Source: a virus. From it: a stretch of DNA of 38,918 nucleotides. Position numbers and translations under genes: made by a program. The stretch spans positions 1 to 38,918 of IMG/VR virus record IMGVR_UViG_3300036792_000103; one strand, 5' to 3'. The notes beneath the pieces were generated by a model. That model made no database searches and was not told the DNA's origin. It saw nothing but the letters and a program-made list of their open reading frames with translations. Positions 1 to 38,918 of the stretch are shown one piece after another (within the stretch, counting starts at the first letter, position 1; every line of letters starts with the position of its first letter).

Positions 1-402
1 CAGGGCAGCAAGCTGCATGTCGGCAACGGCGTCATGGTCGAGTCATCCAAGGCCGTCAAGCCGTGGCGCGAAGCCGTCAAGCACGCCGCCCTGGAGACGT
101 ACAGCACGATGCTGCGCCAGGCCGTAGGCGTCGAGGTCGTCTTCTACCTCAAGCGCCCTCAGGGCCACTACGGCACGGGCCGCAACGCCGCCGCCGTCAA
201 GGACAGCGCGCCCGCGCACCCGAAGGCCAAGCCCGACCTCGACAAGCTCGCCCGCTCGACGCTCGACGCCCTCTCGGACGCCGGCATGTGGAACGACGAC
301 TGCCAGGTCGTAGACCTCCACGTCCTCAAGCGCTACTGCCGCCGCGACCAGGCGCCCGGCGCGACCATCACCATCCGCGAAGTGTGGGAACAGGAACCAT
401 GA
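1..402 (+). CDS. rusA: RusA-family Holliday junction resolvase (5' end outside window)
   Basis: The frame is open from base 1, so the start lies upstream; an internal ATG at 34 is probably not the start, because the residues before it continue the usual N-terminal core. Counting from base 1, the motif KPDLDK (D79, D81) and WNDDCQVVDL (D99/D100) match the acidic catalytic residues of RusA, a Mg-dependent endonuclease that resolves four-way DNA junctions during phage replication and recombination. The 133 visible residues are close to the full family length. The stop overlaps the next start (ATGA), so it is cotranscribed with the clamp-like gene. Family assignment is firm; the role in this phage is inferred from the family. 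Confidence 0.88.
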   Translation, partial: QGSKLHVGNGVMVESSKAVKPWREAVKHAALETYSTMLRQAVGVEVVFYLKRPQGHYGTGRNAAAVKDSAPAHPKAKPDLDKLARSTLDALSDAGMWNDDCQVVDLHVLKRYCRRDQAPGATITIREVWEQEP

Positions 403-1184
403 GACTCGACCTCTTCACCAGCGACTGGCACAAGTTGCTGAAGCCCGTGCTGCCGCACGCGTCGACGGACAAGGAGCTGCACTGGCTGCGCCGCGTCCGC
501 CTCGAGGTCGGCGACCGCGCCCTGTACGCCATCGCCACCGACCAGTCGACGCTAGGCGCAGAACGGCACGTGCTCCCCGCTCGCGAGCGTTTCCAGTCGT
601 CGTCCGTGCCGCCCGTGCACATCGAGGCGGCCGAGGCCAAGACCTCTCTGGCGCTGTTCACCTTCGACAAGGACGGCGACCCGCCGCTCGAGGTCACCAT
701 CGACCGCGCGCCCATTCCCCTCGGTGAGGGAAACTCGGTCATGTCGTGGGCGGTCACCGTTCACCGTCCTGACGACGGCATGCGCCTGGTGCTCCGCGAC
801 CGCCGCGACACGGCCCTGCGTACCACCCTCGACGGCTGGCGCAAGCTCCTGCTCGAGGCGCTCACGCGACCACGGGGCCGCTCGCTCGACGGCCTCGACC
901 TGCGCGGGCACGTCCTCGCCCGCTGGGCCGCGGCGACGCGCGGCACTGAGCGCCTGCGCCTCTACACCGGGCCGAAGCCAGGCGACCCGCTGCTCATCAC
1001 CGTCGAAGGTCACTTCGCCGGGATCATGACCGTCTCGCAGTACCTCGACACGCCCGCGCAGGGCCGTGCGGAACTGCCGTGGACGGCCGAATTGCTGCCA
1101 GCCGGAATTACGCCGGACGGCGAGCATGCTTTCAATTTGGCCACTGCCTCGGGTGTCGTGACCGGGGATGACGGCACCGAATAA
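399..1184 (+). CDS. Sliding-clamp-like (DnaN-like) protein, tentative
   Basis: A 261-residue protein whose ATG overlaps the rusA stop. The N-terminal stretch with ALYAIATDQSTLGAER (about residues 46-61) resembles the ATD segment of bacterial beta clamps, and the C-terminal part with DPLLITVEGHFAGIMTV resembles the clamp end that closes a domain and forms the polymerase-binding pocket. It is shorter than a bacterial DnaN (about 370 residues), so it could be a reduced clamp or a distant relative. Its place between a resolvase and a replication-initiator-like gene fits a DNA-replication role. The call rests on motif resemblance only; otherwise it is a conserved phage hypothetical. Confidence 0.45.
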   Translation: MRLDLFTSDWHKLLKPVLPHASTDKELHWLRRVRLEVGDRALYAIATDQSTLGAERHVLPARERFQSSSVPPVHIEAAEAKTSLALFTFDKDGDPPLEVTIDRAPIPLGEGNSVMSWAVTVHRPDDGMRLVLRDRRDTALRTTLDGWRKLLLEALTRPRGRSLDGLDLRGHVLARWAAATRGTERLRLYTGPKPGDPLLITVEGHFAGIMTVSQYLDTPAQGRAELPWTAELLPAGITPDGEHAFNLATASGVVTGDDGTE

Positions 1185-1214
1185 TCCGCACTAGCAGCAA
1201 AGGAGTGCGGGTTT

Positions 1215-1931
1215 ATGCCCTGGGTCCGCTTCGATGACCAGTTCCCCATTCACCGCAAGGTGGACGGCTTGTCGGATGCTGCATACCGCCTTCACACCTC
1301 GGCGATCTTCTGGTGCGCGCGGAACCTCACAGACGGTTTCGTGTCCGAAGACGATCTCGACGGCGTGACAGCGCGGGTGCGAACGCCGGCACGCTTCGCC
1401 TCCGAGTGCGTGAAACGGGGTACCTGGCACGAGGCACGGTTCGACTGCCCCTCGCCGAAGTGCGCCGCGCCGGTCGATGCAGACGGATGGGTCATCCATG
1501 ACTACATGGAGTACCAGCCGTCGAGAGAGCAGGTGCTGGCCGACCGGAAAAAGGCGGCCGAGCGCCAGGCGAGGTGGCGCGAAGCCAAGGCGGGCAAGCC
1601 CGGCAGTAACGCTGTGACACGCCCTGATATGTCCGAGAATGACCCGATTCATAACGGGAGCACTAACGGCGTTACTAACGCTGTTAGTGCATCTTCCCCG
1701 CCCCGCCCCGCCCCGAAGGAAGCGGGGCGGGCTGCGCCCGCCCCGAGCGCGCCGAACGGCCGAGCGATCCCTGCGGGCTCGCCGTCCGGCGGGAGACCAG
1801 ACAACCAGTCCGTGGTTGCCGCCCTGCGAAACGCGATCGAACCCGGGCACCGTGCCGCCTCGTACGGGGAGAGCCATCCCGCCGCCGACGCGGCACGAGC
1901 CGCCATGGCCGCCAAGCGGAAGCCGCCGTGA
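1215..1931 (+). CDS. Replication-initiator-like / helix-turn-helix DNA-binding protein
   Basis: A 238-residue protein with a good Shine-Dalgarno AAAGGAG at about 1199-1205. The N-terminus (MPWVRFDDQFPIHRKV, then DAAYRLHTSAIFWCARN) is typical of the winged-helix domain of actinophage replication initiator or replisome organiser proteins. Residues 100-130 are rich in Lys, Arg and Glu. The remaining third is a Pro/Ala/Ser-rich, probably disordered tail. The DNA at 1607-1688, inside this gene, contains a cluster of TAACG repeats and palindromes, as expected if the protein binds an origin within its own gene. It shares a 4-nt overlap with the zinc-knuckle gene. The DNA-binding assignment is reasonable; the initiator role is inference. 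Confidence 0.55.
   Translation: MPWVRFDDQFPIHRKVDGLSDAAYRLHTSAIFWCARNLTDGFVSEDDLDGVTARVRTPARFASECVKRGTWHEARFDCPSPKCAAPVDADGWVIHDYMEYQPSREQVLADRKKAAERQARWREAKAGKPGSNAVTRPDMSENDPIHNGSTNGVTNAVSASSPPRPAPKEAGRAAPAPSAPNGRAIPAGSPSGGRPDNQSVVAALRNAIEPGHRAASYGESHPAADAARAAMAAKRKPP
1607..1688 (+). repeat. TAACG repeat and palindrome cluster inside the initiator-like gene
   Basis: TAACG occurs at 1607-1611, 1652-1656, 1664-1668 and 1676-1680, with the inverse CGTTA at 1670-1674. TAACG-G-CGTTA (1664-1674) is a perfect 11-bp palindrome, and ACTAAC-GCT-GTTAGT (1674-1688) is a 6-bp inverted repeat with a 3-base spacer. The patch is clearly more AT-rich than its surroundings. It may be a binding array for the encoded protein (iteron-like origin); this is inference. 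Confidence 0.45.
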
Positions 1932-2140
1932 TCATCGGCCCCTGCTGGCGGTGCGAGAAGCCCGGCCACGTCGCCGCCGACTGTCAGCCGCCCCCGGCGA
2001 AAACAATCCAGGAACTCCACCAGCGCATAGCCCGCCTCACCGAACGCTGGGACCGGGGCTACGGCGAGGTAACCACAGCGCAGAAACGGCAATGGATAAC
2101 CGCCGAGAGGCGGGCCTACGAAAAGGGGAAAGGGAAATGA
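1928..2140 (+). CDS. Small CCHC zinc-knuckle protein
   Basis: A 70-residue protein starting at GTG, overlapping the upstream stop by 4 nt. Residues 6-19 read CWRCEKPGHVAADC, a perfect C-x2-C-x4-H-x4-C zinc knuckle of the type that binds single-stranded nucleic acid. The rest is a charged helix (ELHQRIARLTERWDRGYG). Position next to replication genes suggests a nucleic-acid-binding accessory role. The motif is directly visible; the function is inferred. Confidence 0.75.
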   Translation: MIIGPCWRCEKPGHVAADCQPPPAKTIQELHQRIARLTERWDRGYGEVTTAQKRQWITAERRAYEKGKGK

Positions 2141-2805
2141 GCGACGGGAAATGGCTTGACGAACTAGCGCAGTCCAGCGAGCGCGCCATGCGGGCAAAGT
2201 ACCCGGCCGACGGCTTCGACTCGCCGGACGGCCGCACCTACAGCGGGCCTGTGACCGCCGCGACGCCGGGGCAGGCGGCTGAGCCTGAGATCCCCGTGCA
2301 CCTCGTACAGCTCTGGCTGTGCGACCTCTGCCTTGACGGTGAGGGCGACGAGTGCCACACGCCCGGCTGCTCGCTGTGGATTCACGATGTCCCCAAGCCC
2401 GCTCTCCGTGGCAGCCAGGGCGTGACCATCCTCGGCCCGGCGCTCGAACCGTTCATGACGCCGGAGCAGCTCGCCGCGCAGGACGCGCGGCCCGCGCCCG
2501 AGCTGGCCGAGTGCGGCTGCCCGGAGACCGACGGGAAGATCTACCACCAGCGCGGAACGTGCACCGACCCCGTCGCGGCCAAGCTCGACTGGTACGCGGA
2601 TGCGGGCAGGATCGCCGCCGCGCCCGCGCCCGAGCTGGCCGCCGCCATGGCTGTCCTGCGGCGCGTCCTCGAATGGTTCCCCACGGGCGGCACCCGCAAC
2701 GAGGCATCCGCTACCCGCGCTCAGCTCGCCTCCGCGTACCTCGACGGCGGCCTGAACGTACCGGAGGAACTGCGGAAGTTCCTCGGCAAGCGAGGCGGCC
2801 AGTGA
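2137..2805 (+). CDS. Hypothetical protein with Cys cluster
   Basis: A 222-residue protein. The start ATG at 2137 follows a purine-rich Shine-Dalgarno (AAAGGGGAAAGGG) and overlaps the preceding stop. The centre has a Cys-rich segment (CDLCLDGEGDECHTPGC) and a second cluster (CGCPETDGKIYHQRGTC) that may bind zinc. The phrase APELA occurs twice, before ECGC and before AAAMAVL, suggesting small internal duplication. The C-terminal 60 residues look like a helical domain (AVLRRVLEWFPTGG). No family recognised. Confidence 0.7.
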   Translation: MSDGKWLDELAQSSERAMRAKYPADGFDSPDGRTYSGPVTAATPGQAAEPEIPVHLVQLWLCDLCLDGEGDECHTPGCSLWIHDVPKPALRGSQGVTILGPALEPFMTPEQLAAQDARPAPELAECGCPETDGKIYHQRGTCTDPVAAKLDWYADAGRIAAAPAPELAAAMAVLRRVLEWFPTGGTRNEASATRAQLASAYLDGGLNVPEELRKFLGKRGGQ

Positions 2806-3137
2806 GCGGCCCATCGGTGTACGACACGCCCCCGCTGACGCCCGGCCAGATCGCCTACGAGGCATCCGCTGCGACGTTCCCGCCGAAGGTCCGCAAGCAG
2901 CAGGTGCCGTGGCGTGACATCGGCCCGGAACCGCAGGCTCACTGGGAAGCGATCGGCCAGGCTGCGCAGAAGCCGCTCCGCGACCTGCTCGACGGCCTCG
3001 CCACCGAGATGCACGCCGAAGCGGACAGGATCGCGCCGACTGGCTTCGTCCCCGACTACACCAGCACCATCCGCGCCCAGGTGCTCCACGAGTACGCCGC
3101 CCGCATCCGCCAGCTGCTCGGCCCGGAGGCGTCATGA
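2802..3137 (+). CDS. Hypothetical protein
   Basis: A 111-residue protein starting at GTG with a 4-nt overlap to the preceding gene. It is mostly alpha-helical by composition, with a long charged region (PLRDLLDGLATEMHAEADRI) and an ending ARIRQLLGPEAS. No motif recognised. Lies in the same early operon, followed by a 29-residue membrane peptide with another 4-nt overlap. Confidence 0.65.
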   Translation: MSGPSVYDTPPLTPGQIAYEASAATFPPKVRKQQVPWRDIGPEPQAHWEAIGQAAQKPLRDLLDGLATEMHAEADRIAPTGFVPDYTSTIRAQVLHEYAARIRQLLGPEAS

Positions 3138-3223
3138 CCTGCGTCCTGTACCGGATCGCCATCGCTGCCACCGGCCTCGCCCTGCTCTACGCCGTCATCT
3201 TCGTGATGGGAGCGCCAGCGTGA
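3134..3223 (+). CDS. Very small single-pass membrane protein
   Basis: A 29-residue reading frame, ATG at 3134, overlapping both neighbours by 4 nt. Almost the whole peptide is one hydrophobic helix (IAIAATGLALLYAVIFVMGA) preceded by Arg6, so it should sit in the membrane with N-terminus inside. Support comes from the exact ATGA/GTGA junctions on both sides. Function unknown. Confidence 0.55.
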   Translation: MTCVLYRIAIAATGLALLYAVIFVMGAPA

Positions 3224-3309
3224 GCTGCGACAAGTGCGGCATCGCCGTCACCGGCGGCACGCGGTGCGACCAGTGCCAGCAGCTGCTCGACGACCTGGAG
3301 GACGAGTGA
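3220..3309 (+). CDS. Very small zinc-ribbon protein
   Basis: A 29-residue reading frame, GTG at 3220, overlapping both neighbours by 4 nt. It contains two CxxC pairs (CDKCG and CDQCQ) separated by ten residues, a treble-clef or ribbon-like zinc site, and an acidic tail (LLDDLEDE). Similar mini zinc ribbons are common in actinophage early regions. No function is known to me. Confidence 0.6.
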   Translation: MSCDKCGIAVTGGTRCDQCQQLLDDLEDE

Positions 3310-3656
3310 CCCGCGACAACTGCCCGTTCTGCCAGCGCGTCAAGGCAGGCGAGTACGACTACGGGAACGACGACAACGCAGCATTCCAGCCGCTCAACCC
3401 GGTCACGCCGGGTCACTTCCTCGTCGTCCCGACCAGGCACGTATCGAACGCCCTCGAATCACCTTCCGCTGCTGGCCGCGCGCTCCAGTTCGCGGGCTAC
3501 CTGGCCAACCAGATGGGCCTGGAATCGGCCAATTTCATCACCTCGGCCGGCCGCGACGCCACGCAGACCGTCTTCCACCTGCACATCCACATCGTGCCGC
3601 GCCGCGAGGGCGACGGGCTGGCGCTCCCGTGGACGGGTCAAGTGAAGGCCGAGTGA
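3306..3656 (+). CDS. HIT-family nucleotide-binding protein
   Basis: A 116-residue protein, GTG start, 4-nt overlap with the preceding gene. It carries the histidine triad at 91-95 (HLHIH followed by IVPRR), the substrate loop NPVTPGHFLVVPTRH (31-45), and an N-terminal CPFC that may bind zinc. HIT proteins hydrolyse or transfer nucleotidyl groups from AMP- or GMP-linked substrates in the cytoplasm. Length and motifs match a complete HIT domain. Such enzymes occur sporadically in phages, perhaps in nucleotide housekeeping; the phage role here is unknown. It is the last gene before a hairpin. Confidence 0.88.
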   Translation: MTRDNCPFCQRVKAGEYDYGNDDNAAFQPLNPVTPGHFLVVPTRHVSNALESPSAAGRALQFAGYLANQMGLESANFITSAGRDATQTVFHLHIHIVPRREGDGLALPWTGQVKAE

Positions 3657-3693
3657 CCCGACTCATCCCAGCCACCCGCAGACCACACCGAAG

Positions 3694-3720
3694 GGCCCCG
3701 GCGGACCGTCCGCCAGGGCC
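3694..3720 (+). terminator. GC-rich hairpin after the HIT gene
   Basis: GGCCC-C-GGCGGA-CCG-TCCGCC-A-GGGCC: a 6-bp inner stem (3700-3705 with 3709-3714, loop CCG) and a 5-bp outer stem (3694-3698 with 3716-3720) across a C/A mismatch. It lies between the HIT gene and the secreted-protein gene. No T tract follows, which is common for actinomycete terminators. Confidence 0.5.
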
Positions 3721-3742
3721 GGAACACTCCGAGAGGAACCAC

Positions 3743-4663
3743 ATGAGGATCAGGACCGCCGCACTCGCGGCCGTCGTCACCGCCGCCACGGCAGCAGGCC
3801 TCGCCGCAGCGCCCGCGTTCGCCGCCACCCCGGCGAGCGTCACCGCCGTCACGCACGTCGTCAACCGCCCCGACGGCGGCAACGGCGGCACGTGGGCGTA
3901 CGACACCTTCACCCGCACGCTCGTGGTGACCGTCGCCGCCAGCCAGGCAGGCGCCCCGGAGGGTGACACGGCGTACACCGCGACCGTGACCGACAAGGGC
4001 ACCTTCACCGCGGTCGAGGGCTCGCTGACGCCCAGCCAGGCTGTGGCCGGCCTGAAGGTCGCGCACGCGGTCAAGGGCACCATCGCCGGGAGCATCAGCT
4101 ACACGGTCACCGCGCCCAGCACGGACGCGATCGCCTCGCTCGCCACCGCGACGGAGAACGACGACTACGCCGCCCCGGCCGCCGCGGGCACCACGGCGAA
4201 CTGGCCGGAGCGCGTCTTCGCGTCCGCCACCGGCGTGACCGTCACCGAGGGCAGCGCCTGGTCGTGGACCTACGCGACCGCCTGCGAGAAGTGGACCGAC
4301 AGCGCGGCCAACGGCGACGGCAACACCGCCGCTGACGGCAACATCACGGGCCGCGTGTGCGCGGTGCCGGTGCTGTTCGGCGGGAAGGCCGTCTACTGGC
4401 TGCCGACCCGCGAGCAGGTCACCTACAGCCAGACGCTGCCGTCCTGGGTCATGTTCACCATCGTCGGCCCCGGCTTCAACGGGCAGCACGGCTGGGTTGA
4501 CGGCGCGAAGGGCCTCAACACCGGCTACTACGAGGGCCTTGAGGCTCACCACGGCTACACGGTGCTGTACGTGCCGGTCACCGGGCAGGGCAGTACCCGC
4601 CAGGTTCCCGGGACGCACGCGGGCTACGTGTACTTCGTGAGCGACGTCCTGACCGCTAGCTGA
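3743..4663 (+). CDS. Secreted protein with signal peptide (moron candidate)
   Basis: A 306-residue protein. ATG 3743 follows a Shine-Dalgarno (GAGAGGAA) and gives a clear signal peptide: MRIRT, a long Ala/Val/Leu core, and an AFA cleavage site after residue 27. The mature part is Thr/Gly/Ala-rich and beta-like (RTLVVTVAAS, GSISYTVTAPS), has only two Cys (TACEKW and GRVCAV) that could form a disulphide, and ends with aromatic-rich strands. It resembles unassigned secreted proteins of actinomycetes. It is the only exported protein in the left arm and is bracketed by two hairpins, so it may be expressed separately, possibly altering the infected or lysogenic cell. No function assigned. Confidence 0.8.
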   Translation: MRIRTAALAAVVTAATAAGLAAAPAFAATPASVTAVTHVVNRPDGGNGGTWAYDTFTRTLVVTVAASQAGAPEGDTAYTATVTDKGTFTAVEGSLTPSQAVAGLKVAHAVKGTIAGSISYTVTAPSTDAIASLATATENDDYAAPAAAGTTANWPERVFASATGVTVTEGSAWSWTYATACEKWTDSAANGDGNTAADGNITGRVCAVPVLFGGKAVYWLPTREQVTYSQTLPSWVMFTIVGPGFNGQHGWVDGAKGLNTGYYEGLEAHHGYTVLYVPVTGQGSTRQVPGTHAGYVYFVSDVLTAS

Positions 4664-4678
4664 CCTACGGCAGCCGCA

Positions 4679-4703
4679 CGGGGCCCGCGCTCAGCGGGCC
4701 CCG
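4679..4703 (+). terminator. Strong hairpin after the secreted-protein gene
   Basis: A perfect 10-bp stem: CGGGGCCCGC (4679-4688), loop GCTCA, GCGGGCCCCG (4694-4703), 15 bases after the stop of the secreted-protein gene and just ahead of the Shine-Dalgarno of the next gene. No T tract, but a strong candidate for a factor-independent terminator or an attenuating hairpin. Confidence 0.65.
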
Positions 4704-4723
4704 GGCGGCGGAAAGGAGCTGAC

Positions 4724-5065
4724 ATGCCTCTCGTCAACCTCACCCCGCACCCGGTCGCCATCTACCGCAACAGGGGCGTCGAAGAAGGCCCTGAAGAGGT
4801 GATCCCGCCGAGCGGCACCGTGGCGCGCATCGCGACGATCGACCTCGGCACGAGCCTGTCCAACCACAGCGGGCGGGCGTACGAGCTTGTGGAGTACGGG
4901 CACGCTCACGACCTGCCGCAGCCGGTGGCAGGTACCGACTACATCGTGTCCCTCGTCGTTGCGCTCGCCTGTCACGGGCGCGGTGACCTGCTCGCCCCTT
5001 ACGTCGAGGTGCGCAACGGGCAGGGGACCATGATCGGCTGCCGCTACCTGCAAAGGGTCTGCTGA
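4724..5065 (+). CDS. Conserved phage hypothetical (NLTPHP family)
   Basis: A 113-residue protein with a good Shine-Dalgarno (AAAGGAG). It begins NLTPHPVAIYRNRG and continues with IPPSGTVARI, then YIVSLVVALAC and DLLAPYVEVRNGQG. This pattern (LTPHP near the start, IPPSG, YIVS..VA, a closing GxxIGCRxL) is seen in many small phage and actinobacterial proteins of unknown function. Compact beta-rich fold likely. First gene after the 4679-4703 hairpin, followed by a 1-nt stop/start overlap. Confidence 0.75.
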   Translation: MPLVNLTPHPVAIYRNRGVEEGPEEVIPPSGTVARIATIDLGTSLSNHSGRAYELVEYGHAHDLPQPVAGTDYIVSLVVALACHGRGDLLAPYVEVRNGQGTMIGCRYLQRVC

Positions 5066-5268
5066 TGAGCGGCACCGACACGCCCGCGTCACCCGAGACG
5101 CCTGTCTACGCCAAGATGCGCCAGCCCGACACCGCCAGCTTCTGGATGATCACCTGCGACGAGGGGTGGCGCTCCCTGATCGTCTGCACCGACATGTACG
5201 AGAACGTCGCCGACTGGCTTCTCGGCATCATCGACGGCAAGCCCTACCCGGCGAAGGCGGCGAGCTGA
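5065..5268 (+). CDS. Small hypothetical protein
   Basis: A 67-residue protein whose ATG shares one base with the preceding stop (TGATG). It has a Thr/Pro-rich start and then an aromatic-rich region (FWMITCDEGWRSLIVC, then ADWLLGIIDGKPY). No family recognised. It belongs to the same small-gene run. Confidence 0.6.
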   Translation: MSGTDTPASPETPVYAKMRQPDTASFWMITCDEGWRSLIVCTDMYENVADWLLGIIDGKPYPAKAAS

Positions 5269-5270
5269 GC

Positions 5271-5474
5271 ATGAGCGAACCAGGCAAGGGCGTGACCGTC
5301 ACCATCACCCCCGATGGCCAGGTCTGCGATATCGCCGTCGACGGGCACAGCATCGCCCACGTCGTCCCTCGTGGCGGCGTGGACCTGACGATAGGGGGAC
5401 ACGGAGACCTGCCGAGGCTCGGCATCGTCCTTGCGCCCGACAAGATCACCGTGAAGGGCGACGACCATGGCTAG
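5271..5474 (+). CDS. Small hypothetical protein
   Basis: A 67-residue protein, ATG 5271, two bases after the previous stop. Sequence is beta-like with alternating Val/Ile (GVTVTITPDGQVCDIAVDG) and ends in KITVKGDDHG. The end overlaps the next gene by 8 nt. Function unknown. Confidence 0.6.
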   Translation: MSEPGKGVTVTITPDGQVCDIAVDGHSIAHVVPRGGVDLTIGGHGDLPRLGIVLAPDKITVKGDDHG

Positions 5475-5841
5475 CCTCCGCGACGCGCGTGCCGGCGCGC
5501 TCATCCGCCGTCACCGGGACCTGGCCGACGACTTCACGCGGGCGCTGCCGCTGCTGCTCGACGACCTCGACGCGATCGACGAGGCGCACGGGCTGGACGG
5601 GATCGTCAAGTTCGAAGGCGAGCTGACCGAGGAACAGATCGCGGAGTTCCGCGAGAAGTGGGAATCCCGGCACGCACCGACCGACGACCAGCTGGCCGCG
5701 TGGGTTGAGCGCAACCCGAAGGCGTTCGCCGACTGGGCAGCGAAGCAGGCGCGCGTCAGCGTCGGCCGCACGCCGCCGGTGCCTGTCAGCGACAAGCCGC
5801 CCAAGGCACCGCCCGCGACGCGAAGGAGGACCACGAGGTGA
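5467..5841 (+). CDS. Hypothetical helical protein
   Basis: A 124-residue protein. Residues 1-75 are charged and helical (LIRRHRDLADDFTRALPLLL, then ELTEEQIAEFREKWESRH), followed by a Trp-containing segment (FADWAAKQARV) and a Pro/Lys/Arg-rich basic tail. Might act through protein or nucleic-acid contacts, but no family was recognised. GTGA overlap with the next gene. Confidence 0.6.
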   Translation: MASLRDARAGALIRRHRDLADDFTRALPLLLDDLDAIDEAHGLDGIVKFEGELTEEQIAEFREKWESRHAPTDDQLAAWVERNPKAFADWAAKQARVSVGRTPPVPVSDKPPKAPPATRRRTTR

Positions 5842-6044
5842 GCGACGCCCGCAGCCCCGTGATCGTGCTGCATTCTGACGCCCGCTGGGCGCTGGTGAAG
5901 GGCTACCACGACAGCGGCACCATCGACGGCGTGTTCGGGCCGTACACCGAGGCCTACATCGACTGGCTGCTCAGCGGCCTGCTTGAGTACAGCAGCAGCA
6001 ACTGGACCAAGCTCAAGCTCAGCAGCGGACCGGAGGAAGCCTGA
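5838..6044 (+). CDS. Small hypothetical protein
   Basis: A 68-residue protein, GTG start, 4-nt overlap upstream and 1-nt overlap downstream. It contains FGPYTEAYIDWLLSGLLEYS, an aromatic amphipathic segment. No motif recognised. Confidence 0.55.
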   Translation: MSDARSPVIVLHSDARWALVKGYHDSGTIDGVFGPYTEAYIDWLLSGLLEYSSSNWTKLKLSSGPEEA

Positions 6045-6529
6045 TGCCCCGCATGCCCACCTTCGAAGAGATCCGGGACGACTTCGAGCGCGGCGTCCGC
6101 ACCGCCGAGCAGCGCATCGAGCACCCGTTCCGCCACCACGCCGCGCAAGCGGCACCCGAGCCCCCGGCTGCCATGCCGGCCACAATGGCAGCAGCGACCG
6201 CTGCCGCCCCGCAACAGGAGGACACCATGTCACTCGCAACCCTCGAAGACGACTTCCGCAACGGCGTCGCAGCCGTCAAGAACGAGATCGGCAAGTTCGA
6301 GCAGAGCATCCCCGGCCTCGTCGCCGACGCGAAGAACCTCGCCGGCAGCCCGCTTGGCCAGCTCGCCATCACGGGCGCCGAGCACGTCGCCTCCGGCGTC
6401 CTGCCGCCCGAGGCCCTCGCCATCGTCGAGAGCGGCGCCGTGGACCTCTACAACAAGATCCTCGGCCTCTACAGCCCGCAGGGCGCCCAGCAGGCCCCTG
6501 CCGCGCCCGTGGCCGTACCGGCGCAGTGA
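6044..6529 (+). CDS. Hypothetical protein with internal duplication and possible second start
   Basis: A 161-residue protein. The N-terminal unit FEEIRDDFERGVRTAEQRIE (residues 7-26) and a later unit LATLEDDFRNGVAAVKNEIG (about 64-83) look like copies of one helix, joined by an Ala/Pro linker. An in-frame ATG at 6227 has a near-perfect Shine-Dalgarno (CAGGAGG at 6215-6221) and would give a 100-residue product starting at the second unit, so two proteins may be made. The C-terminal half is helical (AKNLAGSPLGQLAITGAEHV) with an Ala/Pro tail. Followed directly by a strong hairpin. Function unknown. Confidence 0.65.
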   Translation: MPRMPTFEEIRDDFERGVRTAEQRIEHPFRHHAAQAAPEPPAAMPATMAAATAAAPQQEDTMSLATLEDDFRNGVAAVKNEIGKFEQSIPGLVADAKNLAGSPLGQLAITGAEHVASGVLPPEALAIVESGAVDLYNKILGLYSPQGAQQAPAAPVAVPAQ

Positions 6530-6535
6530 CAAAAA

Positions 6536-6569
6536 TGCCGGGGCGGCGCGTGTGACCGCCGCCCCGGCA
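6536..6569 (+). terminator. Strong hairpin between early genes
   Basis: A perfect 13-bp stem: TGCCGGGGCGGCG (6536-6548), 8-base loop, CGCCGCCCCGGCA (6557-6569), just after the stop at 6529. It is preceded by AAAAA and followed by a separate Shine-Dalgarno for the next gene. Good terminator candidate and the most stable hairpin I found by eye in the left arm. Confidence 0.7.
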
Positions 6570-6598
6570 CTACCCGTTGCGAAAGGAAGGATACGACC

Positions 6599-6775
6599 AT
6601 GGCTGACGTGGGCGACGAGATCGAGGCTCACCTGCTGAAGGCAATGGAGCTGTCGATCCGCGCCAGGGGCCTCACCGGCAAGTACGCGATCATCGCGCAG
6701 GCCGTCGTGGACGAGGACGGCACGTTCGTACTGGAGTGGCAGCAGTACCGCGCCGAACCGGGCGTCTCGCAGTGA
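6599..6775 (+). CDS. Small hypothetical protein
   Basis: A 58-residue reading frame, ATG 6599, Shine-Dalgarno GAAAGGAAGG at 6581-6590. Sequence begins with an acidic helix (DVGDEIEAHLLKAMELSIRA) and ends in a short beta stretch (TFVLEWQQYRAEPG). It overlaps the next GTG start by 4 nt, which supports it as a gene. Function unknown. Confidence 0.6.
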   Translation: MADVGDEIEAHLLKAMELSIRARGLTGKYAIIAQAVVDEDGTFVLEWQQYRAEPGVSQ

Positions 6776-7200
6776 CCGAGCAGCCCGCTGAGGCCGTCAT
6801 CCGCGAAGCGCCAGAGGTCACCCCGGCGCGATCCGGCTTCCTCGTGCCGCCCGGCTTCCTCGTGCCGCCCGGCTTCAGCGACGCGCTCAGCGCCTACTTC
6901 GACGAGCACATGCCGGCAGCGGAGTCATTTGCGTTTGGCCGCCCGGTCGCACCCGGCGATCCGGTCAACCCGTTCTCTCAGGTCTCCCTGGACGCCCGCA
7001 AGCTCAGCGCGGTCATCCCGGTGCCCGACGAGCTGCTCATGGACATGGGCGTCATCCCCGACACCCGGCCGCCCGTGGTGCCGCCGTCGCGGTGGACGCT
7101 GCTGCGCTGGAAGCTCCCGGCCTGGCGCGAGCGGGCAGCACGGCGCGCGCACAGGATCATCGCCGGGTACTGGCCAGACGGCGGAGAGGACGACTGGTGA
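6772..7200 (+). CDS. Hypothetical protein with short tandem repeat
   Basis: A 142-residue protein, GTG start, 4-nt overlaps on both sides. Residues 22-35 contain a tandem GFLVPP-GFLVPP-GF caused by a perfect 18-bp duplication (6835-6852 and 6853-6870). The middle resembles VIPVPDELLMDMGVIPDTRPP and the end is a basic helix (WRERAARRAHRIIAGYW). No family recognised. Confidence 0.6.
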   Translation: MTEQPAEAVIREAPEVTPARSGFLVPPGFLVPPGFSDALSAYFDEHMPAAESFAFGRPVAPGDPVNPFSQVSLDARKLSAVIPVPDELLMDMGVIPDTRPPVVPPSRWTLLRWKLPAWRERAARRAHRIIAGYWPDGGEDDW

Positions 7201-7505
7201 GCACGGACTTCGAAGAGATCGACCGCCTGATGGGCGAGGACCCGGACGACCGCGCCATCCGTGAAGCGCACGGCTTCGCCTACGAAGACGACTGGCAAGA
7301 CCGCTCGCTACTGTGCCGCAACGGCTGCGGGCTCAGCTATCCCGACATCTCATCCGGCAAGATGCGCGAATGCAGCGCTGCGGACAACCCGGCCGATGGC
7401 CAGGACTGCCAGGCAACTCACTGCCCGCCGTCGGCCACCCAGGACTGCGACTGGCCGCGATGCGCCGAGCTGCCGCCCGCGCACCTGCTGGCAGGACGAC
7501 GATGA
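7197..7505 (+). CDS. Cys-rich hypothetical protein
   Basis: A 102-residue protein, GTG start with GTGA overlap. Nine Cys lie in residues 40-90 (CRNGCGLSY, MREC, CQATHC, CDWPRC), consistent with one or two zinc sites. The first 35 residues are acidic. Function unknown; it resembles the other small metal-binding proteins of this arm only in composition. Confidence 0.6.
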   Translation: MSTDFEEIDRLMGEDPDDRAIREAHGFAYEDDWQDRSLLCRNGCGLSYPDISSGKMRECSAADNPADGQDCQATHCPPSATQDCDWPRCAELPPAHLLAGRR

Positions 7506-7738
7506 GTGGCGACGAAGCCCTGGAAGCCCTCAACGACACGATCGCCGCCGCCGTCCAGGACTACTTCGCCAGCACCAGCCGCCCCGGCAGCCTCCCCAGC
7601 CGGTGGGCGCTCATAGCCGAGATCGTCGAGCCGTCAGGCGAGCGCACGCTCCTGCGCAGCTCACCCAAAACCATGTCCTGGTGGGAAACCAGCGGCCTCT
7701 ACCTCGCCGGGCACAACCTCACCCGGCCGCGCGCCTGA
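7502..7738 (+). CDS. Small hypothetical protein
   Basis: A 78-residue protein, ATG 7502, overlapping the previous stop. It reads ALNDTIAAAVQDYFAST, then RWALIAEIVEPSGERTL and MSWWETSGLYLAGHNL. This arrangement (helix, then a beta hairpin ending in a Trp-rich strand) is common among short actinophage proteins. No function known. Confidence 0.65.
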   Translation: MSGDEALEALNDTIAAAVQDYFASTSRPGSLPSRWALIAEIVEPSGERTLLRSSPKTMSWWETSGLYLAGHNLTRPRA

Positions 7739-7753
7739 TGGGAGGATGAGCGC

Positions 7754-8149
7754 ATGGACGACCTGACCGCTTTCGTGAAGGCCCGGCTCGACGAGGACGA
7801 GGCGATAGCGCAAGCAGCCGCGTCGGAGGCCGGCCCCGACTGGACATGGGACCGCGAGACGCGCGACGGGTACCTGCGCACGCCCGGCGGCACCATCATG
7901 GCCGACGCGCTTAATGTCGAGGACGAGCAGTTCCGGCCGCACGTCGCCCGCCACGACCCGGCGCGCGTGCTGCGCGAGGTCGCCGCCAAGCGGAAGCGGC
8001 TCGCCGCCTACACCGCAGCACGCGCCGCAGCCGACCGCTACGACGACCAGTACATGGCCGGCGTTGCCAGCGGCCTGGCCGACGCGATCAAGGACGACGC
8101 CAGCGCATGGAATGACCACCCCGACTACGACCAGAAGTGGAGCACCTGA
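7754..8149 (+). CDS. DUF6221 family protein
   Basis: A 131-residue protein, ATG 7754 after Shine-Dalgarno GGGAGG. The start DDLTAFVKARLDEDEAIAQAA, the central HVARHDPARVLREVAAKRK (about 56-74) and the end NDHPDYDQKWS are hallmarks of DUF6221, a small family of unknown function found widely in Streptomyces and their phages. Its presence supports an actinomycete host. The stop shares a base with the next ATG. Confidence 0.78.
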   Translation: MDDLTAFVKARLDEDEAIAQAAASEAGPDWTWDRETRDGYLRTPGGTIMADALNVEDEQFRPHVARHDPARVLREVAAKRKRLAAYTAARAAADRYDDQYMAGVASGLADAIKDDASAWNDHPDYDQKWST

Positions 8150-8379
8150 TGGCACGTGAGCCGCAGCGCCGCGAGCAGCCCGCACCACTCGGGGCCGCGA
8201 TCGTACCCGTGCAGCGGGCACTCATCGCACGGGCCGCGTTCCTGTCGCTCCGCGCATCTCAGCGCAACGCGATCATGCAGGACGACATCATCAAGAACGG
8301 CCCGAACATCGAGTCGGCCCTGGACGTCCGGATAGCAGACGAGCTCCGCGCGCTCGCCGACGAGCTGGGCCACTGGTGA
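8149..8379 (+). CDS. Small hypothetical protein
   Basis: A 76-residue protein, ATG 8149 in a TGATG junction. Mostly helical: VPVQRALIARAAFLSLRASQ, then ALDVRIADELRALADELG. Could be a small regulator or assembly factor, but no motif decides this. GTGA overlap with the next gene. Confidence 0.6.
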   Translation: MAREPQRREQPAPLGAAIVPVQRALIARAAFLSLRASQRNAIMQDDIIKNGPNIESALDVRIADELRALADELGHW

Positions 8380-8687
8380 GCGGCGACAGCCTGACACTCA
8401 AGGGCATCGCCGACCTGCTCGGCAACTGGCAACCGCCGAAACTCGTTGAACTGCACTGCCACCCCGACGTAGCGAACTGGCTCAGGCTCACGGCACCCGA
8501 GGCCAAGCAGGAATTCCCGTTCACCGGCTCAATCGGCGTGCTGACCGGCATTCCCGTCTTCGAAGAGCCAGAATTCGACGACGGCAACTGGGAACTCCGC
8601 GAGGACGGCCTTGCGGTCAGCAGCGGACACGTTGACGTCCCGTACCTCGCCAGGCGCATCAAGCTGGAGTTCCGCGAGCCGTTCTGA
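8376..8687 (+). CDS. Conserved phage hypothetical
   Basis: A 103-residue protein, GTG start, 4-nt overlap. Contains LVELHCHPDVANWLR (about 29-43) and GVLTGIPVFEEPEFDDGNWE (about 60-79), a combination of His/Asp loop and beta strands that I associate with small conserved actinophage proteins without assigned function. Followed by a strong Shine-Dalgarno for the next gene. Confidence 0.65.
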   Translation: MSGDSLTLKGIADLLGNWQPPKLVELHCHPDVANWLRLTAPEAKQEFPFTGSIGVLTGIPVFEEPEFDDGNWELREDGLAVSSGHVDVPYLARRIKLEFREPF

Positions 8688-8697
8688 GGAGGCAAGC

Positions 8698-8937
8698 ATG
8701 AGCGTCCGCTACTGGAGCCTGTTCAGCGACGAGCTGATGCAAGGCGACCTGCGATGGCCCGACGGGCTACGGCCGGTCAGGCAAGGCGAGGCAGAATCCA
8801 GCGCCTTCCCGGGGGCGCGCTGGTGGCTGCTTGAGGACGACGGCGCGCCCGCCACGCTCGAAGGCAAGCGCGTCGAGCTCACCTTCACCCGCAGCGGCAA
8901 CCGCGCCATGATCGGCAGCCGGAAGCCCGCGATCTGA
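8698..8937 (+). CDS. Small hypothetical protein, copy 1 of a duplicated gene
   Basis: A 79-residue protein, ATG 8698, Shine-Dalgarno GAGGAGG at 8687-8693. It begins RYWSLFSDELMQGDLRWPDG and ends WWLLEDDGAPATLEGKRVEL followed by NRAMIGSRKPAI. A closely related gene lies at 20914-21153 in the head-tail module; the C-terminal 45 residues are almost identical. Compact fold with paired Trp. Function unknown; the two copies in early and structural regions may differ in timing. Confidence 0.72.
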   Translation: MSVRYWSLFSDELMQGDLRWPDGLRPVRQGEAESSAFPGARWWLLEDDGAPATLEGKRVELTFTRSGNRAMIGSRKPAI

Positions 8938-9728
8938 TGGCCTGGCAGAGGTCAGACGCCGAGCGCAAGGCCGAGAACGCCTTCTACGCCGACCCGGTGT
9001 ACCGGCGTAACCGGGAGGTCGTCAAACGGCGCGCAGGCGGACGCTGCGAGCAGTGCGGGCACCGGCACCCCACCCAGTGCGACCACGTCATACCCCACGC
9101 CCAGGGCGGCTCGCACGCTGTGGAGAACCTGCGGATGCTCTGCGCAGGCGAAGGGACGTGCAAGTGCCACGAGGCCAAGACCGCCCAGGAGGGCAGGGGG
9201 TACCGCAACCCCACCAGCCGGACCGCACGCGACCCTGCGCCGCGGCCTCGCACGAAGTGGTTAGCAGGCCGTCTGTGCGCCCCGGAATGTCGGACCCGAC
9301 CAGGAGAATCGACAAGTGCCCTACAAGGACCCGGCCATGCAGAAGGCGCAGCGCAGGAACCGCGACCACGTCAGGCGGTCGGCAGTATCCGACATTACGG
9401 CCGCGCAAGAACTGGCCATGCGGGCACAGGCCCGCGAGTGCCCGCTATGCGGCGCCTCGCTGACAAGCGAGCCGAACCGGCCCGACAGCAAGCACCTCGA
9501 CCACATCATCCCGCTCGGCATCGGCGGCACGCACACCCACGGCAACGTGCGGATCATCTGCTTCACCTGCAACATCCGCCGCCCGAAGGACGGCAGCGAC
9601 TACTCCGGACCCGTGACGCTTTGGGCACAGGGACCCCCGCCGGCCAGGCCCGACCAGCGGCGCAACCAGGCCACGTGCAAGAAGGGGCTGCACCCGTGGG
9701 TGCCGGAGAACATCCATGCCGAGAGTGA
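8937..9728 (+). CDS. HNH endonuclease 1 (genuine part probably 8937-9260)
   Basis: Residues 1-95 form a clear HNH nuclease: CxxC at 37-40, CDH at 48-50, N64, and CKCH ending at H78. HNH proteins near phage terminases often support DNA packaging or act as homing nucleases. The frame runs to 9728 (263 residues), but after residue 108 the composition becomes Arg/Pro/His-rich, and it overlaps HNH endonuclease 2 by 413 nt. An in-frame TTA at 9261-9263 sits where a stop would be expected (after RPRTKW), one of only two in-frame TTA codons I saw in the window. I infer a lost stop or a sequence error; the functional domain is intact. Confidence 0.75.
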   Translation: MAWQRSDAERKAENAFYADPVYRRNREVVKRRAGGRCEQCGHRHPTQCDHVIPHAQGGSHAVENLRMLCAGEGTCKCHEAKTAQEGRGYRNPTSRTARDPAPRPRTKWLAGRLCAPECRTRPGESTSALQGPGHAEGAAQEPRPRQAVGSIRHYGRARTGHAGTGPRVPAMRRLADKRAEPARQQAPRPHHPARHRRHAHPRQRADHLLHLQHPPPEGRQRLLRTRDALGTGTPAGQARPAAQPGHVQEGAAPVGAGEHPCRE

Positions 9729-10032
9729 CGGCAGGGAGCGTTGCGCGGCATGCCGAACGGACGGGGAGCGCGCACGCAGGCCGCGACGCGCACGCCGCGC
9801 CACCATGAAGCAGTGCGGGTGCGGGGCGATGTTCGCCGCCCCGGGCAGGACCGCCATGTGCCCGGAGTGCACCGGCCACGCGGCACGCAGGGCTGCCGAA
9901 CTGCACGCCGCTGGGATGCCATGGAGTCAGGTAGCCGATCAGGTTGGCTACAGCAGCGCCGAAGGGGCACGGTACGCCGCCAAGCGCATCGGGTACACGC
10001 CTGCCCGGCCTGCCAGCCGCCACGCGGCGTAA
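9316..10032 (+). CDS. HNH endonuclease 2 with C-terminal zinc/HTH region
   Basis: A 238-residue protein starting at GTG 9316 with Shine-Dalgarno AGGAGA at 9302-9307. The HNH core is residues 40-92: CPLC (42-45), LDHI (61-64), HTHGN (73-77) and CFTCN (82-86). A second Cys set follows (CKKGLHPW, CAAC), then CGCGAMFAAPGRTAMCPEC and a possible helix-turn-helix (MPWSQVADQVGYSSAEGARY) near the C-terminus. The architecture suggests a sequence-directed nuclease acting at or near the terminase or packaging site. Last gene before the terminase. Confidence 0.85.
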   Translation: MPYKDPAMQKAQRRNRDHVRRSAVSDITAAQELAMRAQARECPLCGASLTSEPNRPDSKHLDHIIPLGIGGTHTHGNVRIICFTCNIRRPKDGSDYSGPVTLWAQGPPPARPDQRRNQATCKKGLHPWVPENIHAESDGRERCAACRTDGERARRPRRARRATMKQCGCGAMFAAPGRTAMCPECTGHAARRAAELHAAGMPWSQVADQVGYSSAEGARYAAKRIGYTPARPASRHAA

Positions 10033-10094
10033 TCAAGAAGTCCAGTGAGGCCCCCGTCCCAGGGTCTACCCCGCCATGCTTCCCCCTCCCCTAG

Positions 10095-10138
10095 CCTGTG
10101 GATAACGCAATTTGTCACGCTGCGTGACCTGTGGATAA
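10095..10138 (+). promoter_or_regulatory. Two DnaA boxes flanking a 15-bp palindrome (candidate origin)
   Basis: The 120-bp gap 10033-10152 separates convergent genes. It contains a direct repeat CCTGTGGATAA at 10095-10105 and 10128-10138; TGTGGATAA is the exact complement of the consensus DnaA box TTATCCACA. The boxes are 33 bp apart, about three helical turns. Between them GTCACGC-T-GCGTGAC (10114-10128) is a perfect inverted repeat. This could be an origin using host DnaA; alternatively the palindrome is a bidirectional terminator between the two converging units. The box matches are direct observation. Confidence 0.6.
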
Positions 10139-10152
10139 TCTGGCCGGTCGTT

Positions 10153-11784
10153 TCAGGCGACGATCATCCTGATCCGCGCCCGCTTCACCGCGGGGATGGT
10201 GAGCGCGAGCTTGACCGCTCCGGCCGCGGCGTAGGCGGCGTCGACGTGCCCGCCTCCGCCCTTGCGGGTAAATCTCCAGCCGTCGCCGCTGTTCAGCTTG
10301 CTCGCAGCCCGCACGTGGGCGTCTAGCAGCGGGTCTGCGGGGTGCACGACGCGCAGCGCCCGCGCCAGGTCGGCGAGTTCCTGGCACGCCTCGGTGACCC
10401 TGGCGCCGGTAATCGCCCCGTCCTCGGGCACGTCGCCGGGCTCGCGCTTGCCGCCCGGGCGCTTGTTGTAGCGGATCGCCAGCGGCCGGAGCGTGGTGGC
10501 GATGCCCGCGGCCGGGCCTGACGGGTACCAGCCGAACGCGGACGGCTTGATCTCGGCGAGCAGCGCGGGCAGCTCGGCGCGCGCGGCCTCGGTGGAGTCC
10601 CAGGCGGCGGTGATCTCGACCCTCGGCCGGCCGTCGGCGAGCGTGGCGGCGACGGCGAGGGTGGCGTGCTTCCCGTCGGGGGCGACGTCGAGGCACGCGG
10701 CGATGCGCCCGCGGTGCGCCTCGAGGGTGCCCGTGACGTCGGCGCAGTTGTCCCAGCTGGCGTGGTCGATGGCGGCGTCGAGGTTGGCGACGCGCTGGCA
10801 CATGACTTCAGTCCGGAAGATCTCGGGCGGGTCCTGGCCGAGCGATGACCGGATGGCGGCCTCGCTGACGCCGTCGGTATAGCCGAGGGCGGGGTTGGCC
10901 TGCGCCCAGGCTTCCTCGTCGTCCAGCTCGCAGCCGTCGGGGGCGCTGTACTCGATGAGGCAGAGCGCGGGATCGGTGCCGGCCCGCCCGGCGGCCTGGA
11001 GCTGGTTGAGGACGACGGAGGTGTCGTCGCCCGCGTTGGACATCGCCCAGACCTGCCCGTTGCGGCGGGCCATGGTGGTCTTCGACAGTGACCCCCAGGC
11101 TTTCCAGTCGTGCTGGGTGCGGAGCTCGTCGATGTTGACTTCGTCGTTGCTGCCGCCGCGGCCTGCCTTGTCGTTGGTGGCCTTGATGGCGTAGCAGCCG
11201 GTACCTGCCCAGAACATCTCATCGCCGTTGACGTTCCGGACGTCAATCCACTCTTCTTGCAGGTCAGGGCATGTGTGGATGGTTTCCTGGCACATCTGCC
11301 ACTGCTTACGGGCCAGGGAGAGATCCTGTGCGGCGCCGACGATTTCCCTCGCGCCGTCCATGTACATGCGCCAGAGGGTGACGACGCGCTTGAGGTGGCT
11401 CTTGCCGTTCTGGCGGGCGACGATGATCAGGACGGTGCGGAAGCGGTAGGTGCCGTCGGGGTTGAGCTCGAGCGCGTGGATGACGGCCCACTTTTGCCAG
11501 GGCAGCAGCGGCTGGCCGATCATCTCGGCGAACTCGATTACCTCGTAGCCGCGGCTGGTCCTGCGGTTGAGCGGCCGCAGCGGCCGGGTCCACAGCCGCG
11601 GCTCGGTGCGCCCGGTGAGCGGCTTACGGCCGGGGCCGCGCTTGGCGGGGTTCTGCGGGCTACCCGGCTTGTGGTCGGGGCAGCGCTTGCGGCCTGGGGC
11701 GGCTAGCTTGCGGCAGCCGGCGAAGCTGCAGCGGCTACGCTTCGCGCGCTGCGCGGAGCTTGGCGAGGCCGTTTGGCTTGGCAT
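10153..11784 (-). CDS. terL: Terminase large subunit
   Basis: A 543-residue packaging motor. ATPase: Walker A ARQNGKS (123-129), Walker B EVNIDE with D219/E220, and coupling motif MSNAGDD (248-254). Nuclease domain: CLDVAPDG with D366, and HVDAAYAAAG with D515 near the C-terminus. Length is normal. Unusually, the first 40 residues carry a Cys/His cluster (C19, C24, C35, H38) before the ATPase, probably a small zinc finger that could contact DNA or the small subunit. It is encoded on the strand opposite to the head genes. Its start lies within the preceding minus-strand gene (50-nt overlap), so the two are translated from one message. Confidence 0.93.
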   Translation of the reverse strand: MPSQTASPSSAQRAKRSRCSFAGCRKLAAPGRKRCPDHKPGSPQNPAKRGPGRKPLTGRTEPRLWTRPLRPLNRRTSRGYEVIEFAEMIGQPLLPWQKWAVIHALELNPDGTYRFRTVLIIVARQNGKSHLKRVVTLWRMYMDGAREIVGAAQDLSLARKQWQMCQETIHTCPDLQEEWIDVRNVNGDEMFWAGTGCYAIKATNDKAGRGGSNDEVNIDELRTQHDWKAWGSLSKTTMARRNGQVWAMSNAGDDTSVVLNQLQAAGRAGTDPALCLIEYSAPDGCELDDEEAWAQANPALGYTDGVSEAAIRSSLGQDPPEIFRTEVMCQRVANLDAAIDHASWDNCADVTGTLEAHRGRIAACLDVAPDGKHATLAVAATLADGRPRVEITAAWDSTEAARAELPALLAEIKPSAFGWYPSGPAAGIATTLRPLAIRYNKRPGGKREPGDVPEDGAITGARVTEACQELADLARALRVVHPADPLLDAHVRAASKLNSGDGWRFTRKGGGGHVDAAYAAAGAVKLALTIPAVKRARIRMIVA

Positions 11785-12046
11785 CTGGTGTCTTGCCGGT
11801 CTTCGTCATGGCGGCCCTTGCCGCGGGGGTGGCGCCGAGCTCGGCGAGCACCTTGAGCAGCTCGGGCCCGAGCCACCTGATGGCGGCGGCGTAGGCCTTG
11901 CCGGGGGGTGCCTCGTCGATGGTGCGGGCGTACTGGACGGCGAGCTTGGCGGCGGCGCCGTCTTTGCCGTCGCGGTCGATGTCGAGGCTCATGACGGTGG
12001 CGTAGACGGCCGGGTAGAGCAGCTCGCTCGCGTCGCGCAGTGCCAT
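11735..12046 (-). CDS. Putative terminase small subunit / conserved pre-terminase protein
   Basis: A 103-residue protein directly upstream of terL on the same strand, with a perfect Shine-Dalgarno GGAGGTGA ahead of its ATG. It is helical: ALRDASELLYPAVYATVMSL, then KLAVQYARTIDEA and RWLGPELLKVLAELGATPAA, and ends in a basic tail (NGLAKLRAAREA). Size, position and overlap with terL fit a small terminase or packaging partner, but no helix-turn-helix is obvious. The call is mainly contextual. Confidence 0.5.
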   Translation of the reverse strand: MALRDASELLYPAVYATVMSLDIDRDGKDGAAAKLAVQYARTIDEAPPGKAYAAAIRWLGPELLKVLAELGATPAARAAMTKTGKTPDAKPNGLAKLRAAREA

Positions 12047-12162
12047 GACCTGTCACCTCCGCAGGAAAATCTCCTGGTTGCTCAGCACGGATGGTGTCTC
12101 TACAGGAAATTATGCGGCATGATGATGCTGTCACCGTAAATCTTCCTGCCGAGGAGCCTTGC
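12047..12162. promoter_or_regulatory. Divergent intergenic region between terminase and head operons
   Basis: 116 bp between divergent starts; it must hold the start of the minus-strand terminase transcript and probably of the late operon. It is AT-rich for this genome. CAGGAAA occurs at 12062-12068 and 12103-12109, and its inverse TTCCTG at 12143-12148; CAGGA-N5-TCCTG (12062-12076) is an inverted repeat. I see no convincing -35/-10 pair. These repeats may be operators for a late regulator. Confidence 0.4.
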
Positions 12163-12405
12163 ATGGCCGCTGCCTCAGTGCCGTCGGGCCGCTCCCTGCT
12201 GGGCAAGGTGGCGCTGACCCTCTCGGCGCGGTCCCGTGCGCGCTCCGGCCGCCCGAGCAAGGCGGCTGCTTTCGTCGCTGATCACACGGGGACGATCGCG
12301 GCGCTGGGGTTCGGTGACGCGGCTGCGTGGCACGCGGGGACGACGTGGGGCCTGGTGGCGACTGCGGTGTGCGTCCTGGTCGCTGAGTTCAAAGTGCGCG
12401 GCTGA
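12163..12405 (+). CDS. Small membrane protein ahead of the head genes
   Basis: An 80-residue protein; ATG 12163 preceded by GAGGAG at 12151-12156. N-terminal half is Ser/Arg-rich; the C-terminal half holds a hydrophobic segment (TTWGLVATAVCVLVAEF) likely to span the membrane, preceded by a weaker one (IAALGFGDAAAW). Short membrane proteins in this position are common in actinophages; function unknown. One-base overlap with the next gene. Confidence 0.6.
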   Translation: MAAASVPSGRSLLGKVALTLSARSRARSGRPSKAAAFVADHTGTIAALGFGDAAAWHAGTTWGLVATAVCVLVAEFKVRG

Positions 12406-12728
12406 TGAAGCTGCCGGAGATCACCGAGATCAGGCGGCTGACCGTCCGCCCCGGTGACCGGCTGGTCGTGAGCCTCGAGTACGAGCCGACCGATGCCGAG
12501 GTCGACGAGCTAGGCAGGCGGCTCCCCGCGGTCCTCGGCACGGACGTCCCGATCGTCATCCTGCCGCCGAGCATGGACATCACGGTCATCGGCCCGGAAG
12601 CGGACGGGCCGCAGAAGGTCCGTGTCGAGCTGTCCGGCGGCGACGGGGAAGAGCTCGTCCGCTGGCTGCGGGAGTGCATCCGGCGTCGCGGCGGCGGGTC
12701 GGTACAGCGCGCGCTAGGCAGCACCTGA
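12405..12728 (+). CDS. Conserved pre-portal protein with tape-measure-like C-terminal tag
   Basis: A 107-residue protein in a TGATG junction with its upstream neighbour and another with the portal gene. The first part is beta-like (VRPGDRLVVSLEYEP; PIVILPPSMDITVIG). The last 24 residues, WLRECIRRRGGGSVQRALG plus four more, closely match the extreme C-terminus of the tape measure protein (WFRQQVRVIGGGSVQRAFG). A shared tail suggests both bind a common partner. Function unknown. Confidence 0.65.
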   Translation: MKLPEITEIRRLTVRPGDRLVVSLEYEPTDAEVDELGRRLPAVLGTDVPIVILPPSMDITVIGPEADGPQKVRVELSGGDGEELVRWLRECIRRRGGGSVQRALGST

Positions 12729-14149
12729 TGGGCTCGCTGCTGGGCATGATGCTGGCCCCGCGCAACGCGGCCTCGGCCGGCCCGCCGGTGCCGGGCGGGT
12801 CCGGTGGCATGGTGATGCCGGGCAGCAGCTCGGGCGCGTCGCCTGACCTGACGCTGATCCGCGCGTACAAGCAGAACGGCACCGTCTTCGCGAACGTCTC
12901 GCTCCTGGCCTCCAGCGTGGCCGCGCAGAAGTGGGCGCTGTACAGGTCGGCCCCGCCGTCGTCCCGGTACACGACGAGCGACCAGGGCAGCGACCAGCGG
13001 CAGCAGGTGCCGGTGCACGCGGCGCTGAACGTGCTGGAGAACCCGGCGAGCATCCTCGTTCCGTCGGGTCGCCGCTGGCCGATCTGGGACCGCTTCGGCC
13101 TGTTCGAGATCAGCCAGATCTACCTGGAGCAAACAGGCAAGAGCCACTGGATCATCGACAACGCCGAGCGTTCGTCGCCCATCCCGCTTGGCCTGTGGCC
13201 GGTGAGACCGGACCGCATGGTGCCGGTCCCGGACAAGGAGCGGTACCTGGCGGGCTGGCTGTACAAGAGCCCCGATGGCCGGGAGGTAATCCCGCTCTAT
13301 CCCGACGAGGTCATTTTCAACAGGTACCCCGACCCGGAAGACCCTTACGGCGGCGCCGGTCCTATCCGCTCGGTGATAACGGATATCCAGGCGGCGGATT
13401 ACGCGGCCGAGTGGAACAAGAACTACTTCATTAACTCGGCCGAGCCGGGCGGCGTCATCCAGGTCGACCACGAACTCCAGGAGAACGAGTTCGACGAACT
13501 CGTCGACCGGTGGCGGGAGACGCACCGGGGCGTAGCCAGGGCCCACCGCATCGCGGTCCTGGAGGCCGGGCAGACGTGGGTTGCGAACAACCACAGCGCC
13601 CGCGACATGGACTTCGCGAACCTCCGCAGCGTCTCGCGTGACATCATCCGCGAGGGCCTTGGCATGCACAAGGTCATGACGGGCGTGACGGATGACGTCA
13701 ACAGGGCGAATGCGCAGACCGGCGAGGAAGTATTCGCCAGCTGGAAGGTTGCGCCGCGCCTTGAGAGATGGCGCAACGTACTGAATTCCCAGTTCCTCCC
13801 GCTGTTCGGCGCGACGGCCACGGGCAACGAATTCGACTTCTCGTACCCGACGCCGGCGAACCGCGAGCAGGACAACGCGGAGCTGATGGCGAAGGTGAAC
13901 GCGGCGGGCGCCCTGGTGCGCGCCGGCTTCGAGCGGCACGCGGTGCTGGCGGCGGTGGGCCTGCCTGACATGGAGACGTCGGTCGTCCAGTCGCCCATGC
14001 CGGCGCTGCCGCCCGGCTGGATGCCGGGCTCGGCGGGCGGCCAGCCGGCCGCGGCGCCAGATGACGACGCGGTATCCGCGGCCTTCCGCAACGCGGGCTG
14101 GGACCCGCGCGCGATGGCCGCTTTCAACCAGCTGACGGGAGCGCGATGA
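12728..14149 (+). CDS. Portal protein
   Basis: A 473-residue HK97-type portal, forming the ring at the capsid vertex through which DNA passes and onto which the tail docks. The N-terminal region (LIRAYKQNGTVFANVSLLAS), the core with PLYPDEVIFNRYPDPEDPYG and GAGPIRSVITDIQAADYAAE (about 210-235), and the helix region DFANLRSVSRDIIREGLGMH are typical of phage portal families. A Pro/Gly-rich C-terminal tail ends in AFNQLTGAR. The start is the ATG of a TGATG junction. It overlaps the protease gene by 4 nt, the classical portal-protease-capsid order. Confidence 0.9.
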   Translation: MGSLLGMMLAPRNAASAGPPVPGGSGGMVMPGSSSGASPDLTLIRAYKQNGTVFANVSLLASSVAAQKWALYRSAPPSSRYTTSDQGSDQRQQVPVHAALNVLENPASILVPSGRRWPIWDRFGLFEISQIYLEQTGKSHWIIDNAERSSPIPLGLWPVRPDRMVPVPDKERYLAGWLYKSPDGREVIPLYPDEVIFNRYPDPEDPYGGAGPIRSVITDIQAADYAAEWNKNYFINSAEPGGVIQVDHELQENEFDELVDRWRETHRGVARAHRIAVLEAGQTWVANNHSARDMDFANLRSVSRDIIREGLGMHKVMTGVTDDVNRANAQTGEEVFASWKVAPRLERWRNVLNSQFLPLFGATATGNEFDFSYPTPANREQDNAELMAKVNAAGALVRAGFERHAVLAAVGLPDMETSVVQSPMPALPPGWMPGSAGGQPAAAPDDDAVSAAFRNAGWDPRAMAAFNQLTGAR

Positions 14150-15348
14150 CCGCGAAGACGTACCCGCTCAAGTGCGCGATCCGCGCCCAGGACGACGGGG
14201 TGACCAGGGTCGACGTGTACGACGACATCGGCCCGGGCGGCTGGTTCAGCGAGGGGCTGACCGCGAAGGACTTCACGGCGAAGATGGCCGGGATCGCGGG
14301 CCCGGTGGAGTGCCACGTGAACTCGGGCGGCGGCGACGTGTTCGACGGGATCGCGATAGCGAACGCGCTGCGCGCCCACAAGGGCGGCGTGACCGTGGTG
14401 GTTGACGGCCTGGCCGCCTCGATCGCCAGCGTGATCGCGCAGGCTGGCGGCACGCGGGTGATGCAGGCCAACAGCATGATGATGATCCACGACGCGTTCG
14501 GCATGGCGATGGGCAACGCGGCGGAGATGCGGCAGATGGCCGACACGCTCGACAAGGTCAGCGACAACATCGCCGACGTCTACGCCTCCCGGTCCGGCCA
14601 GGGTGACGCGGCCAGCTGGCGCGACACGATGAAGGGCGAGGCCTGGTACACCGCGGACGAGGCGGTCGGCGCGGGCCTGGCTGACCGGGTCGGCGAGGGG
14701 GCCGCGTCGCTGCCCGCGGGGATGGACCTGGCGGCGTTCACCGCGGTGCCTGGGCGGATCGCGGCCGCGCTGCGGTCGATGCCGCAGGCTGCTGCCCCGG
14801 TGCCGGAGCCGCCCGCCGTGGCGCCGGCCGGGCCGGAGGGCACGCGGGATCTCCCCCCGTCGCGCTTGTACGCCAGGGACGGCCGCCTGCTGGGCCTGGA
14901 GAGCATGCCGGTCGCGGACAAGGCGCTGCCGGTGCACCACACGGCGACTGAGGACACGGCGTGGAACGGCCCCGCGGCGGTGGCCGCGATGCCGGCTGAC
15001 GACACGGTCCTGAAGTACTGCCACGCCTGGGAGTCCGACGAGGCGGCGAGCGTGCCGCACCGCGAGGGCGACGACGACGCCGACGACCAGAAGGGGAACT
15101 ACAAGTTCCCCCACCACGAGCACAAGGGCGGCGCGGCGAACGTGAACGCCTGCAACAACGGGCTGGCCAGGCTTTCCGGCGCGGACATCCCGGAGGCGGA
15201 CCGGGCCGGGGTGGAGGCGCACCTGCGCGCCCACCTGAAGGACGCCGGGCACGGCGACGACGACGCGGAAGACGGCGGCGGCGAGAACATCTCCGGGGCG
15301 GCTGCCCTGGAGCAGGTCCGATCGGCTCTGAAGGGAGCGCGCGCATGA
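14146..15348 (+). CDS. ClpP-like prohead protease with additional C-terminal domain
   Basis: A 400-residue protein. Residues 25-190 are an S14/ClpP-type serine protease: HVNSGGGDVFDG (57-68), nucleophile in DGLAASIASV (Ser92), and MMMIHDAF (His115). Such proteases trim capsid N-termini and scaffold during head maturation. After a Pro/Ala linker, residues 250-385 form a second domain (KALPVHHTATEDTAWNGPAA, LKYCHAWESDE, YKFPHHEHKGGAANVNACNN, VEAHLRAHLKDAG) that I know only as a conserved element of actinophage capsid-associated proteins. Fusion of protease and possible scaffold or cargo domain is inferred. ATGA overlaps on both sides. Confidence 0.87.
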   Translation: MTAKTYPLKCAIRAQDDGVTRVDVYDDIGPGGWFSEGLTAKDFTAKMAGIAGPVECHVNSGGGDVFDGIAIANALRAHKGGVTVVVDGLAASIASVIAQAGGTRVMQANSMMMIHDAFGMAMGNAAEMRQMADTLDKVSDNIADVYASRSGQGDAASWRDTMKGEAWYTADEAVGAGLADRVGEGAASLPAGMDLAAFTAVPGRIAAALRSMPQAAAPVPEPPAVAPAGPEGTRDLPPSRLYARDGRLLGLESMPVADKALPVHHTATEDTAWNGPAAVAAMPADDTVLKYCHAWESDEAASVPHREGDDDADDQKGNYKFPHHEHKGGAANVNACNNGLARLSGADIPEADRAGVEAHLRAHLKDAGHGDDDAEDGGGENISGAAALEQVRSALKGARA

Positions 15349-16844
15349 AGGGACAGGTGGCGATCCCCGAAAGCTCAGAGGAGCTTGAGGAGCTGCTGCA
15401 CGACGACGGGCGGATGGGCGAGGTGGCAGGCAGTCCCGAGCTGCTGGCCGAGTTCACCCAGAAGTACCAGGGCGCCTGGAAGGCGAAGAACGCGCTGGCG
15501 ATCCGCGAGATGGCCGAGCGCCAGCAGGTCGACCTGCAGGCCTTCATGAAGGAGCAGGTGGACAAGCACGGGGCGCGCGCCCCGGAGGGCTGGCAGCCGC
15601 CCGCCGCTGGCGTAGCCGGCTCGCGCCGCTCGAAGGCGCTCTCGCGCTCGCGGCTGCGGGACGCGGCGGCTTCATTCGAGAGGAACCACCTGTTCAGCCC
15701 GACGGCAATCGGCGCCGAGCTGGAGGACGCCGGCTATGCGGACAACCTGCGGCAGTTCATCTGGGCGACGCTGAAGGGCGAGGCGGTCGCGGCACGGGAC
15801 GGTGATAGCGAGCTCGCCGCGAAGCTGCTGGCGCTTAAGGGCAGCATCGCGAAGACGCTGCAGATCCGCAACGCGGGCATGGCTGAGCGGATTCCGTCCG
15901 AGGGCGGGTTCCTGGTTCCGGAGACGCTCAGGTCGGAGCTCTTCGCGCTGATGCTGGAAGAGTCGGTGATCAGCGACCAGGTGACCACGATCCCGATGGA
16001 CAGCCTGCGGGTGCCGCTGCCGACGATCGACGACACGACCCACGTGGGCAGCGTGTTCGGCGGCGTGTCGGGCGCCTGGACGGCTGAGGGTGGCGCGCTG
16101 ACCACGTCGTCGCCGAAGTTCTCCCGCCTCGTCCTGATCGCCAACAAGCTGACCGCTTACACCGAGATCCCGAACGAGCTGCTGCAGGACTCCGTGACGG
16201 CGATGGACGTGTGGTTCAACACGTTCTTCCCGCAGGCGCTGGCGTTCTTCCGTGACCTGGCGTTCATCTCGGGCGACGGCGTCGACCAGCCGCTCGGCCT
16301 GGTCAACGCGCCCGGCGCGGTGAAGGTGACGGGTACCAGCGGGCACCACATCACGTACGCGAACACCGTGACGATGTTCTCCCGGATGTGGCCGGGCAGC
16401 CTGAAGAACGCCGTGTGGCTCGCGTCTCCCGACACCATCCCCGAGCTGGCGCAGATGGCCGTGGCGCCGGACGGGACCGGGACGCCGGTCGCTCCCCCTG
16501 TGTTCATCCCGGGCAACTCGGCCATGAACGCGCCGGGCGGCCTGGACGACGGCCGGTCGTTCACGCTGCACGGCCGCCCCGGGATCGTGTCGGAGAAGGT
16601 CCCGGCACTGGCCGGGAGCGTCCCCGGCTCGCTCATGTTCGTCGACCTGTCCAAGTACCTGGTCGGCGACCGGCAGGCGATGCAGATTGCCTCGAGCGCC
16701 GAGTACAAGTTCGCCAACGACATGGTCGCCTACCGGGTCATCGAGCGGCTCGACGGGCGCCCCTGGGTTCAGTCGGCGATCTCCCCGGCGAACGGGTCGG
16801 CGAACACGCTGTCCCCGTACGTCCTGCTGGACACCACCAGCTGA
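15345..16844 (+). CDS. Major capsid protein 1 (HK97 fold, long N-terminal delta domain)
   Basis: A 499-residue capsid protein. Residues 1-170 are helical and charged, a delta/scaffold-like domain that the upstream protease probably removes. The HK97 fold starts around IPSEGGFLVPETLR (183-196) and continues with VPLPTIDDTTHVGSVFGGV, the A-domain region LAFISGDGVDQPLGLVNAPG and the strand VAYRVIERLDGRPW near the end. Position after portal and protease is canonical. Directly followed, with a 1-nt overlap, by a second capsid-type gene. Confidence 0.9.
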   Translation: MKGQVAIPESSEELEELLHDDGRMGEVAGSPELLAEFTQKYQGAWKAKNALAIREMAERQQVDLQAFMKEQVDKHGARAPEGWQPPAAGVAGSRRSKALSRSRLRDAAASFERNHLFSPTAIGAELEDAGYADNLRQFIWATLKGEAVAARDGDSELAAKLLALKGSIAKTLQIRNAGMAERIPSEGGFLVPETLRSELFALMLEESVISDQVTTIPMDSLRVPLPTIDDTTHVGSVFGGVSGAWTAEGGALTTSSPKFSRLVLIANKLTAYTEIPNELLQDSVTAMDVWFNTFFPQALAFFRDLAFISGDGVDQPLGLVNAPGAVKVTGTSGHHITYANTVTMFSRMWPGSLKNAVWLASPDTIPELAQMAVAPDGTGTPVAPPVFIPGNSAMNAPGGLDDGRSFTLHGRPGIVSEKVPALAGSVPGSLMFVDLSKYLVGDRQAMQIASSAEYKFANDMVAYRVIERLDGRPWVQSAISPANGSANTLSPYVLLDTTS

Positions 16845-17947
16845 TGGACTTCCGGGACTCGCCGCACTACAGGGCGGACGCGCCGGGCGCGCGGCTGGAT
16901 GACCAGCCGTGGGCCCGGTCGTGGCCGTCCTACCTCGCCGCAGTGTTCGGCGAGGACAGCTCGGCCCGGCGGTTCATCCGCAACGCGTGGACGGAGCGGG
17001 TCGGGTCCGAGGGCGGCTTCCTCGTCCCCGAGCAGCTGCGCGCGCAGGTGATGAGCTACGTCACCCCGGCGGTGGTGCGCCCGAAGGCGATGGTGCTGCC
17101 AATGGGCGCCTACCGGCTCAAGGTCCCGGTGCTGGACAACCCGTCGCAGGCATCGGGCGCGCAGGCGCTCGGCGGGCTCACGTTCAGCTTCGTCGAGGAC
17201 GGGGCGCCGATCCCGGCGAGTAACCCGGAGTTCGGCCTGACGTTGCTCGAGGCGCGCAAGCTGGCCGCGCTGGTCGCCGTCCCGGGCGAGCTGGCGTCAG
17301 ACGCCGCGGGCGCGCTCGGCGACTTCATCGCCCGGGTGATCGCCATCGGCTACGCGTGGACGGAAGACGACCACTTCATCGCGGGCACGGGCACGCACGG
17401 GCCGCAGGGCATCCTGAGCGCGGAGTGCGCGGTCACGGTGTCCCGCACGGGCAGCCCGGTGAACGCGGCCGACGTCGCCACGATGCTGTCGAAGCTGCAT
17501 CCCGCGGCGCTCGCGGCGGGGCTGACGCCGGGCATTACCGACGTCGGCTGGCTGGTCTCGGAGTCGCTGATCGCGGCGATCCTGCAGATGTACCTCGTGC
17601 CGGCCACTCCCCCTGCTACGGCCGGCGCCCCGGTGGCGCTGCCGTCCTGGCTGAGCCTGGGCGACGGGCACCAGGTCGGCCCGTCCATCCTCGGCCTGCC
17701 GGCGTTCGTGACCGACCACCAGCCCGCCGCGGGCTCGCCGGGTGACCTTGCGCTGGCGGACTTCCGGCACTACCTGATCGGCGACCGCGCCGAGCTCGTC
17801 ATCGAGCCGTCGGCGGCCGGGGCCGGGTTCGTCACGGACATCACGAACTACCGGGTCAAGGCGCGGGTTGACGGCCGCTACCAGGTCCCGGGCGCGACGA
17901 CAACCGAGGCTGGGCAGCAGGTCAGCCCGGTCGTGATCCTTCAGTAG
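16844..17947 (+). CDS. Second HK97-type capsid protein
   Basis: A 367-residue protein starting in the TGATG junction with capsid gene 1. It repeats the family signature (IRNAWTERVGSEGGFLVPEQ, residues 45-64; compare IRNAGMAERIPSEGGFLVPE in capsid 1) and later shows KVPVLDNPSQASG, FIAGTGTHGPQGIL and ITNYRVKARVDGRY. It lacks the 130 extra N-terminal residues of capsid 1 and is otherwise strongly diverged. Options are a second shell subunit, a vertex or minor capsomer, or a replacement copy. No sign of decay. Confidence 0.85.
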   Translation: MDFRDSPHYRADAPGARLDDQPWARSWPSYLAAVFGEDSSARRFIRNAWTERVGSEGGFLVPEQLRAQVMSYVTPAVVRPKAMVLPMGAYRLKVPVLDNPSQASGAQALGGLTFSFVEDGAPIPASNPEFGLTLLEARKLAALVAVPGELASDAAGALGDFIARVIAIGYAWTEDDHFIAGTGTHGPQGILSAECAVTVSRTGSPVNAADVATMLSKLHPAALAAGLTPGITDVGWLVSESLIAAILQMYLVPATPPATAGAPVALPSWLSLGDGHQVGPSILGLPAFVTDHQPAAGSPGDLALADFRHYLIGDRAELVIEPSAAGAGFVTDITNYRVKARVDGRYQVPGATTTEAGQQVSPVVILQ

Positions 17948-17958
17948 GGAGAAAAACA

Positions 17959-18474
17959 ATGGCTGGCATTGAGGCACTAGGCCGCGAGAACGACTTCTCG
18001 ATCGGCGTCGCGCCGGCGGACCTGTCCGGCGGGGCGGTCACCGGCAAGCGCATCTCGCTGAAGAACTGCGTCGGCGTCCAGATCGTGATCGTCAAGGGCG
18101 CCGCCTCGAGCGGCACGGACCCGACGTTCACGTTCAAGGAGGCGACCGCCGACACGTCCGGCACGAGCCAGAACATGGCGACCCCGCCCGGCTACTTCTA
18201 CAAGAAGTCCGCGGCGGCGCTGGCCGGGACGGAGACGTGGACGAAGGTCACGGCCACCTACTCGAGCGGCGTGATCACCCTCACCGGCGAGCAGGGCAAC
18301 CAGGGCATCTACGTCTTCGACGTCCTGTCCGAGGACCTGTCGGCAGGGTTCTCCTACCTCGAGGTGGACTCGGGCGACGCGGGGTCGGTGGCCCAGCTCG
18401 GCACGGTGCTGTTCATCGCGCATGACCTGCTGGTTGAGCGGGACGCGGCGAACCTGGCTGCGCTGTCCAGCTGA
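17959..18474 (+). CDS. Putative head decoration protein
   Basis: A 171-residue protein; ATG 17959 with Shine-Dalgarno AGGGAG. Beta-rich: GVQIVIVKGAASSGTDPTFT, TWTKVTATYSSGVITLTGEQ, GFSYLEVDSGDAG. The position just after capsid genes, the Gly/Ser/Thr-rich beta composition and the strong separate ribosome site suggest an abundant capsid-surface protein. It could also be another small head protein; no family was firmly recognised. Confidence 0.5.
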   Translation: MAGIEALGRENDFSIGVAPADLSGGAVTGKRISLKNCVGVQIVIVKGAASSGTDPTFTFKEATADTSGTSQNMATPPGYFYKKSAAALAGTETWTKVTATYSSGVITLTGEQGNQGIYVFDVLSEDLSAGFSYLEVDSGDAGSVAQLGTVLFIAHDLLVERDAANLAALSS

Positions 18475-18827
18475 TGACGGACTGGGCTTGTGCGAGGTGC
18501 CGGGCGCAGGTTGCGCCTGGTGCCCCGCGCTGCCCGGAGTGCCCTTCTACGGAGTTCATCGAGGCAGAGGCGGAGGCGGACGAGGTGACGCTGAAGATCA
18601 ACCGGCAGGGCGTGGTGTCGGACTCGGCTGCCGTGGCGGCTCAGGCCGTCGCTGCCGAGGCTGTGGCCGTCCCTGAGGTTCCCGTCGATGCGGTCCCGGT
18701 TCCTGAGCCAGAGGCGGTTACTGCTGCCCCTGAGCCGCAGCCGGAGCCTGCCCCGCCGGCGCCTCCCGTTCCGCCGGTGCGTACCCCGCCGCGCCGTGCT
18801 GCCCCTCCGGCGGTGCCGCGTGAGTAG
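18474..18827 (+). CDS. Zinc-ribbon protein with Pro/Ala/Glu-rich tail
   Basis: A 117-residue protein. Residues 5-24 hold two knuckles, CARC and CPEC, followed by an acidic patch (IEAEAEADE), then about 75 residues of Ala/Val/Pro/Glu-rich low-complexity sequence (VPEPEAVTAAPEPQPEPAPP) that should be extended and disordered. Similar short CPEC-STEF proteins are found between capsid and connector genes in actinophages. Function unknown. Confidence 0.65.
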   Translation: MTDWACARCRAQVAPGAPRCPECPSTEFIEAEAEADEVTLKINRQGVVSDSAAVAAQAVAAEAVAVPEVPVDAVPVPEPEAVTAAPEPQPEPAPPAPPVPPVRTPPRRAAPPAVPRE

Positions 18828-19077
18828 CCAGCAGGGCGGCTGGTGGGGGCTGCACAGTGTCTTCGAGCAGTCCCGTCAGGAGTTCGACGCCTACTGGTCG
18901 AACCCGCCGGTGGCGTGCCCGGTCTGCGGCCAGCCGCTGGTTAACGCCCCGAGCACGAACAGCGGCTCGGGTATCGAGCTGTACTGCAACTACGCCGGCG
19001 ATCACGAGTTCCAGTACCCGCGTGACCACCAGCCTCCGGTGCGCCTGGACAGTGGCGGGCAGGTGAGCCCGCTGTGA
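18820..19077 (+). CDS. Small zinc-ribbon protein in the head-tail region
   Basis: An 85-residue protein, GTG start, 8-nt overlap with the preceding gene. It reads WWGLHSVFEQSRQEFDAYW, then CPVCGQPL (38-45) and LYCNYAGDHEFQYPRDHQPP. The CxxC plus later Cys/His suggest one zinc site. The pattern is recurrent in actinophage structural operons; function unknown. Followed by a 4-nt overlap. Confidence 0.65.
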   Translation: MSSQQGGWWGLHSVFEQSRQEFDAYWSNPPVACPVCGQPLVNAPSTNSGSGIELYCNYAGDHEFQYPRDHQPPVRLDSGGQVSPL

Positions 19078-19757
19078 CCGCGAAGGTGACGGCGGCCGCG
19101 AAGCCGGCGAAGGCGCCTGCCCCGAAGGCCGCGCCGAAGAAGGCGACGGCGAAGGCGGCGAAGACCAAGACGGCGAAGTCGACGAAGACGGCGAAGAGCG
19201 CTATGACGGCGTCGCAGAAGCACACGGCGCACCTGCAGCATGTCGCGCACCTTGCGCATCTCGCGCACCTGGCGGCGCAGGGGAAGCCTGCCGGGTTCGC
19301 GGTGGGTGACCTGCTGCCGGTGTGCTCGGCGGAGGCTGTGGCGCGGTCGCTGCGGCTGGCTGGCCAGCGGGTGAGCGATGACGAGGTGCTTGAGCTGCAC
19401 TACCTTGCGGGCGGGTCGGACGGCGTGCCGGTGAGCGTCGGCGAGGCGCTAGCGGCTGCCGCCCTGTTCGGGCTGGCCGGGTGCCGTCCGGCTGAATTCC
19501 GGCCTGCGCACCGGGTCTACCCAGCCGATGATCTTGGGTGCGCCGGTGCGGTTCTCCAGCCAGAGTCCCATGGCAGCGCGCCATCCGAGCTGGGCCTTGT
19601 CGCGGTCGAACTGGCTGGGCTCCATGGCCTGATCCTACGTATCGACGTCCCTGGCCCGCACGCGGTGCTCGCGACGCGTGACGGCTGGTGGTCATGGGGC
19701 GAGCTGTACTCGCCGTGGCGGTGCCGCGTCAGCGAGGCGTGGGCGGTGGCCTGGTGA
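19074..19757 (+). CDS. C39-peptidase-like protein with Lys/Ala- and His-rich N-terminus
   Basis: A 227-residue protein, GTG start. Residues 1-45 are Lys/Ala/Pro-rich like a histone H1 tail. Residues 50-68 hold a His-rich repeat (HTAHLQHVAHLAHLAHLAA). The rest resembles papain-fold C39 peptidases: a Cys at a helix start (VCSAEAVARSLRLAG, Cys84), a helical middle with VSVGEALAAAALFGLAG, then LILRIDVPGPHAVLA (His196) followed by WWSWGE. A third catalytic residue is not clear. It may be a protease, an inactive relative, or only an analogous fold. Codons between residues 125 and 184 are less G/C at position three than the rest, and an antisense frame lies there. Confidence 0.6.
   Translation: MTAKVTAAAKPAKAPAPKAAPKKATAKAAKTKTAKSTKTAKSAMTASQKHTAHLQHVAHLAHLAHLAAQGKPAGFAVGDLLPVCSAEAVARSLRLAGQRVSDDEVLELHYLAGGSDGVPVSVGEALAAAALFGLAGCRPAEFRPAHRVYPADDLGCAGAVLQPESHGSAPSELGLVAVELAGLHGLILRIDVPGPHAVLATRDGWWSWGELYSPWRCRVSEAWAVAW
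19449..19625 (-). CDS. Possible antisense small gene or inverted fragment
   Basis: A 58-residue frame antisense to the C39-like gene. ATG at 19625 is preceded by AGGA at suitable distance. It reads MEPSQFDRDKAQLGWRAAMG, then LWLENRTGAPKIIGWVDPV, far more protein-like than usual antisense frames. Over the shared stretch its third codon positions are clearly more G/C-rich than those of the + strand frame. It may be a genuine small gene or an inverted fragment of another gene captured here. Speculative. Confidence 0.3.
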   Translation of the reverse strand: MEPSQFDRDKAQLGWRAAMGLWLENRTGAPKIIGWVDPVRRPEFSRTAPGQPEQGGSR

Positions 19758-20914
19758 GCATCTACATAGACCGCGTCGCCTACTGCTCAAGGTACGAGGC
19801 GCAGCGGAGCGTGGACTTCCCGGCGGGCACCGACGTGAACGCGGCGATCGACCGGGCGATCATGTCGGCGGCGGAGAACATCGACGGCGGCCTCAAGAGG
19901 CAGTTCTACCCGTCCGATGACACGCGGTTCGCGGACTGGCCCAATCAGGGCGGATCCGGCGGCGGCCAGTACGCCAACCCGTGGCGCCTGTGGACGGACG
20001 ACAACGACATGGTGTGCGTGACGTCGCTGGTGTCCGGCGGCGTGACGATCACCCTCGACCAGTTCTTCCTGATGCCGTGGAGCAACCCGGTCAAGGGCCG
20101 CCCGTACTTCAGCTACATCGAGCTTGACCGGGCGACGAACGCCCAGTTCGGCAACAACGCGCAGACCCCGCAGAACAGCATCGCGATCACCGCGACGTGG
20201 GGTTACGGCGCGGACGCCGACCCGGCGGGCACGCTCGCGGCCAACGTCGGGCTCACCGACACGACGATCACGGTCAGCGACGGCAGCCAGGCGGGACCGG
20301 GCAACCTGATCGTGCTGGGCTACGGGCGGGGCGATGCCCCGTTCCCGCTGCTGGCACCGCACGCCGGCGCGGTGCAGCCGTACCAGGGCGAGCGGGTGCT
20401 GATCACCGACGCGTCCCCGGTGGCCACCGGCCTGACGCAGGACGGCGGCGGGGTCACGACCGACCAGGCCAACGACCAGTCGCTGAGCTGGACGGGCAGC
20501 GGCCAGCTGAACGCGGGCGAGGTGATCACCCTCGACGCGGAGGACATGTACGTGGAGAAGATCCTCGGCTCGACGGCGGTGGTGCGGCGGGCGTTCAACG
20601 GCACCACGCTCACCGCTCACAGCACGGCACCCGTCTACGCGATGCGGCAGTGGTCGGTGCTGCGCGGGATCCTCGGCACCACGGCGGCCACCTACGACAC
20701 CGGGGCGGCGGTCATGCGGCACCGGGTGCCGCACCTGGTGCGCGACCTCGCCATCGCTGAGGCGTACGGGCAGGTCTTGCAAGAAGGCAGCGGCTACGCG
20801 CGGACGGTCGGCACCGGGGAGAACGCGTCACCCGCGCCCGGCATCGCGCTCGCGGACAAGTGGGCGGAGTGCCGCGTGCGGCACGGCCGCAAGGCACGAC
20901 AGAGGGCGGTGTGA
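19754..20914 (+). CDS. Head-tail connector / adaptor-like protein with inserted beta domain
   Basis: A 386-residue protein starting at GTG 19754 (GTGA overlap). The N-terminal part (VDFPAGTDVNAAIDRAIMSA, then NIDGGLKRQFYP) and the C-terminal helical part (HLVRDLAIAEAYGQVLQEGS) resemble head-tail connector proteins. Between them, about residues 155-300, is a beta domain (GLTDTTITVSDGS, MYVEKILGSTAVVRRAFNGT) like those at the end of phage minor tail proteins; the same type closes the 1455-residue tail protein here. The position between capsid and tail-tube genes supports a neck role. Confidence 0.6.
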   Translation: MSIYIDRVAYCSRYEAQRSVDFPAGTDVNAAIDRAIMSAAENIDGGLKRQFYPSDDTRFADWPNQGGSGGGQYANPWRLWTDDNDMVCVTSLVSGGVTITLDQFFLMPWSNPVKGRPYFSYIELDRATNAQFGNNAQTPQNSIAITATWGYGADADPAGTLAANVGLTDTTITVSDGSQAGPGNLIVLGYGRGDAPFPLLAPHAGAVQPYQGERVLITDASPVATGLTQDGGGVTTDQANDQSLSWTGSGQLNAGEVITLDAEDMYVEKILGSTAVVRRAFNGTTLTAHSTAPVYAMRQWSVLRGILGTTAATYDTGAAVMRHRVPHLVRDLAIAEAYGQVLQEGSGYARTVGTGENASPAPGIALADKWAECRVRHGRKARQRAV

Positions 20915-21153
20915 TGGCTGCTCGCTACTGGGTCCTCATGAGCCACGAGCTCATGGACAGCGACCCGCAATGGCCCGACGGACTGCGGCCCGTCAAGCAG
21001 GCAGACGACGGACCCGGCCCGTCAGCCGACTGCGCATGGTGGCTGCTTGAAGACGACGGTGCGCCTGCCACGCTCGAAGGCAAGCGCGTCGAGCTCACCT
21101 TCGTGCGCAGCGGCAACCGCGCCATGATCGGCAGCCGGAAGCCGGCGACCTGA
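20914..21153 (+). CDS. Small hypothetical protein, copy 2 of a duplicated gene
   Basis: A 79-residue protein in tight TGATG junctions with both neighbours. Paralogue of the gene at 8698-8937: RYWVLMSHELMDSDPQWPDG against RYWSLFSDELMQGDLRWPDG, and an almost identical C-terminal 45 residues including LLEDDGAPATLEGKRVELTF. The nucleotide match is also very close over the 3' half, so the duplication is either recent or kept alike by gene conversion. Function unknown; here it sits among head-tail joining genes. Confidence 0.72.
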   Translation: MAARYWVLMSHELMDSDPQWPDGLRPVKQADDGPGPSADCAWWLLEDDGAPATLEGKRVELTFVRSGNRAMIGSRKPAT

Positions 21154-21560
21154 TGGGCACCCTCAAGATCAAGGTCGACTGCCGCACGTCGGGCCCGATG
21201 GCCAACGGCGAGGCGGAGAAGGCCGCCCAGGACTGGGCGACAAATACCACGCAGGCGCTTGGCGACAAGGGCGTTGAGCTGCTGCGCGCGTTCCCGATGA
21301 ACAAGACCGGCCGGGCACGCGGCGGCTTCGAGGCTGCGCTGAAGACGACGCGGGTGTCACCCACCCTGGTGCGCATCGCCGGGCCGCAGCAGCGCGGTGT
21401 GGCCTGGTCGCCGTGGCTGGAGGGCACTAGCAAGCGGAACGACGGCAAGTTCAAGGGCTACCACCTGTTCCGCAAGACCCGGCTGCAGCTGGACAAGATG
21501 GCCCCGGACATCGCACAGGCGGAGCTGGAGAAGGTACTGCCCCGGATGGGCGGTGACTGA
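21153..21560 (+). CDS. Putative tail completion / HK97 gp10-like neck protein
   Basis: A 135-residue protein, 1-nt overlap with both neighbours. It has the size and layout of gp10-type neck proteins: an N-terminal helix (KAAQDWATNTTQALGDKGVE), a central GRARGGFEAALKTTR, SPWLEGTSKRNDGKFKGYHL and a long C-terminal helix (LQLDKMAPDIAQAELEKVLP). Such proteins join the head to the tail tube. Call based on order and size as much as on sequence. Confidence 0.6.
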   Translation: MGTLKIKVDCRTSGPMANGEAEKAAQDWATNTTQALGDKGVELLRAFPMNKTGRARGGFEAALKTTRVSPTLVRIAGPQQRGVAWSPWLEGTSKRNDGKFKGYHLFRKTRLQLDKMAPDIAQAELEKVLPRMGGD

Positions 21561-22030
21561 TGCCCTTCGACCAGGAAGCGATCTCCACCCTGTTCGCGCG
21601 GATCGTCAGCCCCTGCAAGCAGATCGGCGTCTTCCGCTCGTCAGTGATCCAGCACGAGCCCAAGGCCGCCCCGGCGACCACGCCCGCGCTGGCGCTGTGG
21701 TGGTCGGGCATCGGCCCGGCGCGCGGCTTCAGCGGCCTGTCGGCCACGTCGGCGCGGATCGAGTACCGCGGGCGCGTCTACCTCAACTTCAAGTCCCGCT
21801 CCGAAGAGGACATCGACCCGCTGCTCATGACGCTCACCTCCCAGGTGATCGGCGCGTTCAGCAGCGCGTTCACGCTGAACGGCGACGTCGCCGCGGTCGA
21901 CCTGCTCGGCGGGTGGGGCGAGCCGCTGTCGGCGGTGCCGGGCTACGTGCAGCACGACGGCCAGGAGTTCCGGGTCAGCGAGCTTGTCATTCCCCTGATC
22001 GTCGATGACGTCTGGACACAGGAGGCCTAG
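21560..22030 (+). CDS. Putative tail terminator protein
   Basis: A 156-residue protein. The order (neck protein, this gene, tail tube) and a mixed alpha/beta sequence (ARIEYRGRVYLNFKSRSEED, then DPLLMTLTSQVIGAFSSAF and VSELVIPLIVDDVW) fit a tail terminator, which caps the tail tube and binds the head connector. No decisive motif. One-base overlap with the following tail-tube-type gene (stop TAG, start GTG). Confidence 0.5.
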   Translation: MPFDQEAISTLFARIVSPCKQIGVFRSSVIQHEPKAAPATTPALALWWSGIGPARGFSGLSATSARIEYRGRVYLNFKSRSEEDIDPLLMTLTSQVIGAFSSAFTLNGDVAAVDLLGGWGEPLSAVPGYVQHDGQEFRVSELVIPLIVDDVWTQEA

Positions 22031-23577
22031 TGGCAAAGCAGAGCGGATTGGGGTCGCGCTTCCTGGTCGGCGGCTACGACATCAGCGGCGACGTCTCGGC
22101 GCTGGACAGCATCACCGGCGCACAGGCGCTGCTCGACTCAACCGACATCACCCAGTCGGCGCACTCGCGGATCCCCGGCCAGCGTGACGGCAGCATGGGC
22201 TTCACCGTCTACATGGACCCGGCGAACGCGCACCCGGTGCTGTCGGCACTGCCGACCGCGGACACGCTGATGACCTTCCTCGCCCCGCCGCTGGCCATCG
22301 GCAACCCGGCCGCCTGCCTGGTCGCGAAGCAAGTGAACTACGACCCGAACAGGGCGAACGACGGCGCGCTGACGATGAAGGTCGAAGGGCAGGGCAACGC
22401 CTACGCGCTTGAGTGGGGCGTGCAGCTGACGCCCGGCCTGCGCACCGACACGACCGCGACGAACGGGACGGCGCTGGACCAGGGCGGCGGCTTCACGCCG
22501 CCGGTGTCGCCGCCCGCGTCGGGCACGCCGAGCGCGAACACGTCGCCCCTGCCCGCCACGGTGGTCGTCACCGGCGGCACGGTCACCAACGTCGTGGTCA
22601 ACGGCGTCCCGGTCGGCACCGGCGACGGCACCTACACCGTCCCGTCCGGGCAGGCAATCACGCTGACCTACTCGGCGGCGCCGACGTGGACGTGGACGCT
22701 GCAGACCGCGTTCGGAGCGCAGGCCTACCTCCAGCTGACTTCCTTCGCGGGCACGTCGGTCACGGTCGCCGTGCAGGACTCCGCGGACAACTCGACGTTC
22801 ACCGCGGTGACCGGCCTCACCTTCACCGCGGTCACCGCCGCGCCCGCCTGGCAGCGGCTCGCGACGGCGGGGAACGCGACGCTCCGCCGGTACGTGCGGG
22901 TGGTCACGGCCGGCACGTTCAGCAGCGCCACGTTCGCCGTGGTGCTGGACCGCAACCTAGCCCAGACGGCGTTCTTATGGGCTTCTCCCAGCGCCTGCCG
23001 CCGCCCGCGTGGACGTACCCGGACGCCCGCGCCTACCGCGTCCACATGCCCATGGACGTCACGGTGGTGGCCGCATGCGAGGACGTCGGCTGCGATCAGT
23101 GGCGCACCGGGTGGGAGACGGTCGCCGACGAGTCCACGAAGGAAGGCGCGCTCGTCGCGGCGTGGATCCGCTCCGGCCAGTCCGGGCGCACCTTCCGGGA
23201 GCTCGTCGTGGTGGCCGGCCAGCCTGCCGTCTTCCGCTTCGACTCCGGTCAGCGCTGCTTTCAGGAGCACCGCACGCGGCCGGGGCGGCTGCTGGTCTAC
23301 CAGGGCGGCCGCGGCGTCCGCGAGCACACTGACCTCCGCTTCCTGGCGGAGGACTACACCGAGCACGTCGGCCGCCTGGCCGAGCAGCAAGAGAGGGGCT
23401 GAGCGCCTTGGCGAAGACCAGCGGCCTAGGGGCCACAATTTCCATCGCGGACGCGGGCGGCACGCCGCGGGTCATCAGCAACGACTTCGGCGACTTCACC
23501 ATCGCGACCCCCGTCGCGATGCAGGACACCACCGGCGTGGACAAGTACGCGCACGAGCGCCTCGCCCTGCTGCGTGA
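22030..23577 (+). CDS. Tail-tube-type protein, stop apparently lost (genuine part 22030-22974)
   Basis: GTG start. Residues 1-140 match actinophage tail-tube-type proteins (GLGSRFLVGGYDISGDVSAL, then AHSRIPGQRDGSMGFTVYMD). A Pro/Thr linker leads to a beta domain (residues 170-315) ending DRNLAQTAF. The frame then continues through TTA (22975-22977) for another 200 residues of Arg/Ser/Thr-rich, shadow-like sequence across two other genes. TGA or TAA at this place would form the usual TGATG/TAATG junction with the ATG at 22977, so one base change at 22976 explains the readthrough. Real mutation and sequence error cannot be told apart. Confidence 0.72.
   Translation: MAKQSGLGSRFLVGGYDISGDVSALDSITGAQALLDSTDITQSAHSRIPGQRDGSMGFTVYMDPANAHPVLSALPTADTLMTFLAPPLAIGNPAACLVAKQVNYDPNRANDGALTMKVEGQGNAYALEWGVQLTPGLRTDTTATNGTALDQGGGFTPPVSPPASGTPSANTSPLPATVVVTGGTVTNVVVNGVPVGTGDGTYTVPSGQAITLTYSAAPTWTWTLQTAFGAQAYLQLTSFAGTSVTVAVQDSADNSTFTAVTGLTFTAVTAAPAWQRLATAGNATLRRYVRVVTAGTFSSATFAVVLDRNLAQTAFLWASPSACRRPRGRTRTPAPTASTCPWTSRWWPHARTSAAISGAPGGRRSPTSPRRKARSSRRGSAPASPGAPSGSSSWWPASLPSSASTPVSAAFRSTARGRGGCWSTRAAAASASTLTSASWRRTTPSTSAAWPSSKRGAERLGEDQRPRGHNFHRGRGRHAAGHQQRLRRLHHRDPRRDAGHHRRGQVRARAPRPAA
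22977..23402 (+). CDS. Conserved tail-region protein
   Basis: A 141-residue protein. It begins GFSQRLPPPAWTYPDARAYR and continues VVAACEDVGCDQWRTGWETV, IRSGQSGRTFREL, FRFDSGQRCFQEHRTRPGRL, a recurrent actinophage family of unknown role between tail-tube genes. Two Cys near residue 40 and one near 90 might bind a metal. ATG 22977 has no clear Shine-Dalgarno, which fits translation by coupling to the gene upstream, whose stop is now missing. Confidence 0.68.
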   Translation: MGFSQRLPPPAWTYPDARAYRVHMPMDVTVVAACEDVGCDQWRTGWETVADESTKEGALVAAWIRSGQSGRTFRELVVVAGQPAVFRFDSGQRCFQEHRTRPGRLLVYQGGRGVREHTDLRFLAEDYTEHVGRLAEQQERG

Positions 23578-23830
23578 CCTGACGATGCAGTTCAAGGGCG
23601 TCGCCAACTTCGCGGCGAACATGTCGCACGCGGTGCTGTCCACCGTCGTCACGGGCGCGGGCGCAGTCGAGCGGGCGACCTCGGTGTGGCCGACCAGCAA
23701 CGGCAGCACGCCGGTCATGGCGGCCAACCTGCTGTTCTCCAGCTACGACGTGGCGCGGGGCAACGGCGGCGAGCTTACGTTCTCGTCTGAGGGCATGCTC
23801 GCTGACGGCGCGATCCCGGTTTGGGCCTGA
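23408..23830 (+). CDS. Major tail tube protein
   Basis: A 140-residue protein starting at TTG 23408, with GAGAGGGG upstream. It carries the pattern of short actinophage tail tube proteins: AKTSGLGATISIADAGGTPR, TIATPVAMQDTTGVDKYAHE, a central MSHAVLSTVVTG and an ending LTFSSEGMLADGAIPVW. Stacked hexamers of this protein would form the siphovirus tail tube. Position just before the chaperone pair and tape measure supports it. It is shorter than the related 22030 product and lacks its extra beta domain. Confidence 0.8.
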   Translation: MAKTSGLGATISIADAGGTPRVISNDFGDFTIATPVAMQDTTGVDKYAHERLALLRDLTMQFKGVANFAANMSHAVLSTVVTGAGAVERATSVWPTSNGSTPVMAANLLFSSYDVARGNGGELTFSSEGMLADGAIPVWA

Positions 23831-23831
23831 G

Positions 23832-24320
23832 GTGGGCGGATTCGAGGTAGGCGCCGGCACCGGAACGATCCTCACCTTCGACGGCACTCAGTACGAGGGC
23901 CTGGAGGTGAAGATCGACGAGGTGCCGATCGGCCTGCTCATGGACATCGCGGAGAAGTACGACGCCCTCACCGCCGAAGAGGTCGACATGAAGGCCGGCA
24001 TGAAGCTCTTCCGCGACCTGATCGAGAGCTTCGCCACGGTCCTGGAGGAATGGAACGTAACCCGCAAGGGCGAGCCGGTGCCCGCCACCCTGGACGGCCT
24101 GCGGCTCATGGGGCGGACGTTCGTGATGGCGATCCTCGGCGCCTGGTTCAACGGGACTGTCCAGGCAGACGAGGAACTGGGAAAAGACTCCGGCTCTGGC
24201 ACGACCTCGCCGGAGGCACTCACAGCGATGGCAGCCCAGTCGTCAAGCCTGCCGAGCTCGCCACCGCAGAGGTTGTTATCGGGCTCTGCGACAGGTGGCA
24301 CGTGCTGCCGTCGCAGGTGA
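23832..24320 (+). CDS. Tail assembly chaperone, short form (gpG-like)
   Basis: A 162-residue protein, GTG start, one base after the tail tube stop. The helical core (EVKIDEVPIGLLMDIAEKYD, then MKLFRDLIESFATVLEEWNV and LMGRTFVMAILGAWFNG) is the usual form of the gpG-type chaperone that holds the tape measure until the tube polymerises. The last 40 residues after the slippery site are low-complexity Ser/Thr. Lies directly upstream of the tape measure with a -1 frame extension. Confidence 0.8.
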   Translation: MGGFEVGAGTGTILTFDGTQYEGLEVKIDEVPIGLLMDIAEKYDALTAEEVDMKAGMKLFRDLIESFATVLEEWNVTRKGEPVPATLDGLRLMGRTFVMAILGAWFNGTVQADEELGKDSGSGTTSPEALTAMAAQSSSLPSSPPQRLLSGSATGGTCCRRR

Positions 24321-24409
24321 TGGCTGAGCCCGGCTGGGTGCTGCGGATGCTCGACGTCTACCGGCTGGGCCACCGCGAGGAAGACGAGGAACCGGAGGGG
24401 GGTGAGTAG
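23832..24409 (+). CDS. Tail assembly chaperone, frameshift form (gpGT-like)
   Basis: Product of a -1 ribosomal shift: codons 23832-24185, then re-reading base 24185 and continuing to 24409, for 192 residues. The extension contains VVKPAELATAEVVIGLCDRW, VLPSQVMAEPGWVLRMLDVY and an acidic end (EEDEEPEGGE), which looks like real protein and has no start codon of its own in good context. This mirrors lambda gpG/gpGT, where the extended form recruits the tape measure and tube protein. Confidence 0.75.
24179..24185 (+). other. -1 frameshift slippery site GGGAAAA
   Basis: In the zero frame the codons read CTG GGA AAA GAC, so the heptamer G-GGA-AAA fits X-XXY-YYZ; sliding back one base gives GGG AAA. 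The lambda tail gene uses the closely similar GGGAAAG. It lies where the gpG-like sequence loses its protein-like character and the -1 frame gains it. Confidence 0.8.
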
Positions 24410-24410
24410 C

Positions 24411-27032
24411 GTGGCCGAGAATTACGTCAGCATCAGCGTGAAAGCAACCGACGGGGCCAAGCCGGACCTTGACGCGCTGAAGGCGAAGCTCGCCGACCTG
24501 AACAAGCAGGTGGCCGAGGCGAGCGCGAACGTCAACACGGCGGACGGCGCGGCGAAGCTCGCCGCCCTGCAGGTGAAGCTCGACGCGGTTAACAGGCAGG
24601 TCGCGAACCCGAAGATCGACTTGCAGGGCGCCAACAAGGCGCTCTCCCAGGCGCTCGCCGTCGAGTCGGCACTCGGCCACCTCGGCGACAAGGGGGGCGA
24701 CGCGGGGCGCAGCTGGGGCGCCGGCTTCAAGGCGGCGGCGGGCGGCCCGCTGAACGACCTGTCCTCGCAGCTCGGCGGCTCCGGTATCGGCAAGGACGCG
24801 GGCAAGGCCGGGGCGCAGGACGGCGGCCTGTTCGGCAACAGCTTCGTGACCACGTTCCTGGGCGGGAAGAAGACCGCGATCACCGGCGGCATCGCGTCCG
24901 CCATGGCCACGCTGCCGGCGCTCGGCGCGGTCGCCGGGGTGGGCATGGTCGCCGGGCTCGGCGGGATGATCGCCAGCAAGATCCCCGCGGTCGCGAACCA
25001 GTTCAAGGCGTTCGGCGCGCAGGCGATGGGGACGCTGGAGAACGCGGTCAAGCCGCTGGTGCCGTTCCTCACGCAGGCGATGGGGCAGGCGTCCGGCATC
25101 CTGAAGCAGATCGCGCCGGAGTTGTCGGGGCTGTTCAAGAGCGTGGGCCCGGCGATCGCCCCGCTGGTGAGCGGGCTGGGCGGCCTGATCAAGGGGCTGC
25201 TGCCCGGCCTGTCCGCGATCATCAAGGCCGCGATGCCCGCCGTGACCGCGTTCGGGTCGGCGCTCGGCGGGCTCGGCAAGAACCTTGGCGGCATGCTCTC
25301 CGCCATGGCTCCCGCGGTGGCGGCGAGCGCGGGCGTGATGAAGGCGCTGTTCGGGGCGATCGGCGGGCTGCTGCCGGTGATCGGGAAGCTGGCCGCGATC
25401 CTGGCGTCCGCGCTGGCCCCGGTGCTGTCGTCGGTGATCGGCGCGGTGAAGGCGCTGGAGCCCGCGTTCACGGCGGTGGCGAAGGTGGTGGCCGCGTTCG
25501 CGCAGGCGTTCCTCGGCAACCTGTCCGGCGGCCTCAACGCCGTGATCGGCCTGGTCACGGCGCTGGCCCCGGTGATCACGAAGCTCGCCGGGGTGTTCCT
25601 GCAGGCATTCAACCTGATGAACAACCGCGGGATCTTCAACGACATCGAGGACGCGATCGAGGGCCTGGTCGGCCCGATCGCCCAGATCGTGACCGCGCTC
25701 GCCAATGCCCTGATGCCGATCATCCCGCCGGTACTGAACGTGCTGTCCGCGCTGGCCGGGGTGCTGCAGGGCGTGCTGATCTCCGCGGTGAAGGCGCTCG
25801 CCCCGATCCTGGTGCAGGTCGCGGGGGTGCTGGGGGTGCTGCTGAAGACGGCGGTGCTGCCGCTGCTGCCGGTCATCGTGCAGCTGGCGACGATGCTCGG
25901 CGCCACGCTGGGGCAGGTGCTCGCGGCGCTGCTGCCGCCGCTGGGCCAGCTGGTCCTGGCGCTGCTGAAGATCGTGATCGCGATAACCCCGATCCTGCCG
26001 CCGCTGATGCAGCTGGTCACGCTGCTCGTGGGCCTGGCGCTTAAGGCGCTGGTGCCGCTGGCGGGGCTGATCGGGGTGGTGGCGGGCTGGATCGCGAAGC
26101 TGGCCGGGGTGATCGCGGTCGTGGTCGGCTGGGTCGCGAAGATCGTCGCGGCGGTGCTGGGGTGGATCACGAACTTCGGCAAGCTGAGCGCCGCGGTCGG
26201 CGACGTCGTGAACTTCATCAAGGCCCACTGGCCGCTGCTGCTGGCGATCCTCACCGGCCCGGTAGGCGCGGCGGTCATCTACATCGTCACCCACTGGAAG
26301 CAGATCACGGACGCGGCGTCGCAGCTGTGGCACGACGTAACTGGGTTCATCTCGAAATTGTGGACGGACGTCACCGGGGCCGTGTCGAAGGGCGTGAGCG
26401 CCGTCACCGGGTTCTTCGCCAAGATGTGGACGGACGTCACCGGGGACGTGTCACGCGGCGTGAGCGACGTGCTGTCCCTGGCCAAGCGCCTGTTCAGCGA
26501 CTTCATCTCAACCGAGGTCAGCGGCCTGGACAACATCATCCACTGGTTCGAGGGGCTGCCGGGGCGGATCCTGTCGGCGCTGGGCAACCTCGGCTCGCTG
26601 CTGCTGAACGCGGGCAAGTCGATCATCCAGGGGCTGATCAACGGCATCACCGGGATGATCGGCAGCGTCGAGAGCACGATCGGGAACGTGGTGAGCGACA
26701 TCAAGTCGTTCCTGCCGTTCAGCCCGGCGAAGAAGGGGCCGCTGTCGGGGTCGGGCGCGCCGGTGAACTCCGGCCGGTCGATCGGCCGGCAGCTCGCCCA
26801 GGGCCTCACGGCGTCGCTGCCGGAGCTGCGGACCACGATGGCGAACCTGAGCGCCACCGTAGTGGCGCGGCCCGGCGCCGGCAGCGCGAGCGCCGCGGCG
26901 GCCGCGGCGGCGAACAGCAAGATGACGCTCAGCATCGCCAGCGGCAGCGATGACCTGCTGACGCGGTGGTTCCGCCAGCAGGTCCGCGTGATCGGCGGCG
27001 GGTCAGTGCAGCGCGCCTTCGGCAACGGATGA
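24411..27032 (+). CDS. Tape measure protein
   Basis: An 873-residue protein. The chosen start is GTG 24411, about 8 bases after GGAGGGGGG; GTG 24402 is an alternative. Residues 15-85 are coiled-coil-like (LKAKLADLNKQVAEASANV), followed by hydrophobic Gly/Ala/Leu-rich stretches through residue 600 that include several membrane-like helices, then repeated amphipathic helices (two near copies of KLWTDVTGAVSKGVSAVTGF near 650-680). The C-terminus WFRQQVRVIGGGSVQRAFG matches the end of the 12405 product. It sets tail length and is ejected at infection; the size implies a tail of roughly 130 nm. Confidence 0.9.
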   Translation: MAENYVSISVKATDGAKPDLDALKAKLADLNKQVAEASANVNTADGAAKLAALQVKLDAVNRQVANPKIDLQGANKALSQALAVESALGHLGDKGGDAGRSWGAGFKAAAGGPLNDLSSQLGGSGIGKDAGKAGAQDGGLFGNSFVTTFLGGKKTAITGGIASAMATLPALGAVAGVGMVAGLGGMIASKIPAVANQFKAFGAQAMGTLENAVKPLVPFLTQAMGQASGILKQIAPELSGLFKSVGPAIAPLVSGLGGLIKGLLPGLSAIIKAAMPAVTAFGSALGGLGKNLGGMLSAMAPAVAASAGVMKALFGAIGGLLPVIGKLAAILASALAPVLSSVIGAVKALEPAFTAVAKVVAAFAQAFLGNLSGGLNAVIGLVTALAPVITKLAGVFLQAFNLMNNRGIFNDIEDAIEGLVGPIAQIVTALANALMPIIPPVLNVLSALAGVLQGVLISAVKALAPILVQVAGVLGVLLKTAVLPLLPVIVQLATMLGATLGQVLAALLPPLGQLVLALLKIVIAITPILPPLMQLVTLLVGLALKALVPLAGLIGVVAGWIAKLAGVIAVVVGWVAKIVAAVLGWITNFGKLSAAVGDVVNFIKAHWPLLLAILTGPVGAAVIYIVTHWKQITDAASQLWHDVTGFISKLWTDVTGAVSKGVSAVTGFFAKMWTDVTGDVSRGVSDVLSLAKRLFSDFISTEVSGLDNIIHWFEGLPGRILSALGNLGSLLLNAGKSIIQGLINGITGMIGSVESTIGNVVSDIKSFLPFSPAKKGPLSGSGAPVNSGRSIGRQLAQGLTASLPELRTTMANLSATVVARPGAGSASAAAAAAANSKMTLSIASGSDDLLTRWFRQQVRVIGGGSVQRAFGNG

Positions 27033-27054
27033 CCATCAACCAAGGAGACAGCAA

Positions 27055-27522
27055 GTGGCCCTGACCGCGTACTTCCAGCCGAAGTTCCTGCTCAACCACA
27101 TGGGCAAGGCGACCGTGAACATGTCGACCGACACGTTCAAGGTCGGCCTGATCGCCTCCGGCACGCTCGCGACGCGGGCGACGGCCGAGGGCTTCGAGTT
27201 CGTCAGCGACCTGCTGGCGAACGGCGGGTCGGCGCTGACCGAGGTCTCGGGCACCGGTTACTCCCGGCAGAACCTGGCCAGCACCGGGTGGACCGCGTCC
27301 GGCCTTGTCGCCACGTTCACCGCGTCGAACCCGTCGTGGCCCACCTCGACGTTCAGCACGAACTACGCGTGGATCCACGACGAGACCGCCAGCTCGGCGA
27401 CCGACGCGACGCGCCCGCTGCTGGCGATCTTCGACCTGGGCGGCACGCAGTCGGTCAGCGGTACCACGTTCACCCTGACCGTGAACGGCTCCGGCCTCGT
27501 CACCTTCACCGCCGCGATCTGA
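27055..27522 (+). CDS. Minor tail / virion-associated protein
   Basis: A 155-residue protein, GTG start with Shine-Dalgarno AAGGAGA. It begins YFQPKFLLNHMGKATVNMST, then VSDLLANGGSALTEVSGTGYS and a chain of Thr/Ser-rich beta strands to the end (GTTFTLTVNGSGLVTFTAAI). This family (EVSGTGYSRQ) occurs widely in phage tail modules and is thought to be structural, but its exact role is not known. Lies between the tape measure and the giant minor tail gene. Confidence 0.65.
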   Translation: MALTAYFQPKFLLNHMGKATVNMSTDTFKVGLIASGTLATRATAEGFEFVSDLLANGGSALTEVSGTGYSRQNLASTGWTASGLVATFTASNPSWPTSTFSTNYAWIHDETASSATDATRPLLAIFDLGGTQSVSGTTFTLTVNGSGLVTFTAAI

Positions 27523-27559
27523 CCTTTCCCGCACGGCGCCCGGGAGGAGGTGAGCCGCC

Positions 27560-30500
27560 GTGGCGGTAACGGTTGTCCAGAGCGTCGCCGTCGTAGACGC
27601 CGCAAGCGGCTCGTTCGCCTCGCCAACTACCGCGGGCAATACCGTTGTCGTGGTCGCTGCCCTCGCGAACAGCGCCAACGTGACGATGGCGGTAACCGGC
27701 GTCACGCTCGGCGGGAGCGCTGGTAACTTCGCGCAGGCGGCCTCCGTCCAGTCCGCCTACGCGGGCGGCTTCACGGAGTTCGCCGCGATCTGGGCGGACC
27801 CGAACTGCGCAGGCGGCCAGACCGCGGTAGCCATCGCCGGGACCAACCTGCCCCTCACGGGCGGCAGCGCGAACGGCTTCGTCGCGCTTGAGGTCTCCGG
27901 CCTGGTGGTTTCCTCGCTGCTGACCAGCGTGCTGGACAAGACCGCCACGAACTCCGGCACCACGGGCACAGCCGTCTCCTCCGGCACGACCGCCACGACG
28001 ACGCAGGCGGCGGAGATCGCCGTCGGCGGCCTGGCCGGCAACGACGTGCTCTCCGCGTTCACCTCCGGGTACACCACGGTGGCGATCAACGACGGCAGCG
28101 GCCAGTTCAACGCGGGCGCGTACCGGGTCCTGTCTGCCACGGGCACGCAGTCGGTTGCCGCGACGCAGGCCAGCTCGGGCCCGTGGGCGGGCGCGATCGC
28201 CACCTTCAAGGCGGCATCCGGTACCAGCGTCTCCCTGCCCGTCGCGCAGATCGCGGCCGCGGCGCCGCTGCCCGCCCTTGCGGCCGGCCCGGTGGCGCTC
28301 CCGGTTGCCCAGGTGAACGCCGCGGCGTACACGGTGACCGGGGGCGGCCTGGCCGCCGGGGTGATCCTGAACGAGGCAGGCGGCGGCCTGCTGACGGAGG
28401 ACGGCGGGTCGCTCGCCACCGAGGTGGCCGCGGGCGCCCTCACGCTTCCCGTGGCCCAGGTGACGGCGGCCGCGCCGCTGCCTGCCCCGGTCGTCTCGGT
28501 GCCGCTGCCCGTGGCCGGGGTCGCCGTCTCCGCCCCGCTCCCGTCGCTCGCCGCGGGACCGGTTGCCATCCCGCGCGCCCAGGTGACCGCCGCCGCGCCG
28601 CTTCCTGTTCCGTCCGTCTCCGTTCCGCTCCCCGTCGCGCAGGTCAACGTGGCGGGGTACCCGCCGACGCCGACCAGCGGCACCGCCGTGGCCCTGCCCG
28701 CCGCGCAGGTGGCCGTCTCCGCGCCCCTGCCGTCGCTCGCGGCCGGCCCGGTCGCCATCCCTGCGGCCGCCGTCACGGTCGCCGCCCCGCTGCCAACTCC
28801 GGTCGCGTCGGTCCCGCTGCCCGTCGCACAGGAGAGCGCGGCAGCGCACTCCCCGGCTTCTGCCGCTGGGCCTGTCTCGCTCCCGGCCGCCGCAGTCACC
28901 GTGGCCGCTCCGCTGCCCACGCCGAAGGCCTCGGTCCCGCTGCCCGTCGCGCAGGTCAACGTGGCATCACCGCTGCCCGCGCCGTCCGTCAGCGTCCCGC
29001 TCCCGGCCGCACAGGTCAACGTCGCCGGGCACCCGCTGGCGCCGAACGCCCCCGTCTTCGTCGCGCTCCCGGTTGCCCAGGTCACCGTGGCCGCGCGGAC
29101 CGTGACGCCCTTCGTCGCGCCCGTCTTCCCCTACGCCCCGCTCGACATGCGCTGTGAGCTCAACCTGGGCGGCACCTACACCGACGTCAGCGGCTACGTC
29201 TACCAGCGGGGCGGCGACACGCCGCCGGTGAGCATCACCCGCGGCCGTCCCGACGAGTCCAGCCAGGCCAACCCCGCCACCTGCAGCTGGGAGTGGAACA
29301 ACCGCGACGGAAGGTTCAGCCCGAAGAACCCGCTGTCGCCTCTCTTCGGCCAGCTGGGCAGGAACACGCCGGTGCGCTGGTCGGTGCCCGCCGCGAGCAC
29401 GTACCTGCGGCTGGAGGCCGGCGTCGGCGCCTACGCCTACGCGCCGGAGGCCAGCCGCCTGGACATCACGGGCAGCCTGGAAGTGCGGATCGCGCTGCGC
29501 ATGTCGGACTGGCGAGCGTGCGACCTGGCGTCGAAGTACGACGGCAGCGGGTCCTCGTCGTGGATCTGGAACACCGCCACCGACGGGACGCTGCAGTTCT
29601 GGTGGCTTGACTCGACGACGCTGCACAGCGTCACGACGACGGCCCCGCTGCCCGTGTCCGCGCGGGCTGTCCGGGTCACCCTCGACGCCACCACGGGCAC
29701 GGTCACCCACTACACCAGCGACTCGATCGACGGCACGTGGACGCAGCTGGGGACCGCGCTGAGCGGCACCGGCGGCGCGGCCACGACGGTGCGGTCCGGC
29801 TCCGGCGGCAGCGTGCCGCTCACGGTCGGCTGGTCGGCGAACAACCCCACGTGGCAGCTGTACGGGCGGGTGACGGGCTTCCGCTTGTACTCGGGCATCG
29901 GCGGCACGGTGGTGGCCAACGCGGCGTTCAACGCGCAGACCGCGGGGGGCACGACGTGGACGGACTCCCCTGGCAACACGTGGACGGTGACGGGCGGCGC
30001 CGAGCTGTCCGGCCGCGACTACCGCTTCCACGGGGAGATGAGCGCGCAGCCGCCCAAGTGGGACGTCACCGGGGCCGACCAGGCGGTGATGGCGCAGGCA
30101 GGCGGCCCGCTGCGCAGGCTCAGCCAGGGCACGGCGAACGCCATGTCGGCGATGAAGCGCGGCATCATGCTGCAGACGGGGAACCTGGCGCCGCAGGCGT
30201 ACTGGAGCCTGGAGGACGCGGCAGGCGCGTCCGTGTTCGGCGCCAGCCTGGGCGGGCTGCCGATGACGTTCGACGCCAACCCCGCCCCGTCCATGGCCAC
30301 CGACAGCAGCTTCGTCGCGTCGGCCCCGCTGCCGGCGCTCAACGGGTCGCGGCTGTACGGGCGGGTGGCGCCCTACTCCGGCGGCAACAGCATCGTGGTG
30401 CGCTGGCTGTGCAAGCTCGGCACGGTCACCCTGCTGCCAGGCGGCACCTACGCGCCGCTGGCGCGCATCTCGACGTCCGGAACCGTCCGCGCCCTGTACG

Positions 30501-31927
30501 TGGTCGCGTTCGCCAGCAGCGGCTCGCTCGGCCTGATCGGCTACGACGCCAGCGGCACCGACGTCATCAACACCGGCCCCTTCGCCTTCGGCGCCGCCGG
30601 GGCCCCGCTGTACTACTCGGTTGAGATCCAGCTCGTGAGCGGCAACGTGCAGGTCTCCCTGGTGACGCTCGCCCCCGGCGCGAGCTCCGGCCTGGCGGCC
30701 ACCGTGACCCTCTCCGGCGGCAACGTCGGCAACTGCTCGGTCATAAGCCTCAACCCCAACGCCCTGTTCACCGACACGGCGGTCGGTCACGTGACCTTGC
30801 AGACCACTGACTCCTCCCTGTTCGCGCTCGGCCAGCCGCTGAACGCGTGGACGGGGGAGATGGCCGCCGCCCGCTATGCCCGCCTTGCGGGGGAGAACGG
30901 CTACCAGGCGCGCATCATGGGCAGCCCGGCTTACTCGGCGCAGATGGGCCCGCAGTCCGTGGCGACCCTGTCCAGCCTGCTCACGGAAGTCGAGGCGGCC
31001 GACCTCGGCCAGCAGTACGAGCCGCGCCAGGTGCTCGCGCTCGGCTACCGCACCCTGGCGAGCATGTGCGCCCAGCCGCCGCGCCTGACGCTCGACTACG
31101 CGCAGAGCCAGCCGGGCGGGGTCAACGGCGACGGTACCAACAGCGGCCTTGACCCCACCTACGATGACCAGCTGCTTGCCAACGACTGGACGGTGACGCG
31201 CGGCAGCTCGGCCGGCAGCCAGGGCGCCACCGTCCAGGTACAGCTGGACGACGGCAGCGCCATGAGCATCAGCAACCCGCCCACTGGGGTCGGGGACTAC
31301 GCCAAGACGCAGACGACGAACGTGGAGTACGACGCGCAGCTGCAGGACGTGGCCGGGTGGATGGTGCACGCGGGCACGGTTGACCAGGCGCGCTGGCCGG
31401 GCGTCCCCGTCAACCTCGCGCGGCCTGCGATCCAGGCGAACAGCCTCTACTACCCGGTGCTGGACGCGGACATCGGGGACCACCTCGAGCTGCTCAACCT
31501 GCCCGACGTCGTGCTGTACGACCCGGTGAAGCAGCTGCTGTTCGGCAGCAAGGAGTCGCTCGGCGGATTCCATCACACGGTGGAGTTCAACGCGGTGCCT
31601 GAGGTGCCGTACGAGGTGATCGTGCTGGACGACCCGGTGTACGGCCGGGTGGATACCGACGGGTCCACGCTCGCCTCCTCGGTGTCGTCGTCGGCGACGA
31701 CGCTGTCGGTGGCGACGGCCAGCGGCTTCCCGCTGTGGACCACCAGCAGCGGCGACTTCCCGTTCGACATCGCGATCGCGGGCGAGCGGGTCACGGTCAC
31801 GAACGTCACCGGCACCAGCTCACCCCAGTCGTTCACCGTGACCCGCGCCGTCAACGGCGTTTCCAAAGCCCAGTCCTCAGGCAGCGACGTGCGCCTGTGG
31901 TTCCCGCCGATCCTCGCCCTCACCTAG
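27560..31927 (+). CDS. Giant minor tail protein with repeat region
   Basis: A 1455-residue protein, GTG start, Shine-Dalgarno GGAGGAGG. Layout: residues 1-220, a beta domain (SFASPTTAGNTVVVVAALAN) related to the 36444 product; 223-520, about 13 imperfect repeats of V-x-L-P-V-A-Q-V-x-V-A-A-P-L-P; 525-600, a core typical of actinophage minor tail proteins (MRCELNLGGTYTDVSGYVYQ, CSWEWNNRDGRFSPKNPLSP); 610-790, a LamG/concanavalin-like region (YLRLEAGVGAYAYAPEASRL; TVTHYTSDSIDGTWTQLG); then a long C-terminal part ending in a TLSVATASG beta domain. Likely part of the tail tip and adsorption apparatus. Confidence 0.82.
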   Translation: MAVTVVQSVAVVDAASGSFASPTTAGNTVVVVAALANSANVTMAVTGVTLGGSAGNFAQAASVQSAYAGGFTEFAAIWADPNCAGGQTAVAIAGTNLPLTGGSANGFVALEVSGLVVSSLLTSVLDKTATNSGTTGTAVSSGTTATTTQAAEIAVGGLAGNDVLSAFTSGYTTVAINDGSGQFNAGAYRVLSATGTQSVAATQASSGPWAGAIATFKAASGTSVSLPVAQIAAAAPLPALAAGPVALPVAQVNAAAYTVTGGGLAAGVILNEAGGGLLTEDGGSLATEVAAGALTLPVAQVTAAAPLPAPVVSVPLPVAGVAVSAPLPSLAAGPVAIPRAQVTAAAPLPVPSVSVPLPVAQVNVAGYPPTPTSGTAVALPAAQVAVSAPLPSLAAGPVAIPAAAVTVAAPLPTPVASVPLPVAQESAAAHSPASAAGPVSLPAAAVTVAAPLPTPKASVPLPVAQVNVASPLPAPSVSVPLPAAQVNVAGHPLAPNAPVFVALPVAQVTVAARTVTPFVAPVFPYAPLDMRCELNLGGTYTDVSGYVYQRGGDTPPVSITRGRPDESSQANPATCSWEWNNRDGRFSPKNPLSPLFGQLGRNTPVRWSVPAASTYLRLEAGVGAYAYAPEASRLDITGSLEVRIALRMSDWRACDLASKYDGSGSSSWIWNTATDGTLQFWWLDSTTLHSVTTTAPLPVSARAVRVTLDATTGTVTHYTSDSIDGTWTQLGTALSGTGGAATTVRSGSGGSVPLTVGWSANNPTWQLYGRVTGFRLYSGIGGTVVANAAFNAQTAGGTTWTDSPGNTWTVTGGAELSGRDYRFHGEMSAQPPKWDVTGADQAVMAQAGGPLRRLSQGTANAMSAMKRGIMLQTGNLAPQAYWSLEDAAGASVFGASLGGLPMTFDANPAPSMATDSSFVASAPLPALNGSRLYGRVAPYSGGNSIVVRWLCKLGTVTLLPGGTYAPLARISTSGTVRALYVVAFASSGSLGLIGYDASGTDVINTGPFAFGAAGAPLYYSVEIQLVSGNVQVSLVTLAPGASSGLAATVTLSGGNVGNCSVISLNPNALFTDTAVGHVTLQTTDSSLFALGQPLNAWTGEMAAARYARLAGENGYQARIMGSPAYSAQMGPQSVATLSSLLTEVEAADLGQQYEPRQVLALGYRTLASMCAQPPRLTLDYAQSQPGGVNGDGTNSGLDPTYDDQLLANDWTVTRGSSAGSQGATVQVQLDDGSAMSISNPPTGVGDYAKTQTTNVEYDAQLQDVAGWMVHAGTVDQARWPGVPVNLARPAIQANSLYYPVLDADIGDHLELLNLPDVVLYDPVKQLLFGSKESLGGFHHTVEFNAVPEVPYEVIVLDDPVYGRVDTDGSTLASSVSSSATTLSVATASGFPLWTTSSGDFPFDIAIAGERVTVTNVTGTSSPQSFTVTRAVNGVSKAQSSGSDVRLWFPPILALT
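28229..29110 (+). repeat. About 13 coding repeats of 20-22 residues
   Basis: Units such as VPLPVAQVNVASPLPAPSVS, VAIPAAAVTVAAPLPTPVAS and VALPAAQVAVSAPLPSLAAG follow each other through residues 223-520 of the minor tail protein. One unit is interrupted near 28350-28440 by a Gly-rich insert (AGGGLLTEDGGSLATEV). The regular Pro spacing suggests an extended stalk. Copy number could vary by recombination. Confidence 0.8.
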
Positions 31928-31936
31928 GAGGCCAGC

Positions 31937-32437
31937 TTGACCGCTCTCGGCCAGATTCAGGCTGGCGCCCGCCTGACGGCCGCCATGGCGCAGGGCGTCG
32001 CCCCGCTGTCCGCCTACAAGGGCAGCAGCCAGGCGGGCTCGGGTAGCACCCTGGCCAACGACAACGCGCTGTTCCTGACCGTGCAGCCCAATGCCGTCTA
32101 CTACTTCGAGCTCGTCATCGGCTACCAGGGCGGCACCGGCGGCAGCTCTGACATCAAGCTCGGCTGGTCGCTGCCGTCCGGCGCGACGATGACGTACGCG
32201 CTGGAGGGGAACACGACGGGCGGCGTGGCCACCGCCGGGGCGTGGGAGACGCAGTCGTCCACGCCGGCGCTGGGCACGGCCGGGTCCGGTGTCCCGGTCG
32301 GCGCGGTCGCGTCGGGCACCATCGCGACCAGCAGCACGGGCGGGACGATGCAGCTGCAGTGGGCGCGGAACGCGGGCAGCGGCACTGCCCCCACGGTCCT
32401 GGCCGGGTCGACGCTCGATGCCTGGCAGGTCCAGTGA
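31937..32437 (+). CDS. Tail appendage protein, tandem paralogue A
   Basis: A 166-residue protein starting at TTG 31937 with Shine-Dalgarno TAGGAGG. After a short N-terminal segment it shows a beta sandwich pattern: LANDNALFLTVQPNAVYYFE, DIKLGWSLPSGATMTYALEG, TMQLQWARNAGSGTAPTVLA and GSTLDAWQVQ. This domain occurs in actinophage minor tail proteins near the tail tip. It is closely related to the next gene, with which it overlaps by 4 nt. Confidence 0.65.
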   Translation: MTALGQIQAGARLTAAMAQGVAPLSAYKGSSQAGSGSTLANDNALFLTVQPNAVYYFELVIGYQGGTGGSSDIKLGWSLPSGATMTYALEGNTTGGVATAGAWETQSSTPALGTAGSGVPVGAVASGTIATSSTGGTMQLQWARNAGSGTAPTVLAGSTLDAWQVQ

Positions 32438-32949
32438 CAGCCCCGGCGAAGTTCTTCCCCACCGGGCGGCAGAGCGGCCCCGCGCTTCGCGGCGCCGTGC
32501 CGCTGGCCGCGTACAAGTCAGTCAGCGAGTCGGGGCCGAACAGCAACGTGCCGCAGGATGACGACGCGCTGCTGCTGCCGCTGCTCGCGAGCGCCGTCTA
32601 CAGGTTCACCTGCGTCATCGGGTACACGGGCAACACGACGGGGACCGGGGACATCAAGGTCGGCTGGACCGTGCCGTCGGGCGCCACGATGGCGTACGTG
32701 CTGCAGGGCATGACCGGGGCGAGCGGCAGCCAGGTTGCCACGAACGGCTGGTGGGAGACCGAGTCGAGCCTTACGACGCTCGACTCCAACGGCGCGAGCA
32801 CCCCGGTCAGCGCCGTCATGAAGGGCACGATCGCCACGGCCGCGACGCCGGGGACGCTGCAGCTGATCTGGGCTCAGCACTCCGCGACCAGCACCGTGGC
32901 GACGACGGTCCTGGCCGGGTCGTCCCTGCTTGCCTGGCAGGTGCAGTGA
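32434..32949 (+). CDS. Tail appendage protein, tandem paralogue B
   Basis: A 171-residue protein, GTG start. It aligns along its length with its upstream neighbour: DDALLLPLLASAVYRFTCVI, DIKVGWTVPSGATMAYVLQG, TLQLIWAQHSATSTVATTVL, GSSLLAWQVQ. The pair probably arose by tandem duplication and may form a hetero-oligomeric appendage or bind different surface ligands. Stop/start TGATG overlap with the next gene. Confidence 0.65.
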   Translation: MTAPAKFFPTGRQSGPALRGAVPLAAYKSVSESGPNSNVPQDDDALLLPLLASAVYRFTCVIGYTGNTTGTGDIKVGWTVPSGATMAYVLQGMTGASGSQVATNGWWETESSLTTLDSNGASTPVSAVMKGTIATAATPGTLQLIWAQHSATSTVATTVLAGSSLLAWQVQ

Positions 32950-33242
32950 TGACGTGGCTACTGGTGCCGCTGGCGTTCGCGGCGATGGCCCTGCAGGACG
33001 TGCTGTGCGTGGTGATGGTGCGGGCCGAGGGCACCGGCCGCGCCCACCGGGCGGCCGTGTGCGACACGCTGCAGGACGCGTGCGGGCTGGCGTCGCTCGG
33101 CGCGGTGGGCGGGTCGCTGCTCATCGGCGGCGACGTGCTGCTGTCCGGTGCGGTGGTGGCCGCGCGGCTGGCGGGGGACTACGCCGGCACGTACTCGGGC
33201 GTGCGGCTCGGCGTGTGGCTTGACGGGAGGGGATCGCGGTGA
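32949..33242 (+). CDS. Small membrane protein
   Basis: A 97-residue protein, ATG 32949. Three hydrophobic segments: LLVPLAFAAMALQDVLCVVM, then ACGLASLGAVGGSLLIGG and VLLSGAVVAARLAGDYAG. Comparable proteins are frequent in actinophage late operons with no assigned function. It might be part of the lysis group, but is not next to the endolysin. Start of a run of five small membrane proteins. Confidence 0.6.
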   Translation: MTWLLVPLAFAAMALQDVLCVVMVRAEGTGRAHRAAVCDTLQDACGLASLGAVGGSLLIGGDVLLSGAVVAARLAGDYAGTYSGVRLGVWLDGRGSR

Positions 33243-33475
33243 GCCTGTGGCATCACTACTGGGCGTGGACCGGCGGGAACATCGGGGCGCTTCCGCTGGA
33301 GGCGCTGATCACGACGGTGACCGCCTTCGTGTTCCGGGGGCCGATCGGGCGGCTGCTCGGCGGCAGGGCGGCTAAGGACGCGGCGGCCGCGCGGCGGATC
33401 GCGGCGGACCTGTTCGAGCATCACACCGGGCGTTCACATCCGGACGCCCCCGACAGTGGAAAGGGGATGGCGTGA
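33239..33475 (+). CDS. Small membrane-anchored protein
   Basis: A 78-residue protein, GTG start with 4-nt overlap. It starts with an aromatic stretch (LWHHYWAWTGGNIGALPLEA), has a short hydrophobic segment (LITTVTAFVFRGPIGRLLGG) and a charged helical tail (AAARRIAADLFEHHTGRSH). Probably one membrane pass with the tail inside. Function unknown. Confidence 0.55.
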   Translation: MSLWHHYWAWTGGNIGALPLEALITTVTAFVFRGPIGRLLGGRAAKDAAAARRIAADLFEHHTGRSHPDAPDSGKGMA

Positions 33476-33789
33476 AATGGCGGCCGAAAACTTCGTGGGC
33501 GGCATGGTGGCAGGCGATCGCGCTCCCCGTGCTGCGGGATACCGTGGCGCTGGGCCTGGGAGCGTACGGGTTCCTCTCGCAGGTCCATGCACCCGACCCG
33601 TCCAGCGTCATCGTCACAGGGTCGCTGATCCTGATCGGCGGCGTCGGGGTGATCCACGCCTACACGCTGCTCAGCGGCCCGTCCTCCACCCCGCCTACCG
33701 GGCAGCCGTCCTCGGAGCATGCGCCGCCTTCGCCGTCCTCGCCGTCCTCGCCGTCCTCGCCCCAGGGTGGGCCTGATGAGCGAGGCTAA
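33472..33789 (+). CDS. Membrane protein with Ser/Pro repeat tail
   Basis: A 105-residue protein, GTG start with 4-nt overlap. Two hydrophobic segments (ALPVLRDTVALGLGAYGFLS; VIVTGSLILIGGVGVIHAYT) form a hairpin, followed by a Ser/Pro-rich tail. Its PSSPSSPSSP part is encoded by three copies of the 9-mer TCGCCGTCC at 33730-33756. Two segments and small size allow a holin-like role; otherwise unknown. Confidence 0.55.
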   Translation: MKWRPKTSWAAWWQAIALPVLRDTVALGLGAYGFLSQVHAPDPSSVIVTGSLILIGGVGVIHAYTLLSGPSSTPPTGQPSSEHAPPSPSSPSSPSSPQGGPDERG

Positions 33790-34213
33790 CGAGCGGCTGC
33801 CGGTAGGCCCGCGCGGCGTTCAGGGCAGGCAGGGCGAGCGCGGTGAGCGCGGGCTGTCGCGGCGGGTGCGCTGGTCGATCGTCGTCCTGTTCGCCATCAA
33901 CTTCCTGGGGGCAGGCGGGAACCTGCTGTGGACCGCGTACGAGGTGAACTCAGCGACGGCCGCTCAGCACCAGCAGCAGGCTTCCCAGCAGCGGCTGGCA
34001 GCGCAGCAGCAGGCAGCGCAGCGGGCACAGGGTGCGGCACTGGAGCGCAAGCTGTGCACGACCTTGGAGCCGTTCACCGGCCTGGCCGCCCTGAAGCCGC
34101 CCGCCGGCAACCCGGCCGACAACCCGGCGCGCGCGTTCGAGCAGGCGCTGGTAGTCAAGCTCGCCCCGCTCGCCCAGCTCGGCCCGGACCTCGGATGCAA
34201 GGAGAAGTCATGA
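33776..34213 (+). CDS. Membrane protein with collagen-like start and Gln-rich coil
   Basis: A 145-residue protein, ATG 33776, out of frame with and overlapping the previous gene by 14 nt. It has an N-terminal Gly-x-y stretch (GPRGVQGRQGERGERG), a single membrane helix (IVVLFAINFLGAGGNLLW, about 40-57), then a Gln/Ala-rich coiled coil (AAQHQQQASQQRLAAQQQAA) and a folded end with two Cys. Such proteins occur near lysis genes of actinophages and may act as an envelope-spanning factor; that role is inference. Confidence 0.6.
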   Translation: MSEANERLPVGPRGVQGRQGERGERGLSRRVRWSIVVLFAINFLGAGGNLLWTAYEVNSATAAQHQQQASQQRLAAQQQAAQRAQGAALERKLCTTLEPFTGLAALKPPAGNPADNPARAFEQALVVKLAPLAQLGPDLGCKEKS

Positions 34214-34362
34214 CCACCAAGCAGGTAATCGCAGTCCTTCTCTTCGGTGTCGCCGCGGTGCTGGCCGCGGTCGCGGCGTTCGTGCCGACTGCTCACCCGC
34301 GGCTGCTCGCCCTGGCCGTCGCCTTCACGGCGGCGGGCCTCGCCGTCCAGGCATTCTCATGA
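34210..34362 (+). CDS. Two-helix membrane protein, holin candidate
   Basis: A 50-residue protein, ATG 34210, 4-nt overlaps on both sides. Two hydrophobic helices (VIAVLLFGVAAVLAAVAAFV; LLALAVAFTAAGLAVQAF) are separated by a short turn with His-Pro-Arg. This is the minimal class II holin layout, but there is no charged C-terminal tail, and the endolysin is 3 kb downstream. The membrane topology is visible; holin function is inferred. Confidence 0.5.
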   Translation: MTTKQVIAVLLFGVAAVLAAVAAFVPTAHPRLLALAVAFTAAGLAVQAFS

Positions 34363-36443
34363 CCAACTACTCGATCGGCGGCAGCTCCGGCACCACGGGG
34401 CTGTCCGAGCTGGCTGAGCCGCTGGCGGCAGGCGACAAGATCCCCCTTGTCAACGTCAGTGACACGACTACGCCGCCGGCGGGGTCCGCCGGGTCGGACC
34501 AGGCCATGACCGCGTCCGTGCTCGGCCAGGCGATCAGGGCAACGGTCAACGCCGTCCTCGACTACGGGGCCGACCCGACCGGCGGCAGCGACGCAACGAC
34601 GGCGATCCAGCTGGCGCTGCTGTCGTTCGGCACCGCGACGGGATGGCTTCAGGGGCAGGGCGGCGCCGTCGACCTTGGCCCGGGAAGCTTCCACATCAGC
34701 AACACGCTGATCATCCCGCCCGGCGTCAAGCTCCGGGGTGTCGGCCAGAACGCGACGATCATCACCATGTCGACCACTGTCGCGGCCGACGTCGTCCAGA
34801 TGGAAATCTACAACTCGGCCGCTCAGGCGGCGATCCTGGCCGCGACCGTGGGAGGCGCGGCCCCGGCTCAGGCGGACCTCGTCAACGCGTTCTACAGCGG
34901 CGTCGAGGACCTGGGCATCCACGGGAACTCGTTTTACACCACGATCCCGGCGTACAGCCACGGCATCAACTGCACCACCAACCCGCTGCTCGCCCAAGCC
35001 CCCGGCGACCCGGCATTCGACCCCAGTCACCACATCAGCAACGTCTACGTCCAGGCGTGCACGGGAGACGGGGTCATCATCCAGGGCCGGTCGGGCATCG
35101 CCCTCGACAGCGTCTGGGCGCTGAGCAACAACGGCAACGGGATCACGCCTTCTTTCGACACGCTCATCACGAACTGCAACACCGGATTTAATGGCGTCGT
35201 CGGCGTCTACAGCGACCACGGGGCCACCAACGGTGGTCCGGTCAAGAGCTACAACAACGGGTGCGCCCCGCTGTGGACCACCGGGCAGAACTGGTCGCCG
35301 GGGAACATCTCCATGTACGCCGGAACTCTGTACTTCTGCATCCTGGCGGTCACCGGCAGCACCACCGTCCCCAGCTCCGACGGCACGCACTGGGTCGCGC
35401 TGGTGGCCGCCGGGGGCGCGTGGGCATCCGGCACCGACTACACGCCCGGTGACGCGGTCACCTACTCCGGGGGGACGTACATCTGCATCCTCGCGGTCTC
35501 CGGGTCCACCGCGCCGTCCTCGGACGCCACCCACTGGGCGGCGCCCACGCCCGCGTGGGTATCCGGCACCTCCTACTCGTCCGGTCAGGCGGTCACCTAC
35601 TCCGGGCAGATGTACTACTGCCTCGCCGCCATCAGCGGGTCCACCGCACCGTCCGCAGACCCGGCCCACTGGGTAGCGGTGGCCGCGGCGACCAGCCCGC
35701 AGGCGTGGGGCTACGACTTCGCGTGGGACTCCGGGGCCAGCGGCCAGTCATGGACGGCCCTGGACAGCCAGGAGCCGTCCGCCGGGAGCTTCTGGCTGAA
35801 CGGGTGCACCGGGATCAGCATCACAGGCGCCGGGACCACGCAGAACTTCAACAACCAGTCCGGCACCGGGCAGAACGGCAGCAACCCGAATAACTACGCG
35901 GCGGTGTACGCCAGCAGCATCAGCGGGTGCAACGTCACCGTGGCGTGCAGCACCCTCGGAAGCGTCGCCTACGCCCTGGCCGTGACCTCGGCCACGCGCT
36001 CTAACCTGATGATCACGACCGACGGGTCCGAGCAGGGCATCCTCGCGCCAGGAGCATCGCTGGCAGGGACCGCCGCCCTGGTCAACGGCCAGGTGCAGAG
36101 CGTCCTGACCGGCACCCAGTCGGTCACCAGCGGCGTGGTGGCCCTCACCTTCTCCTCCACGCTGGCGGTCAACGCCGCGCTCGGCAATCACTTCCGGGTG
36201 ACCATGACCGCGAACATGACGGTCAGCGCGCCGAGCAACCCGGTCGACGGGCAGAAGGTCACCTTCGAGCTGATCCAGGACGGCACCGGGTCGCGGACGG
36301 TGACGTGGAACGCGGCGTTCGACTTCGGCGCCGTGGGCGCGCCCACCCTGACGACGACGGCCAGCAAGCGGGACGTGGTCGGGTTCGTCTACTCCGGGTC
36401 GCTGTCCAAATGGCTTTGTGCTGGATCGGCCTTGGGATTTTAG
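34359..36443 (+). CDS. Beta-helix tailspike / depolymerase with three carbohydrate-binding repeats
   Basis: A 694-residue protein. Residues 1-60 look like a virion-attachment segment. DYGADPTGGSDATTAIQ (68-84) opens the pectate-lyase-type beta-helix, which continues through GQGGAVDLGPGSFHISNTLI and the Asn/Gly-rich rungs to residue 300. Residues 300-440 are three repeats resembling chitin-binding CBM5/12 modules (W-x-S-G-x-x-Y-x-x-G-x-x-V-x-Y). The helix then seems to resume (WLNGCTGISITGAGT) before a beta C-terminal domain (GNHFRVTMTANMTVSAPSNP). It likely binds and cleaves a surface polysaccharide. Overlaps its neighbour by 4 nt. Confidence 0.8.
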   Translation: MTNYSIGGSSGTTGLSELAEPLAAGDKIPLVNVSDTTTPPAGSAGSDQAMTASVLGQAIRATVNAVLDYGADPTGGSDATTAIQLALLSFGTATGWLQGQGGAVDLGPGSFHISNTLIIPPGVKLRGVGQNATIITMSTTVAADVVQMEIYNSAAQAAILAATVGGAAPAQADLVNAFYSGVEDLGIHGNSFYTTIPAYSHGINCTTNPLLAQAPGDPAFDPSHHISNVYVQACTGDGVIIQGRSGIALDSVWALSNNGNGITPSFDTLITNCNTGFNGVVGVYSDHGATNGGPVKSYNNGCAPLWTTGQNWSPGNISMYAGTLYFCILAVTGSTTVPSSDGTHWVALVAAGGAWASGTDYTPGDAVTYSGGTYICILAVSGSTAPSSDATHWAAPTPAWVSGTSYSSGQAVTYSGQMYYCLAAISGSTAPSADPAHWVAVAAATSPQAWGYDFAWDSGASGQSWTALDSQEPSAGSFWLNGCTGISITGAGTTQNFNNQSGTGQNGSNPNNYAAVYASSISGCNVTVACSTLGSVAYALAVTSATRSNLMITTDGSEQGILAPGASLAGTAALVNGQVQSVLTGTQSVTSGVVALTFSSTLAVNAALGNHFRVTMTANMTVSAPSNPVDGQKVTFELIQDGTGSRTVTWNAAFDFGAVGAPTLTTTASKRDVVGFVYSGSLSKWLCAGSALGF
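35270..35680 (+). repeat. Three tandem CBM-like coding repeats
   Basis: Repeat starts lie near 35270, 35418 and 35553. Repeats 2 and 3 have a 135-bp period and share CGGTCACCTACTCCGGG; their proteins read WASGTDYTPGDAVTYSGGTY and WVSGTSYSSGQAVTYSGQMY, each ending with STAPSxDxxHW. Repeat 1 (WTTGQNWSPGNISMYAGTLY) is more diverged. Confidence 0.75.
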
Positions 36444-37154
36444 GTGGCCGTCACCGAGGACGCGAGCACCCCCGCTGTCGCCACGAGCGCAGGCGGGTCC
36501 ACGTCGACCACGCTGGCATCGGCGTCGTTCTCGCCGCCTGCCGGGTCGGTGCTTGTAGCAGACTGCCTGATCAACTACGGCACTTACCCTGGCGCGGTTC
36601 CGACCATCAGCGTCAGCGACAGCGCGAGCGGCACGTGGGCGATCGGGGCGGCGCAGCTCGGCAACCCCGCCGCCTTCGCGGTTATCGCGCAGTTCACGCG
36701 GCCGGTGCCGACCGCGCCGGGCAGCATCACCGTCACCATGCATCGCGGTACGGACAGCAGCGCCGCGATGCTCATGCTCGCCGTGCGGGTGCTGGACGGC
36801 GCGAACGTCTCCAGCCCGCAGGGCGCGAGCAACACGGCCACCTCGGACACCACCAACGCCGAAGTGACTGTCACCCCGGCGCAGGCGGGCAGCTACCTGG
36901 CCGTCGCCGCGATCAACACCGACAACACCACGAACACCGCGCTGTCGGGCACGACCATCATCCAGCAGGCGAATGACACCGTCGACCTCGGCACCCTGGC
37001 TGTCGGCAAGTACGGCCCGGTCGCCTCCCTCACGTCCACCACGGTCGGCTGGACGCTCGGCGCGACCAAGCACGCAGCCGCCGCCGTGCTGGAAATCGTG
37101 CCACCGGCGCCGCCGCCCGCGTCCCACGGCCTGCTCATGGTCATGGGGATGTGA
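36444..37154 (+). CDS. Tail-associated beta protein
   Basis: A 236-residue protein, GTG start immediately after the tailspike stop TAG. Beta-rich, Ser/Thr/Ala-rich: TTLASASFSPPAGSVLVADC, AAFAVIAQFTRPVPTAPGSI, QAGSYLAVAAINTDNTTNTA and TTVGWTLGATKHAAAAVLEI. The layout resembles the N-terminal 220 residues of the giant minor tail protein, including a closing Gly/Ala-rich strand, so both probably share one fold. Possible capsid or tail appendage; no enzymatic motif. Confidence 0.6.
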   Translation: MAVTEDASTPAVATSAGGSTSTTLASASFSPPAGSVLVADCLINYGTYPGAVPTISVSDSASGTWAIGAAQLGNPAAFAVIAQFTRPVPTAPGSITVTMHRGTDSSAAMLMLAVRVLDGANVSSPQGASNTATSDTTNAEVTVTPAQAGSYLAVAAINTDNTTNTALSGTTIIQQANDTVDLGTLAVGKYGPVASLTSTTVGWTLGATKHAAAAVLEIVPPAPPPASHGLLMVMGM

Positions 37155-37169
37155 GGCGCCGTGACGTGG

Positions 37170-37358
37170 CTACGACATCCCGTCAGGGTCGGGGCCTTCC
37201 TGCACGCCCTCCCAGCGGGCTTCCACGAAGAGATCCGCGAGGACGCCTTGTATCGCGTCGCGGGTCGCGTCGTCCTCGGACACTCCGGGAACCGCCATGA
37301 TCTTCGCCAGCGCGATGTCCTCAATGAGCGGCGCGCTGACATCCGTCGTTTCGTCCAT
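37170..37358 (-). CDS. Small acidic protein on the minus strand
   Basis: A 62-residue frame antisense to the late operon. It reads MDETTDVSAPLIEDIALAKI, then PGVSEDDATRDAIQGVLADL and EARWEGVQEGPDPDGMS, with protein-like acidic and helical composition and G/C-rich third positions. The competing + strand frame (37161-37394) is Arg/His-rich and looks like a shadow. No clear Shine-Dalgarno beyond a G-rich stretch. It would have to be transcribed against the late genes. Function unknown. Confidence 0.5.
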   Translation of the reverse strand: MDETTDVSAPLIEDIALAKIMAVPGVSEDDATRDAIQGVLADLFVEARWEGVQEGPDPDGMS

Positions 37359-37390
37359 GTCCGGATGCTAGCCCCCTGCGAGCGCGCCTC

Positions 37391-37558
37391 GTGACCTGGC
37401 TCCTGCTGCTCGCCGTCCCGCTCGCCGCCGCCTGCTGGGGCGCCTACCGCTACCAGCCCGCCCCGTGGTGCTGGTGCACCCACGGCCCCCACCCCGAAGG
37501 CGGCTGCCCCCAGTGCGGCTGCCTGTACTTCCAGGCACCATTCAGGAGGAAACCATGA
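37391..37558 (+). CDS. Small membrane-anchored Cys-rich protein
   Basis: A 55-residue frame, GTG 37391. One hydrophobic helix (TWLLLLAVPLAAACWGAYRY) is followed by a short Cys/His cluster (WCWCTHGPHPEGGCPQCGCL) likely to bind zinc or form disulphides. It overlaps the endolysin start by 4 nt and the endolysin Shine-Dalgarno lies within its end, so translation is coupled. It could be a lysis accessory protein; function not known. Confidence 0.55.
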   Translation: MTWLLLLAVPLAAACWGAYRYQPAPWCWCTHGPHPEGGCPQCGCLYFQAPFRRKP

Positions 37559-38151
37559 CACTCAACGGAATCGACGCCAGCGCCGCCGGCCAGGGCACCG
37601 CGTTCAACTGGGCGCCCTACCGGGGCAAGCTCGGCTTCGCGTTCACGAAGGTCAGCGAGGGCCTCGGCTACGCTGACCCGTCCGCCGCCCGCAACGTCGC
37701 GCAGATGCGCGCGGACAAGATCGTCCCCGGCGGCTACCACTTCCTTCACGCGGGCGTGTCCGGCTCGGCGCAGGCCGAGGCGTTCCTGAGCCACGCCAAG
37801 GCGGCCGGGCTCGGTGCGGGCTGCCTGCTGGCGCTCGACGCGGAAGACCTCGGGCTGGACGGTGAGGACGCCGCGCAGATGAACCTCACGGCCAGCGCGT
37901 TCCGTGCCGAGCTGCAGCGGCACTTCCCCGGCTTCAACCCGGTGGCGTACACGGAGATCAGCATGGCGCCCGCGCTGACGTCGCTCGGCAGCTGCCCGCT
38001 GTGGCTGGCCAACCCGAGCGGGATGGCGGTCAAGAGCATCGGCCCCTGGAAGGGCGGCCCCAGCTTCGAGCAGACGGGGCAGAGCGGCGTGGACACCGAC
38101 GTGTTCTACGGCACCGCCGCGCAGCTCGCCGCGCTGGCGCTCCCGCACTGA
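37555..38151 (+). CDS. GH25 endolysin (lysozyme-like muramidase)
   Basis: A 198-residue protein, ATG 37555, Shine-Dalgarno AGGAGG at 37544-37549. GH25 landmarks are present: GIDAS with D7, KVSEG with E35, GGYHFLHAG (59-67) and LLALDAED with D95 and E97, matching the Asp/Asp/Glu active site of Streptomyces-type muramidases that cut peptidoglycan between MurNAc and GlcNAc. It has no cell-wall-binding domain and no signal peptide, so export needs a holin. Followed one base later by a small membrane protein. Confidence 0.9.
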   Translation: MTLNGIDASAAGQGTAFNWAPYRGKLGFAFTKVSEGLGYADPSAARNVAQMRADKIVPGGYHFLHAGVSGSAQAEAFLSHAKAAGLGAGCLLALDAEDLGLDGEDAAQMNLTASAFRAELQRHFPGFNPVAYTEISMAPALTSLGSCPLWLANPSGMAVKSIGPWKGGPSFEQTGQSGVDTDVFYGTAAQLAALALPH

Positions 38152-38152
38152 G

Positions 38153-38359
38153 ATGCACTGGCTGCCCTGGTGGGCTTACCCGGCCGCCTGCTGCGTCCTC
38201 ACCGGCGGCGCGTGCGGGTGGGTGCTCGGCTACCTGCACCGCGAGTTCGTGGAGCTGGGGCGCGCGTACGGGCGGCTGCTCGCGGACATCGGGTACCTGT
38301 GCGCCACGAGGCAGCTTCGGCAGCGGGGGCGGCGGAACTGGCGGGGAGAGTGGCGCTAG
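38153..38359 (+). CDS. Small membrane protein after the endolysin, holin candidate
   Basis: A 68-residue protein, ATG 38153, one base after the endolysin stop. One strong hydrophobic segment (WWAYPAACCVLTGGACGWVL) is followed by an amphipathic helix and a very basic C-terminus (QLRQRGRRNWRGEWR). Adjacency to the endolysin and the charged cytoplasmic tail favour a holin or holin-partner role, though the single membrane pass is less typical. Last gene before the terminator hairpin. Confidence 0.55.
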   Translation: MHWLPWWAYPAACCVLTGGACGWVLGYLHREFVELGRAYGRLLADIGYLCATRQLRQRGRRNWRGEWR

Positions 38360-38365
38360 AAGCGC

Positions 38366-38396
38366 GAAGCCCGGCCGCTGCTAACGACCGGGCTTC
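38366..38396 (+). terminator. Terminator hairpin at the end of the late operon
   Basis: Perfect 9-bp stem GAAGCCCGG (38366-38374) and CCGGGCTTC (38388-38396) with a 13-base loop, 7 bases after the last + strand stop. The minus-strand genes beyond it converge on this point, so it may work in both directions. Confidence 0.65.
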
Positions 38397-38457
38397 CCTG
38401 GCAGTAGACGCTGTGCGCTTGCTAGGCGCGTCACTCAGTGGACAGAGCACGGCAAGC

Positions 38458-38622
38458 CTACCCCGCCCTCCGCATCAGGACCGCGAGCATCCGCAGGTCG
38501 CCCCGCGCCCGGTCCCGCTGCTCGTCGTCGAGCTCATCCCAGCGTTCCAGGCGCTCCACCAGCGGAGGCGGCAGCGCCGGGCTCGCCACGGTCAGCAGGG
38601 CGGCACAGCATGACGGGTCCAA
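38458..38622 (-). CDS. Small hypothetical protein, minus strand
   Basis: A 54-residue frame. The start is TTG at 38622, with GGAGGA a few bases upstream; no better start was seen. It reads DPSCCAALLTVASPALPPPL, then VERLERWDELDDEQRDRARG and MLAVLMRRAG, a Pro hinge followed by a charged helix. It lies 35 bases downstream of the Cys-rich minus-strand gene and probably belongs to the same operon. Function unknown. Confidence 0.5.
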   Translation of the reverse strand: MDPSCCAALLTVASPALPPPLVERLERWDELDDEQRDRARGDLRMLAVLMRRAG

Positions 38623-38657
38623 CGGTCCTCCGGGGAGCGGTGCGCGAGTGCGCGGCC

Positions 38658-38918
38658 CTAGCCTATCGGCTGCCCGACGACGCCCTTCATGATGGCTACC
38701 GCCTCCGGGTTCTCGTCACGCCACGGACCCCACGACTCGTTGGTCAGCTTCCAGGTGATCCACTCGGCGGTATCCGGCGTGGGCTCGTACGGCGGCTCGC
38801 CGGTCGCGCAGCGCTTGCACTGCTGCCGCTCACCCCCGATGATCTGGTGCCAGCTGCAGAAGTACAGGCCGCAGCCGTGCTCGCCGCCGTACGGCTCGCC
38901 GCCGCAGACGTACGCCAG
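38658..38918 (-). CDS. Cys-rich conserved phage protein (5' end outside window)
   Basis: The minus-strand frame is open to the window edge; 86 residues are visible. It shows a Cys/His-rich start (YVCGGEPYGGEHGCGLYFCS, then QQCKRC) likely to bind zinc, followed by PDTAEWITWKLTNESWGPWR and ending in ENPEAVAIMKGVVGQPIG. This combination is familiar from small actinophage proteins of unknown role. It marks a new transcription unit facing the late operon. Confidence 0.65.
   Translation of the reverse strand: MAYVCGGEPYGGEHGCGLYFCSWHQIIGGERQQCKRCATGEPPYEPTPDTAEWITWKLTNESWGPWRDENPEAVAIMKGVVGQPIG

Follow-up and report, generated by a model that had tools for sequence, protein, structure and literature searches.

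DnaA-box pair beside a palindrome at the probable cos site of an environmental tailed phage

The window analysed here is the whole 38,918-nt stretch of one IMG/VR virus record (IMGVR_UViG_3300036792_000103), which represents an environmental tailed phage, probably of a high-GC actinobacterium. The region of interest is the gap at positions 10033-10152. It is bounded by two convergent genes, an HNH endonuclease gene on the plus strand and the gene for the large terminase subunit (TerL) on the minus strand, with the small subunit gene (TerS) and a second HNH gene nearby (Table 1). Orthologues of this second HNH gene adjoin the equivalent gap in relatives. The TerS-TerL pair (10153-12046) is inverted with respect to the portal (12674, plus strand) and capsid genes, and the 3' end of TerL faces the gap; the inverted orientation is common to many relatives. 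The gap DNA has no similarity to named phages, and no TerL relatives were found in bacterial genomes. The first-pass annotation had read this gap, lying between convergent operons next to the terminase, as a phage origin that recruits host DnaA, with no phage helicase or primase visible. Its view of the genes around the gap was accurate. Its view of the replication genes was incomplete, as the window encodes a replication initiator (rep), whose product shares 33% identity with actinophage RepA-like initiators, and a RusA resolvase.

Table 1. Positions of genes and sequence features in the window.
Feature	Position	Strand	Basis
RusA resolvase	3-1184		
Replication initiator gene (rep)	1215..1931	+	phrog_2447, E 2.3e-32
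Candidate origin inside rep, 12-bp iterons	1607..1687	+	lowest-GC 60 bp; TAACG pairs rep-specific
Conserved HNH endonuclease (end approximate)	8937..9290	+	PF01844; alignment
HNH endonuclease adjoining cos	9316..10032	+	PF01844, E 5e-7
cos core (GGGGAGGGGGAAGCAT, GGCGGGGTAGACCCTGGGACGGGGGCCTCACTGGACTT)	10038..10091	-	kept between TerL and HNH in ~25 relatives
Predicted cut point, strand end after base 10076	10075..10076	-	contig ends of six relatives
DnaA box 1, proximal (TTATCCACAGG)	10097..10105	-	exact match
Palindrome GTCACGCTGCGTGAC, cosB-like putative packaging element	10114..10128	.	22 bp from G-block
DnaA box 2, distal (TTATCCACAGG), abutting palindrome	10130..10138	-	exact match
TerL, large terminase subunit, 3' end toward cos	10153..11784	-	phrog_9, E 6e-68; PF03354
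TerS, small terminase subunit	11735..12046	-	PF23931 Terminase_6, E 8e-14

Two exact copies of the DnaA-box word TTATCCACA lie in the gap in the same orientation, 33 bp apart from start to start. Each is embedded in an 11-bp direct repeat, CCTGTGGATAA, and the 15-bp palindrome sits between them, exactly as the first-pass annotation described. The window has no other exact box and a single one-mismatch site, at 9119. A sequence of 38.9 kb with the same composition is expected to contain 0.02 exact boxes under a first-order Markov model or 0.004 under a second-order model, and the chance of a same-strand pair within 45 bp is approximately 2e-7 or less. The pair is thus as improbable by chance as originally claimed. 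A functionless chance word followed by a small tandem duplication would fit the finding that the cos gaps of most relatives have no boxes. However, we consider this extremely unlikely given the expected counts, the recurrence in the relatives G011 and L079 described below, and the fact that the two copies are alike over the 11-bp box only, with different flanks. The two words are very probably genuine DnaA boxes. A plus-strand σ70-like promoter match (TTGTCA..GATAAT) at 10112-10139 shares bases with both the palindrome and box 2 and is directed antisense into TerL.

To place the gap in its family, TerL relatives were gathered from IMG/VR (26 loci, later 77). Approximately 25 relatives share a block between TerL and HNH with the layout GGGGAGGG(GG)A, ~20 nt, CTCTG, ~16 nt, CTGGACTT. 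Independent contigs of six of them (L006, L008, L011, L168, L188 and L194) all terminate at one column, precisely 16 nt past the block's first G, and those of three more (L017, L158 and L199) stop within a few nt of it. Since diverged contigs should not otherwise all stop at one column, this suggests that the gap contains a real DNA end, of which contig ends reveal one side only. The isolated Arthrobacter phage Chridison (Korravirus), with a TerL 41% identical over 72% of the query, has a similar end. Its deposited genome starts with GTGTCCTCTCCCTCCCC, which places the physical end 17 nt after the GGGGAGGG block on the opposite strand, with the terminase on the block side and HNH at the other genome end. 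Unlike the window, Chridison has a different gene orientation, and no DnaA box is seen at its end. With six contig ends at one column and the Chridison genome end at the same block, we conclude that the gap is almost certainly the phage cos site.

The arrangement resembles the HK97-type cos (gp1/gp2/gp74) in that TerS, TerL, cos and an HNH gene lie together, here in the order TerS-TerL-cos-HNH with two HNH genes, and in that the recognition DNA is on the terminase-gene side of the cut. In HK97, the HNH protein gp74 stimulates cos cleavage (PMC9410871) and the TerS site is located 15-29 bp from the cut (PMC11331095). The window differs from HK97 in its inverted TerS-TerL pair, with TerL ending toward cos, and in carrying both a 15-bp palindrome ~38-52 nt from the cut and two DnaA boxes. 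Box 1 is located 14 nt before the G-block and 21-29 nt from the predicted cut.

The palindrome keeps its place relative to the G-block across the family. When the best match to GTCACGCNGCGTGAC was sought in the 130 bp before the block, it was found 21-28 bp away in approximately 20 of 35 divergent phages, and random stretches taken from these contigs give far poorer matches (combined p ~6e-23, uncorrected for relatedness). Given this fixed spacing from the G-block, the palindrome appears to be part of cos, and a role as an origin element was dropped. By position it is a packaging element belonging to cos, putatively recognised by terminase. The first-pass annotation had also raised the possibility that the palindrome is only a terminator. 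No terminator-like site (a GC-rich hairpin followed by a T-run) is present in 9900-10300 and the gap folds no better than shuffled sequences, and the reading as an intrinsic (bidirectional) terminator was rejected. Convergent genes separated by a gap without such a terminator could still be served by a transcription roadblock, formed by DnaA or by the palindrome between the HNH and TerL operons. We regard this as very unlikely, as the palindrome and core are fixed relative to cos rather than to gene ends, both boxes face in one orientation, and in the relative L003 this core and palindrome are both found upstream of an HNH gene.

Two further patterns were seen among the palindromes. The cos palindrome and the rep iterons both contain a GTNAC half-site but differ in its spacing (GTNAC-N5-GTNAC in the palindrome, GTNAC-N3-GTNAC in the L003 iterons); in the window, the sequences compared are 10114-10128 and 1652-1687. 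Additional palindromes (TGCATA..TATGCA, TTCGAA and GTAGGTTTCCTACA), possibly operator-like, are present on both sides of cos in L079, L001, L018 and L123.

Comparison of the gap among relatives, as the first-pass annotation proposed, gives a different picture for the boxes: the cos core and palindrome are kept, but the boxes are absent from most relatives. Within the family, exact boxes in the cos gap are found in the window (two) and in G011 (one, between TerL and cos, 224 nt from the core) only. None was detected in the cos gaps of approximately 20 other relatives, and the distal box 2 is absent from relatives' gaps. The close relative L079 has a near-box, TTTTCCACAGG, at the position of the proximal box. 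L001, with a TerL 92% identical to that of the window, has the same cos block but has lost the proximal box (now GTTTTAGG), and there is no exact box in its 53 kb. A search for the cos-plus-box arrangement with a G5 run returned L079 and three chance matches only. As close relatives have no boxes, these appear to be dispensable for cos as such.

It is conceivable that the TTATCCACAGG repeats are instead sites for a phage packaging protein (TerS or HNH) and form part of cosB, in which case their likeness to DnaA boxes would be coincidental. The palindrome of cos has one copy of the direct repeat on either side, the distance of the proximal repeat from the cut is near that of the HK97 TerS site (PMC11331095), L079 keeps its near-box at the proximal position, and TTATCCACAG adjoins a G-block and TerS in unrelated phages (see below). 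Nevertheless, we find this explanation improbable, because initiator genes distant from cos hold clusters of this 9-mer, and because it is missing from most relatives that share the core and palindrome, including L001.

The association of the 9-mer with initiator genes is strong. In 16 records (597 kb), TTATCCACA occurs 10 times, compared to a mean of 0.35 for 1680 words of the same composition, and only trinucleotide-repeat words rival this count. Initiator genes or their immediate surroundings account for seven of the copies and the TerL-cos gap for the other three. Across 23 loci with a phrog_2447 initiator, nine copies are inside rep (19 kb) versus one in 157 kb of flanks, and the lone flank copy is 58 bp after a rep gene. 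G002 has a box pair inside an initiator of a different family (phrog_2149, E 8.5e-21), and L003 has boxes at 6085 and 6269 around 12-bp iterons (6176-6220) beside rep. No exact box is present in rep of five isolated actinophages with RepA-like initiators. Since the gap boxes are not explained by chance and the same 9-mer marks relatives' initiator genes, host DnaA binding is the best reading of the sequence, and we consider it likely that host DnaA binds the gap boxes.

While this part of the original proposal holds up, the gap itself is a poor candidate for the phage origin. Its conserved content is that of a cos site, which L001 keeps without a box, and the phage has its own initiator gene with iterons. 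Within rep, positions 1652-1687 hold three tandem 12-mers (TAACGGGAGCAC, TAACGGCGTTAC and TAACGCTGTTAG), and TAACG appears a fourth time at 1607. The window reaches its minimum GC over 60 bp (0.47, at 1627-1686) in the same place. TAACG pairs with 12-bp spacing occur 13 times in the rep genes of 24 relatives and 0 times in the surrounding 167 kb. The gap does contain a cluster of boxes, as DnaA-dependent origins do, but no iterons are found beside them; in the window, 12-bp iterons occur at 1607-1687 only, 8.4 kb away. For RepA-type mycobacteriophages, the origin has been inferred to lie within repA or immediately upstream of it (PMC7157519). Because rep carries iterons at the lowest-GC place of the window, the gap boxes are probably not the main origin, and the iteron array is the likelier candidate.

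A rep gene with iterons is also a feature of origins that use both Rep and DnaA (P1 oriR, pSC101 and R6K), and the iterons of some relatives are flanked by boxes (L003) as in those origins. The array inside rep likewise resembles the lambda origin inside gene O. Unlike in these systems, the iterons and DnaA boxes of the window are 8.4 kb apart.

The gap could alternatively be a second or moved replication origin at which DnaA, perhaps with the phage initiator acting in trans, opens the DNA, so that origin and cos coincide. Identical exact boxes mark relatives' initiator genes, and there is one box locus per genome: L003, L202 and G010 have boxes in or beside rep, while the window and G011 have them at cos and none in rep. 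The rep box pairs of L256 and L431 are also spaced by 33 bp. In addition, the gap is within the 0.5% lowest-GC stretches of the window (60-bp GC 0.52-0.53), and the cumulative GC-skew minimum is at 10456, beside the gap. We nonetheless judge an origin in the gap to be unlikely. The iterons and the lowest-GC stretch are in rep, and the gap has neither iterons nor strongly AT-rich DNA. TAACG-iteron rep genes in this set have no DnaA box, suggesting that this origin type may not need them; rep genes with boxes carry other repeats, for example of the GACGCGTC type (by eye). The GC-skew check proposed in the first-pass annotation did place a minimum beside the site, but the minimum is also near cos in the box-less relatives G001 and G003. 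It therefore gives no support to the boxes forming an origin, and GC skew is not a discriminating test here.

Boxes near packaging sites are not limited to this family. A scan for TTATCCACAG followed by GGGGAGGG within 24 nt identified 104 viral contigs; as the scan is conditioned on a box near a G-run, it demonstrates recurrence rather than frequency, and its counts are not an unbiased census. Many of the matches are intergenic, just upstream of terminase genes, in phages unrelated to that of the window. In one group, the G-run is followed at 76-94 nt by a P27-type TerS (phrog_83, E 2e-20 and 7e-9). P27-TerS phages and Stenotrophomonas prophages (L334, L378, L395, L453 and L460) have in common TTATCCACAGAAA..CTGAACGAAAGGGGAGGG...CGATACGCGCGCCCCCC just upstream of TerS, and this shared element is probably another cos with a DnaA box. 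In a second group (33 loci), 3-7 same-orientation boxes are followed by a TerS-like gene, so labelled from its position and sequence character with no family match, and then by TerL (phrog_2, E 9e-45). Further boxes in this group number 86 within 250 bp of the site versus 9 in 268 kb elsewhere. Two of the 33 loci (L363 and L385) have no extra boxes and are apparently P27-type sites caught by the loose motif. Phages with such arrays (L388, L325, L342, L354 and approximately 30 more) have 40-50% GC, and their 3-7 copies of TTATCCACA are arranged head-to-tail with a G-rich run, upstream of the TerS-like gene and TerL.

A search of genome contigs for a box with a G-run returned P27-type cos copies (Stenotrophomonas), a multicopy element of Actinokineospora and Streptomyces, and chance matches. 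The multicopy actinobacterial element, TTATCCACAG..CCTTCGGGGGAGGGGGTCC..CTGGGCCTGGGGACGCCCCCCGGGACAGGG, is found in Actinokineospora globicatena (L438, L443, L448, L455, L464, L470, L476 and L477) and in Streptomyces (L446, L449, L466, L467 and L482). Record P483 has five boxes near a packaging gene.

The Shigella phage VB_Ship_A7, a T7-like Berlinvirus, has four same-orientation copies of TTATCCACA inside its 177-bp direct terminal repeat (L488 1-177 and the end of L490). Like the window, it carries the boxes at its packaging end; it differs in having a T7-type terminal repeat, an unrelated terminase and a low-GC genome. T7-like phages are not known to require DnaA for replicating their own DNA, which argues that boxes of this kind need not be origins.

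Taken along the minus strand, the order of elements is TerS, TerL, DnaA box, GTCACGCAGCGTGAC palindrome, DnaA box, GGGGAGGGGGAAGCAT, cut, ..CTGGACTT, HNH. By homology with HK97, TerS/TerL together with the neighbouring HNH nuclease would cut the concatemer here after recognition of the core and the palindrome, and cos would be the site of both packaging initiation and termination. The host-DnaA boxes would overlie the recognition side of cos as an accessory, as close relatives do without them. Bound DnaA may modulate the use of cos by blocking terminase, by assisting architecturally or by marking replicating DNA. On balance, we favour a role for the boxes as a DnaA accessory of cos, although the boxes of relatives accompany initiator genes, which favours a role in replication. 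A more far-reaching and tentative idea, which we think unlikely, is that host DnaA has a direct part in packaging or end-processing in several unrelated phages, with boxes or box arrays at cos sites, terminase-proximal regions or terminal repeats tying terminase action to the replication state of the host or of the DNA itself.

While cos sites and DnaA boxes are each textbook elements, we found no report of DnaA boxes at cos sites or terminal repeats, or of the two elements interleaved, in the open-access literature searched. The iteron array in rep provides a defined, testable candidate origin for this phage group. If DnaA binds the gap, a host replication protein would touch a phage packaging signal, and the recurrence of boxes in unrelated phages, including in a T7-like terminal repeat, makes this question testable in E. 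coli.
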